From NCBI GenBank assembly GCA_902596165.1, contig CACJSU010000001.1, positions 1 through 64,000 of the forward strand: a DNA stretch of 64,000 nucleotides. Direction: 5' to 3'. Below are positions 1-64,000 of the stretch, one piece after another. Position 1 is the stretch's first letter, and each line of letters opens with the position of its first letter. The position numbers and the translations under genes were made by a program. The notes beneath the pieces were generated by a model, which did no database searches, was not told the DNA's origin, and worked only from the letters and a program-made list of their open reading frames with translations. This stretch comes from an uncultured SAR86 cluster bacterium. GTDB taxonomy: Bacteria > Pseudomonadota > Gammaproteobacteria > Magnimaribacterales > D2472.

Positions 1-770
1 ATTGAAGCTTGCAAAGTGTTAGAAGCAGCAAGATTCCTAGAGCCTAGATTTGATGATTCAATTCTGTGATCAATGCCCTCTATCCAAATAGGATGATCTG
101 TAAATTCATAAGCTTTTTCTTCTGATGCAATAATCATCGCAGAAGAACCATCAGAAATTGGCGGGCAATCTAACTGATTTAATGGAGAAGATACCATTGC
201 ATTATTTAGATAATCTGACTCATCAATTAAGTCAGTGATTAAGGCGTTCTTGTTATTTTTTGAATTAGCTCTTGCTTCAATGACTGTTGCAAGCATTTGC
301 TCAGGGGTAATGATATTTTGATCAAGTAGAACTCTAGCTTGCAGAGCCGCTAAACTCACTCGATCAGGCCATAAAGGAGAAATATAATATGGATCCATTT
401 GCAGTGAAATAATTGCATCTAAATCTCCAGGGGATGATTTTCCAAAGCCATAAATTAAGGCCGTCTCAGCATCACCCATTTGAATTTTTAACATTGATTC
501 ATACATGGCCCATGCTGCATCCATTTCTACGTGAGATTCTTTAATTGGCGGATTAGTTTGAATAGCAGACAAACCCTCGACAAAAGCAAAAGCCGCTCCT
601 TGTAAATAATCACAACTGCCAGAACAGGTAAAATCTATGTCCTTTTGGCTGATCCCCAAATCATTAAAGAGCTGATGCACCACTGGCATGATGAGCTCAA
701 CTTCATTCAGAGCTCCTGCATTTTTTAATATTGGATGTTGAGCATACCCAACGATAGCCACTTTCTTCAT
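1..770 (-). CDS. SCP2-type thiolase / lipid-transfer protein (3' end outside window)
   Basis: Reading leftwards from the ATG at 770-768, the frame stays open to the window edge (about 256 codons). It begins MKKVAIVGYAQHPI, the usual N-terminus of thiolase-like lipid-transfer proteins, and continues with TCSGSCDY near residue 48 and LIYGFGKSSPGDLD near residue 105. Members either cleave 3-ketoacyl-CoAs or, as Ltp2-type aldolases, remove side-chain fragments from sterol CoA thioesters, working with a DUF35 partner. The preceding DUF35 gene overlaps it by ATGA, so the two are translationally coupled. The C-terminal active-site half lies outside the window, so thiolase and aldolase activity cannot be separated here. 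The family call is firm; the substrate is inference. Confidence 0.85.
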   Translation of the reverse strand, partial: MKKVAIVGYAQHPILKNAGALNEVELIMPVVHQLFNDLGISQKDIDFTCSGSCDYLQGAAFAFVEGLSAIQTNPPIKESHVEMDAAWAMYESMLKIQMGDAETALIYGFGKSSPGDLDAIISLQMDPYYISPLWPDRVSLAALQARVLLDQNIITPEQMLATVIEARANSKNNKNALITDLIDESDYLNNAMVSSPLNQLDCPPISDGSSAMIIASEEKAYEFTDHPIWIEGIDHRIESSNLGSRNLAASNTLQAS

Positions 771-1267
771 GATTCTTGAAACCTCAGAGTTGCAACATCT
801 ACATCTGGTTCATCGATAGGAGCAAACCATTTAATATTTTCTAAAGAATGAGTCCACTCTTCTTTAGGCTTCCAAACAGCCTGAATGCGCATGCCTATTC
901 TTATTTTTTCAATATCAACATCTTGAATAAGATGTAAAAATGAAATATTTGCTCCGTCCAATCTAATCATCGCGCAAACATAGGGGGGCACGATAGGATT
1001 TCCTGGAATAGGAATATGCACCACAGTAAATGATTCTATGCAGCCTTTATCAGTCAGTGGAACCTCTATATCAGTTGCAACTCCACATCTGGGACAGCTC
1101 CCTCTTGGGGGGACGTAAACTGCTTTACATTTTGGACAACCCTGCCCAACAATATTGCCTTCTTTTACTTGATTTAAAAATCTTGTTGTTGCTGAGCCAG
1201 CCGTATAGAAATACTCTAAATTAATAGGTGACTCTGAATAATCTTTTGGTTTCTCTTCTGCGCTCAT
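767..1267 (-). CDS. Zn-ribbon OB-fold protein (DUF35), partner of the SCP2 thiolase
   Basis: A 166-residue DUF35 protein. The N-terminal rubredoxin-like zinc ribbon is intact, with CPKC at residues 44-47 and CPRC at 58-61. The OB-fold follows, including an ESFTVVHIPIPG strand near 78-90 and a conserved MIRLDGA strand near 100. DUF35 proteins bind acyl-CoA and form complexes with thiolase-like proteins, for example ChsH2-Ltp2 in sterol side-chain degradation. The gene overlaps the thiolase start by 4 bp and its own start overlaps the stop of the second DUF35 gene by 4 bp, which suggests a fixed-stoichiometry complex. The family is clear; the particular pathway is inferred. Confidence 0.88.
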   Translation of the reverse strand: MSAEEKPKDYSESPINLEYFYTAGSATTRFLNQVKEGNIVGQGCPKCKAVYVPPRGSCPRCGVATDIEVPLTDKGCIESFTVVHIPIPGNPIVPPYVCAMIRLDGANISFLHLIQDVDIEKIRIGMRIQAVWKPKEEWTHSLENIKWFAPIDEPDVDVATLRFQES

Positions 1268-1719
1268 GATTCCAACTTAAAAAATTTTATATCTGTAATT
1301 CTTTGTTCATGGGTCTCAGACCAAGTTGCTTGCACCCTGGTACCAATACTTAAATCAGATTCTTTGCAATCAGTGACCATGTGAAGCATAGAAGTATCTG
1401 CGCCATCAAGCTTGATTAAAGCAAAGGCAAAAGGCTCTTTAATTAAATGGTGATGTTGAGGGTTCTCAATCCAGGAAAAGGATTCAACCACTCCACCAGG
1501 ACCAACCTCAACCATTTCTTTTAAGGGCTCATTAGTTTCGGGATCAAATTCAGCGGCAGGAGAAAAAACTTTACCAGCATTACTTTTTGTTCCTAAAATT
1601 TTTTGCTGACCAAGGGCTTCAAAGAATTTAGACATAACAGGTCCGCTTGAGCGCTTGTAGTTGTATGCAAGCTCAAAGGGGGCTCTTAGCAAATCTTTTG
1701 AATCACTCATCTTCTTCAA
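1264..1719 (-). CDS. DUF35 OB-fold protein lacking the zinc ribbon
   Basis: A 151-residue homologue of the neighbouring DUF35 protein. The OB-fold half is recognisable (VVESFSWIEN, FALIKLDGADTSMLH, RVQATW), but the region matching the zinc ribbon (about residues 38-65) contains no cysteine. Zinc-free DUF35 paralogues are plausible non-metal subunits or regulatory partners of an acyl-CoA hydratase/aldolase complex. It overlaps the ligase gene upstream (1703) by 17 bp and the next DUF35 gene by 4 bp. The start may be at Met1 or at Met4. No specific function can be assigned from sequence. Confidence 0.8.
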   Translation of the reverse strand: MKKMSDSKDLLRAPFELAYNYKRSSGPVMSKFFEALGQQKILGTKSNAGKVFSPAAEFDPETNEPLKEMVEVGPGGVVESFSWIENPQHHHLIKEPFAFALIKLDGADTSMLHMVTDCKESDLSIGTRVQATWSETHEQRITDIKFFKLES

Positions 1720-3367
1720 CCATTGTATTTTTAGATTTATCTATTAAAACATGTTTCATTAATTTCCCAGAAGCATTTCTTGGTAAAGGTGTATCAATTA
1801 TTTTCCATTTAGAAGGTACTTTAAAATCCGCTAAATCTTTACCAACCCATACTGATAATTCGGAATCACTCAACTGAGAATTTTTAGTTGATACTATCGC
1901 CATAACTTCTTGGCCCAAATCATCATGTGGTATACCAATCACAGCTGATTCCTCAACATCTTTATGAGAATCTAAAATTAATTCAATCTCTTGAGGATAA
2001 ACATTCTCAGCACCTCTTAAAATAAGATCTGTCCGTCTTGATGAGATAAAATAAAGTGAGCCTCTCTTATGCCCCCAGTCTCCAGTGCGTAACCACCTAT
2101 CACTAGTAAGAGCAGCCGCAGATGCTTCTGGGTTATTGTAATAGCCAAGCATAACCGAGGGACTTTGGACATATATCTCACCTTCTACAGAATCTGCTGT
2201 AACTTTCTTACCCTCTTCATCTCTTAATTCAATTTTAATACTCGGCATGGATTGTCCGGGAGAAGAAGGTTCCTCTTTGAGGGTTTCCCCCCAATTAATA
2301 ATAGTTATAGCGCCTGATTCAGTGAGCCCGTAACCATAACCAAAACTGTACTCTGAGTTAGGGAAAACTCCCTTTGTCCTTTCGATCAGTTCAGGAGGCA
2401 TAGGCGCTCCACCGCCACCAACAACTAAGACACTTTCAAGTTGTAAGCTTTTTGCTTCAGCCTCATCTAACAATCTCTTAAGCGCTGTTGGAACAGCCCC
2501 GCCCCAAGAGGTAACACTAAATTTTTGTATTAATTCAATCGCCCTATCTGCTAAAAATCTTCCGTCATACACCAAGGTTGTAGAGCCTGCAAATAAGCTG
2601 GTTACAGCACCGGCTGATAAACCAGAAACATGAAATAGAGGAGATGTGAGTAAGTTGGTTGGGGTGTTCTTTGACCAATCAATCCCGTAACTTGATGAAT
2701 GTTGAGAAACAGCTGCACCTTGAAGCATCTGTAATGTTGAATTAGCGATCATGGATCGATGCGAGGTCATCACACCCTTAGGCGTTCCTGTTGTCCCAGA
2801 GGTATATAAAAGACAAGCACACTCATCTTCATCTATACGAACAAAAGACTTTAGTTCTTGTTCATATGAAGTTAAATCTAAATCCTCAAAAATTAAGGTT
2901 GGATGTTTTACTTGATCAGCAATCCTATCAAATCGTTTTTGATCAGAAACTATAACATTAGGATCACCAGCATCTATGGCCTTGATAGCTTCCGAGCCTT
3001 TCCACCACCCATTCAAACCGCAAGCGATCGCACCAATGCTCACAGTAGCCCAGAAAAATATAATCCATTCAGGACAATTAGCAGCATAAATAGCAACCCT
3101 GTCTCCAGTTTTAACATTATGTTGTGATTGCAAAATATGAGCTGCTTTTTTTACCAATGTTAGATGTTGCGTAAAACTGATAACTTTATCTTGATAGATC
3201 AAATAAGGTTTTTCGCCATGACTAGCTGACAGCTCAATAAAATCCACTAATGATCTAGGTCGATTTTTAAAAACATCCATTTCTACACCAAGAACATTTT
3301 CTCGATGAATTTCAAAAAAAGATTGGCTCTCTACTAGGGCTTGTATATATTTGTCAGAATGCATCAT
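1703..3367 (-). CDS. AMP-dependent fatty/steroid-acid CoA ligase
   Basis: A 554-residue ANL-superfamily acyl-CoA synthetase that activates a carboxylic acid through an acyl-adenylate to its CoA thioester. The P-loop motif LLYTSGTTGTPKGVM lies at residues 186-200. The A5-type YGYGLTESG motif is in the middle, the hinge-region TGDWG follows, and the C-terminal catalytic lysine is in LPRNASGKLMK (about residue 535). It is the first gene of a leftward operon: ligase, DUF35, DUF35, SCP2 thiolase. This order fits activation followed by CoA-level chain cleavage. The substrate cannot be read from sequence; with these partners a sterol or terpenoid side-chain acid is a reasonable guess. A 161 bp AT-rich spacer (3368-3528) separates it from the divergent SDR and presumably carries both promoters. 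Confidence 0.9.
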   Translation of the reverse strand: MMHSDKYIQALVESQSFFEIHRENVLGVEMDVFKNRPRSLVDFIELSASHGEKPYLIYQDKVISFTQHLTLVKKAAHILQSQHNVKTGDRVAIYAANCPEWIIFFWATVSIGAIACGLNGWWKGSEAIKAIDAGDPNVIVSDQKRFDRIADQVKHPTLIFEDLDLTSYEQELKSFVRIDEDECACLLYTSGTTGTPKGVMTSHRSMIANSTLQMLQGAAVSQHSSSYGIDWSKNTPTNLLTSPLFHVSGLSAGAVTSLFAGSTTLVYDGRFLADRAIELIQKFSVTSWGGAVPTALKRLLDEAEAKSLQLESVLVVGGGGAPMPPELIERTKGVFPNSEYSFGYGYGLTESGAITIINWGETLKEEPSSPGQSMPSIKIELRDEEGKKVTADSVEGEIYVQSPSVMLGYYNNPEASAAALTSDRWLRTGDWGHKRGSLYFISSRRTDLILRGAENVYPQEIELILDSHKDVEESAVIGIPHDDLGQEVMAIVSTKNSQLSDSELSVWVGKDLADFKVPSKWKIIDTPLPRNASGKLMKHVLIDKSKNTMVEEDE

Positions 3368-3528
3368 TGGGATTTTACTATCTTATAAATGCATCCATCA
3401 ATCAACGAGTATCAACTAGATTTTTTTTGTCAATGATTCTAAAAAATATTCCAACATTGTTCGTGAACTCATGATTCGTTATAGTTGATTAGATACAATG
3501 AAAGAACTAAATTTTATATAGAAAGATC

Positions 3529-4293
3529 ATGGCAGATAAAAACACACAGCCATTAGCTGTAATCACAGGTGGTGCCTCAGGCATTGGCTTAAGTACGGTG
3601 AAGCGATTTTTAGATGAGGGCTATGAAGTACTGATACTCGATGCTAATAAAGATGCGGGAGAGCAATCAGTAAATAATCTTAAATCAGATACTTGCAATA
3701 TTAATTTTGCACATATCGATATTACAAACCATGCTCAAATAGATTCAGTTTTTGCCGACTTGCATGCTAACAATCGTCCAGCCCATGTACTAGTGAATTG
3801 TGCCGGTATCAGCCCCGCCTTGAACCCATTGCATCAATATTCAGTGGAGGAATGGCATAGAACCATCGATATTAATTTGCATGGTACTTTTTATGCCTGT
3901 CGAGAGTTCTTAAAACTGGCAACTGAGCAAAAGATTGATGCAGGAGCAATTGTAAATGTTGCCTCGATCATGGGAGTAAGAGCGAGTGGAGCCCAAGCAC
4001 CCTATGCAGCATCGAAGCATGCAGTGGTGGGTTTAACCAAATCAATCGCTCAAGATTATGCCACCATGAACATCAGAGCCAATGCCATTGGTCCAGGTGT
4101 CATTGATACACCCATGAATACCGAATTAATGAAAGATGAAAACATCATGCAATACATGCTACAACGCATTCCCATGAATCGAGTTGCAACATCAGACGAA
4201 GTAGCCAACTTAATTTATTTCTTAGCATCATCCGAAGCATCTTATATAACTGGATCCTACTACCCTATTGATGGTGGGTATCTTGCAAGCTGA
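3529..4293 (+). CDS. Short-chain dehydrogenase/reductase (classical SDR)
   Basis: A 254-residue classical SDR with NAD(P)-binding TGGASGIG (residues 13-20), an NCAG variant of NNAG near 90-93, and the triad Ser146, Tyr159, Lys163 (YAASK). The C-terminal TGSYYPIDGGY is typical of FabG-like alcohol/3-ketoacyl dehydrogenases. It is the first gene of a rightward pair with the next SDR, which begins inside its last codons, so the two are cotranscribed. It faces the thiolase/DUF35/ligase operon, which points to a hydroxy/keto step on a related intermediate. The substrate is unknown. Confidence 0.88.
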   Translation: MADKNTQPLAVITGGASGIGLSTVKRFLDEGYEVLILDANKDAGEQSVNNLKSDTCNINFAHIDITNHAQIDSVFADLHANNRPAHVLVNCAGISPALNPLHQYSVEEWHRTIDINLHGTFYACREFLKLATEQKIDAGAIVNVASIMGVRASGAQAPYAASKHAVVGLTKSIAQDYATMNIRANAIGPGVIDTPMNTELMKDENIMQYMLQRIPMNRVATSDEVANLIYFLASSEASYITGSYYPIDGGYLAS

Positions 4294-5107
4294 TATTTTT
4301 ACCAACAAAACTGCTTTAATTACTGGCGCTGCCAGTGGCATTGGCAGAGGCCTAGCATTGCATGCTGCAAAACTTCAAATGAATGTTGTCTTAATGGACC
4401 TCAACGCAGATGGTTTAAATGAGACGCATAGCCTGATGACTGAGTGTCCTTCCATGATCATCCATTGCGATGTATCTAACTTAGAAGACTTTTCAAAAGC
4501 GAAAGAAAAAATTGCAAGTGAGTTTGGCACAGTTCATTTCCTGTTTAATAACGCAGGAATCTTTTTAGAAGGTCGAGCCTGGAAAGCAGACCAAAAAAAC
4601 TGGCAACGAATTATTGATGTAAATTTGATGAGTGTCATTTATGGCTTAAATCTGTTTGTTGATGAAATGGTTGCCAGCCAAGAGCGTTGTCACATTATCA
4701 ATACATCATCCATGGCAGGTATCATCGTTGGCCCTGCCCTTGCTCCTTACACAACCACCAAGCATGCAGTTGTCGGTTTAACCCGAACCTTGCACGAGGA
4801 CCTAGCAGACAATGACAAAGTGGGAGTATCTGTGCTTTGTCCTGGATTAGTTCAAACCAACATCATTGAAAGAGATCACCTGGGCTTAGATCTTGACGAA
4901 TCCTCAATTGACCAACACGAAAGCGCCAAGAATAATGCTCAATGGCTTGCTGATGGTGTTAAAGAAGGCATGAGTCCTGAAGACTTAGCTACCATTGTTT
5001 TTAAGAAAATTGAAAACAATGAATTTTGGATATTGACTCATCCAGAGTTCGTAGGAGTTTACTCAGGTTACTCAACAGAACTTATTGAATCATCAACCAA
5101 AGAATAA
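4271..5107 (+). CDS. Short-chain dehydrogenase, second of an overlapping pair
   Basis: About 278 residues. The cofactor motif TGAASGIG is at about residues 18-25 and NNAG near 94. The active site uses Ser147 or Ser148 of NTSSMAG, Tyr160 and Lys164 of YTTTK. It belongs to the SDR group with an extended C-terminus that follows substrate-binding PGLVQTN. The frame is open from a TTG at 4268, but the ATG at 4271 is the better start; a TTG at 4283 is another option. Either way it overlaps the preceding SDR, so coupled translation is likely. It ends 3 bp from the convergent phytase gene. Confidence 0.86.
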   Translation: MVGILQADIFTNKTALITGAASGIGRGLALHAAKLQMNVVLMDLNADGLNETHSLMTECPSMIIHCDVSNLEDFSKAKEKIASEFGTVHFLFNNAGIFLEGRAWKADQKNWQRIIDVNLMSVIYGLNLFVDEMVASQERCHIINTSSMAGIIVGPALAPYTTTKHAVVGLTRTLHEDLADNDKVGVSVLCPGLVQTNIIERDHLGLDLDESSIDQHESAKNNAQWLADGVKEGMSPEDLATIVFKKIENNEFWILTHPEFVGVYSGYSTELIESSTKE

Positions 5108-5110
5108 AAA

Positions 5111-6157
5111 CTACTTACTTTTATTAATTGATTTAAGAATGGGATTAAAAGGAACAATTTTAAAGTTTTGATTCTTCAGCTCTTCTCCATCATAGTTATA
5201 ACCGTCCTGAGCGACCATTAAACCCTTAGAAAATTTTCCTCTGAGATTGTAGTTTGTAACGTCAATGCCATCGGTTTCTGATGTGCCATCAATGCCTTTT
5301 GGGTCATCGTCAATGGTAAAACTTGAGATAAATTCGTGAGGATACATTCGATTATAAACGTTGTATTTATTATCTCCTTGGGATGAAAGTAAGATATAGC
5401 CCTCTTTTTCAGAAGTTTTATAGATTGTAAGTCCCTCTGGATCACCGCCAATATTTCCCTCTCGAGAATCCACAATAAAGGGATTTTCAAATGGAAATTC
5501 ATTATTTAAGTTGTAGGCTTTTAAAACACCATTCACCTCCTCCTCTGAAATAAATACCGTCTTATTTTCATCATCAAAAACACAGCCTTCTGATTCACCT
5601 CCATTGCTGAAAGTACCTATAAGTGTTCGAGTCTGAGGTACCCACAACTCAACTCGAGGACCTTTATCCTCTGTAATGAAAACGATCGGAACTCCATCAA
5701 TCAAGCCGGCACATATACCATAAACATCTATGTTAGTTTGAATGGTCATTGACCTAGCACCAATACCGAAAAGATTACCTGATTGCGGAAGATTATTAAA
5801 AAAATCTTGCTGATTAAATTCCCAAAACTCAATTGATTTAGCTGTTCTATTTGACGCAGCCACATAAATTTTATTATCAACCTGTCTTACATCAATATTA
5901 TTTATTTCACCCAGCGCATCATATGATATTTTTTTTCCAGAAAGATCATATGAATAAACTCCTGCTCGCTTATCAGTTCCAAGAATTATTGACTCCTTTG
6001 GGTTTCTATAATCAATAAGTATTGCCGGGTCATCTGCAGCATCGCCACTAGTTGTAACAGGATCCGTCTCAGCAATCGCAACGATAGAGTTATTATCGGA
6101 ACAACCCACGAAGAAGAAAATATTTAGTATTAGGGATAATTTTAGAAATTTAGACAT
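5111..6157 (-). CDS. Beta-propeller phytase (3-phytase), lipoprotein
   Basis: A 348-residue protein with a lipoprotein signal (hydrophobic segment then FFFVGC, lipidated Cys19). The mature part carries hallmark segments of beta-propeller phytases: ETDPVTTSGDAADDPAI near residues 30-46, ILGTDKRAGVYSYDLSGK near 58-75, GDPEGLTIY, and DDDPKGIDGTSETDGIDV near the C-terminus. These Asp-rich loops bind calcium and phytate in the family. The enzyme releases phosphate from inositol phosphates, here probably tethered to a membrane and facing the periplasm or exterior. It is the last gene of the pit-porin-phytase operon, 38 bp after the porin. The assignment is strong and the context (phosphate uptake) agrees. 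Confidence 0.9.
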   Translation of the reverse strand: MSKFLKLSLILNIFFFVGCSDNNSIVAIAETDPVTTSGDAADDPAILIDYRNPKESIILGTDKRAGVYSYDLSGKKISYDALGEINNIDVRQVDNKIYVAASNRTAKSIEFWEFNQQDFFNNLPQSGNLFGIGARSMTIQTNIDVYGICAGLIDGVPIVFITEDKGPRVELWVPQTRTLIGTFSNGGESEGCVFDDENKTVFISEEEVNGVLKAYNLNNEFPFENPFIVDSREGNIGGDPEGLTIYKTSEKEGYILLSSQGDNKYNVYNRMYPHEFISSFTIDDDPKGIDGTSETDGIDVTNYNLRGKFSKGLMVAQDGYNYDGEELKNQNFKIVPFNPILKSINKSK

Positions 6158-6195
6158 ATTGGCATTGTAACTCCAACGCTCTTGTATTTAAATTT

Positions 6196-7125
6196 TTAGA
6201 ATTTGTGCTCTATACCAATTGAAAAAATATCTTTAGCTTTTCTTTTATTAGAAGACTCTAGTTGAGAATAGAATGCAAAGATCTTGGATGATTTCCTTAA
6301 CTGATAATCGTAGCCGATTGTTGTATGCTTGCCTGAATCAATTTTCATGCTTGATGAGGCGCGCTGAATTTTGAATGTACCTTTTGGACCAATTCTTCTT
6401 GAGAAACTAATAACATGACCATTCTTTGTCATGCCCGAGGCAAGATTTTTAGTCTTCTGATTTAGCAGTCCGAGCTTTGATTTGTCTAGTGGGATTAAAA
6501 TCGCGAGTCTTGAGGCGTCATACCCCTTCATTGAGTCGTCAACCCCAATAGCTGCTTGAAACAGATTTCCAGAAAAATTGACTGAGTAAGATCTATACTT
6601 CTTGTCTGAAGATGAGGGATTCTTGATGGAATTGAATGTTGCAGAAATCTTACCCATATACTTTGGGGTCGTGTAACCAATAAAATCTTCTAAACGATTT
6701 TCACCATGCAAAATATTTTTTATGTCTGGAGCCAGGTCATTGAATAGATCTATTTTTAATTGAGATTTTTTGAAAGCGGAATCATGTGTACCAGCAAAAA
6801 GCATGCCGAAATCTGTTTGAATGCCAACAAAGGTATTTCGCTGCTTTAAGGTCCCATCATCGCCTCTCGCCTTTCCGTCAACGGGATCAAATTGATACTC
6901 TGCTTGATAAACCAGCTTAAGGTTAGAGTCATTTGATAATAAGAAATTACCTTTAATGCCAAATCTTGAAGCATTATTTTTTACATCGGTTTTATTACCA
7001 TTTATATCATTTGAAATAGACTGATAATCTACAAATATCTTTCCATACCAATCATGGGATGCATAAAGCTGATTGTTAATTCCAAAGAATATAAACAATA
7101 AAAGATTAAAAAATCTAATATTCAA
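6196..7125 (-). CDS. Outer-membrane porin (general Gram-negative porin type)
   Basis: A 309-residue protein with a Sec signal peptide ending at about residue 22 (QLYA/S), followed by alternating beta-strand sequence. It has porin-family landmarks: SRFGIKGNFLLS, VYQAEYQFDP, RNTFVGIQTDFGMLFAGTHD and a C-terminal IGIEHKF ending in Phe, the signal for BAM-dependent insertion. It would form a 16-strand channel in the outer membrane. It sits 3 bp after the PiT transporter gene and before the phytase, so a role in phosphate or inositol-phosphate entry under phosphate limitation is likely by analogy with PhoE/OprP-type porins. Anion selectivity is not demonstrable from sequence. Confidence 0.83.
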   Translation of the reverse strand: MNIRFFNLLLFIFFGINNQLYASHDWYGKIFVDYQSISNDINGNKTDVKNNASRFGIKGNFLLSNDSNLKLVYQAEYQFDPVDGKARGDDGTLKQRNTFVGIQTDFGMLFAGTHDSAFKKSQLKIDLFNDLAPDIKNILHGENRLEDFIGYTTPKYMGKISATFNSIKNPSSSDKKYRSYSVNFSGNLFQAAIGVDDSMKGYDASRLAILIPLDKSKLGLLNQKTKNLASGMTKNGHVISFSRRIGPKGTFKIQRASSSMKIDSGKHTTIGYDYQLRKSSKIFAFYSQLESSNKRKAKDIFSIGIEHKF

Positions 7126-7128
7126 TTT

Positions 7129-8379
7129 TTATACTCCAAAAACAATTCTTAATAAAACATAAAATAAGACTGTAAATGCAGCTCCAGCAGGTATTGTCAC
7201 AAGCCAAGAAGCAATGATTCTTCTGATAGATGAAAAATCAAGATGCTCTGCTCCTTTGGCTAGACCAACACCTATTACCCCCCCAACCAATGTGTGAGTT
7301 GTTGAGATGGGAAACCCTAAATAGGATGCAGCTACAACTGTTGAAGCTGTAGCCATTTCTGCTGAGAATCCAAGGCTGGGTGTAAGAGCGGTAATTTTTC
7401 TACCTACAGTTGTAATAACTCTTGATCCAAGAGTAGCTAAACCAAAAACTATACCAATAGCACCAATAAATAAAACCCAAGGGCTGATGGCTGCCTTTGA
7501 GCCAATTGCACCAGTATCAACAACGCTTACAATTGCAGCTAATGGACCTATTGCATTAGCAACATCATTAGAACCATGAGCAAATGCCATTGCACTAGCT
7601 GAAACAACCATAAGCAATCCAAATGCAAATTCGATACCCCCATCTCGCATGATCTGTTGTTTATTTCTTCTTAAGAAAAATGCTGTTGCCAGCCCAACTA
7701 TTGAGCTGAATATTGCAATAAATAAATAGACTTCATTATCTGTGAACTCAACTCCAACATGCTTTAAGCCCTTCCTTGCAGTAACCAGGGAAATGACTAC
7801 AGCAACAAGAAAGCTATAGAAAGGGATGTACCTTATCGCAGCTTCACCAGGATTAGATCTGTCTAAAATAAGTTTTTTAGCTGATATATATAGACCAAAT
7901 GCTAAAGTGCCAGAAAATAGCGGAGAAGTAACCCAGCTCATAGCAATATTACCAACTTTTCCCCATGAAACTGCATCAACCCCTTTGGTAATTAGAACAA
8001 AACCAACAATAGATCCAACAATTGTATGAGTAGTTGAAACAGGCCAGCCTCTTAAACTTGCAACATACAGCCAAGTTCCGCCAGCAAGAAGTGCCGAGAG
8101 CATACCAATAACAAAGATATTAGTTTCATCAACATATAACTCAGGATCTACAATCCCTTTTCTGATTGTCGATGTTACTTCACCACCAGCAAGAAAAGCG
8201 CCTAGAAATTCAAAAATTGCTGCAATAATAATTGCTTGTTTGATAGTGATGGCTCTACTACCTACTGAGGTTCCCATCGAATTAGCAACATCGTTTGCTC
8301 CAATGCCAAACGCCATGAAAAAGCCAATGAAACCAGCTATAAGTAAAATTGTGTAGGGTTCTAAAAATAAAGTTTCCAT
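7129..8379 (-). CDS. pit: PiT-family inorganic phosphate transporter
   Basis: A 416-residue PHO4/PiT permease with 10-11 predicted membrane segments. The two family signature repeats are both present: GANDVANSMGTSVGS near residues 27-41 and AHGSNDVANAIGP near 268-280. The paired PVSTTHTIVGSIVG and PISTTHTLVGGVIG motifs are also there. PiT proteins import phosphate, usually as a metal-phosphate complex, driven by ions. It is the first gene of the operon pit-porin-phytase (gap of 3 bp to the porin). No PhoU-like partner is adjacent. Upstream lies a spacer with PhoB-box-like repeats, so phosphate control is plausible. Confidence 0.93.
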   Translation of the reverse strand: METLFLEPYTILLIAGFIGFFMAFGIGANDVANSMGTSVGSRAITIKQAIIIAAIFEFLGAFLAGGEVTSTIRKGIVDPELYVDETNIFVIGMLSALLAGGTWLYVASLRGWPVSTTHTIVGSIVGFVLITKGVDAVSWGKVGNIAMSWVTSPLFSGTLAFGLYISAKKLILDRSNPGEAAIRYIPFYSFLVAVVISLVTARKGLKHVGVEFTDNEVYLFIAIFSSIVGLATAFFLRRNKQQIMRDGGIEFAFGLLMVVSASAMAFAHGSNDVANAIGPLAAIVSVVDTGAIGSKAAISPWVLFIGAIGIVFGLATLGSRVITTVGRKITALTPSLGFSAEMATASTVVAASYLGFPISTTHTLVGGVIGVGLAKGAEHLDFSSIRRIIASWLVTIPAGAAFTVLFYVLLRIVFGV

Positions 8380-8489
8380 ATAAAAAATTTAATTAGTGAA
8401 AATATGGAATTTATTAGACTGTATTTATTTGAATGCTAAATTACTTTTAAGTAACAATTTAATATTTTTTTGCAACATTTCAAGGAAGA

Positions 8490-8521
8490 TAATGACTCTA
8501 AATTGTCACAAAGGTTCACAG
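8490..8521 (-). promoter_or_regulatory. Possible PhoB box upstream of pit
   Basis: Read on the minus strand, the segment shows three degenerate half-sites at about 11 bp spacing: CTGTGAA, TGTGACA and AGAGTCA. PhoB boxes are tandem CTGTCAT-like half-sites at 11 bp period. It lies about 110 bp upstream of the pit start, with AT-rich sequence that could supply a -10. The half-sites are imperfect, so this is tentative. Confidence 0.35.
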
Positions 8522-8556
8522 CTTGGTAACTGCTAATTATGATGGAATTTTATTAT

Positions 8557-8682
8557 TTATGAGAAATAAATAACTGCAGATAAAACTACCCACATTGATA
8601 GAAATCCAAACATTTGCATTTCATTAAATTTGGATGTTTTTGGAAGCAAACCCTGCTGCTTAAGTACTTTTTTTGTATTCAT
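8557..8682 (-). CDS. Putative 41-residue single-pass membrane peptide
   Basis: An ATG at 8682-8680 opens 41 codons ending in TAA at 8559-8557. The peptide has a basic N-terminus (MNTKKVLKQQGLLPKTSKF), then a hydrophobic stretch (MFGFLSMWVVLSAVIYFS) that could span the membrane once. It lies in the same direction as pit, 177 bp before it, within the phosphate region. No strong Shine-Dalgarno is seen and I recognise no family. The basic-then-hydrophobic layout and the position make it better than random, but it is unproven. The 11 bp repeat element begins only about 15 bp upstream of the start, which leaves little room for a promoter driven by it. Confidence 0.4.
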   Translation of the reverse strand: MNTKKVLKQQGLLPKTSKFNEMQMFGFLSMWVVLSAVIYFS

Positions 8683-8696
8683 AATTCTAGTTTCTT

Positions 8697-8728
8697 TTGT
8701 GACACATTAATGTCACACAAATGACACA
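8697..8728. promoter_or_regulatory. 11 bp-period repeat and palindrome: PhoB box or TetR operator
   Basis: The heptamers TGACACA (8700), TGTCACA (8711) and TGACACA (8722) recur at exactly 11 bp, as PhoB half-sites do. Read on the minus strand they become TGTCATT, TGACATT and TGTCACA, each followed by 4 bp. The same DNA also forms a palindrome, TGTGACA-N6-TGTCACA (8698-8717), the shape of a TetR-family operator. It sits 70 bp upstream of the TetR gene at 8799. Both readings are supported by the sequence, and which protein binds is undecided. Confidence 0.5.
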
Positions 8729-8798
8729 ATACACTAACTTATTGATAATTGCTACATTTATTTGTTTTTTTTACAACAAATGTCGATAATAAGAAATC

Positions 8799-9392
8799 AT
8801 GCAAAAACCCAAGCAAAAAAGAAGTATAGAGCGGATTAAGAAGATCTTAGATGCGTCCAATGATCTTTTGAATGAAGGCGGTATTGAATCTCTCTCGATT
8901 GCAAAAATTTCTGAATTTGCAAATTTAAAACGTACCTCTACATATAAATTCTTTGAAACTCCAGATGAAATCAAGCAGGCCTTAATTAAGAGATATGTTC
9001 AGAATTGCAATACACATCTTAAAAAAAATCTAACCAAAAATTCAGAGGGTGATTATTCAACATGTTTAAGGGAATGTGTTCTCTCGATCATTGAATTCTT
9101 TCAAGCTAATATAGGCGCACAAAAGCTAATCCTTGAAAACACTGTCTCCCCTCCTATCTTGAGTTCAGATCTGCATGAGATAGCAGAAACAATATTGCAA
9201 CACATAGAACAATCTATTGGGCTGCCAAATATGTTTAATAAATCAGGAGTCTTTTTGGTCGTGACTCAAATTATTGTCTCTATCCTCTCATTGAACACCA
9301 AAGAAAATTCAGGGCTTACGGATGTGGGACTTAATGAAGCAGTTCGAGCTGCTAATGCCTATCTTTTAAGTTGTATTGCAACACCCGCTTAA
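8799..9392 (+). CDS. TetR/AcrR-family transcriptional regulator
   Basis: A 197-residue regulator. The N-terminal TetR helix-turn-helix domain is clear (about residues 10-57): RIKKILDASNDLLNEGG, then IAKISEFANLKRTSTYKFF, matching the conserved recognition helix and the K-x-x-Y/F-F pattern. The C-terminal ligand domain is too divergent to name an effector. A palindrome typical of TetR operators lies just upstream (8698-8717), so autoregulation and control of the divergent pit side are both possible. Its 3' end overlaps the convergent SnoaL-like gene by 4 bp. Confidence 0.88.
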   Translation: MQKPKQKRSIERIKKILDASNDLLNEGGIESLSIAKISEFANLKRTSTYKFFETPDEIKQALIKRYVQNCNTHLKKNLTKNSEGDYSTCLRECVLSIIEFFQANIGAQKLILENTVSPPILSSDLHEIAETILQHIEQSIGLPNMFNKSGVFLVVTQIIVSILSLNTKENSGLTDVGLNEAVRAANAYLLSCIATPA

Positions 9393-9871
9393 GGGCTGCC
9401 TGCGAAAATTACCTTAAGCAATTCTTCTTCTATTTGAAGATTCAAGGAGGAGCGCCCTAAAAATGTGGTTTCTTTGATTAACCATTGATTATCAATTTTT
9501 TGATACACATCATGATACTCACCCTGCAAGGTTGTGATTGATGAGGTTTCTGTATTTATTAAATTATAGGTAAGCGACCAATGGCCTGATGCATGGGTGG
9601 CATCAATGATTTGAATAATTGGATTGTGTGCATGATGAGATTCAAGCATGTAGTCATGGCATGCGGCCTCTTGAAAAACTTTTGCTAGATCATCTCTATT
9701 TGTAAAAGAGCCCACTGGTCCATAATCAATTTTGCAATCGGAGATAACAAAGGTTCCAATCATAGCTTGCACATCTTTTGCATCACAGGCATTAAGATAT
9801 GTATGTTTTAAATGTTGGATAGCTAAAATATCCTCTAGCTCTTGAACACGTTTTTCTAGATCTTTACTCAC
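9389..9871 (-). CDS. SnoaL-like (NTF2-fold) protein
   Basis: A 160-residue single-domain protein of the SnoaL/NTF2 superfamily. It begins with a helix (LEKRVQELEDILAIQHLKHTY) followed by the typical AxDAKDVQAMIGTFV and a cone of beta strands ending VYQKIDNQWLIKETTF. Such proteins are small-molecule isomerases, dehydratases or hydrolases, or have no known activity. An Asp/His pair in DCKIDYGPV and HHAHNP could be catalytic, but this is speculation. It has a paralogue-like gene at 58697-59242. It is convergent with the TetR gene. Confidence 0.75.
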   Translation of the reverse strand: MSKDLEKRVQELEDILAIQHLKHTYLNACDAKDVQAMIGTFVISDCKIDYGPVGSFTNRDDLAKVFQEAACHDYMLESHHAHNPIIQIIDATHASGHWSLTYNLINTETSSITTLQGEYHDVYQKIDNQWLIKETTFLGRSSLNLQIEEELLKVIFAGSP

Positions 9872-9997
9872 TAGGATATATTAATACTTTTATGATCTCA
9901 TGATAAATTTTTATTATTCTTGGGTTCATAAATACAATCTCAAGATACAATATCCCCCTAAGCAAACTCTTTATAAATAAGGACTTTAACAAATTTT

Positions 9998-10834
9998 ATG
10001 CTCATTTCGTTTGATCAAAAGGAATATCAAAAACTTAACGATAAATCCTATCAACTTGAAAAAAGAAGATTGCAAATTGAACTGCTTAAACTACAAGAAG
10101 ATGTCATTAAAAACAAACGAAGAATTTGCATTGTTTTAGAAGGTAGAGACACTGCGGGAAAAAGCTCTGCCTACAAATTTTTTACTCAATACTTAATTCC
10201 AAAAAACTTTAAGTATGTGAATCTTGGCATCCCAACTAAATGGGAATCCTCACATTGGTTTCAACGCTGGAAAAAAGTAATTCCTAAAAAAGGCGAAATT
10301 GCCTTTTTAGATAGATCTTGGTACACACGAGCTTTAACAGAGCCAGTTATGGGCTATTGTAGCGAGAAGCAATATAGAGATTTTATGAATCGAGTAATCC
10401 CATGGGAGCAAAACCTTATTGATGATGGTGTTGAGATTATTAAATTTTATTTTTCACTATCACAGGATCAACAGAAAAGACGAATGAAGGCTCGCAAGCA
10501 TTCTGAACTAAAGTATTGGAAGCTCTCCCCCAATGATGAACGCATCGTTACTAAATGGGATGCTTTTACACTATATAAGGAACAAATGTTTGAGAAGACT
10601 TCTCCTGATTTCTCTCCATGGATTGCAATCAACGCAAATAATAAAATGATCGCGCGCTTAACCGCATTAAGATTCTTGCTGAACCAAACAGATTACGAGG
10701 AGAAAAAACTTCTTAAACCTCTGACTTGGTCTAAAAATATTAATAACTATAAAGTCTTGTTAGAAGGAGTTGAGTTCAATAATTTGGACTATGAGCAATA
10801 CAAGGTTTTAAGTAAATACATGGATGATGAGTAA
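9998..10834 (+). CDS. ppk2: Polyphosphate kinase 2 (PPK2 family)
   Basis: A 278-residue single-domain PPK2. The Walker A-like LEGRDTAGKSSAYK is at residues 47-60, followed by GIPTKWESSHWFQRW and the Walker B/lid region FLDRSWYTRALTEPVMGYC near 104-122. These cytosolic enzymes transfer phosphate between polyphosphate and nucleotides. Class I enzymes act on nucleoside diphosphates and class II on monophosphates; the class cannot be fixed here by eye. The gene abuts a Ppx/GppA gene (TAA immediately followed by ATG), so synthesis or use and degradation of polyphosphate are co-expressed. The 126 bp spacer upstream holds the presumed promoter. Confidence 0.9.
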   Translation: MLISFDQKEYQKLNDKSYQLEKRRLQIELLKLQEDVIKNKRRICIVLEGRDTAGKSSAYKFFTQYLIPKNFKYVNLGIPTKWESSHWFQRWKKVIPKKGEIAFLDRSWYTRALTEPVMGYCSEKQYRDFMNRVIPWEQNLIDDGVEIIKFYFSLSQDQQKRRMKARKHSELKYWKLSPNDERIVTKWDAFTLYKEQMFEKTSPDFSPWIAINANNKMIARLTALRFLLNQTDYEEKKLLKPLTWSKNINNYKVLLEGVEFNNLDYEQYKVLSKYMDDE

Positions 10835-11689
10835 ATGAAAATTGCATCCATTGACATTGGAACCAATGCTATTAAATCTAAGATATTTAAAACAACACCT
10901 GCATCAATTGAATTTATTCAAGGAATTAGATCGCCCATAAGACTTGGAAGTGATGTTTTTAATGAAGGAAGTCTCAGCACAGCTAAATTAGATCAGGTCA
11001 TTGAAACCATTCGAGAATATGAGAAAGTATTTAAAGAAAATTCCATCAGTCATTATAAGATAGTCGCAACATCAGCTTTCAGGGATACCTCCAACTCTGA
11101 AAATGCTAGACGTTACATAGAAACGGCGATTAATCATCCGCTAAATGTAATATCTGGATTAGAAGAAGCAAAATTAATTAGATTTCATCCCAAAAGTAAT
11201 ACAGGCAAAAATAAGATTTTTGTAGATTTGGGCGGTGGAAGCACTGAATTTTTTATTCGTAATGAAAAAGATACGATCATTCGATCTTTTCAACTTGGAG
11301 CTGTGCGTAATATGCTTAAAAGAGATGAAAAAGAAGAATGGCAACGCCTAGAAAAATGGCTTCAATCAATCAAGCCAAAGAAAAAATTAATTGGTATTGG
11401 GGGCAATATTAGATCATTTCTCAATTCCCAGGGACAAAAAGAAATGCCGCTGAATGAATTTATTAAAAAATCTGAAAGGCTGTCGAAGCTCGATACCAAG
11501 GAAAAAATAAAGAAATATAAATTTTCTCCAGATAGAGCTGATGTTATCGATCATGCATTACACATTTTTAAATTTATTGCAGAACAATTAGAGATTCAAA
11601 CAATCACATCAACTAAATGGGGGATTTCAGATTCAATAGCTATAAAATTATTCCACGAACTATATTCAAGCAAAGTTACTATTTCATAA
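10835..11689 (+). CDS. Ppx/GppA-type exopolyphosphatase (short, N-terminal domain only)
   Basis: A 284-residue ASKHA-fold phosphatase. Phosphate-1 motif SIDIGTNAIKSKIF is at residues 5-18 and phosphate-2 motif FVDLGGGSTEFFIR near 128-141. A final Gly-rich loop (IGIGGNIRSF) is near 189. Full Ppx/GppA enzymes have about 300 residues for this core and often a C-terminal HD-like extension, which is absent here. It would hydrolyse polyphosphate ends or pppGpp. It starts directly at the stop of ppk2 and overlaps the end of the convergent gspM by 6 bp. Confidence 0.87.
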   Translation: MKIASIDIGTNAIKSKIFKTTPASIEFIQGIRSPIRLGSDVFNEGSLSTAKLDQVIETIREYEKVFKENSISHYKIVATSAFRDTSNSENARRYIETAINHPLNVISGLEEAKLIRFHPKSNTGKNKIFVDLGGGSTEFFIRNEKDTIIRSFQLGAVRNMLKRDEKEEWQRLEKWLQSIKPKKKLIGIGGNIRSFLNSQGQKEMPLNEFIKKSERLSKLDTKEKIKKYKFSPDRADVIDHALHIFKFIAEQLEIQTITSTKWGISDSIAIKLFHELYSSKVTIS

Positions 11690-12157
11690 GTTTCTATAAA
11701 CAGAAATAATTTCATATCGATTTTCTGAAAATTCAATATCAATTGAGTCAATTATTATGCTTGGATGACTGGCAATTGTTTCTAAAAATTGAGCGCTATT
11801 TTCAATACTCTGCTGAGTGAAAGAGAAGAACTGCTTTTCATTGTCTTCAAAAGTTTTAAGATTAAAAATTTCACTTAATTTCGCTTGAGAGTTTATAAAA
11901 TCCTCTACTGAAGATGCCTGTTTAATAATTTGTTGAGTATTTTGGTAAATTAAAGCGGCATTAGCTTTTTCAAACACATAATAAAAATCATCTTTTGACC
12001 TCTCCAGAGCTTTGCTTTGATAAGCAATAGAACTATATGCATTATTAAAATACACGCCCAATAACACCAATATAAAAATTGCAAGAACTATCAGAAGCAA
12101 GAATCTCTCTCTTCGCTCACGAGCATTCCAAAAATCTGCTAGCTTGCTAAGTTTCAT
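11684..12157 (-). CDS. gspM: Type II secretion system protein GspM
   Basis: The frame is open from 12190, but the start MKLSKLADFWNARERRERF at 12157 fits GspM better; it gives 157 residues and overlaps the end of gspL by 11 bp. There is a short cytoplasmic N-terminus, one membrane segment (LLLIVLAIFILVLLGVYF) and a periplasmic ferredoxin-like domain, the standard GspM layout. GspM binds GspL in the inner-membrane platform. It is the last gene of the gsp operon; gspN is absent, as in many systems. Assignment rests on layout and position, since GspM is poorly conserved. Confidence 0.8.
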   Translation of the reverse strand: MKLSKLADFWNARERRERFLLLIVLAIFILVLLGVYFNNAYSSIAYQSKALERSKDDFYYVFEKANAALIYQNTQQIIKQASSVEDFINSQAKLSEIFNLKTFEDNEKQFFSFTQQSIENSAQFLETIASHPSIIIDSIDIEFSENRYEIISVYRNL

Positions 12158-13316
12158 ATTGCACCAGTAAGTTACCAAAGAAACCCTCATCTTTTTCTAT
12201 CAGATCAGACTCTATAAAATTGAGCTCTTCTGATTTCAATATTTGCTTTAATAGATTTAATTTCAAGGGCGGCAGCCCTTCCAAGCGAATATTAATTTCT
12301 TGTTCTTTGAGATTAATAGCAATCCTTTGAATTGAATCATCCTTGAATGCATCCAAGTAATTCAACACACCAAAATCTTGCTTTGAAATATTATTTTGCT
12401 GAGGAATATTTCTTGTTAAATCATCAATCTGAGCACGCGCATTAACCAATCTTTTAAAATTAGGGTTGAGTTGTTCAAAGATTTTTACAGTGCTTTGTTT
12501 GTAGGTATTCACGGATGAGTTTAAATTGTAGGAAATAACTAATGGTGCTATCAAAAATATGAGAGCTGAGATATTTAGAGCCCAGAATTCAAAAAAATTA
12601 AATTTTAATTTCTGTTTAATATAATGAAATGATATTTTTCTTTTAAAGAAATTTACATTATTAAATTTAAGAGTGTTTATAAAACTAATATGAAAGTCAG
12701 AAAATTGTATTTTTTTAAAATTTAAATCTTGAAATTTATTTAAAAGTACAGGCTCTGACTCACCTAAAGCTTGAAGCGCTTTTAAATCTATGCCGGCAGA
12801 TACCAAAATTTGTAGATAATCTTCTAGCGAATCATTGGAGCCGCTAAATCCAGTGAAATCTTTAAATGAACAAATGAAGTTCTGCTCACCAACATAAATA
12901 GAATTGATTCCCTCAGGTAATAAAAAATGTTCGGGATAAAAATAAACATCTCCCTCATACTCATTAAAAGGCTCGGCAATAGAATTATAGGTGTTGTAAT
13001 TAATCCAAGCTGCTAGATTTAAACTAGGCTGAAAAAAGAATTTTAGATCTGAGACATTACTGATAAGACCATCCTCAGACTCACTAAAAATGTTTGCTTT
13101 TAAAATATCATTCTTTAATCCAATCTCGTTGCGAGTGACCTTGAATCCGAATAGCGCAGAAGGGATCATGATATAAAGATTATTGCCAGGTAATAGTGCT
13201 TCATTAGCCTCTATTACACTGTATTTCTTAACTTGCTTTGCACCACTCTCGTCATATGTAAAAAGCCTAACAGTAGATAGGCATAGATCATCGAATTTAA
13301 TAAAGTAATTGATCAT
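12147..13316 (-). CDS. gspL: Type II secretion system protein GspL
   Basis: A 389-residue protein with a cytoplasmic actin-like N-terminal half (about residues 1-240), one membrane segment (FWALNISALIFLIAPLVISY, about 244-263) and a periplasmic domain. This is the GspL architecture. It recruits the ATPase GspE to the membrane. The sequence is AT-rich and divergent, so the call leans on domain layout and on its place between gspK (5 bp gap) and gspM. Confidence 0.83.
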   Translation of the reverse strand: MINYFIKFDDLCLSTVRLFTYDESGAKQVKKYSVIEANEALLPGNNLYIMIPSALFGFKVTRNEIGLKNDILKANIFSESEDGLISNVSDLKFFFQPSLNLAAWINYNTYNSIAEPFNEYEGDVYFYPEHFLLPEGINSIYVGEQNFICSFKDFTGFSGSNDSLEDYLQILVSAGIDLKALQALGESEPVLLNKFQDLNFKKIQFSDFHISFINTLKFNNVNFFKRKISFHYIKQKLKFNFFEFWALNISALIFLIAPLVISYNLNSSVNTYKQSTVKIFEQLNPNFKRLVNARAQIDDLTRNIPQQNNISKQDFGVLNYLDAFKDDSIQRIAINLKEQEINIRLEGLPPLKLNLLKQILKSEELNFIESDLIEKDEGFFGNLLVQYET

Positions 13317-13321
13317 ATGTG

Positions 13322-14278
13322 TTAGAAACTAAAATCTCTATTCAAAACTTTTGCTGAATTAGAATTCTCTAATATAACAAGACTATCCAGCTGATTGGAA
13401 AAAGTTTGATTATATATCTTAGATGAAATAAGTAAGGTTTTTGAGTTAATGCTGAGGACCTGTGATGGCCAAGAGACTGATTGGGTTATTTTCTTAGCAA
13501 ATTCATTGGCAGAATCATAGCCATTTTCTGGAGCATCTAATATCTGGCTTTCAATAAATTCTAAATTTTCTTCATCAAAAAATGATGCTATCAAATTTTT
13601 ATGAGTATTATTTAATGTGTTGACATTAATTAATTGATTTGAAATTCCTGGTAAGACGCATAAATTATTAGATATTTTGTTGAAGTCAATTTGATCTAAA
13701 ACGGGGAAATTTTTTATCTCTGAAAGATTGGACAATAATCTTTTAGGAGTATATTGATTGATTGGAGATAAGGGTCCAATGTAAAAATAGTTTTCTGCAC
13801 CGAAATTTAATGGCTGATTATCAGGATCAACCCAGTCAATTAATTGATCAATAAATGATTCTATCTTTGGGGCATCAAAACCTTTTAATCTTAATAAACG
13901 CTCTAACCATTCTTTATTGTCTTTTTTAATTTGAAGACCATCACCAGTTTTTATAAAAATACTATTTAGGTTAAAACAATTAGAGGCATCGGAAACGTCC
14001 ACTTGAATGGTGGCTAATTCATTTGAAAAGAAATAGCTCTGATTAAGAACTGGATCTTTGTTCGTTAGCTTTTGATTTGAAGAGACAATTTCTTTTTGAA
14101 TAGACTGAATAGCTTCTTTCTCTGAGCTCAACAAGAGTTGCAAACTGTGGTTCTTAAAATCTATATATGAATCTCGTTGAATGGAAAGAAAAAAATTTTT
14201 ACTGATCTGAGTGCTGATAATAGCCATGACCATCACAATTAATAATGTTGAAATCAGTACTACGCCTGGCTTATTCAT
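13322..14278 (-). CDS. gspK: Type II secretion minor pseudopilin GspK
   Basis: A 318-residue protein. The prepilin-like N-terminus MNKPGVVLISTLLIVMVMA lacks the Glu at position +5, which is normal for GspK, the tip pseudopilin. The long alpha-domain insertion contains the LIDWVDPDNQP segment seen in GspK proteins, and GAENYFY just after. It caps the pseudopilus with GspI and GspJ. It overlaps gspJ by 8 bp. Confidence 0.9.
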   Translation of the reverse strand: MNKPGVVLISTLLIVMVMAIISTQISKNFFLSIQRDSYIDFKNHSLQLLLSSEKEAIQSIQKEIVSSNQKLTNKDPVLNQSYFFSNELATIQVDVSDASNCFNLNSIFIKTGDGLQIKKDNKEWLERLLRLKGFDAPKIESFIDQLIDWVDPDNQPLNFGAENYFYIGPLSPINQYTPKRLLSNLSEIKNFPVLDQIDFNKISNNLCVLPGISNQLINVNTLNNTHKNLIASFFDEENLEFIESQILDAPENGYDSANEFAKKITQSVSWPSQVLSINSKTLLISSKIYNQTFSNQLDSLVILENSNSAKVLNRDFSF

Positions 14279-14882
14279 AAACAGTATTGATATTGGGGTT
14301 TACTATCCATACAAATGATTCATCTTGATTGTTGGTTATAGAGACTTTTATTAAGTTAGGAATCTGTCTTTGCGTGATTGGCCCTTGAGGCCATGCATAA
14401 AACCAACGAGTTTTGTCAGCAAATTCTAATTGAAGATTATCTATATCTTCAAACAACTTAGTTTCCATATATTCCAAGGGATTTGCTGGCGAGGCAGCAT
14501 AATATTGCCTTCTCAATAATGATTGATTTTCTAAAACATATTCAATCCTTACTAAGTCTTTGGACGATATATCTTGAGTAATTGCTTTGGTTATAAAGGA
14601 AAAACTATCAGTATTTGCACCACCGATAAAAGTAGCCTTTTCTATATCACCTCTAAAATTTATTAAAGGAATGTTTACTGCATTTATTAAATCGTTAGTT
14701 AAAGTACTGGTCAGTAAATTAAATTCATAAATATCTTGAGATTTTCCTGACACTAAATCCCTTGATTGAATTGAAGAGTTTAAAAAGTTGGATGTGATGA
14801 CTGCTATGAGGCTCAAAATGACAATAGATATTAATACTTCAATTAGAGTAAAGCCTTTTTTGTGGTCCTTATTTTTTTTCAA
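14271..14882 (-). CDS. gspJ: Type II secretion minor pseudopilin GspJ
   Basis: A 203-residue pseudopilin with a basic leader and prepilin peptidase site KKG/FTLIEVLISIVILSL, including the conserved Glu at +5. The C-terminal part has the GspJ-like pattern of aromatic strands (ENQSLLRRQYY, TRWFYAWPQG). With GspI and GspK it forms the pseudopilus tip. It overlaps gspI by 14 bp and gspK by 8 bp. Confidence 0.9.
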   Translation of the reverse strand: MKKNKDHKKGFTLIEVLISIVILSLIAVITSNFLNSSIQSRDLVSGKSQDIYEFNLLTSTLTNDLINAVNIPLINFRGDIEKATFIGGANTDSFSFITKAITQDISSKDLVRIEYVLENQSLLRRQYYAASPANPLEYMETKLFEDIDNLQLEFADKTRWFYAWPQGPITQRQIPNLIKVSITNNQDESFVWIVNPNINTVYE

Positions 14883-15225
14883 TGAATACTCTCAATTCAT
14901 ATAATGTTGCTTGCTGATTTTTGCCAACTAAAATTCTAATTTCATTCATCCGATCAGAACTTTGATTGATTGTTTCTGACCAAAAAAAAGTTTTTCCACC
15001 AAAATCTATTTGACCATCTCTTTGATTAGTTCCAATCATTGGCTCTAGTGTCTGGACCAGCGCCAATCTATTGTTTGCAATTTGTCTTGCATAAGCTCTA
15101 TCTTCTAGGTCAAAAGTAGATAATGTAGTGGATGAAATAAATTGAAAGATAGAAGTAACCGCCAAGCCAAGAATTAGCAGAGCTACACCAACCTCTAGAA
15201 GACTAAAACCCTTTTGAAGAAACAT
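14869..15225 (-). CDS. gspI: Type II secretion minor pseudopilin GspI
   Basis: A 118-residue pseudopilin. The leader is very short (MFLQKG) before FSLLEVGVALLILGLAV with Glu at +5. RQIANNRLALVQTLEP is the family-typical helix, and the length is normal for GspI. It initiates tip-complex assembly with GspJ and GspK. It overlaps gspH by 23 bp and gspJ by 14 bp. Confidence 0.9.
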   Translation of the reverse strand: MFLQKGFSLLEVGVALLILGLAVTSIFQFISSTTLSTFDLEDRAYARQIANNRLALVQTLEPMIGTNQRDGQIDFGGKTFFWSETINQSSDRMNEIRILVGKNQQATLYELRVFIEKK

Positions 15226-15712
15226 AATTATTTTTAGAATCTATGACTTTACCAGAGGCATCTATGGTGATCACTCTTCCTGAGTTATCTTCATTAAAAT
15301 GGATTTCACCGCCTGAAGATTGGCCAGATGGATAAAAAATTAAAAAAGGTAATTTAGTTTCATCTGAAAATAAGAGTGTCTGACCGCGAGCATTTTTAAA
15401 AAGAGTTTGGTTGCTTATATTTGGGTAGTACGAAGAATCAAAATCCTGTGAATGCCACTCATTTTTTTTTAAAATATAAATAGTTTGAGTATTCTCTCCA
15501 ATGAACCATGCAAGAGTTTTTTTAGTTAAAGCGCTTTCTTCAGAGAGGTATTTAAGAAATTCTTTATAGGGCTCGACTTGATTGGATTGGTATCTATCAA
15601 CAAAAGATGTATTGGTAATAATGACAGTGGAAATAAGGCCCATTAAAATTAACACAACTAAAAGCTCTAAAAGAGTGAAGCCTTGAGAGAAATTTAGTTT
15701 TCTGAAATCCAA
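15203..15712 (-). CDS. gspH: Type II secretion minor pseudopilin GspH
   Basis: A 169-residue pseudopilin with cleavage site SQG/FTLLELLVVLILMGLIS and a C-terminal domain typical of GspH/FimT (PFLIFYPSGQSSGGEIHF). GspH links the tip complex to the major pseudopilin shaft. It overlaps gspG by 19 bp and gspI by 23 bp. Confidence 0.9.
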   Translation of the reverse strand: MDFRKLNFSQGFTLLELLVVLILMGLISTVIITNTSFVDRYQSNQVEPYKEFLKYLSEESALTKKTLAWFIGENTQTIYILKKNEWHSQDFDSSYYPNISNQTLFKNARGQTLLFSDETKLPFLIFYPSGQSSGGEIHFNEDNSGRVITIDASGKVIDSKNNYVSSKGF

Positions 15713-16128
15713 TTACCTATATCGGCATCGTCTCCAAAGCCGCCCTCTAAACCATCTGCACCAAGACTATAAAGATCATATTTTTTAGTTTTTTGACCTG
15801 GTTGAATATATAAGTATTCTCGACCCCATGGATCTAGAGGAGTTGTATTAATATACCCATTCTCAGGATACAAGTAAGGACGTTTAAGCTCATTGTGGGG
15901 GGTTATTAATGCTTGAAGCCCCTGATCTGTTGAGGGGTATGTGAGCTCGTTAAATTTATACAACTCAAGGGCTTTCTCAATTTGAGAGAGGTCTGCGCGC
16001 ATCTTTTCAAGATTAGCTCTTTGCAAAAAGGGTGAGATATTGACAGCAACAATAGTGGCTAAAATGCCTAAGATGACTATCACGGCCATAAGCTCAATTA
16101 ACGTAAAACCAGGTTTGTTTTTTTTCAT
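15694..16128 (-). CDS. gspG: Type II secretion major pseudopilin GspG
   Basis: A 144-residue major pseudopilin with processing site KPG/FTLIELMAVIVILGILA. The conserved calcium-binding C-terminus is intact: LDPWGREYLYIQPG, then YDLYSLGADGLEGG and DDADIGNW. GspG polymerises into the piston-like pseudopilus. It is 2 bp from gspF. Confidence 0.95.
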   Translation of the reverse strand: MKKNKPGFTLIELMAVIVILGILATIVAVNISPFLQRANLEKMRADLSQIEKALELYKFNELTYPSTDQGLQALITPHNELKRPYLYPENGYINTTPLDPWGREYLYIQPGQKTKKYDLYSLGADGLEGGFGDDADIGNWISEN

Positions 16129-16130
16129 AT

Positions 16131-17327
16131 TTATCCTAAAGCCATGCTATTCATCTGCATGATGGGTAATAAAATAGCTAAAACAATTAATAAAATTATG
16201 CCGCCACCAAAAATTATAACCAAAGGTTCAAGTAAAGATAAAACAGTTGATCTTTTACTTTCTATTTCGCCTTTCATATATTGTGCAACTTTTTCAAACA
16301 TGAATGTTAAATTTCCTGACTTATAGCCACTTGAAAGAAGTTGTAAAAATAAGGAAGGGAAAATACTGGCCTCTCTGAGTGATTGAATGAAGTCTTTGCC
16401 CTCTACCAACTGAACCCTGGCATCTTCAACAGATTTAGCGATGTATTTGTTGCCTATGACAACGCTAGCTTGCTGCATAGAAACATCCAAGTTTAAGCCT
16501 GACTTCATCATCAGATGCATCACTCTTGAAAAACGTTCAACCTCTGCATTTAATATAAATGCACCAATAAGGGGGATTTTTAAAAATCTTCTATGAATTA
16601 TGATTGCTTTTTGATCATTTTGAATTAAATGTTTGTATAAAAAAAAGCCGCCTAAAATTAGCAAAAAAAATGATAATAGAATTAATACAGAATAATTTGA
16701 TACACCCATTAAGACTGCCGTCAAAGTTGGTAGTTGCGCGCCTGCACGAACAAATTGATCAACAACTTGAGGCATGACAAATGTTAAGAGAGCAAAAACC
16801 ACTCCCACTGAAAAGACCATTAAAATCATGGGATATGCTAATGCTGAAATGACTTGCTGTCTTACCAATGCAGATTCTTCAAGGTAATCTGCAAGATTGC
16901 TAAAAGCAATATGCAAGTTCCCTGCAGCATCTCCAGCTGCAACAAGCGATCTATAGGTTTCATTGAAGATGGATGGATGTGAGGACATTGCTTCAGCAAT
17001 TCTAGAGCCTTGAAGAATCTCATCTCTTACTGCATGCAATGCTTCAGAAAGAGACTTATCTTCAACTTCAAGAGCAATAGATTTTAAAGTTTCATCAATG
17101 GATATACTAGAATCAAGTAAAGTTGCAATTTGTCTAGTAGCAAACAGTAATTGTTTTTGGGATACCCTAACCTTTAAAAATTGATTTCTATTAGTTTTAC
17201 CTAAAGATAATGGTGTTAAGTTTGATGCTTTGATTTGCTGTCTCGCAGCACGTTCTGATTCAGAGTTTAAAATCCCATTAACTTTTTTTCCAGATTCATT
17301 GATTGCAATGTATTTATAAGTTGGCAT
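16131..17327 (-). CDS. gspF: Type II secretion inner-membrane platform protein GspF
   Basis: A 398-residue polytopic protein with two T2SF domains and three membrane segments (about residues 168-190, 210-235 and 370-392). MPTYKYIAINESGKKVNG at the N-terminus and LLDSSISIDETL are characteristic of GspF. It couples the ATPase to the pseudopilus. It overlaps gspE by 14 bp. Confidence 0.95.
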   Translation of the reverse strand: MPTYKYIAINESGKKVNGILNSESERAARQQIKASNLTPLSLGKTNRNQFLKVRVSQKQLLFATRQIATLLDSSISIDETLKSIALEVEDKSLSEALHAVRDEILQGSRIAEAMSSHPSIFNETYRSLVAAGDAAGNLHIAFSNLADYLEESALVRQQVISALAYPMILMVFSVGVVFALLTFVMPQVVDQFVRAGAQLPTLTAVLMGVSNYSVLILLSFFLLILGGFFLYKHLIQNDQKAIIIHRRFLKIPLIGAFILNAEVERFSRVMHLMMKSGLNLDVSMQQASVVIGNKYIAKSVEDARVQLVEGKDFIQSLREASIFPSLFLQLLSSGYKSGNLTFMFEKVAQYMKGEIESKRSTVLSLLEPLVIIFGGGIILLIVLAILLPIMQMNSMALG

Positions 17328-18810
17328 CTTGATGGTTTTGAACTCTTAAAAGTTCTTCATATGAAGTTAAACCGTCACGTAAAAGTTGTGACGAGGATAA
17401 GTCTAAGGATAGGTTTTCTTTAAAAGCTGATTCAGCTAACTTTGCCTCAGAGGCTTCGTCATGTATCAAGGCTTTTAATTCATCAGAGATATTAATGCAC
17501 TCGGCAAGAGCAATCCTGCCTTTGAAACCTGTGTGATTGCAGTTTGCACATCCAACAGCCTGATAGATATTTTCGTTTTTCTCAAGTTGAAACTCTTTTT
17601 GGATTGTGGCTGACGGCTTCACGGGGGTTTTGCAATCTTCACATAGTCTTCGAACAAGTCTTTGGGCGATAACCACTCGTATGCTTGATGATAAAAGATA
17701 TGACTCAATACCCATGTCCCTTAGTCTAGCAATGGCTCCAATAGCACTATTGGTATGAATGGTAGAGAGAACTAAATGCCCTGTTAAACTTGCCTGAATA
17801 GCAATTTTAGCAGTTTCTATATCTCTAATTTCTCCTACCATGACTATATCGGGATCTTGACGCAGGATTGATCTTAGACCTGAAGCAAAATCGTATCCAG
17901 CTTTATTGTTAACTTGAGTTTGACCAATTCCTGGCAGAGTGTATTCAATAGGATCTTCAACGGTAAGGATATTTTGTGAAGTATCGCTTATGTGTCTTAG
18001 GCCGGAATACAATGTTGTTGTTTTCCCAGAGCCGGTTGGACCGGTAACTAAGATAATGCCTTCTGAAAGTTGCAAAGCATTTTTATAGTTTCTTAAGATT
18101 GAATCTGGCAAACCTAAATCACCAATATTGATTTGCGCTGCCTGTTTATCCAATAACCTTAAAACAACTCTTTCGCCATAGGATGATGGCAAAGTAGAAA
18201 CTCGAACATCAATTTTTTTTGCCCCTAGTGATAGGGAGACCCTCCCATCTTGAGGCTGTCTTCTTTCGGCTATATCCAATCGAGCAATAATTTTTAAGCG
18301 CGAAATAATAGGAGCTGAAAGCCTAGAATCGTGAGTCAAGACTTGTCGTAAAATACCGTCAACCCTATACCTAATAATGAAATTTTCTTCATAAGGTTCA
18401 AAATGAATATCTGATGCTCTCTCTTTGATGGCTTGACTTATTACTCCATTAATCAGTTTAATAATTGGAGCATCATTTGCTCCGCTTAATAAATCCTCAG
18501 TTGGAGCTAATGTATTTGCAAATGATTGCAAATCAAAGTCCTCTGAAAGGCTTGCATCACCCAATCCACTATCATCGTTAGCTGAATAATATTCAGTTAA
18601 TAATTGATCAAATTCAGTTGGAGTACATGTTTGAGATTTAAAATGATTAGCAAGAAAACGATAGAGCTCTTGAAATAAATCTTTTGAAAGAGGCTGCTCT
18701 GATATAACTTGAGCTCGTTGATCTTTTTCAAATGCAATCACTCTTTGAGTTTTTGCGAATTCATATGGTAGCAAGGGACTCTTTTGGGCAACAACCTGAT
18801 TCTTCGTCAT
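17314..18810 (-). CDS. gspE: Type II secretion ATPase GspE
   Basis: A 498-residue cytoplasmic secretion ATPase. The Walker A VTGPTGSGKTTTLYSG is at residues 255-270. The Asp box (ILTVEDPIEYTLPG), Walker B (QDPDIVMVGEIRD) and His box (GHLVLSTIHTN) are all present. The zinc-binding tetracysteine, CEDC then CANC, follows. The N1E domain is present but short. It powers pseudopilus assembly, docking on GspL and GspF. There is a 3 bp gap from gspD. Confidence 0.96.
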   Translation of the reverse strand: MTKNQVVAQKSPLLPYEFAKTQRVIAFEKDQRAQVISEQPLSKDLFQELYRFLANHFKSQTCTPTEFDQLLTEYYSANDDSGLGDASLSEDFDLQSFANTLAPTEDLLSGANDAPIIKLINGVISQAIKERASDIHFEPYEENFIIRYRVDGILRQVLTHDSRLSAPIISRLKIIARLDIAERRQPQDGRVSLSLGAKKIDVRVSTLPSSYGERVVLRLLDKQAAQINIGDLGLPDSILRNYKNALQLSEGIILVTGPTGSGKTTTLYSGLRHISDTSQNILTVEDPIEYTLPGIGQTQVNNKAGYDFASGLRSILRQDPDIVMVGEIRDIETAKIAIQASLTGHLVLSTIHTNSAIGAIARLRDMGIESYLLSSSIRVVIAQRLVRRLCEDCKTPVKPSATIQKEFQLEKNENIYQAVGCANCNHTGFKGRIALAECINISDELKALIHDEASEAKLAESAFKENLSLDLSSSQLLRDGLTSYEELLRVQNHQDANL

Positions 18811-18813
18811 AAA

Positions 18814-20655
18814 CTATTGAGTAAGGTCTAAGATATTTTTGTTAGATGATCCTATGATTTTTTCTGCATTGATATAATTGTACTTCTCTCCCGAAAGAGA
18901 AGAAACATCAGCTGAGTCCATTAAGATTGTGGGTCTTAAAAATACCATAAGATTTCTCTGCACTCTAGATTCAGCAGATGAACTAAAGAGTCTCCCAAAA
19001 ACCGGAATAGAGCCAAGCAGTGGAACTTTAGAGACGCTTTCTTGAAGGTCGTCTTCATTTAAGCCTCCTAAAACTATCATCTGATTGTTATCAACCAAGA
19101 CAGTTGTTTCAATGCTTCTTTTGTTTGTAATAAGATCTGCTGTTCCTGTTAAAGGGCCAACCACACCAGAGACCTCTTGTTTTATCTCCAAAATTACAGA
19201 ATTACCTTCATTAATTTGTGGCGTAATAGAAAGTTTTATACCAACCTCTTGACGTGAAGTTGTGCGAAAAGGATTAGCATTATTTGAGCCAAGGCTTTCA
19301 CCAGTTGTAATTGGGATCTCTTGGCCTATTACTAAATTTGCAGGCTCATTATCCATCGCAATGACTGTATGTGTTGATAAGACATCTGAATTCTGATCAT
19401 CCGCAACTGCACTTATAATTCCAGCAAAGCTATCTCCGCCGCTTAAATCTCCAAACCCTGAAACCAATCCAGAGGACTGTAATAAAGAAGAAGATGCAAC
19501 ATTGCTTAATGTGGCATTTTCACCATCTTCGATCAACGATCCTGCTAATGCAACCAAATCAGGATTCGATCCATTTTGAAATCTAGTAATACCAACTGGA
19601 ACATTTCCATCCTGAGCTCCGGCAAAAATTGTTTCAACGCCCAAACTCTTTGCGGCTGTTTCAGATAGCTCAACAATGATTGCTTCTACAAGCACCTGCG
19701 CTCTTCTAATATCTAGCTTTGATACCAAATTTCTAATAACCTCAAGATTTGTTTCTTCTGAAGAGACAATCAACGAATTGGTTTCACGGTGGTGAGTAAC
19801 AATTGGTTTTTCATTATCTTCGCCAGCAAACCTAGATGAGACAGCATTAATAATGGCGGCAACTTCTTCTGCTTTTGCATACTTTAGATACAAAACAGCA
19901 ATTGATCCACCAGTTAAAGCATCTTTATCCAACGTCTTCAATGTTTCGGTAATATTATTTGTAACTACCTGATCTGCTGAGAGTATTACTGAATTTGATG
20001 GTGTGAATGGAACGGCTATAAAGTTATTTATAGTTGGATTATTCTGAGCTTTTAATCGATCAAGAATCCTTACCGCCTCAACTGACGAAAGATTATTTAA
20101 CTTAATAATCTTGATCGCTGCGCTATCATTTTGATCAATTTTTTTAAGCAACTGGCCAATCCTTTCAATGTTTGATTTTTTATCAACCAAAAGTATAGAG
20201 TTAATCGATGGGATACTTGACAGATGAGATTGCCTTCCAGTGATAGGTTTGATTTGACTGAGAATTTCTCCTGCAGCTCTATTTTTGAGAGTAAATATTT
20301 TTGTTTCTATGGAAGACTGGCTCAGTGATTCGTTTGAATCTCTGGTTGCTTCATTTTCAGGGACAATTCTAACCACTCCACCGTCTGAAAGAGCTGCAAA
20401 ACCATGCACCTGAATAGTTCTTAAATATACATCCCAAACTTGTTCAGCCGAAAGAATTGAATCAGAAAAAATTGATATTCTACCTTTAACCCTTGGATCA
20501 AGTATCAAAGTTTTTTTAGAAAATTTAGAAATATCTTGGGTGACTTTTGCTATATCTACATCTTGGTAATTAAGCAAGAAAGTTTCTTGTGCGTGAGATT
20601 GGATGGAAAAAAGAAAAAAAGGAATGAAAATTATGGATTTAATTTTTTGAATCAC
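18814..20655 (-). CDS. gspD: Type II secretion secretin GspD
   Basis: A 613-residue outer-membrane secretin. A Sec signal (ending at about residue 22, SHA) is followed by periplasmic N0-N3 domains (FLLNYQDVDIAKV starts N0). The secretin core has VLVEAIIVELSE, the gate region, and VPLLGSIPVFGRLFSSS near the C-terminus. It forms the outer-membrane channel of the T2SS. No pilotin (GspS) gene is nearby. It starts 1 bp after gspC ends. Confidence 0.95.
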   Translation of the reverse strand: MIQKIKSIIFIPFFLFSIQSHAQETFLLNYQDVDIAKVTQDISKFSKKTLILDPRVKGRISIFSDSILSAEQVWDVYLRTIQVHGFAALSDGGVVRIVPENEATRDSNESLSQSSIETKIFTLKNRAAGEILSQIKPITGRQSHLSSIPSINSILLVDKKSNIERIGQLLKKIDQNDSAAIKIIKLNNLSSVEAVRILDRLKAQNNPTINNFIAVPFTPSNSVILSADQVVTNNITETLKTLDKDALTGGSIAVLYLKYAKAEEVAAIINAVSSRFAGEDNEKPIVTHHRETNSLIVSSEETNLEVIRNLVSKLDIRRAQVLVEAIIVELSETAAKSLGVETIFAGAQDGNVPVGITRFQNGSNPDLVALAGSLIEDGENATLSNVASSSLLQSSGLVSGFGDLSGGDSFAGIISAVADDQNSDVLSTHTVIAMDNEPANLVIGQEIPITTGESLGSNNANPFRTTSRQEVGIKLSITPQINEGNSVILEIKQEVSGVVGPLTGTADLITNKRSIETTVLVDNNQMIVLGGLNEDDLQESVSKVPLLGSIPVFGRLFSSSAESRVQRNLMVFLRPTILMDSADVSSLSGEKYNYINAEKIIGSSNKNILDLTQ

Positions 20656-20656
20656 T

Positions 20657-21061
20657 TTAATTATCTACTATTAAATTTGTACTTATTTGAAAAAGATTTC
20701 CGTTATATTCAAATGTAGCATATTCACTATTTACAGTGGCTAATTTATATTTATTTTCCAATAATGCACCCTGTTGCACAACAAAGGTTTGATTATTTTT
20801 TTGAACAATTACTGAGGCTCTTGAAGGACCGGCTCTAAATCCAATAACCTTATAATCAAAATTTGATGAGGGGGTTGATTCAATTTGATTCACATCGATG
20901 CTAGAGCTAAATTGAGCAGATCCTTCAATTGAGTTGAAATCTATATTAATTTCACTAGGTCGAGAAACAAAAGACAAGATTAATAGATATAGAACATATC
21001 CCGCTAGCAGAACCACGAGACCAATCAGGACTTTTTTAATCAAAATGTAATTAGTATTCAT
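20657..21061 (-). CDS. gspC: Type II secretion protein GspC, short form without PDZ domain
   Basis: A 134-residue protein with one N-terminal membrane segment (VLIGLVVLLAGYVLYLLILSFV) and a periplasmic homology region (YKVIGFRAGPSRASVIVQKN, about residues 73-92, then a compact beta domain). Usual GspC proteins are about 250-300 residues and end in a PDZ or coiled-coil domain. Here the frame ends just before gspD, leaving no room for one. Its place ahead of gspD and the HR-like domain support the call. It probably links GspD to the platform. Confidence 0.82.
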   Translation of the reverse strand: MNTNYILIKKVLIGLVVLLAGYVLYLLILSFVSRPSEINIDFNSIEGSAQFSSSIDVNQIESTPSSNFDYKVIGFRAGPSRASVIVQKNNQTFVVQQGALLENKYKLATVNSEYATFEYNGNLFQISTNLIVDN

Positions 21062-21087
21062 AAGGTTAGATCAATTTTATAGTTTAT

Positions 21088-22845
21088 CTATGATAGCGGA
21101 AGAGTAAACCAGAACTCAGATCCACCCTCTTTTCTTGTCTCAACACCAACTTCGCCCTGTAAATTATTTACAAGGTTTCGCACTATAGCTAATCCCAGGC
21201 CACTACCTTGCTTGGTATTAGCTCTTGCTTTTGCGGTTCGGTAGAATCTCTTGAAAACAAATTTTTGTTCTTCCTCTGGAACACCTTCACCAAAGTCTAG
21301 AACTGAGATGCGTAAAAAACCAGCCTGCTTTCTTGCTCTAATTTCAATAAGCGAGCTCTCAGGGCTATATTTAAAAGCATTATCTATTAAGTTATTTAAA
21401 ACTCTTTCGATGGCTTTAGTGTCACTTTGAACCTCAATATCAGTTTGGCGATTAAAGACTAGGTCAATATTTTTTCTTTTTGCTTTGCTTTGGAATGATG
21501 AAATAACTGTTTCAATTACTTCATTTATAATTATTGGCTCTATTACAAATTTTAAATCTCCATATTCAATTCGTGATAAATCTATTAGCGAGGTTACCAT
21601 CTCGCTTAGGCGGTCTGCATTATGCAAAATAGCTTTAGAAAATGTTTTAGCATCTTTCGAATTATCCAAGGCTCCATCTAATAATGTTTCTGAATTTGCC
21701 TTAATAACACTTACCGGGGTTCTAAGTTCATGTGATAAGTTGGAAACAAAATCCCTTCGCATTGAATCCATCTCCCTTAGTTGAGTTGTTTCATGCACTA
21801 CTAAAATTAATTCCTTTGTTGCCTTAGCTTTATTCATGTGCGCTAAGATCCATCTCGTATCATCACCATCTGTATCAAGCTCAAATTCACTATCATGTTG
21901 GCCTTTTTTTAAAGCCTTTTTATAAAGTTGTTTTAAGGGGGGTATATTCAAATCAAAAATTGATTTTTTTAAGATTTCATCTAAGCCAAGAATTTGCATG
22001 ATCTGATCGTTTCGAAAAGTAATAGTCCCATCTTCATCAAGAACCATAATCCCCTCCCCCAAACCATCTAGGACCAAGCCAAATTGGTCTCTTTGTTTCG
22101 CAATTAAGGAAATTTGCTCTTTTAAATTTAAAGATATAGTTGATATATTCCTAGCCATAGAACCAATTTCATCTGAGCGTTTGGTAGGCAAAGACTCTAA
22201 GTTTTTTTTCTTATAACTACCTGCAGAAATTTCAGCAGCAGCTTTTTCTAGCTCTACAAAACTAGCTCTAATATAATCTCCAGCAAGCACGCTTGCTAAA
22301 ATTGCAACAATGAGACCAACAACTACTATAAGAGTGATCGAATTACCCAAAGATGCTAAAACTTGATCTAAGCTCTCATAGGGAACTGATATTCTAATTA
22401 CCCTTTCTTGGTTATTAGTTTTATCTAAAAGTGCAAAATAAAACATTTCTTTCTTGACTGTTGAGCTAAATCTCTTGCTTGATCCATAGCCATTATTGAA
22501 GGCTGAAATGATTTCTGGTCTATCGCTGTGGTTATCAAGATCATTAATTCTGCTAGCTTCAATATCTGAGTCAACAATCACGTCACCATTTTTTAAGATA
22601 ATGGTTATCCTGGAATCAGAGGCAGAAGCATACTCATCGGCCTCAGATTTTAATGCAACCAAGTCACCAGAATCTATTAAGCCTGATATAGATTTTCTTA
22701 AAATTTTGGCTTGTCTTGAAAGCTCAGTTTCAATTTGGGCTTGAAGCTTAATAGATAAATCTCTTTCAGCAACAATAAAAGAAAGAGAAATGCCAACAAA
22801 TAGGCATGAGAGCGTAATAAGGAAAATTCGGGTTCGAATACCCAT
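21088..22845 (-). CDS. phoR: PhoR-type sensor histidine kinase
   Basis: A 585-residue membrane kinase. TM1 is at about residues 7-26 and a periplasmic sensor at 27-165, unlike the almost absent one in E. coli PhoR. TM2 is at about 168-190, HAMP 191-243 and PAS 250-350. The phosphoacceptor His372 lies in VSNLSHELRTPVSV. The ATPase domain has NLIDNAFKYSPESS and GSGLGLAIV. It phosphorylates the PhoB-like regulator encoded 5 bp upstream. Calling it PhoR rests on the partner and the PAS-containing architecture. It is followed after 26 bp by gspC on the same strand. Confidence 0.85.
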   Translation of the reverse strand: MGIRTRIFLITLSCLFVGISLSFIVAERDLSIKLQAQIETELSRQAKILRKSISGLIDSGDLVALKSEADEYASASDSRITIILKNGDVIVDSDIEASRINDLDNHSDRPEIISAFNNGYGSSKRFSSTVKKEMFYFALLDKTNNQERVIRISVPYESLDQVLASLGNSITLIVVVGLIVAILASVLAGDYIRASFVELEKAAAEISAGSYKKKNLESLPTKRSDEIGSMARNISTISLNLKEQISLIAKQRDQFGLVLDGLGEGIMVLDEDGTITFRNDQIMQILGLDEILKKSIFDLNIPPLKQLYKKALKKGQHDSEFELDTDGDDTRWILAHMNKAKATKELILVVHETTQLREMDSMRRDFVSNLSHELRTPVSVIKANSETLLDGALDNSKDAKTFSKAILHNADRLSEMVTSLIDLSRIEYGDLKFVIEPIIINEVIETVISSFQSKAKRKNIDLVFNRQTDIEVQSDTKAIERVLNNLIDNAFKYSPESSLIEIRARKQAGFLRISVLDFGEGVPEEEQKFVFKRFYRTAKARANTKQGSGLGLAIVRNLVNNLQGEVGVETRKEGGSEFWFTLPLS

Positions 22846-22850
22846 ACTAA

Positions 22851-23546
22851 TTAATCTGAGCTTCTAGAAAATCGATAACCTACACCGCGAATGGTTTGAA
22901 TATGTTCGCCAACTAGACCAAGCTTCTCCCTTAAACGCTTGATGTGAGTATCAACGGTTCTTGTAGTAACATTGGAACTGTATCCCCAAACATCCTCCAG
23001 AAGTTGATCTCTTGTCTGAACTCTACCCTTTCTTTTGATTAAGTGTTTTAGCAATTTAAACTCTAGAGCGGTAAGAGAAATCCCTTCACCAGTTATATAA
23101 GCTTGATGTTCTTCAAAATTGATTGTGAGTTCTCCAAATGAGTATTCAGCATCCTCAGTATTGTTTTCTGTTGAGGCGCCTCTTTTCAAAATAGCTTTAA
23201 CTCTTAATATTAACTCTCTAACACTAAATGGCTTAGTAACGTAATCATCTGCACCTAATTCAAAACCAACAACACGATCAACCTCTTCGGTTTTTGCAGT
23301 TAAGATAATGACTGGGATATTTTTTGTTTTTGGTTCAGACTTGATATCTCTACAAAGAGTCAAACCAGAACCATCTGGCAACATGAGATCTAAAATTATC
23401 ACATCAATTTTATTTGAAGCTAAGGCTTTTTCACCCTCTTCTATTGACGCGGCTTGAATAACTTTAAAAGATTCTTTTGAAAGATTATAGTCAATCGTTT
23501 TGCGAATATCAGGCTCGTCTTCAATAACTAATACATTTGATGGCAT
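22851..23546 (-). CDS. phoB: PhoB-type OmpR-family response regulator
   Basis: A 231-residue regulator. The receiver domain (1-120) has acidic residues E9-D10, phosphoacceptor Asp53 (IILDLMLPDG) and Lys in DDYVTKPFS. The C-terminal winged helix (135-228) carries LTALEFKLLKHLIKR, RDQLLEDVWGY and RTVDTHIKRLREKL, very close to PhoB. It would activate phosphate-starvation genes by binding 11 bp-spaced direct repeats. Candidate targets in the window are the pit operon (8490-8728) and, through read-through, the T2SS genes. Confidence 0.9.
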   Translation of the reverse strand: MPSNVLVIEDEPDIRKTIDYNLSKESFKVIQAASIEEGEKALASNKIDVIILDLMLPDGSGLTLCRDIKSEPKTKNIPVIILTAKTEEVDRVVGFELGADDYVTKPFSVRELILRVKAILKRGASTENNTEDAEYSFGELTINFEEHQAYITGEGISLTALEFKLLKHLIKRKGRVQTRDQLLEDVWGYSSNVTTRTVDTHIKRLREKLGLVGEHIQTIRGVGYRFSRSSD

Positions 23547-23610
23547 AAATATCTAAAAATTTTATATCCCTTTATACATTATATTGCTGTGAGATTTAAT
23601 TCAATTAAGG

Positions 23611-25314
23611 TTAATTTTGCTCAATAGAAACAAAAATGTCGCGCAATTGTGTTTTAGAGAATTTACCTGAAGCAACTCTTGGTAGTTCTTCATGGCTTAT
23701 TTGCATGAATGATGGAATTTTAAATGCAGCTAATTTATCTTGCAAAAAATCTCTTAAATCTTCTTCTGATAATTTCATTGAGGGTTTTAGGCATATTGCA
23801 ACACACAAAGTTTCACCGAGGCGCTCTTCGGGGATACCGAACACAGCTGCTTCCTGAACTGATGGATGTGCATAGATTGCTGTCTCAACCTCAATGCAGG
23901 AAATATTTTCTCCACCTCTGATTACCATATCTTTTACCCTGTCTACGATATACACAAAGCCATCATCTATGTATCCCAGATCTCCAGATTTAAACCAGCC
24001 ATCATCGTTAAAGACTTCATCGGTGGCCTCTTGATTCATCCAGTAACCCACCATGTTGGCTGGGCTTTTGATAACAATCTCTCCGACGGCTTTTGGCTCT
24101 TCAATAAAATTCCAATTCTCATCAATGATTGCTACATCGGTTACCGGAGGAATAGCTCTGCCGCAGCTGCCTGGATGCAACAAATAATCTTTGCCCAAGT
24201 TTAAAGTCCCTGCCGCATTAGTTTCGGTCAGTCCATATCCTATTGAAGGCTCTGCGTCATTAAACCCATCTTTTAATTTCTTTACATGCTCAGGTGGTCT
24301 TGGCGCACCGCCACCACTTAATTCTTTAAAACTGGAAAGGTCATACTTATCTCTATCAGGATGCGTTAAAAGATCCCAAGTTTGAGTTGGAACGCCTGTT
24401 ATGGCTCCTATCTTTTCATCTTGAATTAACTGCAGTGCTGCACCTGGATCCCACTTAGACATCATAACCATTTTTCTTCCTGCAATGATGCTCATCAGAA
24501 AACCTGAATGGCTTCCTGTCACATGAAATAATGGCACACAATGCAAAATTGCTGCCTGTTGTTTAGGAGTCTCATCTACAGACTTGGATTCTGAATTATT
24601 ATCTGTATCTTCAACCTCTCTTTTTAGAGTTGTGACCAAAGCCCAACTAAACAATGTTGAAAGTATGTTTCTGTGAGTTGATAGCACTCCTTTAGGAAAG
24701 CCAGTTGAACCAGAGGTATAAAAGATGGTCGCATTGTCATGGGTATCTAAACTGGGCTCATTAAAGATTTCTGATTGACTGCCTATAAACTCATTAAAAT
24801 CCTCATAGTCATTTGAGTCATTGAGTGGCCTGACAACAATCTTCCTGAGTTCTGTAAATTTTTCCAAACCCTTTAATCTTTTCTCATCACCAATTAATAC
24901 AGTGGCTCCAGAGTTTTCTAGCCCATAAGTAATCTCATCAGGAACCCACCATGAATTGAGCAAAACACAAACAGCACCCATCGAGGTCACCGCCATAAAT
25001 GAAATAATGTACTCAGGATTATTAGCCATACAAATGGCCACTCTATCGCCCTTTTTAACGCCAGCATTTTTGAGCGCATTGGCTGTTTGAGCTGCCTTCT
25101 TATGTATATCTTGAAAGCTGTATCTTTCATCATTGAAAACAATAAACTCCCATTCAGGAAATAACAGCCCAAACTCAAAAAAACTTGCTAAAGTTTTAGG
25201 AGTGTTTGTAAATTCACGGTAAGTAATTCCTGAGGAATGAGTAACTTCTTTAAACGCATAAATTTGATCTTCTGCTGTTAGATTGGCTAAAACTTCGTTA
25301 TATTTATCAGACAT
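23611..25314 (-). CDS. AMP-dependent acyl-CoA synthetase
   Basis: A 567-residue ANL ligase. P-loop IFYTSGSTGFPKGVL is at residues 197-211, GYGLTETNAAG in the middle, and KSGDLGYIDDGFVYIVDRVKD marks the hinge; its conserved residues are SGDLG and the Asp-Arg of VDRVKD. The C-terminal PRVASGKFSKTQLR carries the catalytic Lys. It activates a carboxylate to a CoA ester. It is related to, but clearly distinct from, the ligase at 1703. It stands alone, divergent from the subtilase gene. The substrate is unknown. Confidence 0.9.
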   Translation of the reverse strand: MSDKYNEVLANLTAEDQIYAFKEVTHSSGITYREFTNTPKTLASFFEFGLLFPEWEFIVFNDERYSFQDIHKKAAQTANALKNAGVKKGDRVAICMANNPEYIISFMAVTSMGAVCVLLNSWWVPDEITYGLENSGATVLIGDEKRLKGLEKFTELRKIVVRPLNDSNDYEDFNEFIGSQSEIFNEPSLDTHDNATIFYTSGSTGFPKGVLSTHRNILSTLFSWALVTTLKREVEDTDNNSESKSVDETPKQQAAILHCVPLFHVTGSHSGFLMSIIAGRKMVMMSKWDPGAALQLIQDEKIGAITGVPTQTWDLLTHPDRDKYDLSSFKELSGGGAPRPPEHVKKLKDGFNDAEPSIGYGLTETNAAGTLNLGKDYLLHPGSCGRAIPPVTDVAIIDENWNFIEEPKAVGEIVIKSPANMVGYWMNQEATDEVFNDDGWFKSGDLGYIDDGFVYIVDRVKDMVIRGGENISCIEVETAIYAHPSVQEAAVFGIPEERLGETLCVAICLKPSMKLSEEDLRDFLQDKLAAFKIPSFMQISHEELPRVASGKFSKTQLRDIFVSIEQN

Positions 25315-25353
25315 ATTTTTAATTTAATTACAGTCAAAGAATCCTAAACCATT

Positions 25354-27843
25354 ATGAAGCAAAACAGAACTCTAGCATTAGTTTTATTTACTCTCATTTC
25401 TTGCGGTGGAGGTGGAGGTGGAGGCTCTAGCAGCCCCCCTGTAATCTCTCAAACTCCAACACCACCGACTCCACCTCCAAGCCTCTCATTTGATGAGCTG
25501 AAAGATCAATACGAGGGTTACTATGAGTACCAAAGCCAATGGGGCTTGAATATGATTAACGCATCCTCTGCATATGCTAGAGGAGCAACAGGTGCAGGTA
25601 TAACGATTGGAATAACTGATTCTGGATTAGACAACACCCATGTTGAAATCAGTGCAACGAGGTTATCAAACGATAGTGCTCTAAATTACTCAAATTACAC
25701 ACCAAATACCAGACAAAAAAGACATGGAACCATGGTTGCTTCAGTCGCAGCAGGAAAACAAGACAAAACAGATTTTACCCCTATGCATGGAGTAGCTTTT
25801 GAAGCAGATGTGTTATTTGTTGCTATTCAGCTCGCTGAACCAGACCCAGACTATGATCCAATTGATATTGGTGATGATGATGGATCGGGGAATGTATCTG
25901 GAGCACCCGATTTTACTGGGATTGATAATTTTTTTAGTCAACTCTTTGAAATTTATAATGACTATGATGTTGATATAGTTAATAACAGTTATGGTTATTC
26001 AGGGAATATCAATGATTATACTGAAGCTCAAGTTAGGTATGCTTTCCCAAAAACCATAGCCGAGATGTCACAAGTTGGAACTCCTGATTCAGAAAAAACG
26101 ATCTATGTTTGGGCTGCAGGTAATGCAGGAGGTTACGCTGATCAAGGGGTTGATTATTCTAGCCCTGAATTATTACCAGGAATGGCACATCACATTCCAG
26201 AAATTCAAGGTCATTCTATTGCAGTGGCATCCGTTGATGAGAATGGACAGATAAGCGACTTTTCCAGCAGATGCGGTGTTGCGCAAGATTACTGCATATC
26301 TGCACCTGGAGGCAGAATTACAGCTGCCTACCCTACCTCAACATCAGATACAGGGATATATGTCGGCAACACGAATGATGATAATTACAACAACTGTATT
26401 ACAGATAATTCTTGTTATGCAGTAACAAGCGGCACATCATTTGCTGCTCCATTTGTATCTGGGGGTCTTGCTGTAATAGCGGATCACTTTGAAGGGCAGC
26501 TTGGTAGTCAAGAGATTGTTTCAAGGCTTTTTAGCACAGCAAATAAAAAAGGAATATATGCTGATAAAGCTATTTATGGTCAAGGGCTTATGGACCTCAA
26601 TGCTGCTACAGAACCAGTTGGCCAAGTTAGCGCAATGATGTCACTAAGTTTATCTGGCCCAATGACGCCAGCAATATTTTCGAATATACAATTAACAAGC
26701 CCATCCTTTGGTGATGCTATTGCTAAAGGAATAGGAAACCATTCAGTTATATTTTTTGATGAATTAAATGCGCCTTTCAGAAGATCGCTTAGCAGTCTGG
26801 TATCTGATTATAGAGATCAAATAATCAATATGGATGGATTTGATAGTATGCAAACTCCAATTTCTCAAACTTTATTTTCTGAAGATGCTGAATTTGAAAT
26901 TGGCGGGCTTAGCACCCAAGACCTCTCTCAAGAGCTAGTTACTCCTTATCATTTACTGAATGCAAGAGCTGATAAAAATCAATTTTTTTCCTATTACAAC
27001 TATTCTAGTGACTCATTTTTCAGCCATGGAATAAATGGAAGTTGGTCGATGGGAATTTTTCAAGACCCAGAATTGAGGGCAAAAAGGAACCTAAGGTCTC
27101 AATTTAGCAACCCATGGTTAAACTTCAGCGCCGCTGGGACTACTTTTGGTTCAATCTTAAAAAGCAATGATAGATTTGATCTTGCTTTAGCGCTTTCATC
27201 AGGTAGAAATAAATTTAACACAAATGAAATTTTTGGTGAAAGAAACGCAAGCACCACTGCTCTTTTAGAAATTCAACCAAAATTCTATATGCCTTCGGTG
27301 CAATTAGGCTTAATGAAAGAAAATGATTCTAGCTTAGGGTTAAGTGGGTCAGGAGCATTTAATGGAAGCAATAATCAATTGACTTCATTCATAGGTCTTT
27401 CCAATTCAATCAATGCAATGGGTGGCAAGCTGTTTGGATCATTTTACTGGGGTCAATCTAGCAGTATTTCTAATGAACTCGGCATGATTAAATCTCTATC
27501 AAGCATAAACTCATCTGCCTTTGGAATTGGGTTCTTGAAATCATCTATTTTTAATAATAATGACTCCTTGATAATAACTATCGATCAACCTATACGACTA
27601 GAATCTGGGAGACTTCAACTAAATGTTCCTACCTACAGGACCAAAGAAAAGAATGTTCTTTTTAATTCAATAAGTTTTAATCTTGATCCTAGTGGAAGAG
27701 AAATTCATTCAAAAGTAGACTATTTAACTGCATATAAAAATATTGGTTTTGGTTTAACCTTAGGTTACAAATCAGACCCTTATCACATAAAATTTATGGA
27801 TGACTATTGGTATGCCTCATTAGGTTTTAATATAAAAATCTAA
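25354..27843 (+). CDS. Lipidated subtilisin-like serine protease autotransporter
   Basis: An 829-residue protein. The signal ends in a lipobox (FTLISC, Cys17), followed by seven glycines and a Pro-rich linker (about 20-43). The peptidase S8 domain spans about 60-420 with Asp89 (GITDSGLDN), His124 (RHGTMVAS) and Ser362 (TSGTSFAAPFVSGG). The last 280 residues look like an autotransporter beta-domain: alternating strands and a final hydrophobic C-terminus (YASLGFNIKI). Lipidated subtilase autotransporters such as NalP and SphB1 stay at the surface and process other exported proteins. It is divergent from the ligase gene with a 39 bp spacer. Confidence 0.85.
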   Translation: MKQNRTLALVLFTLISCGGGGGGGSSSPPVISQTPTPPTPPPSLSFDELKDQYEGYYEYQSQWGLNMINASSAYARGATGAGITIGITDSGLDNTHVEISATRLSNDSALNYSNYTPNTRQKRHGTMVASVAAGKQDKTDFTPMHGVAFEADVLFVAIQLAEPDPDYDPIDIGDDDGSGNVSGAPDFTGIDNFFSQLFEIYNDYDVDIVNNSYGYSGNINDYTEAQVRYAFPKTIAEMSQVGTPDSEKTIYVWAAGNAGGYADQGVDYSSPELLPGMAHHIPEIQGHSIAVASVDENGQISDFSSRCGVAQDYCISAPGGRITAAYPTSTSDTGIYVGNTNDDNYNNCITDNSCYAVTSGTSFAAPFVSGGLAVIADHFEGQLGSQEIVSRLFSTANKKGIYADKAIYGQGLMDLNAATEPVGQVSAMMSLSLSGPMTPAIFSNIQLTSPSFGDAIAKGIGNHSVIFFDELNAPFRRSLSSLVSDYRDQIINMDGFDSMQTPISQTLFSEDAEFEIGGLSTQDLSQELVTPYHLLNARADKNQFFSYYNYSSDSFFSHGINGSWSMGIFQDPELRAKRNLRSQFSNPWLNFSAAGTTFGSILKSNDRFDLALALSSGRNKFNTNEIFGERNASTTALLEIQPKFYMPSVQLGLMKENDSSLGLSGSGAFNGSNNQLTSFIGLSNSINAMGGKLFGSFYWGQSSSISNELGMIKSLSSINSSAFGIGFLKSSIFNNNDSLIITIDQPIRLESGRLQLNVPTYRTKEKNVLFNSISFNLDPSGREIHSKVDYLTAYKNIGFGLTLGYKSDPYHIKFMDDYWYASLGFNIKI
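25405..25425 (+). repeat. In-frame GGTGGA repeat encoding a seven-glycine tract
   Basis: Three and a half copies of the hexamer GGTGGA follow the lipobox cysteine codon of the subtilase gene and encode the polyglycine spacer. A C6 run lies 8 bp downstream (25434-25439). Slippage by whole hexamers would change linker length without shifting the frame. Confidence 0.7.
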
Positions 27844-27862
27844 CTTTTTTCATAGGGGGGAT

Positions 27863-28630
27863 ATGGAAAAAACATTTGATAAAAAGATCATTTATATTAC
27901 GGGCGCAAGTGCGGGCATTGGGTATGCGACCGCTGAACTATGTTTAAGAAAAGGTGCAACAGTAATTATTACTGGTCGTGATAAGGAAAACCTAAAAAAT
28001 GCTGAAAAACAGTTATTAAATATATCATCAAATGTTATTGCACATAACGTTGACGTAAGTAATGAGTCCCAAATCATAAACTCATTGGAAGATGTATATA
28101 AATCCTGTGGAACAATTGATGGATTGGTCAATAATGCCCCATCGATTCATACAGGAAAAATTATTGATCTAGATCTACCTGCTTGGAAAACGAACTTTAA
28201 AGCAAATCTTGATGCGGTGTTTTTAACAACAAAGACAGTCTTGCCATGGATGATTGAGGCAAAAAAAGGGGCGATTGTAAATGTAGCTTCTGTAGTTGGA
28301 TTAAAAGGAGTTGCCTACATGTCAGCATATGGGGCAGCAAAGGCAGGATTAATTAATTTTTCTAGAGCTAGTGCTGTTGAAGCTGCGCCCCATGTCAGAG
28401 TAAATTGTGTCATCCCCGGAGCTGTCCTTACGCCTGCAACAGAAAGAGCAATACCAGCTAAAGAAATGATGGATCAAACAATCAAAACTATTCCTCTTAA
28501 AAGGATTGCTCAACCCATTGAGCTTGCTCATCCTATCGTCTTCTTACTTGGCTCTGAAGCTTCTTTCATTACAGGTGCTAGCTTGGTGGTTGATGGTGGA
28601 AAGACAGGAGATTTAAATGCTGGAAACTGA
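27863..28630 (+). CDS. Short-chain dehydrogenase/reductase
   Basis: A 255-residue classical SDR. TGASAGIG is at residues 13-20 and the triad is Ser143, Tyr156, Lys160. The usual NNAG is NNAP (90-93), a small departure beside the cofactor. The C-terminal ITGASLVVDGGKTGD is typical. A strong ribosome site (AGGGGGG) precedes the ATG. It starts an operon of SDR, flavin dehydrogenase, CoA ligase and SDR; the flavoprotein start overlaps its end by 14 bp. It is likely a hydroxy/keto dehydrogenase in the same pathway. Confidence 0.88.
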   Translation: MEKTFDKKIIYITGASAGIGYATAELCLRKGATVIITGRDKENLKNAEKQLLNISSNVIAHNVDVSNESQIINSLEDVYKSCGTIDGLVNNAPSIHTGKIIDLDLPAWKTNFKANLDAVFLTTKTVLPWMIEAKKGAIVNVASVVGLKGVAYMSAYGAAKAGLINFSRASAVEAAPHVRVNCVIPGAVLTPATERAIPAKEMMDQTIKTIPLKRIAQPIELAHPIVFLLGSEASFITGASLVVDGGKTGDLNAGN

Positions 28631-30311
28631 AATAACCCCTAATGACTTAAAATGGCACTCAGAAATAGAAGCTCCTCAGATAGTTTCAAACCCTGATGTT
28701 ATAAATTGGAATGATGAAGCTGATTTGGTCATTGTTGGTCTTGGTGGCGCTGGTATTGCAGCGGCAAATGAGGCTTTGGATCAGGGACATTCAGTGATTG
28801 GAATTGACAAAACTTCAGGAGGCGGTGCAACAGCTCGCAGCGGTGGGATTTTCTATGCAGGAGGAGGTACGCCTATTCAAAAAGAAGCTGGAGTAGATGA
28901 CACAGTAGAGAATATGTTCAATTATTTAATTCAAGAAACAGGAGATATAGTTAAGGAAAGTACCTTGAAAAAATTCTGTGAGACCTCTGCAGAAAACACG
29001 CAATGGCTAATGGATAATGGTGTTCAATTCAACTCTCAATATTATCAAACTAAAACCAGTTATCCAGGTGCAGGTTATTTTCTTTATCATTCTGACAATT
29101 CCCTTGTACCAAGTTATATGGAAAAAGCCACTCCAGCTCCTAGGGGTCATAGAGGGTATGAGGAAGGTCCATTTAAACCAATAGGTGTAGGAGGTACGAT
29201 ATTTTATCCCCTAAAGAAATCAGCAATTTCAAAAGGCTTGAAAATATTCCCTCAAACTGAAGCACGCTCATTAGTGATATCAACAGAAGGTAGAGTGCTC
29301 GGAATAAAAGCGTTAATGCTTCCTTCTGGAAAAATTGCAGAAAAACATAAAAAACTCATGTCTAAGGCTGAGACATTTCAAATGCTGATCCCGCAAAATA
29401 TGCCAGGAGCTTTTATTCCTCAATTTATCGGTAAAATTTATGTTAATCGTGCCCAAAAAATTGAAAGAAATTACCGAGAAGTTGTTCACATCAAAGCCAA
29501 TAAAGGAGTGTGCCTATCTGCAGGTGGATTTATCTTTAATCGAGAGATGGTTGAAGATAATGCTCCTAAATATAAAGATGGAATGCCTTTAGGGACTTCT
29601 CATGATACTGGCTCTGGAATAAGACTTGGTCAAAGTGTGGGTGGAAAAACTGATCATATGAATAGAGTAACTGCATGGAGAATGATTAATCCTCCAATGG
29701 CTTTTGCGCAAGGCCTGGTGGTAAACAAGCAGGGGGAAAGGTTTGGAAATGAAATGGTTTATGGAGCTACCCTTGGAGATGCCATGTGCGAGGATCATGA
29801 TGGCAAAGCTTATTTAATTTTAGATCAAGAACTTTTTGCTCAAGCAAAGGAAGAAGCGGCTGCAGCTCTCCCATTTCAAAGAGATTCAGCAAGAGTACTA
29901 ATGTACTTTAATGCAAAAAAAAGAAAGACCCTTCAAGAATTATCTAAAATTTATAACATACCTGAAGAAAGCCTGGCTGATGCTGTAAAAAAATATAATG
30001 CTGCTGCTAGAAATGAAACAAGCTGTGAATTTCAAAAAAACTCTAAAGATATGAAGGAGCTTAAAGCCCCCTTCTATATCATGGATATTTCAATAGATTC
30101 AGCTATGGCACCATTACCATGTTTAACCTTAGGGGGTTTGAGAGTTAATGAGGAAACAGGTGAGGTATTAAATCAGTCAAATGTTGAGATCCCAGGTTTG
30201 TATGCTGCAGGAAGAACTGCTGTAGGTATCTGCTCAAATATTTATGTTTCGGGTTTATCAGTTGCCGATTGTATCTTTTCAGGAAGAAGAATAGGTCAAA
30301 ACCTTAATTAA
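28617..30311 (+). CDS. FAD-dependent 3-ketosteroid dehydrogenase-like flavoprotein
   Basis: A 564-residue protein of the FAD_binding_2 family (fumarate reductase/KstD group). The dinucleotide fold DLVIVGLGGAGIAAANEA is near residues 37-54. The flavin loop GGGATARSGGIFYAGGGTP is near 71-89. The C-terminal GLYAAGRTAVGICSN closes the FAD site, and the SGLSVADC that follows is reminiscent of 3-oxo-5-alpha-steroid delta-4-dehydrogenases. These enzymes introduce a ring double bond into a 3-keto steroid. The operon partners (SDRs, CoA ligase) fit polycyclic lipid catabolism. The precise regiochemistry is uncertain. Confidence 0.8.
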   Translation: MLETEITPNDLKWHSEIEAPQIVSNPDVINWNDEADLVIVGLGGAGIAAANEALDQGHSVIGIDKTSGGGATARSGGIFYAGGGTPIQKEAGVDDTVENMFNYLIQETGDIVKESTLKKFCETSAENTQWLMDNGVQFNSQYYQTKTSYPGAGYFLYHSDNSLVPSYMEKATPAPRGHRGYEEGPFKPIGVGGTIFYPLKKSAISKGLKIFPQTEARSLVISTEGRVLGIKALMLPSGKIAEKHKKLMSKAETFQMLIPQNMPGAFIPQFIGKIYVNRAQKIERNYREVVHIKANKGVCLSAGGFIFNREMVEDNAPKYKDGMPLGTSHDTGSGIRLGQSVGGKTDHMNRVTAWRMINPPMAFAQGLVVNKQGERFGNEMVYGATLGDAMCEDHDGKAYLILDQELFAQAKEEAAAALPFQRDSARVLMYFNAKKRKTLQELSKIYNIPEESLADAVKKYNAAARNETSCEFQKNSKDMKELKAPFYIMDISIDSAMAPLPCLTLGGLRVNEETGEVLNQSNVEIPGLYAAGRTAVGICSNIYVSGLSVADCIFSGRRIGQNLN

Positions 30312-30323
30312 AGGAGAGAAAAA

Positions 30324-31943
30324 ATGAATTTAGATTTTGCGTCGGTTTGGGAAATGGTTTCAGATTTAGTGCCTGAAAATGATGCTTTAATATGTGGTGA
30401 AGATATTGTTACATGGAAAGAATATGATGACAGAGCAAGTAAAATTGCATCTGCATTAAGTGAGGCAGGGCTTAGTGCTAATTCAAAAGCTGGGCTCTAT
30501 TTAAATAACTCCAATGAATACCTAATTGCTCAATATGCAATTTTTAAAGTTGGTGGAATCCCAATCAATGTTAATTACCGTTATGTTGAGGAAGAATTAA
30601 TCTACCTGCTAGAAAACTCTGATGCTGAAGCAGTTTTTTATCATGCATGCTATAGCTCAAGAATAAAGGAAATTGCTGGATCTCTTCCTAATATCAAGGC
30701 TTGGATTGAAGTTTCAGATGGAACAGAGTCAAAATTTGATCAATCTTTAAAGTATGAAGATCTCTTGAACCAGCATTCACCCATGAAAAGGATTCATCGA
30801 GATCCTGAAACCATTTATATGCTTTATACCGGGGGTACAACTGGAATGCCTAAGGGTGTAATGTACAAACAAGGAGAGTTCCTTGTTTATCTTTTTAGAA
30901 CACTTAAGGCAATGGGTTATGATGTTCCTGAAGATTTAAGTGACCTAGAATCAAGAATAGAAGCATCAAAATCCAGTAATGCATTCATAAGGAGTGTGGT
31001 TGGATGTCCTCTTATGCATGGAACAGGTATGTGGCTGGGTGCATTCTTGCCCCTGCTTCTCGGTGGCACTGCAATAACTACAAGCAACCTTGGTTTTGAT
31101 CCAGATCAGTTATGGACTCAAGTTCAAAATAAAAAGGCAACGAACATTGTGATAGTTGGTGATGCATTTGCAAAACCGATGCTTGATGCATTAAATAGAG
31201 CCGCATCAGATGGTAATGCTTATGATATAAGTTCTGTACAGGTAATTATTTCAAGTGGTGTTATGTGGAGTGCCGAAGTGAAACAGGGGCTGTTACAGCA
31301 TCATGATATGAGGTTAATGGATACGATGGGATCCACAGAAGGCGGAATGGGTGCCTCTGTAACAACAAGAGACAACCCCCCAGCCACAGCTAAATTCTCT
31401 CTTAATCCAGGTGTAATTGTTTTAGCGGATGATGGAGAAATTCTTTCTCCAGGATCTGAAAAAATAGGTCTGATTGGAACATCTGGTCTTGTTCCGGTTG
31501 GTTATTATAAAGATGAAAAAAAATCTGCCGAAACATTCAGAGAGGTTGATGGTGTCAGATATAGTTTTCCAGGCGACTATGCAAAACTTGAGGCAGATGG
31601 AACAATTACTCTACTGGGAAGAGGAAGTAATTGCATAAATTCTGCAGGTGAAAAAATTTACCCTGAAGAAGTTGAAGAAGCATTAAAAAAAGATGCTTTG
31701 GTTTTTGATTGTCTGGTTGTTGGTATGCCAGATGAAAAATTTGGCCAAAAAATTGTAGCAGTGGTCTCAACTGTAGATAATCGGCAAGTTAATGAAGCTG
31801 AGTTGATTGAAAATACTAGAAAAATAATTGCTGGATACAAGCTGCCTAAAACTATTCTATTTACGGATGAAGTTCAAAGAGCTCCCAATGGAAAAGCAAA
31901 CTATAAATGGGCTAAAGCTTTTGCAGAAGAGCAATTAACATAA
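30324..31943 (+). CDS. FadD-like acyl-CoA synthetase
   Basis: A 539-residue ANL ligase. P-loop MLYTGGTTGMPKGVM is at residues 166-180, with the less common GGTTG form typical of the FadD3/FadD17-like group of actinobacterial and marine ligases. DTMGSTEGGMG is the A5 region. The C-terminal VQRAPNGKANYKWAK contains the catalytic Lys. A good ribosome site (AAAGGAGAG) lies before the ATG. It lies 12 bp after the flavin dehydrogenase gene and is followed by an SDR. The acid substrate is unknown; FadD3 acts on a steroid-ring-derived acid, which would suit this context. Confidence 0.88.
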   Translation: MNLDFASVWEMVSDLVPENDALICGEDIVTWKEYDDRASKIASALSEAGLSANSKAGLYLNNSNEYLIAQYAIFKVGGIPINVNYRYVEEELIYLLENSDAEAVFYHACYSSRIKEIAGSLPNIKAWIEVSDGTESKFDQSLKYEDLLNQHSPMKRIHRDPETIYMLYTGGTTGMPKGVMYKQGEFLVYLFRTLKAMGYDVPEDLSDLESRIEASKSSNAFIRSVVGCPLMHGTGMWLGAFLPLLLGGTAITTSNLGFDPDQLWTQVQNKKATNIVIVGDAFAKPMLDALNRAASDGNAYDISSVQVIISSGVMWSAEVKQGLLQHHDMRLMDTMGSTEGGMGASVTTRDNPPATAKFSLNPGVIVLADDGEILSPGSEKIGLIGTSGLVPVGYYKDEKKSAETFREVDGVRYSFPGDYAKLEADGTITLLGRGSNCINSAGEKIYPEEVEEALKKDALVFDCLVVGMPDEKFGQKIVAVVSTVDNRQVNEAELIENTRKIIAGYKLPKTILFTDEVQRAPNGKANYKWAKAFAEEQLT

Positions 31944-31967
31944 CAAATAAATACCCAGGCACAACCG

Positions 31968-32702
31968 ATGAAAAGATTTAAAGATAAAGTCGTATTAGTT
32001 ACAGGAGCTGGGTCTGGTATTGGGAGATCGACTGCATTAAGAATGGATTCTGAAGGTGCAATACTGATAATTATAGATATCAATGAAGATGAACTCATTA
32101 AAACTAAATCTATGTTAAAAAATAAAGAATCAACAGCTAAAGTTTTGGATATTTCAACCATAGCCGATGTTAAAAAATTTTTTAAAGACCTAAATAAGTT
32201 AGATGCTTTAATTAATGTTGCTGGGATTTTAAGGTTTGATAATTCTCACGAAGTTCAAATAGATGATTGGGAAAAAATTCTTAATGTAAATCTTACTGGA
32301 ACTTTTTTTATGTGTAGCTATGCTCTTCCATTGCTTCTTAGAAGTAAAGGAGCAATAGTAAATGTTTCATCAAGTGCTGCTCTTGGCTCTCATGCTTGGA
32401 CTGCTGCTTACAGCGCATCAAAAGGAGGGATCAGCGCCTTCTCTAAAACTCTTGCAGTTGAATATGGAATGGAGGGCTTGAATGTAAATTGTGTGTGCCC
32501 TGCTTCAATTGAAACTCCAATGTCTACAAATCCAAATATGCCTAAAGATATAGATACTAGGCTCTTAAAAAAGATAATGCCAATTGATGGGGTCAACAGG
32601 TCTCCTGATGAAATTGCCAGCACCATCGCATTTTTAGCTTCTGAGGATGCAATACATATCAATGGAATAGATTTGAGGGTAGATGGAGGCCTGCTTACAT
32701 AA
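31968..32702 (+). CDS. Short-chain dehydrogenase/reductase
   Basis: A 244-residue SDR with TGAGSGIG (residues 12-19), a VAG core strand (NVAG in place of NNAG, about 83-86) and Ser135 or Ser136, Tyr148 and Lys152 (YSASK). The FabG-like C-terminus NGIDLRVDGGLLT is intact. It is the fourth gene of the 27863 operon, 24 bp after the ligase and 2 bp before the gamma-glutamyltransferase gene. It is likely an alcohol or 3-hydroxyacyl dehydrogenase; the substrate is not inferable. Confidence 0.87.
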   Translation: MKRFKDKVVLVTGAGSGIGRSTALRMDSEGAILIIIDINEDELIKTKSMLKNKESTAKVLDISTIADVKKFFKDLNKLDALINVAGILRFDNSHEVQIDDWEKILNVNLTGTFFMCSYALPLLLRSKGAIVNVSSSAALGSHAWTAAYSASKGGISAFSKTLAVEYGMEGLNVNCVCPASIETPMSTNPNMPKDIDTRLLKKIMPIDGVNRSPDEIASTIAFLASEDAIHINGIDLRVDGGLLT

Positions 32703-32704
32703 AA

Positions 32705-34396
32705 ATGAAATTTTTATCGTTTCTACTTTTAGCCTGTTCATTAAATATGCAAGCTACTATTTTTAGTTCAAAGGCAATTGTTCATCCCGAAGTTGGTAAA
32801 AATGGCATGGTGGTTTCGCAGCACTACCTTGCTACAAATGCAGGTCATTCAATCCTTGCAGATGGAGGTAATGCCTATGATGCATCTATAGCAGTTGCAT
32901 TTGCTTTAGCCGTAGTCTTGCCAAGAGCAGGCAACATTGGCGGCGGTGGGTTTATGGTCATGTTTGATGAAGCTTCGCAAGAAAGCTTCAGCATTGACTA
33001 CAGAGAAATGGCACCTGAAGCTGCAACTAAGAATATGTTTCTTTCTTCGGATGGATCTGTTGATAAGAAAAGAGCCACTCAAGGAATCTTATCGATTGGA
33101 GTTCCTGGTACAGTTTACGGCATGTGGGAAGTGCATCGGAAATTTGGAAGCTTGCCCTGGTCTACATTATTGGCTCCTGCAATTGAATTAGCAGAAGATG
33201 GATTTCTTATTTCTCCGTTCATGGCTGATGCACTCAATAAGCGATATGAAAAACTTGCAAAATTTAAGAATTTTAAAAGCATTTTTTACTCAAATTATCC
33301 AGTAAAAATGCATCAAAGGCTTAAACAACCAGATCTAGCCAATACCTTAAAAACCATCTCCATTAATGGTGTAAAAGGTTTTTATGAAGGTGAAGTAGCA
33401 ACAAAAATTGATACTTATATGAAACAAAATGGTGGATTAATAACAAAAAAAGATTTAAAAAATTACCGTCCTATTTGGCGAGAAACACTTAGAGGTAATT
33501 TTAATGAGCATGAGATATTGACCATGGGCCCTCCTTCATCTGGTGGCGTTCATATTATTCAAATGCTAAATATTCTAGAAAATTTTGACTTAATTAAGAT
33601 GGGTCATAACTCTCCAACCTATACAGCATTACTAACAGAATCAATGAAGTATGCCTATGCTGATAGATCTAAATACCTAGGTGATCCAGGATTTTTTGAT
33701 GTTCCAGTTCAATCACTTATAAGCAAAGAGTATGCGCAAAAGATATCTAAAAAGATCACGCTTAATTCGATCACAGCCTCTGAAAAGATTCTTCCTGGAT
33801 CTGAGTTGAGGCACGAAAGTTTGGATACAACTCATTTTTCAGTTGCTGATAAAAATGGAAACATTGTTTCAAATACCTACACTTTAAATTCTGGCTTTGG
33901 GTCTGGCGTGGTGATTGATGGAACTGGTGTTTTAATGAATAACGAAATGGATGATTTTGTCTCGGCACCTGGAGTGCCAAATCAATTTGGGTTGATTGGC
34001 GGAGAAGCAAATAAAATTGAGCCATTTAAAAGACCTTTAAGCTCTATGACACCAACCATTGTATTGAAAAAGGGCAAGCCTATTTATGCAACTGGCTCTC
34101 CTGGCGGCTCTAGGATTATTACAACCGTTCTTCAATTTCTGCTAAATACCCTAGTTTTTAAAATGGAAATCTCTGATGCAACTGTTGTTCCTAGAATACA
34201 TCATCAGTGGAAACCAGATGTTCTAATGTTAGAAACTGGCTTTGATATTCAACATGCAAATAAAATTGAATCATTTGGCCAAAAGATATATTTTTCTGGG
34301 CCTGGAACTGCATTAGAAAGCATAGAAATAAAAAATGGTTTATTTTATGGCTTTGGAGATACAAGACGCCCAGATTCCAAAGCTAAAGGACTATAA
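32705..34396 (+). CDS. ggt: Gamma-glutamyltransferase precursor
   Basis: A 563-residue periplasmic GGT that cleaves gamma-glutamyl bonds of glutathione and related compounds. A Sec signal covers about residues 1-17 (LLLACSLNMQA). The precursor self-cleaves before the nucleophile Thr375 in LDTTHFSVADKNGN. NTYTLNSGFGSG and PLSSMTPTIV are conserved small-subunit motifs, and TGSPGGSRI forms the substrate pocket. It follows the SDR by 2 bp, so it probably shares the operon although its role (glutathione/nitrogen salvage) is unrelated. Confidence 0.93.
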   Translation: MKFLSFLLLACSLNMQATIFSSKAIVHPEVGKNGMVVSQHYLATNAGHSILADGGNAYDASIAVAFALAVVLPRAGNIGGGGFMVMFDEASQESFSIDYREMAPEAATKNMFLSSDGSVDKKRATQGILSIGVPGTVYGMWEVHRKFGSLPWSTLLAPAIELAEDGFLISPFMADALNKRYEKLAKFKNFKSIFYSNYPVKMHQRLKQPDLANTLKTISINGVKGFYEGEVATKIDTYMKQNGGLITKKDLKNYRPIWRETLRGNFNEHEILTMGPPSSGGVHIIQMLNILENFDLIKMGHNSPTYTALLTESMKYAYADRSKYLGDPGFFDVPVQSLISKEYAQKISKKITLNSITASEKILPGSELRHESLDTTHFSVADKNGNIVSNTYTLNSGFGSGVVIDGTGVLMNNEMDDFVSAPGVPNQFGLIGGEANKIEPFKRPLSSMTPTIVLKKGKPIYATGSPGGSRIITTVLQFLLNTLVFKMEISDATVVPRIHHQWKPDVLMLETGFDIQHANKIESFGQKIYFSGPGTALESIEIKNGLFYGFGDTRRPDSKAKGL

Positions 34397-34399
34397 CGT

Positions 34400-34489
34400 A
34401 TGCTTGATAAGCTTCTAATAATTACCCTCTACGCTATCCCAACGATCGGTCTATTGGTCGTATGCTTTTTGATTTCACGCAAAAAATAA
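34400..34489 (+). CDS. Putative 29-residue single-pass membrane peptide
   Basis: A 29-codon frame, MLDKLLIITLYAIPTIGLLV then VCFLISRKK, begins 3 bp after the ggt stop and ends 10 bp before the prepilin peptidase gene. It is one hydrophobic helix with a basic C-terminal end, which follows the positive-inside rule. Size and fit between two codirectional genes suggest a real small gene, but no family is recognised and chance is possible. Confidence 0.4.
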   Translation: MLDKLLIITLYAIPTIGLLVVCFLISRKK

Positions 34490-34499
34490 TTAATTAATA

Positions 34500-35246
34500 A
34501 TGGAGTTAGTTTTAACTAATTTATTATTGATAGCGCTTGGTGGCTGTCTTGGAAGTTTTGCTTCAGTGTTAATTTACCGGCTGCCATTAGAAAACAGTGA
34601 AATTAATATTTTACAGCCTAGATCATTTTGCCCTCTTTGCAAAAATCAACTAACAATTATGCAGCTGATTCCATTCGTAGGATATCTTTATGCCAAAGGA
34701 ACTTGTCGAACGTGTAATGCCAAAATAAGCCCCACCTATTTTATTCATGAAGTATTAATTACTGCTTTTATTATATTAATATTTTATAAAATGGAATTTG
34801 CCGCTCTTTCATCATGGCTGATCGTTTTAATTGTGATTTGTTTGTATATTCAATCAATAATAGACATCCAGACTCTCCATTTATTTGAGCCCCTGAGCAT
34901 TATTTTGGTTATGACTGGATTATTTCTTAATATATCAACTGAATTTTTTACCATTCCTTTAGATGCTTTACTTGGATTAATTTTTGGATACGGAATATTA
35001 TTTTGCATTAATCATCTTCATAAAATGGTGCGATCGATAGATGGAATTGGGTCTGGTGATTTTTTATTGCTTGGGGGAATTGGGTCTGTTTTTGGAGCTT
35101 CAGCTTTAGGGCCAATTCTATTGATTGGGTCAAGCATTACTTTATGCCTATACCTTTTTAATAAGAATAAAGATAAAGAGTTGCCATTAGGATTTGGCTT
35201 GGGCTTAGCCGGAATTGTTTATTGCTTAATGTTTATTTATATTTAA
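34500..35246 (+). CDS. gspO: Type IV prepilin peptidase / N-methyltransferase (GspO/PilD)
   Basis: A 248-residue polytopic aspartic protease. The N-terminal zinc-binding region has CPLC (residues 42-45) and CRTC. The catalytic Asp residues are in SIIDIQTLHL and GSGDFLLLGG. It cleaves leader peptides of pseudopilins and methylates the new N-terminus. The gsp operon in this window carries five pseudopilin genes but no peptidase, so this gene, 23 kb from gspC-M's near end, is the likely processing enzyme. It overlaps the convergent SDR gene by 4 bp. Confidence 0.93.
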   Translation: MELVLTNLLLIALGGCLGSFASVLIYRLPLENSEINILQPRSFCPLCKNQLTIMQLIPFVGYLYAKGTCRTCNAKISPTYFIHEVLITAFIILIFYKMEFAALSSWLIVLIVICLYIQSIIDIQTLHLFEPLSIILVMTGLFLNISTEFFTIPLDALLGLIFGYGILFCINHLHKMVRSIDGIGSGDFLLLGGIGSVFGASALGPILLIGSSITLCLYLFNKNKDKELPLGFGLGLAGIVYCLMFIYI

Positions 35247-36146
35247 TCTTCTTTAAGACTAGGAGGAAAAACTCCCTCGTGAAATGGATATGGCAAAGAT
35301 AACATGCCCAAATTTTTAAATTCATCAATAAATCCTTCCATCACTCCATCAATATCCTGTATTGACCAACTCTCATCTTTTTGTAAAGTTTTGCCATAGT
35401 GCGGTTGAACCATCAAGGCCAGTCGTTGCCCTCCACATCCAAATATTTGACCGCTAATTTTATTTGCTAAATGGCTGGATAAGTATGTAATTAAGGGGCC
35501 ATTTGATGTTGGGTCAATAAATGACAGATTATCATTGTCCATATTTTTGCTTGAGGCAAAAGTTGCCGACATTCTAGTAGAACCAGTTGGTCCAATTGCA
35601 TTTACTCTAATCCCATATTTCGAAAGTTCAATAGCCCATGTATATGTCATAGAGGCAATAGCCCCTTTTGCTGCGGCATAATTTGTTTGTCCAAAATTTC
35701 CAAAATGAGCACCAGAAGTAGTATTAATAATTGAGCCTCCCCCACCAGATTCTTTCATTTTTAATGCTGCATATTGAGAGCACCAAAAAGTGCCTTTAAC
35801 ATGAATATTCCAAACTGAGTCGAATTCCTCATCGGTCATTTTTAATAGAGATTTATCTCTCAAAATTCCTGCATTATTAACAAGAATATCAACACTGCCG
35901 AACTCTGCAGCACATTGATCAATTAGGTTAGAACAACCCTTTCTTGAAGAAATATCGTGAGCACTAATCTTAGCTTTGCCTCCTGCATCTTGTATTTCAC
36001 AAACAACTTTTTTAGCCTCTTCAACATCTATATCATTAACCAAAACAGAAGCGCCTGATTGGGCCAAGTGAAGACAGTGACCTCTTCCTATACCTCTTCC
36101 TCCCCCTGTAACGATTGCAGCTTTATTTTTTAAGCAATTCCTTCAA
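35243..36146 (-). CDS. (3R)-hydroxyacyl-CoA dehydrogenase-type SDR with apparent frameshift
   Basis: The continuous frame (from a TTG at 36067) starts at AQSGASVLVNDI and lacks the nucleotide-binding loop. Upstream in the same frame lies KAAIVTGGGRGIGRG, but a TGA blocks any start. Removing one A from the A6 run at 36126-36131 joins it to a TTG start at 36146 with a good ribosome site (AGGAG, 6 bp away), giving MKELLKNKAAIVTG and about 300 residues. The restored protein resembles the dehydrogenase domain of MFE-2/HSD17B4: NNAG, NTTSG and YAAAK are all present. It is either a sequencing/assembly error, a recent mutation, or slippage-dependent expression. Confidence 0.8.
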
Positions 36147-36248
36147 GGTACTCTCCTATGAAAAATTTAACTATGACTATATTTTTTAACATAACAAATG
36201 CAAAATAAATAGAGTAGTAACTCATAGTAATATAAATCGAAATAAATA

Positions 36249-37022
36249 ATGGATGATCTAACAAAAAGAAAACTGTTTCCTGAAGGCTCCGCGGTCGTTA
36301 TTGGAGGCAGTGGAGGTATAGGTTCATCGATATGTAAAACATTTGCTGCTCATGGGGTACCAGTAATATTCTCATATCATGGAAATGAAACAGCAGCTAA
36401 TAATCTTAAAAAAGAAATTTTAGACTATGGTGGAATTGCTTCCTCTCAGAGATTATCAATAAATGAAAAAAATGAAGTAGAAAGTTTCTTTAAGAACTTA
36501 AAAGACGAACGCATTCATAGCATAGTCAATGCAACTGGATCAGATATAAGAATGAAATGGATTAATGAACTGTCCTATGAGGAATGGGATGATGTCATGC
36601 GAACAGATGCTGATGGATTTTTTAATATTATAAAAAATAGTCTTCCTATTCTAAGAAAATTTGGAGGCTCGTATACAACTCTAAGCTCCATTGGCCTAGC
36701 CAGATGGCCTGCAAAAGATGTTCTTTCTGTTGCACCTAAGGCTGCAATTGACGCCTTAATTAATGGTATTGCAAAAGAAGAAGGTCGAAATAATATTAGA
36801 GCCAATTCAATACAACTTGGAATCATAGAGGCGGGAATTTTCTTAAGAATAAAAGGTAAAGATTATGATGACCGATATATAGAAGCTGCAAAAAATAATA
36901 CCGCTCTTAAAAAATTAGGTGAAGCTCAGGATGTTGCAGATGCTGTCATCTTCCTTGCATCAGATAGAGCTAAATATATAACTGGTCAAACGTTATATCT
37001 GGATGGAGGCTACAGAATTTAA
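36249..37022 (+). CDS. SDR-family protein lacking the catalytic tyrosine
   Basis: A 257-residue Rossmann protein of the SDR family. GGSGGIGSS (residues 19-27) binds the cofactor and the C-terminal TGQTLYLDGGYRI is typical. But the YxxxK motif reads SVAPK (160-164): Lys164 is kept while the Tyr position is Ser160. NNAG is also altered to NATG (94-97). It may be non-catalytic, or use another residue. It is followed 20 bp later by a SnoaL-like gene with a good ribosome site. Confidence 0.82.
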   Translation: MDDLTKRKLFPEGSAVVIGGSGGIGSSICKTFAAHGVPVIFSYHGNETAANNLKKEILDYGGIASSQRLSINEKNEVESFFKNLKDERIHSIVNATGSDIRMKWINELSYEEWDDVMRTDADGFFNIIKNSLPILRKFGGSYTTLSSIGLARWPAKDVLSVAPKAAIDALINGIAKEEGRNNIRANSIQLGIIEAGIFLRIKGKDYDDRYIEAAKNNTALKKLGEAQDVADAVIFLASDRAKYITGQTLYLDGGYRI

Positions 37023-37042
37023 TATAAAAATAAGGAGGATTT

Positions 37043-37447
37043 ATGCCTACAAGAGAACAAATTGAAACAACAATGAAAATTCATTTTAATTCTTGGAATA
37101 ATGAAGAGAAGGAAAAGTGGATGGATAATTGGACTGATGATGTGGTGATGTTTGATCCTGTAGGAGGTCCTGATAAAAATGGAAAAATAGCCCTTGAAGA
37201 AACCTGGCGAAATAGCTTTAAAGATGGGCATCATTGGAAAATAGAGCCAGTTTTTATGCAAATATGTGAAAATCAAGCAGCTCTTCATGTAAAAAATTAT
37301 GGAACTGTAGAAAATGAACCAATAGAACTTGATAGCATTGAAATATATTGGATAAATGACGATGGAAAAGTTTACAAAGTCCAAACATACTTTGGGCCCC
37401 CCGAAGGAAGAACCCTTGATCCATTTTTTTCTAAAAAAGATATTTAA
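37043..37447 (+). CDS. SnoaL/ketosteroid-isomerase-like NTF2-fold protein
   Basis: A 134-residue NTF2-fold protein. IETTMKIHFNSWNNEEKEK is the first helix and WTDDVVMFDPVGGP the first strands. The barrel ends in IEIYWINDDGKVYKVQTYFG. The layout matches steroid delta-isomerase-like and SnoaL proteins; Asp46 of FDPVG and Asp111 could be functional. AAGGAGG lies before the ATG. It is cotranscribed with the unusual SDR before it and neighbours the KstD/KshA/HsaA block, so double-bond isomerisation is a reasonable but untested guess. Confidence 0.78.
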   Translation: MPTREQIETTMKIHFNSWNNEEKEKWMDNWTDDVVMFDPVGGPDKNGKIALEETWRNSFKDGHHWKIEPVFMQICENQAALHVKNYGTVENEPIELDSIEIYWINDDGKVYKVQTYFGPPEGRTLDPFFSKKDI

Positions 37448-37464
37448 AGCTTATCTTGGTATAT

Positions 37465-37484
37465 AAATTTTTACGTAAAAATTT
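37465..37484. repeat. Perfect 20 bp AT palindrome between convergent genes
   Basis: AAATTTTTACGTAAAAATTT is a perfect palindrome in the 39 bp spacer between the SnoaL gene and the convergent flavoprotein gene. It has no loop and few G/C pairs, so it is a weak terminator at best. It could act as a shared transcription end or a protein site. Confidence 0.5.
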
Positions 37485-37486
37485 AG

Positions 37487-39088
37487 TTATACCCAATTCT
37501 CAAAGGAAGATAGGGTTTTTCCGGCAATATATGCGAAGGTAAGTGCTGGACCAATTGTACCTCCACCTCCTCCATAACTTGGTCCTGGAGAGCCTACTCC
37601 AGAAGAATTCCCAGAAGCACAAAGTCTTTTGATAGGAATTTCATTTACATCTAACACCTGTGAAAATTTATTTACTCTAGGGCCTCCACATGTTCCTAAA
37701 TGAGCAGGTGCAATTTCTGCACCATAAAAAGGTGGTTGGTCGAGTGGCTGAAGAGCTAAACTAGTGTCCTTAAGACCCATCCTATCGTAATGAGTTTCGC
37801 CTCTGTGAAAATCTGGATCAATGCCTAACAAGGCATTTTTATTGAAATTAGAAATGGTTAATTTTAAATTATTTTGATTAATACCTAACTTTTTTGCTAG
37901 CTCCTCTATAGTGTTAGATTTAACAAACCAATTAGGTAATGACTGATCAAATGTTTTGCCACCCAGTGTGCCATTTACTCTTACTTTATGATCAAATATT
38001 TGAAAAGCTGGGATATTTTTATATTTTAATGCTCCCCAATTTTCTTTAGCATGAAATGAACGCCATGAAGAGTCATAATCTGCTTTCTCATTTGAAAATC
38101 TATTTCCATAACGATTTACTAAAATGCAGCTAGGATAATATTTTTTTTCAGTCACGGCATTCAAAGATCCTAAAGCTCCAGCCTCTCCTTTGTAGACCAC
38201 ACTTCCCCATACCTCATTCATATTTCTTAAATCTGCGCCAAGTTTCATCGCCATCTTTATACCATCTCCGGTATTCGATTTGACTCCAACCCCATAAGAA
38301 GGAATTGATAAAAAATTTTTTTTCATTTGTTCATCGTGATCAAAGCCACCACTTGCTATGAGAACTCCTTTTTTTGCTTTTAAATTATATAACTTTCCTT
38401 TTGAGCTATATGCGACTCCAAGAACTTCAGAAGAGCCGTCTTCATTTTCTCTGCTAATTAACTCTGTGGCTGGAGTATCTAAAAGCATTTCACCACCTAG
38501 ATTCTTAAAAGTGTTTAATAAATGAGAGATTAAAATTCCTCCAAAATGAGCTCCATCTGGCCCTCCAGTATCGGGCTCAATACTGCGGCCCTTAAGAACA
38601 CTCCCCTCCCAATCAGTATGATACTCTGAAGCCTCTCCCATAATTTTTGAGACCCTCCATTTTAATGAGGTGTTATCCTCAAGAAATTTGACCATTCTTG
38701 GACCTTCTGTAGCAAATGCCTCAATCAATTCTTGATCTGCCTGTCCTTGTGAAAGTTGGTTTAAATACTTTAATGAATTGTCTTTTGAATCGGTAAATCC
38801 TTCCCTCTTCATAACATGATTGTTTGGAACCCAAGCAACACCTCCTGAAATTGCAGTTGTGCCCCCAGCTGAGCGAGCTTTTTCTAAAACAACAACTCTA
38901 AGTCCTTTTTTTAGCGCTGTAATAGCGCCAGCTAATCCTGATCCTGATCCTATAACTACAATATCAGTTTCGCCATGCCATATAAAATTATTGTCTTTAA
39001 GAGGTTTTTTTAAGCTAAGGAGAAAACCTGTACCTATAAGACCAATGAAGCTTTTGAAAAAAAAATCTCTTCTTTTAAATAGGCCCAT
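37487..39088 (-). CDS. Tat-exported KstD/fumarate-reductase-type flavoprotein
   Basis: A 533-residue FAD_binding_2 enzyme. The N-terminus has KRRDFFFKSF, a twin-arginine motif, followed by a hydrophobic stretch (IGLIGTGFLLSL), so folded export to the periplasm is predicted. Then come DIVVIGSGSGLAGAITAL near residues 41-58 and GGTTAISGGVAWVPNN for flavin binding. The C-terminal region has GSPGPSYGGGGGTIGPALTF. It is paralogous to the next gene, 6 bp away, which has no signal. KstD-like enzymes desaturate 3-keto steroid rings; flavocytochrome-type fumarate reductases are the alternative. No heme motif (CxxCH) is present. Confidence 0.8.
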   Translation of the reverse strand: MGLFKRRDFFFKSFIGLIGTGFLLSLKKPLKDNNFIWHGETDIVVIGSGSGLAGAITALKKGLRVVVLEKARSAGGTTAISGGVAWVPNNHVMKREGFTDSKDNSLKYLNQLSQGQADQELIEAFATEGPRMVKFLEDNTSLKWRVSKIMGEASEYHTDWEGSVLKGRSIEPDTGGPDGAHFGGILISHLLNTFKNLGGEMLLDTPATELISRENEDGSSEVLGVAYSSKGKLYNLKAKKGVLIASGGFDHDEQMKKNFLSIPSYGVGVKSNTGDGIKMAMKLGADLRNMNEVWGSVVYKGEAGALGSLNAVTEKKYYPSCILVNRYGNRFSNEKADYDSSWRSFHAKENWGALKYKNIPAFQIFDHKVRVNGTLGGKTFDQSLPNWFVKSNTIEELAKKLGINQNNLKLTISNFNKNALLGIDPDFHRGETHYDRMGLKDTSLALQPLDQPPFYGAEIAPAHLGTCGGPRVNKFSQVLDVNEIPIKRLCASGNSSGVGSPGPSYGGGGGTIGPALTFAYIAGKTLSSFENWV

Positions 39089-39094
39089 TGTTAG

Positions 39095-40807
39095 TTATAT
39101 AGTATTGGACCCACTAATATGTTTACCAGCAATAAATCCAAACGTCATTGCAGGACCAATTGTAGCTCCAGGCCCTGGATATGTAGTTAATAGGGCTGGG
39201 GTGCAATTTCCAGTTGCATACAAACCTCCAATAGCTTGATTATCATTATTAAGAACTTGCCCATATTTGTTAATTGCCATTCCTCCACAAGTTGCAAATT
39301 CACCTGGGTCAATTCTCATTGCATAATATGGAGCTTGATTGACTGGACCCAAACATGGATTGATAAGGCTTTGATCGCCAGAGAATCTATCTCTTTCATT
39401 ATCCCCCCTTTGAAAATCTATATCCTTTCCGGTTTCAGAAAACTTATTAACTTTTTGAATTGTATCCTCAAGACCATCAGGATTTATCCCTGTTTTTTCT
39501 GCGAGCTCCTGAATAGAGTTTGCGCGGGTAATAAAATCGTCATTAAACCAATTTCTATGGACAAATTTTACTAAAGGGTCTGGAAAAAACTTACCTGGCA
39601 TAAGTGGTCCTACAGGATAGTTTTTTCGATGATTAGAATCAAATATCATATACATTGGTGTAAAGGACTCTCCTTGTTCCTGTTTTCGTAATACTTCCAG
39701 CATAAAAGTAAGGTAGTTCTGAGATTCATTAGCAAAGCGTTTTCCAGACTTATTAACTGTATAATTTCCTGGCATTGATTTTTCAACTTCACTCAGCCTC
39801 GGAAAATCTTCATCAGGCGCTTTTAGTGTTGTTACCCACCAAGCTTTATTCATAAATTTTAATTGTGCTCCAATTGCCTCTGCTGCTTTAATTGGGTCAC
39901 CTGTATTCGTCTTTGGTTCGCAACCCCAATCAGTGTTTGTTGGTTTAGGTAAATACTCCTCTCTCATTGCTTGATTCTGCCCAAATCCTCCCGAGGCAAC
40001 GATGACACCCCTAGTAGCTTTAATTCTCAAGATTTGACCATCTTTGTTTACTAATGCGCCAATAACTCTATTATTTTCAACGATATATTCTTTTAATTCT
40101 GTTGATCTCCATATTGGAATATTTCTCTTTTTTGCTGAAGAAATTAACCTAGCAACTGAGGCAGCACCAAAAGCCAATCTTCTAGATCGTTTGCGTTTAA
40201 GCCTCCATGGGATATCAAGCCAATACTTGAAAAAAATTTTTAAAAATAATTTAAGCCATCCAGGTGATTGAGTGGTAAATGCATGCGACTCTTCAAAATT
40301 AACTCCATAACGACCAAAAAGAATTGTTTGTGGACCTGAGGGGTGTAAGTTATCTACATCATCCTTGAGTGTATCTGCAGAAACTGGGGATGGCTCTAAG
40401 GCTCGATTGCCTAATTTTACTCCAGGAGCATCTTGAAAATAGTCAGGATAATGCTCAAGACTGGTATAACTTACATCGGTATTATCTTCCATAAACTTTA
40501 CCATTTTGGGTCCATTCTCAAGATATGCATCAATCATAGGCTCATTAAACTCATCAGAAGGGATCGTTGCTTTTAAATAATCTTTTGCATCTGATAAAGA
40601 GTCATCAGCGCCAGCTTGAATAGCATGATGATTATTTGGGATCCAAATGACGCCCCCAGAGGTTGCGCTTGTACCACCAATAAGTTTATTTTTTTCTATA
40701 ACTAAAACTTTAGAAGCATTAGTAATATTTGCAGTTAAGGCTGCAGTGAGACCTCCGCAACCACTTCCAACAACCAATACATCTACTGTTTCATCAAATT
40801 TTTGCAA
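39095..40807 (-). CDS. 3-ketosteroid delta-1-dehydrogenase-like flavoprotein
   Basis: A 570-residue FAD_binding_2 protein. ETVDVLVVGSGCGGLTAALT starts the Rossmann fold at about residue 5. GGTSATSGGVIWIPNNHHA is the flavin loop (44-62). The C-terminal segment GLYATGNCTPALLTTYPG then GPGATIGPAMTFGFIAG resembles KstD enzymes. Unlike its Tat-tagged neighbour it is cytoplasmic. It lies 9 bp from a KshA-like Rieske oxygenase and near an HsaA-like monooxygenase, the combination used to open steroid ring B. Family assignment is good; the substrate is inferred. Confidence 0.83.
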   Translation of the reverse strand: MQKFDETVDVLVVGSGCGGLTAALTANITNASKVLVIEKNKLIGGTSATSGGVIWIPNNHHAIQAGADDSLSDAKDYLKATIPSDEFNEPMIDAYLENGPKMVKFMEDNTDVSYTSLEHYPDYFQDAPGVKLGNRALEPSPVSADTLKDDVDNLHPSGPQTILFGRYGVNFEESHAFTTQSPGWLKLFLKIFFKYWLDIPWRLKRKRSRRLAFGAASVARLISSAKKRNIPIWRSTELKEYIVENNRVIGALVNKDGQILRIKATRGVIVASGGFGQNQAMREEYLPKPTNTDWGCEPKTNTGDPIKAAEAIGAQLKFMNKAWWVTTLKAPDEDFPRLSEVEKSMPGNYTVNKSGKRFANESQNYLTFMLEVLRKQEQGESFTPMYMIFDSNHRKNYPVGPLMPGKFFPDPLVKFVHRNWFNDDFITRANSIQELAEKTGINPDGLEDTIQKVNKFSETGKDIDFQRGDNERDRFSGDQSLINPCLGPVNQAPYYAMRIDPGEFATCGGMAINKYGQVLNNDNQAIGGLYATGNCTPALLTTYPGPGATIGPAMTFGFIAGKHISGSNTI

Positions 40808-40816
40808 TTATTATTC

Positions 40817-41863
40817 CTATGAAAGATTTGATTCCCATTCAAGAACCTTAGATAAGGCTGGTGAAACCTTAGATCTATCTAAATAGAATTGATTGTACCA
40901 TTCTCGTAATTTATGCACTGGGCCATCTCCATCACATAATAAAGGGTTATCAACTCTCACTTTGTTATGCCATATCTCAACATCTTGCTTAAATGACATT
41001 TGAGTCATTTCTGTATACATGTCTACCATTTCTTGATTCTGCTCATCTGTAAAACTTTCATTCTTTTCTACAATAACTCCATGCCTTAAAAGAAAACTAT
41101 CTTTATCGATCGGCACATGACTTACCAATTGAACTGATTTTTGCTTCATTCCTTGACCTTCATTTGTCATCCAACACATCATATATGCTGGACCAAAATA
41201 AGTAGCTTTTGATTTCATTATCCCGCCTTCATCATACTCCGAACCTTCTAAATTTTTTCCTTCATTTATTTGCGTTAATACGTGACCTTCAAAGATATTC
41301 TTAAACCGAGTTGCTGTTACCCCATGAACGGTTTTAAAATGCGCCATATCAGCCATATTATCTATTAACTCCCTGCAGTTAATATTTATAACATTTTCCT
41401 CTAGCACCCAATCTGACCATTTGTCAGAAAAGCATGCTTCTTCTCTAGGAATAATTTCATGGTCTAATGGCTCGGCGCCTTCTGGGTCATTCCATACAAA
41501 CAATAATTTATTTTCTTCATGAACTTTCCAACTTTGAATACACGCACCTTTAGGGATTTTTTTAGCATAAGGAATATCTAAACATTCTCCATCCTTTCCC
41601 CAACCCCATTCATGATAGGGACACCTAACCATATCACCATCAACCCTGCCCATGCTGAGATCTCCTCCCATGTGAGGACAAGCTGCCTGTAGTGCTAAAG
41701 CTTCGCCTTTTGAGTTCCGAAAAACCACTAATTTAGTTCCAAAAGCATTAACGCCAACTGGTTTGGACGTAAAGGATTCAGAAAGCCCTAAAGTATGCCA
41801 ACCTCGACCATACCTATCTGGTGGCGGTGTTTGATCTATTATTCTTATTTTTTTATTACTCAA
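40817..41863 (-). CDS. Rieske non-heme iron oxygenase, KshA-like
   Basis: A 348-residue oxygenase. The Rieske [2Fe-2S] motif is Cys62-x-His64 (CPHMGGDL) and Cys81-x2-His84 (CPYHEWGWG). The mononuclear iron site includes His175 and His180 (DNMADMAHFKTVHG), the pattern of 3-ketosteroid 9-alpha-hydroxylase and related sterol oxygenases. No reductase (KshB-type) gene is in the window, so electrons must come from elsewhere. It sits in a leftward operon HsaA-like, Rieske, KstD-like, Tat flavoprotein. A second such oxygenase lies at 57114. Confidence 0.87.
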   Translation of the reverse strand: MSNKKIRIIDQTPPPDRYGRGWHTLGLSESFTSKPVGVNAFGTKLVVFRNSKGEALALQAACPHMGGDLSMGRVDGDMVRCPYHEWGWGKDGECLDIPYAKKIPKGACIQSWKVHEENKLLFVWNDPEGAEPLDHEIIPREEACFSDKWSDWVLEENVININCRELIDNMADMAHFKTVHGVTATRFKNIFEGHVLTQINEGKNLEGSEYDEGGIMKSKATYFGPAYMMCWMTNEGQGMKQKSVQLVSHVPIDKDSFLLRHGVIVEKNESFTDEQNQEMVDMYTEMTQMSFKQDVEIWHNKVRVDNPLLCDGDGPVHKLREWYNQFYLDRSKVSPALSKVLEWESNLS

Positions 41864-41887
41864 AATGCTCCCCCATTTTTATGCAAT

Positions 41888-43063
41888 TTATAACATTAAA
41901 TTTTCTGTCTCAATGCCCAAAAAACTTGAGCCATAATCCATGGCAAAAGGATCAGAAATATTTGCAACATGAACTTGGGTCATCATAATATCCAAAAATT
42001 TATTCGTAATCTCATTGCCTAAATAAACTGTTGATCCGCCACTTGCTTTAACTAGCTTTAAAGCGCCAGCAACACACCTATCATTTACAGTGCTAACTTG
42101 ATACCGGTACCTAATCCTATCATTCATATCAATCTCTTTAGATTGATTGGCTGCATCCATCATAGATTTAATATTTGCCTCTATGTTATGCCACAGCTGA
42201 TCTATTTCAGTAGAAATTTCTGATGCTAAGGTTAATGTTATGGGATTTGTTTTTGCCTCTACCCCAAAGCTAGAGACTCTCTCTTTTGCTCCTTCAATAA
42301 ATGCATTTAAAGCTCCTTTATAAGCACCTAAAGCAGGTATGGCTACTGCATGAGTAAAAATTTGTCCAAATGGAACTTGGTATAAAGGACCGTCATTAGA
42401 ATTGTCTGGATTATTATTCAGAAAAGCATCTTTTAAATAATGAATCCTATGACCTGGAACAAAAATATTTTCTACTTTAATTCTTTTGCTACCGGTGCCC
42501 TTCAAACCATAGGTATGCCAATTATCAATAATTTCGTAATCTTTTCTTGGTATTAGCAAAGTTACAAAACTATCAAGCCCTTTAGAAGGATCAAGAATTG
42601 CTCCACCAAAAAACCAATCACAGTGATCACTGCCTGAAGACCAATCCCATTCGCCAGAAACCATAAAACCATCATCTTTAGGCTGAGCCATAGCTTTTGG
42701 AGCATAGGATGAAGAGATCAGGACTGAATTATCTTCACCCCATACCTCATCTTGAGCCTTCTCATCATAGACAGAAATTTGCCAGTTATGTACTCCTACA
42801 GTTGCATAGACCCATGCTGATGGCATGCAAGCTTCTCCAATAATAGAAGTTACTTTGTAGAAAACTATTGGATCCATTTCATAGCCTCCCCATCTTTTTG
42901 GTTGTACGATCTTAAAGAAACCAAGATCTTTAAAATCCTGAATAGTATCATCTGTAAGTCTTCGCAATTTAGCTGTTTCCTCTGCTCGACTTTCAAGCAC
43001 AGGCTTTATATCTTCAGCTCTTTTATACAATTCTTCAGGAGATGGAATTAGATTTTCAGTCAT
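41888..43063 (-). CDS. HsaA-like flavin-dependent monooxygenase (acyl-CoA dehydrogenase fold)
   Basis: A 391-residue protein of the acyl-CoA-dehydrogenase fold, but of the two-component monooxygenase group D. It has RRLTDDTIQDFKDLGFFKIV and QPKRWGGYEMDP near the N-terminus. Then follow MPSAWVYATVGVHNWQI and VSGEWDWSSGSDHCDWF, as in HsaA, which hydroxylates a phenolic secosteroid. The reductase partner (HsaB) and the ring-cleaving HsaC are not in the window. It is the first gene of the operon, with an AT-rich spacer of 251 bp upstream. An alternative reading is a related hydroxylase of aromatic or indole substrates. Confidence 0.83.
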   Translation of the reverse strand: MTENLIPSPEELYKRAEDIKPVLESRAEETAKLRRLTDDTIQDFKDLGFFKIVQPKRWGGYEMDPIVFYKVTSIIGEACMPSAWVYATVGVHNWQISVYDEKAQDEVWGEDNSVLISSSYAPKAMAQPKDDGFMVSGEWDWSSGSDHCDWFFGGAILDPSKGLDSFVTLLIPRKDYEIIDNWHTYGLKGTGSKRIKVENIFVPGHRIHYLKDAFLNNNPDNSNDGPLYQVPFGQIFTHAVAIPALGAYKGALNAFIEGAKERVSSFGVEAKTNPITLTLASEISTEIDQLWHNIEANIKSMMDAANQSKEIDMNDRIRYRYQVSTVNDRCVAGALKLVKASGGSTVYLGNEITNKFLDIMMTQVHVANISDPFAMDYGSSFLGIETENLML

Positions 43064-43143
43064 CTTATTAATACCTCTAGCATTAAAAATTAAAAAATAT
43101 ATTAATTAATAATATACATATACTTTATTTTTTCAAAATTACG

Positions 43144-43170
43144 TTGATTTAATGAAAAAAATTAAATCAA
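43144..43170. repeat. Inverted repeat upstream of the HsaA-like operon
   Basis: Two perfect 10 bp arms, TTGATTTAAT and ATTAAATCAA, flank a 7 bp A-rich centre. It lies about 80 bp upstream of the monooxygenase start, in its promoter region. It may be an operator; as a hairpin it would be weak. No cognate regulator is nearby. Confidence 0.5.
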
Positions 43171-43273
43171 GCAAATAAAAGATAATACTTACGAACTTTT
43201 TTTAAACTGAGTTGTCTTATTAGTAAGTTGGTTAAAAATTTTCCTCTAAAATTTTTTCCCTAAGACCAATTAG

Positions 43274-43294
43274 AGCGGGTTAGCCATGCCCGCT
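43274..43294 (-). terminator. GC-rich hairpin downstream of the 62-residue gene
   Basis: AGCGGG and CCCGCT form a 6 bp stem around a 9 nt loop, 21 bp after the stop of the small gene. It is the most GC-rich patch of an AT-rich spacer. There is no immediate U-run on the minus strand, so a terminator is possible but not certain. Confidence 0.35.
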
Positions 43295-43314
43295 TGCTCC
43301 TTTTAGATATTACC

Positions 43315-43503
43315 CTATTGAAGCTTTGGATTGCTGCTAATATTTTGTATCTCTTTGATGACACCTTCCCAAATGAGCCACTCCTCGGTGTTTAGATTCG
43401 CAGCGTATTCAGCAGCTCTCAACATAGCTATAGACTCAGCATCTGCACCATATTGAGAAATTAGATCAATAGCAATTTGATAATTAGAGTTCGGAGCATT
43501 CAT
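43315..43503 (-). CDS. Small conserved-type helical protein (62 aa), function unknown
   Basis: A 62-residue acidic helical protein, with ISQYGADAESIAMLRAAEYA followed by EEWLIWEGVIKEIQNI. The pattern (two helices, Gly-Ala-Asp-Ala turn, Trp-rich end) recalls the small DUF6961-type proteins of proteobacteria, but I cannot confirm this. Its own spacers on both sides and an inverted repeat at its 5' side (43516-43538) suggest an independent transcription unit. Confidence 0.6.
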   Translation of the reverse strand: MNAPNSNYQIAIDLISQYGADAESIAMLRAAEYAANLNTEEWLIWEGVIKEIQNISSNPKLQ

Positions 43504-43515
43504 TTCAATAGTATT

Positions 43516-43538
43516 TTATGAAGGTATTTCCTTCATAA
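43516..43538. promoter_or_regulatory. Inverted repeat in a divergent promoter region
   Basis: TTATGAAGG and CCTTCATAA are perfect 9 bp arms around TATTT. It lies 12 bp upstream of the small gene's start and about 50 bp upstream of the ELM1-like gene on the other strand. It could be an operator serving both, or a leader hairpin of the small gene. Confidence 0.45.
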
Positions 43539-43589
43539 GACTTCATAGACAGGGTATTTTAAACCTATAAAATTATAAGTAAAAATTTT

Positions 43590-44549
43590 ATGAACGTTTA
43601 CTGGTTTCAAGATTCAAAAACTGGGCACCTAAAACAAGTGCAGGCTCTTTTAGATCAACTTAAAAAAGAGACAGAACTCTCGATAACCACAATCAATTAT
43701 TCCAATCACAAAAGTTTACCTGAAATGCTTTCTAATAAAAATGAGTTAGATGGTCCGACAATACTAATAGGTGCGGGTCATGGTGTTTATTCAAAAATTC
43801 TTCAGGGGAAAAAATATTTAAGAAAACTGAATGATCAGGACATATTCTCAATTGCTGTGCTTCGTCCGAGCTATAAAATAAATTCTTTTGATTTAATTAT
43901 TGCTCCAGAACATGATTTTCGCAGAAGAAATCTTCCTAAAAATGTTATTTCATTTCAGGGCTCTCTAGCACCTACGTCTCAAACTCCAATTGATGAAAAT
44001 AAGGCAATAATAGCTATTGGAGGGCCAAGCAAGCATTATAAATTTGATCAAGAAATTTTAATTGAACAGCTTCACTATATTTTAAGCATGCATCCAAAGC
44101 ATAAATTTAAAATTTTTAATTCTCGTAGAACCCCTGATGCCCTCAATTTAAAGTTAAAGAATGAGCTTGATAACTACTCTAATGTAAAATTTATTCACTT
44201 GAATTCACCAGAGTCTAATACATTTCAAGCAACTCTAAATGAATCTGCTTTGAAGTTTGTCACGCCTGATAGTTCAAATCTTGTATTTGAGGCATTATCT
44301 ACCCAGGGGTATACCTATTTAATACAAATAGAAAGGTCTAAATACAGAAGGATTTTTGGCGCTAAAAAAATAAGAGAGTTGATGAGTGAGTTAGTTAAAT
44401 TAAAGCGAGTTGGTGTAGTAAGCATATTAAATAAAAAAGGAGGGATAAATATTTCTAAAATTGAAAATCCTTCGCTGCATTTTGAGCCTTTAGCAGAAGT
44501 TGAAAAGGTATCATTTTCTATAATGAAATTTATCAATAATCACGAATGA
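43590..44549 (+). CDS. ELM1-family (DUF1022) glycosyltransferase-like protein
   Basis: A 319-residue protein of the mitochondrial-fission ELM1-like family, which has a GT-B type fold in bacteria. It starts MNVYWFQDSKTGHLKQVQAL, has ILIGAGHGVYSKI near 66-78, and ends with VTPDSSNLVFEAL, equivalent to the sugar-nucleotide site of GT-B enzymes. The bacterial members lie in lipopolysaccharide or cell-wall gene groups. It overlaps the next glycosyltransferase start by 4 bp (ATGA), so they form one operon. A role in LPS core assembly is inferred from this pairing. Confidence 0.8.
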   Translation: MNVYWFQDSKTGHLKQVQALLDQLKKETELSITTINYSNHKSLPEMLSNKNELDGPTILIGAGHGVYSKILQGKKYLRKLNDQDIFSIAVLRPSYKINSFDLIIAPEHDFRRRNLPKNVISFQGSLAPTSQTPIDENKAIIAIGGPSKHYKFDQEILIEQLHYILSMHPKHKFKIFNSRRTPDALNLKLKNELDNYSNVKFIHLNSPESNTFQATLNESALKFVTPDSSNLVFEALSTQGYTYLIQIERSKYRRIFGAKKIRELMSELVKLKRVGVVSILNKKGGINISKIENPSLHFEPLAEVEKVSFSIMKFINNHE

Positions 44550-45523
44550 AAATTGCTCATTTGCTATCAAGCAAAATCTTTGCGGGGATTGAACAGCATG
44601 TTTATGAGCTGTCATCATTCATGTCTGATGTATCTGATCAAGTCATCATTTGTGATAAGGAGATACATCATTATATGGGTCGAATTACAACTACTGATTT
44701 AAACATTGGATCAAGGTATTCTCCTTTTAATACATACAAATTAATTAATTTTCTTAAAAAAAATAATGTTTCTATTTTGCATTGTCATGGAGCCAAATCT
44801 AGCACCATTGGAAAGGGAGTAAAAACTTTTAGCAGTATTAAGGTTGTATCAACAATCCACGGCCATAAAAAAAATAACAGTGCATTTACAAATTTGGATG
44901 CTGTTATAGGAGTCAATGAGTTGCTTGGTAAAAATATTCCTAATAGTACTTATATCCCTAATTGGTTTAATCCATCGCATGCAGGAAAGCGATCATCTCG
45001 CAGTGGACCCATTATTGCTATTGGTAGGCTTGAAAAAGTTAAAGGTTTTGATCAACTTGTTAAAAGTTGGATTAATATCAATGAATGTCTAGAAATTATC
45101 GGACCTGGACCAGAAGAAGCTACGCTTAATCAACTCATCCAAGATTTAAATCTTCAGGATCGTATTCAAATTATTACAAATTGCGATTATGACAATATTG
45201 AAAGTAAATATAAAACAGCCAGCGGACTCATTGTATCGAGTCTCAGAGAAGGAGGTCCTAGGGTTGTACTAGAGGCCATTAATCATGAAATACCAGTTCT
45301 TGGATCAAGAGTTGGAATCATTCCTGATTTGATTCCTAACGAATGTATATCAGAGCCTGGCAATCAAGAGAGTTTACAAATTCTGTTAGAAGAAATGATC
45401 CCTCTGTTACCTCAATTAAATATGGAGGGTATCAAGGCAGCTCTAATTGAAAATTATTCAGTTGCAAGTGCTGCTAAGAAAACCAAAGAAATTTATGAGG
45501 CTTTGCTTAAAGCCAATTCATAA
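44546..45523 (+). CDS. Glycosyltransferase family 4 protein
   Basis: A 325-residue GT-B glycosyltransferase. The N-terminal acceptor domain starts MKIAHLLSSKIFAGIEQHVY, and HCHGAKSS is near residues 75-82. The C-terminal donor domain has AIGRLEKVKGFDQLVKSW and SSLREGGPRVVLEAI, with the family 4 Glu-x7-Glu-like site. It is probably cytoplasmic and makes LPS or exopolysaccharide. Its 3' end overlaps the convergent glycosyltransferase by 31 bp. Confidence 0.88.
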   Translation: MKIAHLLSSKIFAGIEQHVYELSSFMSDVSDQVIICDKEIHHYMGRITTTDLNIGSRYSPFNTYKLINFLKKNNVSILHCHGAKSSTIGKGVKTFSSIKVVSTIHGHKKNNSAFTNLDAVIGVNELLGKNIPNSTYIPNWFNPSHAGKRSSRSGPIIAIGRLEKVKGFDQLVKSWININECLEIIGPGPEEATLNQLIQDLNLQDRIQIITNCDYDNIESKYKTASGLIVSSLREGGPRVVLEAINHEIPVLGSRVGIIPDLIPNECISEPGNQESLQILLEEMIPLLPQLNMEGIKAALIENYSVASAAKKTKEIYEALLKANS

Positions 45524-46587
45524 ACATTCATTGTTGCATTGACCAAAGACTCTTTTGTAAATTGTTCGGGTATAAATTCAGGCGGTGGAGTTACTAAAAC
45601 TTGATCAATTTGTTTAGCAAGCATCTTCACATTTCCATAATCAACCAAGCCAATTGGATTAATAGAGTTAATTGATTCTTCGACGCCACCTCTATCCCAG
45701 CCCATAACATGACTCCCGCAAGCAGCCGCTTCAATAATGGTCCTGCCAAATGGTTCAGGCTTAGATGATAAATTCATTACGATATTTGAAATTTTATAAA
45801 CATCGGCAATATCTGATCGAGCGCCACAAAAAGTAATATGCTCAGTAAGATTTTTTTGTTTTATTAGTTTGTTTAAAAAATTGAAATAGCTTCTTTTATT
45901 TGGTGCAACTGGGCCTGGAATAATGCCGTGAAACCGCGATGTATCTAGATAAGAAAAAAGGTCGATAAAACTCTCTATACCTTTCCAGCTGGTTATTCTT
46001 CCGGGCAGATTGAGAATAATTTTATTTTTTGTTTGAGGAAACTCATTAAACCAAGCTTCCTTCCATTCTTGACTTAAAGGCGATCTATTAAATTCATGAA
46101 GATCGCATCCTCGATATATTAAATGTAAATTAGATTCATCTACAGAATAGTTTTGCTGGATATATTTTTTTACAGTTTGAGAGATAGCAATAATTTCATC
46201 TGCATAAGACATAGATTTGCTATAAAAAGGTTTACTGTATAAGCCATGAAATGTGGAGATGATAATGGGTTTTTTACCCTGAAAATTTTTTAGTGCAAAG
46301 TAATTTATCCATGCTGGAAATCTTGATCGGACGTGAACTATGTCGGGCTGAAACTCCAAATAAATTTTTTTTAAATTACGAATTTGCGATAAAGCTCTTA
46401 TATTTTTCTTTGCTATGGGAAGGTTATAATGTTTTGCGCCATGGTTATTCAATAAATCTACTAGTTGTCCACCAGCAGAGATAACTGCAGAATCATGGCC
46501 GCGTTTTATCAGATGATCAGAAAGATCTACTGTGCCGCGCTCAACACCACCAACTTTTAACTCCGGCAGCAGTTGCACGACTCTCAT
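45493..46587 (-). CDS. Glycosyltransferase family 4 protein
   Basis: A 364-residue GT4 enzyme beginning MRVVQLLPELKVGGVERGT, the standard start of WaaG/RfaB-like transferases. DIVHVRSRFPAW is near residue 84-95. The donor domain has LPGRITSWKGIESFIDL and SSKPEPFGRTIIEAAACG with the conserved Glu pair. It probably adds a sugar to LPS core or O-chain. It is tightly linked (3 bp) to the exporter permease on the same strand and convergent with the other GT4 gene. Confidence 0.9.
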   Translation of the reverse strand: MRVVQLLPELKVGGVERGTVDLSDHLIKRGHDSAVISAGGQLVDLLNNHGAKHYNLPIAKKNIRALSQIRNLKKIYLEFQPDIVHVRSRFPAWINYFALKNFQGKKPIIISTFHGLYSKPFYSKSMSYADEIIAISQTVKKYIQQNYSVDESNLHLIYRGCDLHEFNRSPLSQEWKEAWFNEFPQTKNKIILNLPGRITSWKGIESFIDLFSYLDTSRFHGIIPGPVAPNKRSYFNFLNKLIKQKNLTEHITFCGARSDIADVYKISNIVMNLSSKPEPFGRTIIEAAACGSHVMGWDRGGVEESINSINPIGLVDYGNVKMLAKQIDQVLVTPPPEFIPEQFTKESLVNATMNVYELALSKAS

Positions 46588-46590
46588 ATA

Positions 46591-47796
46591 TTATTCGTAT
46601 CGCAGCGCTACAGCTGGGTCTAATTGTGCTGCTTTCCTTGCAGGCCAAATACCAAAAAATAACCCAACACATGCTGAAAATATGACAGAGCCCAATATCG
46701 CTGAAAAAGGTATGGTAAAGACCCAATCTTGAAAGACTGTTACTAAAAAATATAAGCTAGAGCCAAAAATGACGCCGATAATACCGCCAATAATACATAG
46801 AGTTACAGCCTCAATAATGAATTGCAAAAGTATTGCTTGTTGAGTTGCACCTAAAGCTTTTCTTAAGCCTATTTCTCTTGTCCTCTCCGTTACAGAAACT
46901 AGCATTATATTCATTACGCCAATGCCACCAACCATAAGACTAATACCAGCAATGCCAATCAATAAAGCTGAAAAGATGGCCGTTGCCTGTTTTTGCAAAT
47001 CAGTAAACTGTGACCAATCATTAATTCTAAAATTGTTTTCCTCACCTGGGCCTATGTCATGCTCCCTTCGAAGAACTCTTTCAATAGATATCATTGCCTC
47101 TTCAGGCGTATAGGTATTTGGGACTTCCACACGAATTGAATCGACTCTATCTCTTCCAAATACCCTATCGGAAGCTGTTAAAAGTGGTATGTAAATTTGC
47201 TCATCGGGATTAGACCAACCTGTAGAACCCTCAGATTTAGTCACTCCTATAATCTTAAAAGTCACACCTCCAAGGTCAATCTCCTGCCCAACCAAAGCCT
47301 TTGAAGATGTTTTGAGCTCTGTGCCAACGCTTGAACCAATGACTGCTACTCTTTTCCTAGCCAGATCATCTCTTTCAGTAAAAAATGCTCCTTGGTCAAT
47401 TTCATAGCCTTGAATGCTCAAATAAGTTTCTCTAGCGCCGATAACTGAAATACTAATACTTTCATTTTTATATTTGAGAGATTTGCTGCCTCGAATTTCT
47501 GGCGACACCCTCCATTTTATCTCATCATCCTTGATTAATGCGTCGGCGTCAGAAATTGAGAGTGGTGCTGCACTTATTTTTTGACTACCCCTGCCACGAG
47601 ATGGATATACAGACAATGTGCGAGCAGATAAGTTAGTGATTGAATCATCGATTGCTCTTTGGGCGCTTGATCCAATTCCAACCATGGCAATAACTGAAGC
47701 TGTACCTATAACAATAGCAATGGTTGTTAAAAGAGATCTTAATAGATTAGCCCTAATGGAATCTATGGCTGTAGAAATAGATTCTTGCAATACCAT
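46591..47796 (-). CDS. MacB-like ABC transporter permease
   Basis: A 401-residue type VII (MacB-fold) permease. TM1 is near residues 21-43 (LLTTIAIVIGTASVIAM), followed by a large periplasmic domain (about 45-275). Three more membrane segments follow, with VTERTREIGLRKALGATQ between them. In MacB the ATPase is fused to the permease; here it is a separate gene (48993). With the lipoprotein adaptor it should form a tripartite efflux or outer-membrane export system together with a TolC-like protein not seen in the window. Confidence 0.9.
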   Translation of the reverse strand: MVLQESISTAIDSIRANLLRSLLTTIAIVIGTASVIAMVGIGSSAQRAIDDSITNLSARTLSVYPSRGRGSQKISAAPLSISDADALIKDDEIKWRVSPEIRGSKSLKYKNESISISVIGARETYLSIQGYEIDQGAFFTERDDLARKRVAVIGSSVGTELKTSSKALVGQEIDLGGVTFKIIGVTKSEGSTGWSNPDEQIYIPLLTASDRVFGRDRVDSIRVEVPNTYTPEEAMISIERVLRREHDIGPGEENNFRINDWSQFTDLQKQATAIFSALLIGIAGISLMVGGIGVMNIMLVSVTERTREIGLRKALGATQQAILLQFIIEAVTLCIIGGIIGVIFGSSLYFLVTVFQDWVFTIPFSAILGSVIFSACVGLFFGIWPARKAAQLDPAVALRYE

Positions 47797-47799
47797 AAG

Positions 47800-48996
47800 T
47801 TAACCAAACCTACCTTTTACTCTTTCAGAAAATTTTTGTTGGTATTTAATGAGACCTTCGCTTGGAAGCACATATACAACCTCGTCATACTCTATGCCTT
47901 GTTTGACCTCAACATAGTTCAGATCTGTTTTTCCGACCTTGACCCAAATCGGTACTGCTCCCCTCTTAGTTTTTTTTAGGACTATGTAAGCATCAAAATT
48001 TTCACCTTCAACTTTTTTAGTCAAAAAATTATTTAGCTCATCTTCTTTAATCCCAAGCAATGGAGCAACTGATCGGATATCCTTTCTTGTTCTTAAAGAA
48101 CCTGCTGGTAATGCTAGAGCAACTTCTTCATTTAAGATTTCAATTTCAACATCAGTATTCATTCCAATCAGAAGTAAATTTTCTTGATTTTCAATGTCTA
48201 TTAGCACAGGAAATGTTGTAACATTTTGATCAATTTTTGACATAGGTTCGATCTTAGAAACAACTCCTACAAATTTTCTATCTCTGTATGCAGAAACCTT
48301 TAATGTAACTTCTTGACCAATAGTAATCTTTCCAATATCTATCTCATCGATTAATGCTCTAACTCTAACTTTATTTAGATCTGCCATCTCCATTAATAAT
48401 GTTCCACCGCCCACAGCCGAAGTTGGAGAAGTGATTACTTGACCTACTTCAGCTGGTCTACTGATAACAGTCCCAGCAATTGGCGACCTAACACTTGTGT
48501 CATCTAATGCTATTCGAGCATTTTCTAAAAACACTTCTGCTCTTACTAGCTGAGCTCTTGCTGAGGAGAATGACTCCTGAGCATCTTCAAATGATTTATC
48601 AGAAATATTCCCTTCATCATGCAGTCTTTTAGAGCGCTCAAATTGATTTTTAGCATTACTCAAACGAACTTTAGCAACCTCAAGGTCTGCATTAGCTTGA
48701 GCTAAAGTATTTGTTGGAGTTCTTTGATCTATTCTTGCAAGAACCACGCCCTCATCAACATAATCTCCGATTTCAGCTCCCAAAAAAAGAATTTGCCCAG
48801 AAGCCTTGGATTTGATTTCAATTGAGGAGATGGCCTCTACTGTTCCAGAAGCTTCAACCGTAAGTTCTAGTTGTTGAGATGCCGCTTCTTTTAAGGCATA
48901 GAATTTAAATTCTTCTTCTTCTTTGCCTCCACCACAACTAACAATTAATGCCGTAGACAAAATAATGCTGAAAGTTTTAATTATTGAGTGCTTCAT
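47800..48996 (-). CDS. MacA-like periplasmic adaptor, lipoprotein
   Basis: A 398-residue HlyD/RND-type adaptor. The lipobox (ALIVSC, Cys21) predicts lipidation. The lipoyl domain has VEASGTVEAISSIEIKSKAS, and a coiled-coil hairpin follows (LAQANADLEVAKVRLSNAK, about 112-175). The barrel and membrane-proximal domains then follow. It links the permease to an outer-membrane channel. It lies between permease and ATPase genes and overlaps the latter by 4 bp. The unusual order is ATPase, adaptor, permease. Confidence 0.9.
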   Translation of the reverse strand: MKHSIIKTFSIILSTALIVSCGGGKEEEEFKFYALKEAASQQLELTVEASGTVEAISSIEIKSKASGQILFLGAEIGDYVDEGVVLARIDQRTPTNTLAQANADLEVAKVRLSNAKNQFERSKRLHDEGNISDKSFEDAQESFSSARAQLVRAEVFLENARIALDDTSVRSPIAGTVISRPAEVGQVITSPTSAVGGGTLLMEMADLNKVRVRALIDEIDIGKITIGQEVTLKVSAYRDRKFVGVVSKIEPMSKIDQNVTTFPVLIDIENQENLLLIGMNTDVEIEILNEEVALALPAGSLRTRKDIRSVAPLLGIKEDELNNFLTKKVEGENFDAYIVLKKTKRGAVPIWVKVGKTDLNYVEVKQGIEYDEVVYVLPSEGLIKYQQKFSERVKGRFG

Positions 48997-49682
48997 GATT
49001 TTTCCTTTCTAATGTCTGATTCTATCAAACCATCCTTAATAAATATTGTTCTTTGAGCTTCTGCAGCTACTTCATTCTCGTGAGTAATTAGAATAATAGT
49101 TTGACCTTGTTGATGAAGATTATGAAAAAGCTGCATCACATCATGCCCAGTTTGGCTATCTAAGTTTCCAGTAGGCTCATCAGCAAATAGAATAGAAGGG
49201 TTGTTAACCAAAGCTCTCGCTATGGCAACTCTTTGCTGCTGCCCTCCCGAAAGCTCAGATGGCTGATGATCCATTCTTGATTCAAGCCCAACCTGACAGA
49301 GAACATCCTTACCTATTCTGAGTTGATCGTTTTTGCCTACTCCTGCATATTTTAGAGGCAGCATGACATTATCAAGAGCACTGTTGCGTGCCAACAAATG
49401 GAAATTTTGAAAAACAAATCCAATTTCTTTATTTCTTATACTTGCAAGCTCATCGCCTTCAAGCGAACTAACTTCTTGGTTATTAAGATAGTATGTACCA
49501 TCTGTTGGGCTATCAAGACACCCGATAATATTCATTAGCGTTGATTTACCTGATCCTGATGGACCCATAATTGCTATAAATTCCCCTTGCTCAATACCAA
49601 AACTCACACCTCTTAAGGCTTCAACGGTTTGCGTACCAAGCAAGTAATGTTTGGTAATATTTTTAACTTCTATAACATTCAT
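48993..49682 (-). CDS. LolD/MacB-type ABC transporter ATP-binding protein
   Basis: A 229-residue ATPase. Walker A MGPSGSGKSTLM is at residues 39-50, Q-loop QNFHLL near 93, signature LSGGQQQR near 144 and Walker B ILFADEPTGNLD near 160. The His of the switch is in LITHE. It energises the MacB-like permease encoded two genes on. It overlaps the DUF385 gene by 4 bp. Confidence 0.94.
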   Translation of the reverse strand: MNVIEVKNITKHYLLGTQTVEALRGVSFGIEQGEFIAIMGPSGSGKSTLMNIIGCLDSPTDGTYYLNNQEVSSLEGDELASIRNKEIGFVFQNFHLLARNSALDNVMLPLKYAGVGKNDQLRIGKDVLCQVGLESRMDHQPSELSGGQQQRVAIARALVNNPSILFADEPTGNLDSQTGHDVMQLFHNLHQQGQTIILITHENEVAAEAQRTIFIKDGLIESDIRKEKS

Positions 49683-50134
49683 GCTGGCTTACATATAAAT
49701 ACAGGTATTTCTCTAGAGGTATTACTCTGATAGGTTTCATAGTTAGGATAAAATGAACAAATTAATGGCCATAACTCATCCTTCTTCTCTTTGGACACCT
49801 CTTCTGCTAGATAGTTCCCTTGCCCATCAATGGTTGTGATCTTAACTGCTGGGTGAGCTTTAAGATTGTAATACCAATCAGGATTCTTTGGCATGCCTCC
49901 AAGAGATGCAACCAGAATTGGCATACCATCTTGATGAACATAAATTAAGGGAATATTTCTTATTTTATTAGATTTAGCGCCCTTGGTTTCTACAACCATA
50001 ATTGGAAAGCCGCCCGGCCACTTATTCCATAATTTGCCGTTACTAAACAAAAATATAGAGGCTTGGAATTTAGCAAAATATTTAATCATTCGCTTCGCGG
50101 TTTTAGCTTGCTTTGTAGAATATTTTTCAGACAT
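49679..50134 (-). CDS. DUF385 / deazaflavin-dependent nitroreductase-family protein
   Basis: A 151-residue split-barrel protein. MVVETKGAKSNKIRNIPLIY and ILVASLGGMPKNPDWYYNLK are the diagnostic segments of the actinobacterial Ddn-like F420-binding family. KITTIDGQGNYLAEEVS follows. Homologues occur outside F420 producers, where the cofactor is unknown. It shares the operon with the ABC exporter, overlapping the ATPase gene by 4 bp. A palindromic operator-like site lies 12 bp upstream of its start. Confidence 0.82.
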   Translation of the reverse strand: MSEKYSTKQAKTAKRMIKYFAKFQASIFLFSNGKLWNKWPGGFPIMVVETKGAKSNKIRNIPLIYVHQDGMPILVASLGGMPKNPDWYYNLKAHPAVKITTIDGQGNYLAEEVSKEKKDELWPLICSFYPNYETYQSNTSREIPVFICKPA

Positions 50135-50145
50135 GGTTATAAAGA

Positions 50146-50163
50146 TGTAAAGTTTACTTTACA
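50146..50163. promoter_or_regulatory. Palindromic operator-like site
   Basis: TGTAAAG and CTTTACA form a 7 bp inverted repeat with a 4 bp centre, 12 bp upstream of the DUF385 start. The 18 bp symmetric layout is that of TetR- or FadR-type repressor sites. It would control the DUF385/ABC operon. No dedicated regulator gene is adjacent. Confidence 0.5.
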
Positions 50164-50243
50164 TTAAAAACTATACAATAAAAAGCTCACAGGTTTTTAA
50201 TAATTCTTATTAGCTAGAAGGAATAATGCTTTGTGCTTAAGCT

Positions 50244-51410
50244 TTATTCGAAAGAAGCTATTCCAGTTTGAAAATTACCAAGAATCAGCGCATGTAAATC
50301 ATGAGTACCCTCATAAGTATTTACAGCTTCGAGATTCATTGAATGTCTGACAACATGATACTCATCAATGACTCCATTTCCTCCATGCATATCTCTTGCC
50401 ATCCTAGCTATATCTAGGGCCTTGCCACAGTTATTGCGCTTAATAAGCGAAATCATTTCTGGGACCATTTTATCTTCATCAATCAACCTTCCAACGCGGA
50501 GGGCTGCCTGAAGACCAAGAGAAATCTCTGTTTGCATGTCGGCCAATTTTTTTTGAATTAATTGCTTGCTAGCTAAAGGATTACCAAATTGCACTCTATC
50601 TAATGTGTACTGTCTCGCTGCATGCCAACAAAACTCGGCCGCGCCTATGACCCCCCAAGCAATTCCATATCTGGCTAAATTTAAACAGGTAAATGGGCCT
50701 CTAAAGCTTTGTGCTAAGGGTAGAACATGATCATCTGGAATAAAAACATCTTCCATAAATACTTGACCAGTGACAGATGCACGAAGTGCAAATTTTCCAC
50801 TCATTGGTTTTGCTTCAAGTCCCTTAAACTCTTTTCTTGCAATGAAGCCTCTCAATACTCCTTGCTCATCTTTGGCCCAAATTACAAAAACATCTGCAAT
50901 AGGCGCATTTGTGATCCATGTTTTTGATCCATTTAATTCATAGCCACCATCAACTTTCTTAGCTCTTGAAAGCATGCTACCTGGATCTGAGCCAGCATCA
51001 GGCTCTGTCAAACCAAAACATCCTACAAGCTCTCCTGTAGCCATTTTTGGCAGCAATTCTTCTTTTTGTTCCTCAGAACCAAAATTATAAATTGCATACA
51101 TCGATAGCGATGACTGAACACTAAACGCAGATCGATAACTGGTATCAACTCTTTCAATTTCTCTTGTTATCAATCCATAAGCAACGTAATTAATCCCAGC
51201 ACAGCCATACCCTTTAATAGTTGCCCCTAAGATACCAAGATCACCCATCTCCCTCATAATTTCAGGATGAAAAATCTCATTTCTGTTTGATTCTATAATC
51301 CTTGGCATCAATGATTTTTGACAATATTCCCTAACATTATCTCTAATCATTCTTTCTTCCTCAGAAAGCTGATCATCAAATTTAAAAATGTCTTCCCAAT
51401 TATTTTCCAT
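50244..51410 (-). CDS. gcdH: Glutaryl-CoA dehydrogenase-like acyl-CoA dehydrogenase
   Basis: A 388-residue acyl-CoA dehydrogenase. [20 protein letters not shown], then [19 protein letters not shown] and [16 protein letters not shown] are close to glutaryl-CoA dehydrogenases. [13 protein letters not shown] holds the catalytic Glu (about residue 370). The enzyme oxidises and decarboxylates glutaryl-CoA to crotonyl-CoA, passing electrons to ETF. It stands between a terminator and the DUF385 operon. A general acyl-CoA dehydrogenase role is the alternative, but the signature favours GcdH. Confidence 0.88.
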
Positions 51411-51421
51411 AAATCATTACC

Positions 51422-51454
51422 CAAAAAAAAGCCTGAAACTAAGTCAGGCTTTTA
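51422..51454 (-). terminator. Rho-independent terminator of the TonB receptor gene
   Basis: Arms AAGCCTGA (51429-51436) and TCAGGCTT (51444-51451) form an 8 bp stem with a 7 nt loop. On the minus strand it is followed by eight T. It lies just after the receptor stop and separates it from the dehydrogenase gene, making them separate transcripts. It is the clearest terminator in the window. Confidence 0.85.
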
Positions 51455-51468
51455 ATTATATTCGAGAT

Positions 51469-53655
51469 TTAGAATTTATAGTACAAATCCATTCCTATAG
51501 TTCTTGGATGACCATAAAAATCTAAGGTTAGTTGCCCAAAACCAGGTCCAAAAGGAATCATATTTACTACATAAGACGCATCGTTAAGGTTTTTAATCCA
51601 GAATGTTAAATCCAGATTATCCATTGGACTAGTCATCAATCTAAAGTCAGTAATATTCCTAGCCTCAACATGAGTTAAAGCAGATCTAGGATCTTTACTG
51701 CTATATGGGAAAGCATTATGTTCACCCACTCTAGAATGATCCAATCGAATACGATAATTCCCAAAATCTTTTTCCAATGAAGCATAGATCATACTTTCTG
51801 GAGCATATGGAAATAATTCAGGGGCAAATCCATCTGGAGCCATAACTGATTCAGTATATTTACTATCTAAGCTTCCATAATTTAAGCTGAATTGAGTTGT
51901 ATCATTAAGCAATGCTACTGCTTCAAGCTCAAAACCTGATTGTTCAGCTGAATTATTAAGCACCACAGATGCAGCAGCTTGTTCTGCTGTAAAATATGCA
52001 ACTTGCATATCTTCATGCTCATTATCAAAAAAAGCAGCATTGATTGAAACTCTGTTATCCATGTATCGCCCTTTTAAACCAAACTCAACTGATTCAATAA
52101 GCTCAGGACCATAACCTGCTCCTGCTTGTGCTGGATTAGAGGCTTCAGTGTTATAACCTCCAGCTTTAAATCCATCTGCAGCTTTGGCGTATATATTTGT
52201 TGTTTCACTTAGCTGATGAGAAATAATAAAGGTATTACTGGTATTACTGTCACTTCTTTGTTGATCAACAGTCCAAAAACCTGAATATGAAGCATAACCT
52301 TTTTTATCTTCTTCGGTTCTTCTTGATCCAACAGTGATATCAGTCCTATCGCCAATATCAAAAGTTACCTGAGCATATAAAGCACTCGCATCGCCACCAC
52401 CAGAATATTTTTGATCAATAGCGAAACCTCCTAAGAATCCTGATTGCGGGTTATCTGTAAATGCATCATCGTCAAACGAATAATATCCAGCAACATAGCT
52501 CATAAAATCATTTGAACCAGTCAATTGCAATTCAAGTGTTTTAGACGAATAAGAGGTATGTCTTGCGGTATGGAAAATATAATGAGGTGTTCCATCCATA
52601 TCTAATTGATCATCCCAATCAAGTTTTCGATCAGCTAAAGTGAGCTTTAATTCGCCAAGAGCTGTTTGACGGGTGATTATTAAATTTACACCTTCAACTA
52701 CTGAAGTCTCATACATCTCATTGTCAAGTGACGTATATCTATCTCTGCCTAAACGATCATAAAGCTGGACAGGGGCTACCCATAAACCGCCTGTGGCTGG
52801 AGATGGTCCAAACCCAAGAGCTGGGGCCCACCAATCAGCCATATTTCCAAGCTGAGGATGAGGGGGAGTATTATCTTGATCTGTCCAATCAAAAGACAGA
52901 TCTACCTGAGTATTCTCACCAGCATAATAGAGCGAAAATTTAAAACCTTTTGAATCAATAACATCTAACTCTTTAGTTGGCGGATTGATGTTATTTGGAA
53001 TCACGCCAGGTTGAGTTGCAGGTTGGTATGGTCCTGGATTGTTTTTTACGAAACCATCTCTAGATTTATTATGAAGAACAACTTTAGCAAAAATATCTTG
53101 TCCAATTTCATAATCTGCAATCAATCGACCTTGCTTGAGGCCATAGTTACCAATTGTAACGGCACCTGACACACCAGCACCTGAAGGTTTTTTACTTATA
53201 AAGTTTACCGCTCCAGCAAGAGTATTTCTTCCATAAAGTGTTCCTTGAGGCCCTCTTAAAATCTCAACTCTCTCTAGGTCAACGAGATCCCATATTCCAC
53301 CTTGAGTTTTACCCATATAAACTCCATCAACATAAGTACCAACCGAAGGCTCCCATGTAATAGCTGGGTTCATGGCTACACCACCACGGATTGCCAAAGA
53401 GGCTCCCGTATTGTTAGCAGGTGCCGGTAATAACATCACATTAGGCGCAATTCCTTGCAAATCAACAACATTTTTAATGTTTAAATCTTGAATTGTTGCC
53501 TCAGTTACCGCTGTAACGGCAATAGGTGTATCTTGAAGTGATTTCTCAGTTTTTTGAGCAGTAACAACTACCTCTTCTAGAACAGCGTCGGCAACTGAAA
53601 AGACTGAAAAACATGCTAAAGGAATAGCAAAAAAAGTATATTTTAGTTTATTCAT
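51469..53655 (-). CDS. TonB-dependent outer-membrane receptor
   Basis: The frame opens at 53688, but the ATG at 53655 is preceded by GGGGGAT at good spacing and starts the signal peptide (MNKLKYTFFAIPLACFSVFSVADA). The mature protein of about 705 residues begins with a TonB box (LEEVVVTAQK), then the plug domain (TPIAVTAVT, VERVEILRGPQGTLYGRN variants) and a 22-strand barrel ending FYGHPRTIGMDLYYKF. It takes up a large or scarce substrate across the outer membrane. The family form (FecA-like plug without SusD) is common for lipid or terpenoid catabolism in marine bacteria. P450 and Rieske genes are next to it. Confidence 0.93.
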   Translation of the reverse strand: MNKLKYTFFAIPLACFSVFSVADAVLEEVVVTAQKTEKSLQDTPIAVTAVTEATIQDLNIKNVVDLQGIAPNVMLLPAPANNTGASLAIRGGVAMNPAITWEPSVGTYVDGVYMGKTQGGIWDLVDLERVEILRGPQGTLYGRNTLAGAVNFISKKPSGAGVSGAVTIGNYGLKQGRLIADYEIGQDIFAKVVLHNKSRDGFVKNNPGPYQPATQPGVIPNNINPPTKELDVIDSKGFKFSLYYAGENTQVDLSFDWTDQDNTPPHPQLGNMADWWAPALGFGPSPATGGLWVAPVQLYDRLGRDRYTSLDNEMYETSVVEGVNLIITRQTALGELKLTLADRKLDWDDQLDMDGTPHYIFHTARHTSYSSKTLELQLTGSNDFMSYVAGYYSFDDDAFTDNPQSGFLGGFAIDQKYSGGGDASALYAQVTFDIGDRTDITVGSRRTEEDKKGYASYSGFWTVDQQRSDSNTSNTFIISHQLSETTNIYAKAADGFKAGGYNTEASNPAQAGAGYGPELIESVEFGLKGRYMDNRVSINAAFFDNEHEDMQVAYFTAEQAAASVVLNNSAEQSGFELEAVALLNDTTQFSLNYGSLDSKYTESVMAPDGFAPELFPYAPESMIYASLEKDFGNYRIRLDHSRVGEHNAFPYSSKDPRSALTHVEARNITDFRLMTSPMDNLDLTFWIKNLNDASYVVNMIPFGPGFGQLTLDFYGHPRTIGMDLYYKF

Positions 53656-53746
53656 AGTATCCCCCATACGTAGATGAATGTAACTCAATATACAGTTAAT
53701 CAGAATTTATGAGCATATGTCTAGTTTTTTTACAAAAAAAATATCC

Positions 53747-53980
53747 TTAGACTCCCTCAATTCTTATAATTCCAAAGCGTGGCGAAGAAAATTCTATATT
53801 TGATTGTTGGAGAATATTGGATACTATTTCTACCATTTTATTACTATTCCCACAGATGATAATTAAAGGTAACCTTTCTTGAAATTGATAGGTAAAATTT
53901 AAAACTTCACTATCTACGTCATGGTGCTTCAGTCCATGCAAATCTAAATGAGTTATTCCACTCTCAACAAAAGTTTTCAT
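53747..53980 (-). CDS. Smr-domain-like small protein (77 aa), degenerate motif
   Basis: A 77-residue protein with THLDLHGLKHHDVDSEVLNF, the LDLHG motif of Smr domains (residues 12-16), then PLIIICGNSNKM in place of the usual HGxG, and a final FGIIRIEGV strand. Smr domains are nucleases or RNA-binding units. The missing second motif suggests altered activity. It lies between the TonB receptor and P450 genes on the same strand, with 30 and 91 bp spacers. Confidence 0.6.
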   Translation of the reverse strand: MKTFVESGITHLDLHGLKHHDVDSEVLNFTYQFQERLPLIIICGNSNKMVEIVSNILQQSNIEFSSPRFGIIRIEGV

Positions 53981-54010
53981 TTAGTAATTTAGTAAATGTA
54001 ACTATTAAGA

Positions 54011-55237
54011 CTAGGATATATTAGTTTGCACAGTCATAACATCCATTCTTCTTGCATTATGATGATCATAATCATAGATAATCTCATTGCCCAAACTAAG
54101 ATTTGGAAACCGTTTGAATAATTCTTTCAACATTACTTCTGTTTGAGATCTAACTAATGTTACGCCTATACAATAATGAGGACCCTGCCCAAAAGAAATG
54201 CTCTTATCATGATCTCTCCTGATATCAAATTTTCTTGGATTTTCATATATCTTTGGATCCATGCCTGCAGTGCTTGTAATAAGTTGAACCATTTGCCCTT
54301 TTTTAATTTCATGACCATTGAGCTCTATATCTTCAGAAGCATATCTAGCTAAACCTGTCTTACCTGATGATTCATATCTCAGTGTTTCTGAGATGGCTCC
54401 TTGAACGAGGCTTTCATCATTTTTTAACTCATCTAGCTGATCAGGATGCTGTAATAAAGTTTTTATTAAATAACTATGAAGGTCAACGGCTGTATCTGAG
54501 CCTGCTCCCAAAACTGCTCCAACAAGAGCACACATCTCTAAATTTGATAGCTTTGAACCTTGATCCTCTGCCAGAATCAAAGTTGAAAGAAAATCATCGC
54601 CAGGATTCTTTCTTCTTTCATCAATTAATTCATTGAGAAGGGTTAGCCCCTCGGGAACTCCCTTGATTGCGTCCTTTCTTTCCTCTGGAGTTAGCATTGG
54701 GTTTATCCCTCTTACCACCCCATATGCTAAAGAATCAAAAATAGGGAATTTATCTCTTGGGATTCCTACTAAACTTGCTATGGCTTGGGTTGGAATAATT
54801 TCAGCAATTTCTGCAGCAAAATTAAAGGAATCCGGGGTCCCAATTTCGTTAAATCTTTCTTCAACCAAGATAGCAAATCTCTCTTTCATTTGCTGCATAA
54901 TTCGTGGAGAAAATGCAGGTAATGCTAATTTTCTTAATCTCAAATGATTTTTTCGATCTAAGAAAAAAAGATTATTGTTCATTAGTTTTTCAAAAGGGTC
55001 CATATCTTTAATTGCTTTTTTCTCTGGAGCGAATTCCCACAAATTAAAATCTGTTGATAGTCTGGGATCCAATAAACATTTAATAATATTTTCATGTCCT
55101 GTAACTAACCATGCCTGCCATTGATCAAATCTAGAAATTGGAAATTCAGAGCTTAATTTTTCGAGAGTTGGGATAGGATCATGAATAAAATCCTTGGATG
55201 AAGGATTAAAAAAATGATCAACAGTTTGCACGCTCAT
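54011..55237 (-). CDS. Cytochrome P450
   Basis: A 408-residue soluble bacterial P450. The I-helix AGSDTAVD, the K-helix ETLRYES (ExxR) and the heme loop FGQGPHYCIG with Cys356 are intact. A PERF-like region (NPRKFDIRRD) precedes the loop. It inserts oxygen into a lipophilic substrate, and in this context a terpenoid or sterol is plausible. No ferredoxin or ferredoxin reductase gene is in the window, so the electron partner lies elsewhere. It starts 12 bp after an SDR gene. Confidence 0.94.
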   Translation of the reverse strand: MSVQTVDHFFNPSSKDFIHDPIPTLEKLSSEFPISRFDQWQAWLVTGHENIIKCLLDPRLSTDFNLWEFAPEKKAIKDMDPFEKLMNNNLFFLDRKNHLRLRKLALPAFSPRIMQQMKERFAILVEERFNEIGTPDSFNFAAEIAEIIPTQAIASLVGIPRDKFPIFDSLAYGVVRGINPMLTPEERKDAIKGVPEGLTLLNELIDERRKNPGDDFLSTLILAEDQGSKLSNLEMCALVGAVLGAGSDTAVDLHSYLIKTLLQHPDQLDELKNDESLVQGAISETLRYESSGKTGLARYASEDIELNGHEIKKGQMVQLITSTAGMDPKIYENPRKFDIRRDHDKSISFGQGPHYCIGVTLVRSQTEVMLKELFKRFPNLSLGNEIIYDYDHHNARRMDVMTVQTNIS

Positions 55238-55249
55238 AATTAAATTTTT

Positions 55250-56128
55250 TTAGAAAATGTTGGGGTTGGGTAAATCCCCTCTTGAGATAATAGAATCAAC
55301 GCGATCCTTGAATGCTTGTTCACTTTTTTCATTTACAGGATTAATCCAATACTTTCCTTCTAGAATTTGAGAAAGGCAGAATGAAGCAACCTCTTCTGGC
55401 TCAGTTGTCTCCATTTCAATTCCCATTGAGCTCATCATTTCTAGCATATCTTCCACGGAGGAGATTGGATGTTCTGGAGCATTTGGGTCTCTTGCAAGTT
55501 CTTCAGGGCGGTTCCTTTCAGCTGAAAATAGCTTTGTTCTAACTGTGTGTGGGCCTGGAAAAAGAATTGAAACCTTAACATTTGCATCAGCCTGCTCAAG
55601 TTGAAGTTTCAATACCTCCGAAATACTAGAGACTGAAGCTTTGGATGATGTGTATATAGGTGTAGAAGGTAAATTAATAAATGCGCCATTACCTGAACAC
55701 GTGTTAATAACTCTAGACTCTTCCCCATGAGCTAACATCCTAGGGACAAAGGCTTGAATGCCATGTAGTACCCCCATAACATTTACACCATAAGCCCATT
55801 CCCAATCATTTGGTTTTGTTTCCCAAATTGGAAGCAACTCTGCAGGGGCAACTCCAGCATTGTTAAAAAGTAAATGTACTGGCCCATGTTCCGAATCACA
55901 CCAGCCTGCTAGGTCTTTCATAGACTCGATGTTTGAAACATCTGCAACCTTAGAGCAAACATCAAGCGATTTATTTGCAAGTAAGGCTGTTGAACTTTCA
56001 AGACTTTCTTTTTCCACATCAGTAAGAATTACCTTTGCGCCCTCTTTTGCTAAAGCTTCGCCAATTGCAAACCCAACACCAGATGCGCCTCCTGTAACGA
56101 CAGCCAATTTGCCATTAAAATCTTTCAT
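55250..56128 (-). CDS. Short-chain dehydrogenase/reductase
   Basis: A 292-residue SDR with TGGASGVG (residues 12-19), NNAG (89-92) and the triad Ser145, Tyr159, Lys163 (YTSSK). The C-terminal extension past the core is longer than in FabG-like enzymes, as in the SDR at 4271. It is encoded between the acetoacetate-decarboxylase-like gene (9 bp) and the P450, so it probably oxidises the alcohol formed by hydroxylation. Confidence 0.88.
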   Translation of the reverse strand: MKDFNGKLAVVTGGASGVGFAIGEALAKEGAKVILTDVEKESLESSTALLANKSLDVCSKVADVSNIESMKDLAGWCDSEHGPVHLLFNNAGVAPAELLPIWETKPNDWEWAYGVNVMGVLHGIQAFVPRMLAHGEESRVINTCSGNGAFINLPSTPIYTSSKASVSSISEVLKLQLEQADANVKVSILFPGPHTVRTKLFSAERNRPEELARDPNAPEHPISSVEDMLEMMSSMGIEMETTEPEEVASFCLSQILEGKYWINPVNEKSEQAFKDRVDSIISRGDLPNPNIF

Positions 56129-56137
56129 ATTTAATCC

Positions 56138-56905
56138 TTAGGCAGAGTCATACCTAGAATGCATAAAGGGAACATATGACATCGCATCTACCTCTTCTAT
56201 GACTGATGCATTGGAAGATGAGGTGCCTTCCTCCCAAACTAAAGAAACCATTTCTTTAACTGGTAAATCAACAACAGGATCAACCGGTGATTCTCTAAGT
56301 ATTATCTCCCCATCAAGCTTTGTATGAACAGATTGTGTTCTGTGCATATTAATTTTTACAAGTAATGGATTTTGATCAACTGCTTTGTGCTGCTCGCATG
56401 AGGGGAATACCTTAAAACAGTATACGTCATCTGTAAAAGAAGATGTCTCTAGTGAATCGCTAGTTTTGCCTTTTAATTCAATATATGTAATGCCATGCCT
56501 GGTTACCGTTGCAACACAATTATCACCATCTTTTGATGCTGTAACATCTGCTATTTTCTTTGGCTCCCCATATGTTTCTCTTCCTCCAACAACAACTCCT
56601 TCAGTTTCCATAGGCATAGTAATTTCATAAATACCCTCTTTTCCTTTATACATGCAGTTAACGCCAAAGGTTGCAGCTCCAAAATCCATTCCACCATTCA
56701 AATCAACAAAGACCCTAGAAATTACTATTCTTACCATAGGATCAGCATGAGCAACTAATGGCGATGGAATTAATTGCTCGATAAGGCCGGGTTCAGTTTT
56801 GTACCAAGCTTTTATGGCATGCATATTTGCATCAAAAAATTCTAAGTTATTTTCTGCAGCCTCAATTAGCTGCTCAGGTGTTTTAACAAATCTAAGCTGT
56901 GTCAT
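56138..56905 (-). CDS. Acetoacetate decarboxylase-family protein
   Basis: A 255-residue ADC-fold protein. The lysine pair is kept: Lys116-Lys117 in YGEPKKIAD, matching the Schiff-base Lys of true acetoacetate decarboxylase. GVNCMYKGKEGIYEITMPME forms the barrel before it. Bacterial relatives act as decarboxylases, aldolases or dehydratases on various keto acids. It starts an operon ADC, SDR, P450 on the minus strand, next to a 208 bp AT-rich divergent spacer. Actual substrate unknown. Confidence 0.82.
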   Translation of the reverse strand: MTQLRFVKTPEQLIEAAENNLEFFDANMHAIKAWYKTEPGLIEQLIPSPLVAHADPMVRIVISRVFVDLNGGMDFGAATFGVNCMYKGKEGIYEITMPMETEGVVVGGRETYGEPKKIADVTASKDGDNCVATVTRHGITYIELKGKTSDSLETSSFTDDVYCFKVFPSCEQHKAVDQNPLLVKINMHRTQSVHTKLDGEIILRESPVDPVVDLPVKEMVSLVWEEGTSSSNASVIEEVDAMSYVPFMHSRYDSA

Positions 56906-57113
56906 AATTTTTTCTCTCCCTATGTTTGCCTAATCATACATTTTCTAAATTATATTTAACAATAATATAACTCGTAATTTAACATGATGCATTTATGAAA
57001 AAATGTGTTGATTCAAATAATTAATAATGAAATCATGATAAATATGTATTTTCAAAAATAGCTTCAAACTAATATAATTTGATTTGAGCTGTTAACAAAG
57101 CAAGGAAGTAAAA

Positions 57114-58115
57114 ATGCCAAAACAAGAATTTCCATTTCCAATGCCAAACGGGTGGTTTTGCGTAACCAGAAGCCATGAGCTAAAAGCTGGAGAAGTGCAA
57201 TCTTTAAAATTTTGTGAAAAAGAGGTAGTTGCTTTTAGAACTGAAAGTGGTGCTCCAACTGTATTAGATGCATTTTGCCCTCACTTGGGAGCTCATTTAG
57301 GTGAAGGAGGTTGTGTGCGTGGTGAAACCATAGAATGCCCTTTTCATGCATGGCGGTGGAATGCAGACGGAACGTGTGCTGAGATTCCATATGCTAAAAA
57401 TTTTCCCCCAAAAGCCAAGGAAACAAGAATCTTTAATTATCCAGTCGTAGAAGTGAATGGATTTATTTGGGCTTGGCATCATCTTCACAAAGAAGAGCCA
57501 ACTTGGGAAGTTCCTGTAATAGAGGGTTTTAATGGCGATGACGAGAAATGGGGAAAAGTATATCACTACGATTACAACATCAATACTGTCTTACAAGAAA
57601 TAGCTGAGAATGATGTTGATCAAGCTCACTTCCCAAAAGTTCATGGATCTCCCAGTCTGCCAGAAACTGAAGCAATTACGGAAGGAATATACAAAAAGAC
57701 AATTGCTGAAACATTAATGGATCCCAGCAATGATAGTGTTTCTGAAGAGTTTAAAGTAAAAGATCATGGGATGTTTACCACTACTTTCACAAGAGAGTCT
57801 TGGGGCCTAGGAACAGTTGGATTGCGAATGGTTAATTTGCCACCAAGCGGAGGAGAATTCATCATGGTTAACGCCTCGTGTCCAGTTGATAATTCAAATT
57901 CTATCTTGCGCTGGTCAATGAGAGTCTCTAAAGATATTGAAGATGAGCTTGGAATGGCGATCATTGACGGCATAGCGAATGGTGTCTTAGATGACATGCC
58001 AATTTGGGACAACAAAAGTTATGTTGCTGATCCAATTCTATGTGATGGCGATGGACCAATTAATAAATTTCGTAAATGGGTTAGTCAATTTTACTCTGAA
58101 CCTATACAAAACTGA
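57114..58115 (+). CDS. Rieske non-heme iron oxygenase
   Basis: A 333-residue oxygenase of the KshA/VanA-like group. The Rieske cluster ligands are Cys55-x-His57 (CPHLGAHL) and Cys75-x2-His78 (CPFHAWRW). The iron ligands His172 and His177 lie in NDVDQAHFPKVHG. It is a paralogue of the oxygenase at 40817, differing in the spacing between cluster ligands by one residue. It is divergent from the ADC-SDR-P450 operon and followed after 3 bp by thymidine kinase. The reductase partner is not in the window. Confidence 0.88.
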   Translation: MPKQEFPFPMPNGWFCVTRSHELKAGEVQSLKFCEKEVVAFRTESGAPTVLDAFCPHLGAHLGEGGCVRGETIECPFHAWRWNADGTCAEIPYAKNFPPKAKETRIFNYPVVEVNGFIWAWHHLHKEEPTWEVPVIEGFNGDDEKWGKVYHYDYNINTVLQEIAENDVDQAHFPKVHGSPSLPETEAITEGIYKKTIAETLMDPSNDSVSEEFKVKDHGMFTTTFTRESWGLGTVGLRMVNLPPSGGEFIMVNASCPVDNSNSILRWSMRVSKDIEDELGMAIIDGIANGVLDDMPIWDNKSYVADPILCDGDGPINKFRKWVSQFYSEPIQN

Positions 58116-58118
58116 TCA

Positions 58119-58700
58119 TTGGCTAAAGTACATTTTTTTTACTCAACAATGAATGCAGGCAAATCGACTGCATTACTTCAATCAAACTACAACTATCATG
58201 AGCGAGGCATGGAAACCTTGCTGTTTCTTCCAAAAATTGATGCTGATAGCAATGATGGAAAGATACACTCAAGAATTGGATTGAAAGAAGATGCACATTC
58301 AGTAGATGTAGATTTCAATTTCTTTCATTTTGTTTCTCAAGAACAAATAAAAAAAACCATTAGCTGTATTTTAATTGATGAAGTTCAATTTCTTACAAAA
58401 GAACAGATTAGGCAAGTTTGCAAAATTAGTGATGAGTTAAATATTCCTGCGATGTGCTATGGAATTCGTACTGATTTTCAGGGCAAGCTTTTTGAAGGAA
58501 GTTCAGAATTGCTAGCTCTGGCAGATAACTTGATTGAATTAAAAACAGTATGTGATTGTGGTAGGAAAGCTATTATGGTTGTTCGGCTTGATGAAAAAGG
58601 AAAAGTTGTAACTAGCGGTGATCAGATTAAGATTGGAGGCAATGATACTTATAAGGTTTATTGTAGAAAACATTTTAGAGAGTTAACTAGGCTAATTTAA
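58119..58700 (+). CDS. tdk: Thymidine kinase (type II)
   Basis: A 193-residue kinase that phosphorylates thymidine for DNA synthesis. The start is a TTG (MAKVHFFYSTMNAGKST), giving the canonical N-terminus. P-loop STMNAGKST is at residues 9-17, Walker B IDEVQFL near 86, and the zinc site CDCG and CRKHF lies at the C-terminus. It follows the Rieske gene by 3 bp and overlaps the convergent SnoaL gene by 4 bp. It is a housekeeping gene embedded among catabolic genes. Confidence 0.95.
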   Translation: MAKVHFFYSTMNAGKSTALLQSNYNYHERGMETLLFLPKIDADSNDGKIHSRIGLKEDAHSVDVDFNFFHFVSQEQIKKTISCILIDEVQFLTKEQIRQVCKISDELNIPAMCYGIRTDFQGKLFEGSSELLALADNLIELKTVCDCGRKAIMVVRLDEKGKVVTSGDQIKIGGNDTYKVYCRKHFRELTRLI

Positions 58701-59242
58701 TAACGAATGCCTCTTTTAAATAACTTTAAACGTTCATAAGATGGATCTTTTTTATTCGGGCTCCCAATATCGGCCCCCTGGATCATAGAATGAGTCAAAT
58801 TTACTTTTGATGGATCATTTACATAGACCCAATCAGCATCAACTGCCCTGCTGGAAAATTTCCATACAGAATTTCTTTTTTCATATTCATCAAAATATCT
58901 TCCGCCAATTAAGACATCATAATTTCCTTCTTCAGTTAAAACTTGATGGAAAGCGATAATATAGGTTTCACCTTCAGCCCTATCACCATTTAGTTTAATG
59001 TTGTGAGTGGTTACATTGTGATGCAAAATGCCCATTGATTTTTGTATTTCAGGAAGAAGATCAATAAATTCCATAGCTTTGCCTTTAAAAAAAGATCCAT
59101 GATCATCATAAGCATCCTCATGATAAAGTGAACGCATTAAATCATTGTCATGACGGTCGGCTGCTCTGCAGTATGTGCCAACTAATTCTCGGATTGATTC
59201 CTTATCAAGGATTTCTTGAATTTTACTATCTATATCACTCAT
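58697..59242 (-). CDS. SnoaL-like (NTF2-fold) protein
   Basis: A 181-residue NTF2-fold protein with the N-terminal helix LDKESIRELVGTYCRAADRH and the start of the cone DLMRSLYHEDAYDDHG. HHNVTTHNIKLNGDRA and the strand FDEYEKRNSVWKFSSRAVDADW complete it. The Tyr/Asp/His pattern resembles the SnoaL_4/dehydratase branch, and it differs clearly from those at 9389 and 37043. It is divergent from the OYE-type flavoenzyme, 68 bp apart, and probably functions with it on the same substrate. Confidence 0.77.
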   Translation of the reverse strand: MSDIDSKIQEILDKESIRELVGTYCRAADRHDNDLMRSLYHEDAYDDHGSFFKGKAMEFIDLLPEIQKSMGILHHNVTTHNIKLNGDRAEGETYIIAFHQVLTEEGNYDVLIGGRYFDEYEKRNSVWKFSSRAVDADWVYVNDPSKVNLTHSMIQGADIGSPNKKDPSYERLKLFKRGIRY

Positions 59243-59310
59243 ACTAATTACCTTTAATTAAATCTTTAATTTAATATAAATGAAAACTTTTCTATATGAA
59301 AATTTACTGA

Positions 59311-61443
59311 ATGAATAGGCAAATTAAACATCCGCTTCTTGCTTCGCCTGCTTCGATTGGAAGCTTGGAATTAAAAAATAGAATGATTATGGCTGCAATG
59401 GGTTCAAATTTTGCTTCAGAAGATGGTTATACCACTGAGAAATTAACCGCTTATTATGAAGAGAGGGCCCGAGGAGGAATCGGATTAATTATTTTAGAAA
59501 CCTCAGCAATCACCTGGCCCGCAGGAACGTCCATGCCAAATATGATAGGTTTTTCTAAAGATGAATTTATCCCTAGTCTTCAATCCTTGACCCAGCGCAT
59601 ACATCAACATGGCTCAAAAATAGCTGCTCAACTTAATCATAGTGGAAAAATAGCTCAAGAGGATGTTATTGCCGGAAGACCTATTCCAGTTCCCTCAATA
59701 CCGAAATCTGAGCCAAGTGACATGTTTGGCTTGCTAACTCAAGATGAAATTATGAATTTTATTAAAGCTGGTGGGCCTGATGGAAAAGGTCCTCGTTATC
59801 ACGAGCTATCAGTGGATGAAATCCATAAAGAAGTTCAGCACTTTGTGAATGCTGCAAAACGGGCAAAAGTCTCAAATTTTGATGCAGTAGAAATTCATGC
59901 TGGTCATGGCTATCTTATTTCGAGCTTCCTTTCTCCAGCAATTAATAAAAGAACAGATGAATACGGAGGAACTGTTGAAAATAGAGCAAGGCTACTTGTA
60001 GAAATTATTTCTCAAATAAAAAAACAAGTAGAAGACTTTCCTATACTAGTTAGACTTGACGCTAACGAATACCGTATAGAAAACGGAATAACTCCCGCTG
60101 ACTTTTTAATTACTGCTTCGATGGCACAAAATGCAGGCGCTGATGCAATTGATGTAAGCGCATACGGTAACACAAGTAAGGGCATAGCATTTACCGAAGC
60201 GCCGCTTGTTCATGAACCTGGCGGATTTTTAAATTTTGTAAAAATGGCTAAAAGAGAACTAACTATACCCATCATTGCAGTTGGCAGAATTGAACTTGAT
60301 GTTGCAGAAAAAGGATTAAAAGATAATGAATTTGATTTTTTAGCCATGGGAAGAAAAGTATTAGCTGATCCTGGCCTACCAAACAAAATTGTTTCAGGTC
60401 AAGAACATCTTATTAGACCCTGCATCTATTGTTATGTCTGTGTAAGTCAAATTTTCATAAATAAACCAATGAAGTGCGCAGTAAACTCTCAACTTGGTAA
60501 TGAGCATCGCAATGAAAACATCATTCATTCTACAGCCAATCAAAAGAAAATATTAGTAGTTGGTTCTGGTCCAAGTGGCATGGAATCAGCAAGACTTCTA
60601 GCAATGCGAGGTCATCATGTTGAGGTATGGGAAAAAGATAAAGACATTGGAGGTACGGTTAGGATTGCAGCATTAGCATACGAACCAAATGGTCGTCTAA
60701 TAAGTTACCTAAAGAATTCTCTAGATGAGCTAGGAGTTAAAATAAAACTAAAGAAAATAGCAACGGCTGAGTCAATTAAAGCCTTTAATCCTGACCATGT
60801 AATAGTTGCAATCGGCGCTAAAAGAAATGCCCCATCAATAAAGGGAAAAAATAATAAGAATGTTTTTGATGGAGAACAGCTTAGAGGATTATTATTTGGC
60901 GCAGATGCAAATGCCATTAATAAACTTTCAATATTTCAACAATTAATTTTAAAAATTGGAAAAGCATCTCAGTTATTAAGAAATATCTCTGCGCTAAGGT
61001 TTCTTAGTAAAATCTGGATGCCTCTATCAAAAAATATTATTGTCATAGGAGGAGATTTGGTTGGTTTGGAATTAGCTGAATTTCTTGTAGAGAGAGGCAG
61101 GACTGTGAAGGTGCTCGAGCCAAGCAGCTCACTTGGTCCCAACTTAAGCATTGTTAGAAGATCTAGAGTTGTGCATATGTTAAAAGAACACGGTGTGGAT
61201 CTTTTGACCAATGTAATAATTAAAGAAATATGTGATCAAAAAGTAATTTTTGATCATGAGGAAACTGAAAAATCGCTCCGAGCTGATCAAGTAATTATTG
61301 CCATTGGAGCCAGTGCCAATTTAGAGCTTGCGGATGAGCTGAATAAACTGAACCTTCCTCTTACCACAATAGGGGACTGTTCATCTGTTGGTTATATCCA
61401 CGGAGCCATAGCCGATGCAAGAAAGGCAGTAATTAATCTCTAA
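59311..61443 (+). CDS. 2,4-dienoyl-CoA reductase-like OYE/Fe-S flavoprotein
   Basis: A 710-residue two-part enzyme. The N-terminal FMN TIM barrel (about 1-370) has LKNRMIMAAM, FDAVEIHAGHGYLISSFL and NKRTDEYGGTVENRARLL. Four Cys residues near 371-392 (CIYCYVC then KCAV) bind [4Fe-4S]. The C-terminal half binds FAD and NAD(P)H (KILVVGSGPSGMESARLL; IIVIGGDLVGLELAEFL). The family comprises FadH and bile-acid/steroid reductases BaiCD. It may reduce a steroid enone or a dienoyl-CoA. It stands alone on the plus strand, convergent with ald, with a 3 bp spacer. Confidence 0.9.
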   Translation: MNRQIKHPLLASPASIGSLELKNRMIMAAMGSNFASEDGYTTEKLTAYYEERARGGIGLIILETSAITWPAGTSMPNMIGFSKDEFIPSLQSLTQRIHQHGSKIAAQLNHSGKIAQEDVIAGRPIPVPSIPKSEPSDMFGLLTQDEIMNFIKAGGPDGKGPRYHELSVDEIHKEVQHFVNAAKRAKVSNFDAVEIHAGHGYLISSFLSPAINKRTDEYGGTVENRARLLVEIISQIKKQVEDFPILVRLDANEYRIENGITPADFLITASMAQNAGADAIDVSAYGNTSKGIAFTEAPLVHEPGGFLNFVKMAKRELTIPIIAVGRIELDVAEKGLKDNEFDFLAMGRKVLADPGLPNKIVSGQEHLIRPCIYCYVCVSQIFINKPMKCAVNSQLGNEHRNENIIHSTANQKKILVVGSGPSGMESARLLAMRGHHVEVWEKDKDIGGTVRIAALAYEPNGRLISYLKNSLDELGVKIKLKKIATAESIKAFNPDHVIVAIGAKRNAPSIKGKNNKNVFDGEQLRGLLFGADANAINKLSIFQQLILKIGKASQLLRNISALRFLSKIWMPLSKNIIVIGGDLVGLELAEFLVERGRTVKVLEPSSSLGPNLSIVRRSRVVHMLKEHGVDLLTNVIIKEICDQKVIFDHEETEKSLRADQVIIAIGASANLELADELNKLNLPLTTIGDCSSVGYIHGAIADARKAVINL

Positions 61444-61445
61444 AA

Positions 61446-62525
61446 TTAATTGTTTAGGGCTTCTGCTATTGCTGGATGAACTATTTTTCCGCCCATGATA
61501 TTTAGGCCATTCTTTAGATGTTTGTTTTCATTTAAAGCTGCTGATATTCCTTTATTTGCTAATTCCATAATGAATGGAAGAGTTGCTTTATTTAAGGCCC
61601 TTGTTGCAGTCAAAGGAACTGCCCCAGGCATATTAGTTACACAGTAATGCAATACTCCACTTTCCTTAAATGTTGGTTCATCATGATTGGTTGGTTTGCT
61701 AGATTCAAAACATCCTCCTTGATCAATTGATATATCTACCAATACACTTCCGTCTATCATGTCTTTTAGCATATCTTTTGAAACAACCTTTGGGGCTTCT
61801 TTGCCTACGACATATACAGAGCCAATCACCAAATCAGATTGAGATACAGCCTCTCTAATAGACTCTGGAGTTGAAATTATATATTTCATACCCTCTTCGC
61901 CAAAAGCTAATTTCAGTTCATCTAGTTTTGATTGGTGCAGATCAATTACTATGACTTGGGCATTGTTATCCCTTGCCTTAGATATTGCCTCTTTGCCTGC
62001 AACACCTGCACCAATAACTGTAACTATTCTTGGATCAAGATTGCTAAGCAAAGTTCCTCGTCCATGATTTGGTTTAAGTAGGTGATATGAACCAACAACA
62101 ATACTCAATTGACCTGCTATTGAACTCATCGGAGCTAATAATGGTAACGAATTATCTTCAGCAGTGACTGTCTCATATGCAATGCCTGTTACATTGGTGG
62201 CTAGTAGTTTTTTTGCCTGTGATGGATCTCCTGCTAAATGAAGATAGGTGAACAAAGTATGATTCTCATGCAAAAATCTACATTCATCCTCTGTCGGTTC
62301 TTTCACTTTAATGATTAATTTAGAGGAGTTGAAAACTTCTGAGGCTGAGTTAACTATTTTGGCTCCAGCTAATTTATATAGATCATCTGTAAAACCAATT
62401 TCATAACCTGCATTAGATTGGACAAATAATTCATGACCAAGATCAGTAAGAATTTTGACTGATTCTGGAGTCAGACCAACTCTGTGTTCGTTATTTTTAA
62501 CTTCGGAGGGAACACCAATTTTCAT
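61446..62525 (-). CDS. ald: Alanine dehydrogenase
   Basis: A 359-residue enzyme that interconverts alanine and pyruvate plus ammonia with NAD. MKIGVPSEVKNNEHRVGLTP is the family start. The catalytic Lys in IIKVKEPTEDE and His in LFTYLHLAGD are present. The NAD motif VIGAGVAGKEAISKA and the C-terminal YCVTNMPGAVPLTATRALN follow. It is convergent with the flavoenzyme and divergent from the alternative oxidase. Confidence 0.95.
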   Translation of the reverse strand: MKIGVPSEVKNNEHRVGLTPESVKILTDLGHELFVQSNAGYEIGFTDDLYKLAGAKIVNSASEVFNSSKLIIKVKEPTEDECRFLHENHTLFTYLHLAGDPSQAKKLLATNVTGIAYETVTAEDNSLPLLAPMSSIAGQLSIVVGSYHLLKPNHGRGTLLSNLDPRIVTVIGAGVAGKEAISKARDNNAQVIVIDLHQSKLDELKLAFGEEGMKYIISTPESIREAVSQSDLVIGSVYVVGKEAPKVVSKDMLKDMIDGSVLVDISIDQGGCFESSKPTNHDEPTFKESGVLHYCVTNMPGAVPLTATRALNKATLPFIMELANKGISAALNENKHLKNGLNIMGGKIVHPAIAEALNN

Positions 62526-62580
62526 GGAGCTAATCTAACATAAAATTTTATCAATTTGACTAATTAAAAACTATGTTTGT

Positions 62581-62595
62581 ATAACCATTGGTTAT
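62581..62595. promoter_or_regulatory. Perfect inverted repeat between ald and the alternative oxidase
   Basis: ATAACCATTGGTTAT has 7 bp perfect arms around a single central base. It lies 56 bp upstream of ald and 89 bp upstream of the oxidase start, in their shared 158 bp promoter region. It may be an operator for either gene. The bases downstream toward the oxidase are nearly all A/T and could hold its promoter. Confidence 0.5.
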
Positions 62596-62683
62596 CTTTT
62601 ATTTTGAATAGACAACTTTTTTTTAAATTGGCGTTTAAATAAATATAAATTATATGTATAATATATTATAAATAAAATTTATT

Positions 62684-63286
62684 ATGAACTCAATTATTAA
62701 AACAAGCGCTGAAAGAGTTTCAGATAACTTCGCCTACTCTATGACTAAATTTTTTAGATTCATAGCTGACAGCTTCTTTTCAAAGAGATATGGACATAGA
62801 GCAGTGGTTCTGGAGACAGTTGCTGGTGTTCCGGGAATGGTTGCTGGAGTTTTGATGCATTTTAAGAGTTTAAGGAAGATGAAAGCTGGATACGGAGAGC
62901 AAATCAGAGAAATGCTCTCGGAGGCTGAAAATGAACGAATGCACTTAATGTTTTTTATTGAAATTGCAAAACCAAATCTTATTGAGAGATTTATTGTGCT
63001 TTTTTCTCAGTTACTTTTTGGGTTATTTTATCTTTTCATGTATATATTCTTCACCAGAACTGCCCATAGGATGATTGGTTATTTTGAGGATGAAGCAGTT
63101 AACAGTTACTCAGAATATTTAAAGATGGTTGAATCTGGAAAAGTAGAAAACACCCCTGCCCCTCATCTTGCAATCAATTACTACCAATTAGGCGCTGATG
63201 CAAAATTATCCGATCTTATCAAATGTGTTCGCGCAGATGAACAGCACCATAGCGAGACAAATCATAGTTACGCGAATAATTTTTAA
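62684..63286 (+). CDS. aox: Alternative oxidase (cyanide-resistant quinol oxidase)
   Basis: A 200-residue diiron quinol oxidase that passes electrons from ubiquinol to oxygen without pumping protons. All six predicted iron ligands are present: Glu44 (VVLETVAGVPG), Glu83 and His86 (NERMHL), Glu135 (YFEDEAVN), and Glu186 and His189 (ADEQHH). It lacks the long N-terminal extension of plant enzymes, including the regulatory Cys region, as is usual in bacteria. It stands alone, divergent from ald. Bacterial AOX is infrequent but known in marine proteobacteria. Confidence 0.96.
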   Translation: MNSIIKTSAERVSDNFAYSMTKFFRFIADSFFSKRYGHRAVVLETVAGVPGMVAGVLMHFKSLRKMKAGYGEQIREMLSEAENERMHLMFFIEIAKPNLIERFIVLFSQLLFGLFYLFMYIFFTRTAHRMIGYFEDEAVNSYSEYLKMVESGKVENTPAPHLAINYYQLGADAKLSDLIKCVRADEQHHSETNHSYANNF

Positions 63287-63583
63287 AAAATAGAATAGTT
63301 ACTTAACCCTAGACCGGTTTAACAGAGTTCTTGGTAGATACTCTCTAAGATTTGGCACTGGCGTTTAATATTAAACAATCTACTAGGCTTGGGATCTAAC
63401 TCAGCTTTGAGCACCTTCGCAGCAAGATTCATTTATTTGTGGAGTTATTGCTACCCCTCATGCTGAATATCCCGATAACATGGCACGATTGTCCTCGTTA
63501 TGCTCAGTTCGATTGGCAGTGATGTTAAGCAATATGGTATCCTTTTTTTAGAACAGATTCCTTTTTTGGCTTACTTATTTATC
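63287..63583. other. Anomalous non-coding stretch before the glycosyltransferase
   Basis: This 297 bp spacer is less AT-rich than others in the window and has no recognised gene or RNA. It holds short unrelated frames on both strands: a 37-codon minus-strand frame at 63319-63432, and an open plus-strand stretch from about 63401 to 63550 without a clear start. A perfect palindrome (GTTTAATATTAAAC) is at 63363-63376. It could be the remnant of a mobile element or an old gene, or an unrecognised non-coding RNA. Confidence 0.5.
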
Positions 63584-64000
63584 ATGATAGAAACCAAAAC
63601 ATTTTCACCAAATGGCTTTAATAGCTTTGCTATACAAGCTTATCGTTTAGTGTTTGGTCGTATTTTACCACAGTCATTGTTTCGCGATAAAATACCTGCT
63701 GAAGTAGATCGCAAGGCAGTAAAGGGAAAGTTTGATTTAGAAATTGTTAGTCACTGTTGGGGTTATGCCAACATGTTAACCTATCAATTAAGTTCGTTTG
63801 TAAACTATCCACCAACAAAACTAAGTTTAACTGTGACCGTTTTTTATGCTGAAGAAGATACCAAAACAAAGGCTACATTGGACTTCTTTAGTCAAATAAC
63901 CATGCCAAATATCACTTGGAATTTCCACCCACTTTCCAAAGGAAAGCTCTTTAGACGTGGCATAGGCCGAAATATGGCTGCGCGGTCAACAGAAGCTGAC
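63584..64000 (+). CDS. Family 2-like (GT-A) glycosyltransferase, 5' part
   Basis: An ATG at 63584 opens a frame to the window edge (139 codons). VSHCWGYANMLTYQLSSFVN then SLTVTVFYAEEDTKTKATLD and RGIGRNMAARSTEAD are the N-terminal GT-A features: donor-binding strand, then the RN-x-AA helix that precedes the DxD-like motif. The catalytic motif lies beyond the window. Its codon use (more CGT, CGC, CAG and GGC) differs from most genes before it, so it may begin a different region, possibly surface polysaccharide genes. Confidence 0.75.
   Translation, partial: MIETKTFSPNGFNSFAIQAYRLVFGRILPQSLFRDKIPAEVDRKAVKGKFDLEIVSHCWGYANMLTYQLSSFVNYPPTKLSLTVTVFYAEEDTKTKATLDFFSQITMPNITWNFHPLSKGKLFRRGIGRNMAARSTEAD

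Follow-up and report, generated by a model that had tools for sequence, protein, structure and literature searches.

The window analysed here, the whole 64,000-nucleotide stretch of DNA from an uncultured SAR86 cluster bacterium, contains an open reading frame of 829 amino acids on the forward strand at positions 25354 to 27843, as given by the list of open reading frames and its translation. The SAR86 source agrees with the marine origin that the first-pass annotation had ascribed to this protein, and the N-terminal features that it had named, a lipobox followed by seven glycines encoded by GGTGGA repeats, can be read directly as LISC and as GGT GGA GGT GGA GGT GGA GGC. The gene is divided as follows, with the start of the barrel at residue 512 inferred from the strands of an AlphaFold model:

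25354..25401, + strand: lipoprotein signal peptide, residues 1-16, MKQNRTLALVLFTLIS, with lipobox LISC (from the sequence)
25402..25404, + strand: Cys17, predicted lipid attachment site (C17 invariant in 8 close sequences)
25405..25425, + strand: seven-glycine tether, (GGTGGA)3 GGC, Gly 18-24 (Tandem Repeats Finder, period 6, 3.3 copies)
25426..25527, + strand: Ser/Pro/Thr-rich spacer, residues 25-58, with a C6 run at 25434-25439 inside it (from the sequence)
25591..26586, + strand: S8 subtilase domain, residues 80-411 (PF00082, E 4.8e-36)
26587..26886, + strand: protease-barrel linker, residues 412-511, with the motif SVIFFDELNAPFRRSL (D469 invariant in alignments)
26887..27840, + strand: predicted C-terminal outer-membrane beta-barrel, residues 512-829 (AlphaFold m85184ab34de8; Foldseek and VIA-align porin matches)

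The lipobox, L14-I15-S16-C17, fits the pattern [LVI]-[ASTVI]-[GAS]-C quoted in PMC8151025, and the protein would be lipidated at Cys17; a gene for Lgt is present in the same genome. All 20 of the 20 copies of the gene from this genus have a Cys at the lipobox position followed by 6 to 8 glycines, and the strict lipobox pattern is kept in 14 of them, the other 6 departing from it at position -2.

The gene was found in 20 of 26 genomes of the genus and in 27 of 107 genomes of the family (the window's own being counted in the genus), and good matches to the protein also occur in other families of the order. Nine relatives in the genome collection, the nearest of them 98% identical, comprise seven labelled SAR86 and two labelled “Proteobacteria bacterium”. 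A ligase on the opposite strand, the S8 gene, an SDR, and an FAD enzyme follow one another in this order at all 18 of the loci L001-L018, one of which is the window's own. The family-level loci L020, L021, and L042-L045 keep this arrangement, which did not turn up at the order-level loci that were examined. The type II secretion genes gspF, gspE, and gspD lie at 16131-20655 on the reverse strand, about 5 to 9 kb upstream of the subtilase. An Omp85 (BamA-type) match is present in 24 of the 26 genus genomes, and neither Omp85 nor LolA gave a match in the window's own assembly, which is 87% complete.

The subtilase domain proposed in the first-pass annotation is recovered by Pfam as a PF00082 match (E 4.8e-36) over residues 80-411 with its catalytic residues intact. 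These are D89, H124, N257, and S362, to which we assign catalytic roles from general knowledge of S8 peptidases and which are invariant across 16 aligned sequences. In a PDB sequence search the closest solved sequence by far was 8E7F (1.2e-29, with the runner-up at 1.9e-7), the passenger of the Ssp autotransporter (PMC9977779). The top NCBIfam match was the autotransporter peptidase EprS, at 93.7 bits over the protease part only and with a cut-off of 1700; the second, the mycosin TIGR03921, is a non-autotransporter family and scored nearly the same (89.4 bits). The invariant protease cysteines C307 and C314 are close together in sequence, and closely spaced cysteines are described as usual for T5SS passengers (PMC8151025). 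Downstream of the protease, D469 (26758-26760) is invariant in alignments A2, A4, and A6, of 16, 16, and 31 sequences, respectively, and the linker region around it is possibly a hinge or a cleavage region. This residue is the Asp of the linker motif FFDELNAPF, and the aligned proteins in which it is invariant come from SAR86, from the class level, and from viruses.

Profile libraries gave little purchase on the C-terminal domain. At E 1, Pfam recognised nothing in the window protein apart from S8, hence no barrel, and NCBIfam showed no barrel in it either; the domain had no Pfam match above cut-off in 10 order-level relatives, and no Pfam entry came above cut-off for it in the 21 proteins scanned. 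In one class-level relative, L071, the Pfam porin family OprB was matched over this region below its threshold (1.4e-4, 21.8 bits with a cut-off of 22.9). A profile search of the PDB from A3, an alignment of the C-terminal domain, returned no match at E 10 or better, and the barrel therefore rests on fold comparison, on the C-terminal F or Y, and on this one sub-threshold OprB match.

When the full-length protein was modelled by AlphaFold with 8 close sequences, the result had a pLDDT of 29.2 and no usable fold. A second model, of residues 430-829, was built with 31 diverse sequences from the window, SAR86, and viruses, the diverse homologues having been obtained by family-alignment searches of viral contigs, and it has an outer-membrane-barrel fold at middling confidence (pLDDT 68.7, pTM 0.71). 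From model residue 74 on it contains 17 strands of at least 6 residues, and the best-predicted part runs from about model residue 246, which is about residue 675 of the protein. The last 12 long strands, residues 608-827 of the protein, are common to the shorter viral proteins according to our reading of the alignment. The top Foldseek matches are porins (Omp32 at 3.7e-4 and OmpT of Vibrio at 3.9e-4), with TM-scores of only about 0.3-0.4; over the Foldseek matches as a whole, TM-scores are about 0.2-0.4 and rmsd about 8-19. VIA-align placed OmpT of Vibrio at a Z of 14.9 over 246 residues (rmsd 4.6), with CymA (14.1), OprO (14.0), and OmpF (12-13) as further porins. The best match among predicted viral proteins, at 7.3e-10, came from an uncultured tailed phage and is itself an S8 peptidase. 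No classical autotransporter barrel is named as the aligned chain among the 50 VIA-align entries listed. These do include the BAM-EspP complex 7ye4, where the aligned chain has 785 residues and a range of 419-778 and is probably BamA and not the EspP barrel, and we do not read the missing autotransporter barrel as an exclusion. An outer-membrane barrel, with a predicted strand count of 12 to 17, is thus well supported by the modelling. Porins have 14 to 18 strands. What the first-pass annotation had offered as a guess at a beta-barrel has in this way been backed by a structure prediction, at middling confidence, and by porin matches.

Classical autotransporters carry PF03797 barrels of 12 strands (PMC9289746), and by this measure the window protein falls outside the family. 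PF03797 was not matched by the window protein at E 1, by any of 10 order-level relatives at E 10, or by any of 10 class-level and viral relatives at E 1; the same model did find its positive controls in E. coli, in Caulobacter, and in four proteins that related genomes encode away from their S8 genes. A comparison by hhalign with four PF03797 domains of related genomes gave probabilities of only 0.3-0.7%. True PF03797 barrels were seen in very large open frames (1678-3067 aa) of the related genomes G017, G032, G037, and G042. In Group 15 subtilases, a beta-helix of about 200 amino acids is thought to succeed the protease (PMC9289746). In the window protein the S8 domain is separated by about 100 amino acids from the strand with which the modelled barrel begins, near residue 512, and no beta-helix is seen in this stretch, a low-confidence part of the model. 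Set beside type Va, Group 15 subtilases, the protein thus has the S8 domain and lacks the PF03797 translocator, and it does not fall into type Vd (patatin-like, with a 16-stranded barrel and POTRA), S8 being its only Pfam match at E 1. Judged from its sequence, it is an autotransporter-like variant and a non-member by the PF03797 test, and its C-terminal domain seems to form a separate family.

This domain extends well beyond SAR86. Of 321 genomes of the class, 17 contain it by a profile of SAR86-order sequences, the window's genome being one of the 17; this order-only profile is the independent search, later profiles having been built from A4, which partly contains the sequences found. In the 16 other class genomes the domain shares one frame with S8 at 28 of 29 loci, and the exception, L099, is a 263-aa frame on a short locus with no S8 in frame. 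Among viral loci, which were picked by S8 motif with 80 relatives retained of at least 147, S8 and the C-terminal domain occur in one frame in 40 of 81, representing 35 distinct proteins. These 40 frames end in F (37), in Y (2, one of them running off its contig), or in D (1). The strict lipobox pattern occurs in 3 of the 40 (L103-L105) and a loose pattern in 10; by eye, the only convincing viral lipobox-type site is that of L108, though its LGAC is off the strict pattern.

The IMG/VR contigs with S8 and barrel are L065-L069, L100-L105, L109, L110, L113, L128, L135, L139, L143, L144, L153, L164, and L165, and their proteins are about 650-690 amino acids long, with a signal-peptide-like N-terminus by eye and mostly an F at the end. 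The S8-barrel gene of L100 is near a tail-fibre-type gene, and L065 and L069 have theirs near dioxygenase-type genes known from phages. L108 encodes, at 2773-5160, a 796-aa S8-barrel protein with an LGAC lipobox-like start and a Gly-rich stretch, on a prophage-like contig that also carries genes for baseplate, tail, and neck, and its sequence is perhaps that of a lipid-anchored version outside SAR86. The 32 named phage records that were matched, 30 of them listed, align with no more than about half of the query, in its protease part. Pseudomonas phage Y5 (L205, OQ572407) was considered as a phage carrier and rejected: the record is UNVERIFIED and unannotated and is probably bacterial DNA, its S8 gene lying within a 1013-aa frame that by eye looks like an entire bacterial autotransporter and has a molybdopterin-oxidoreductase-like gene as its neighbour. 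In the open literature, no phage-borne autotransporter was found in the titles and abstract openings of the matches listed, and a SAR86 autotransporter yielded only work on Pseudomonas.

Taking these observations together, we consider it likely that the window protein is a lipid-anchored subtilase autotransporter-like protein that acts in the manner of NalP and SphB1. The precursor would cross the inner membrane via Sec, Lgt would add diacylglycerol to Cys17, and signal peptidase II would then cut before this residue. The glycine at position +2 would, on general knowledge, route the protein to the outer membrane, where BAM would insert the C-terminal barrel and the subtilase would be carried to the cell surface. 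Lipid and flexible Gly/Ser/Pro/Thr leader could together hold the protease near the membrane, and the held protease may cut neighbouring surface proteins or environmental protein. The lipobox, the Gly run, the S8 domain with its conserved catalytic residues, the barrel fold at middling confidence, and the conservation and synteny come from calculation; we infer the lipidation, the outward passage, a later release or its absence, the substrates, and the order of events after lipidation. The reading draws on a protease closest to the Ssp passenger with EprS as the top NCBIfam match, on the C307/C314 spacing as in T5SS passengers, on a predicted barrel with porin matches fused C-terminally to S8, and on a Cys followed by glycines in every one of the 20 genus copies, together with the kept synteny, Lgt, and the Omp85 of the genus. 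Against it stand the lack of PF03797 similarity, a mycosin score near that of EprS, a strict lipobox in 14 of 20 copies, a middling barrel model with low Foldseek TM-scores and a range of strand counts, and the missing Omp85 and LolA matches in the window's own assembly.

The main rival is a protease that stays in the periplasm, where it would be held by its lipid and by a porin-like barrel serving as an anchor and would cut misfolded or imported proteins with no outward transport. It would account for the best structural matches of the model being porins and not classical autotransporter barrels, as well as for the PF03797 result, and the final leaflet of the anchor is described in PMC8151025 as unsettled even for known lipidated T5SS proteins. 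We nevertheless regard a periplasmic protease as unlikely, given that among solved structures its closest counterpart is an autotransporter passenger, that an N-terminal protease followed by a C-terminal barrel is the type Va order, and that most viral two-domain homologues have no convincing lipobox (strict in 3 of 40). A second alternative, that the protein is a surface lipoprotein exported by another route, such as a T2SS or a Slam-like factor, with the barrel in some other role, appears quite improbable. It could make use of the GspD, GspE, and GspF genes on the other strand and of a sub-threshold SlipAM match in the genome (18.3 bits with a cut-off of 22), and an esterase-type protein of the same genome combines a Cys-Gly leader with no barrel in its 344 amino acids; but a second exporter is needless for a protein with a C-terminal barrel of its own, and the conserved neighbours are metabolic enzymes, with no secretion genes among them.

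Within the favoured reading of a lipid-anchored, autotransporter-like protease, the glycine leader would serve as a flexible leash, and its coding sequence can be compared across relatives. Tandem Repeats Finder reports the array at 25405-25424 with period 6, 3.3 copies, 100% matches, and a score of 40, and as DNA it is unexceptional, being one of 24 rows in the window with a score of 30 or more. The C6 run to which the first-pass annotation drew attention is indeed present at 25434-25439, in a window where runs of six or more number 7 for C and 5 for G, but a 98%-identical relative has CCTCCT in its place. Glycines number seven in 14 of the 20 genus copies, six in 5, and eight in 1. Their codons vary freely among these copies, with three exact GGTGGA units only in the window and GGAGGC, in the same repeat style, in L010. 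Three genus pairs reach a DNA identity of 96% or more. Two of them, at 97.7%, have Gly runs of equal length; the third, L012 and L014 at 96.0%, has 6 versus 7 glycines, a difference of one codon in a GGT array and no hexamer step, and L013 and L014, at 90.2%, also differ by one glycine codon in the GGT array.

Of 60 related genomes, 53 contain a Cys-Gly5 pattern, with 141 matches in all as compared with 5 for the reversed pattern; these are pattern matches with orthologues included, of which 20 subtilase copies and one other were read as genes. In the 141 tracts, lag-two codon identity was 112 versus 87.7 in shuffles (s.d. 7.6) and strict codon alternation 16 versus 9.0, figures for which the shuffle probabilities overstate significance, the tracts including related copies. 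The window genome has one other Cys-Gly5 tract, in the leader of the 344-aa esterase-type protein mentioned above. From these sequence comparisons the glycine leader looks like a general lipoprotein feature of the lineage, kept by protein-level selection. The codon statistics run counter to a purely protein-level view, in that hexamers may now and then have been duplicated as the Gly tracts formed, a signal that related tracts make weaker than it seems. That the (GGTGGA)n array serves to vary and so tune the length of the tether, the slippage switch envisaged in the first-pass annotation, is very unlikely: the array is genuine by its period of 6 and 3.3 copies, L010 offers a second genus copy in similar style, and both codon statistics exceed the shuffles, but the array is unconserved, lengths range over 6-8 Gly with scrambled codons, close pairs show no hexamer-sized difference, and a 6-bp unit, here in only 3.3 copies, cannot shift the frame. 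Frameshifts were also considered as phase variation and rejected, their sites differing from one another, lying outside the Gly tract, and looking like sequencing or assembly errors; L038/L019 (one genome) is frame-broken near residue 398, with 7 A versus 6 in the window, and L010 near residue 60.

A pathogen-like architecture is conserved in a SAR86 genus. Subtilase autotransporters have been described as a group occurring in bacterial pathogens (PMC9977779), and a marine version in 20 of 26 genomes of one genus suggests an everyday role at the cell surface or in nutrition. The outer-membrane leaflet in which the lipid resides is unsettled for lipidated autotransporters (PMC8151025), and the SAR86 protein could serve as a non-pathogen model for this question of topology. 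Tentatively, and as a proposal that is rather less probable than its alternative, the C-terminal domain could be a translocator family dedicated to S8 proteases, with a barrel of more than 12 strands and no stalk, common to Gammaproteobacteria and tailed phages; SAR86 would have added a lipid anchor and a glycine leash, and phages would use it to put an un-anchored protease on the infected cell or to release it from there. Since the barrel has no Pfam entry above cut-off in the 21 proteins scanned, proteins of this kind are probably annotated as just “S8 peptidase” in both bacteria and phages. Most worth following is this unnamed barrel domain, which SAR86 shares with further genomes of the class and with phages.

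With NalP of Neisseria and SphB1 of Bordetella, both reported as lipidated (PMC9977779, PMC9289746), the window protein has in common a lipobox, an N-terminal S8 domain, and a C-terminal barrel, in a comparison made at the level of layout. It differs from them in having no PF03797 and no visible beta-helix of about 200 amino acids, the latter in a low-confidence region. The likeness to NalP and SphB1 put forward in the first-pass annotation accordingly holds for the layout of lipobox, subtilase, and barrel and does not extend to membership, the barrel having no PF03797 match. Phase variation of nalP comes from a poly-C tract of 6-15 bp that shifts the reading frame (PMC3723659), whereas the window gene has a frame-neutral, unconserved hexamer. 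Ssp of Serratia (8E7F) and EprS of Pseudomonas are similar to the window protein over the protease part only, and in contrast to them it carries a lipobox and a different barrel. The class-level and viral S8 proteins have the same two domains as the window protein, a linker with the invariant Asp, and a homologous C-terminal domain; where their N-terminus is visible it is mostly, by eye, an ordinary signal peptide and not a lipobox with glycines, the exception being L108 with its LGAC and Gly-rich stretch.
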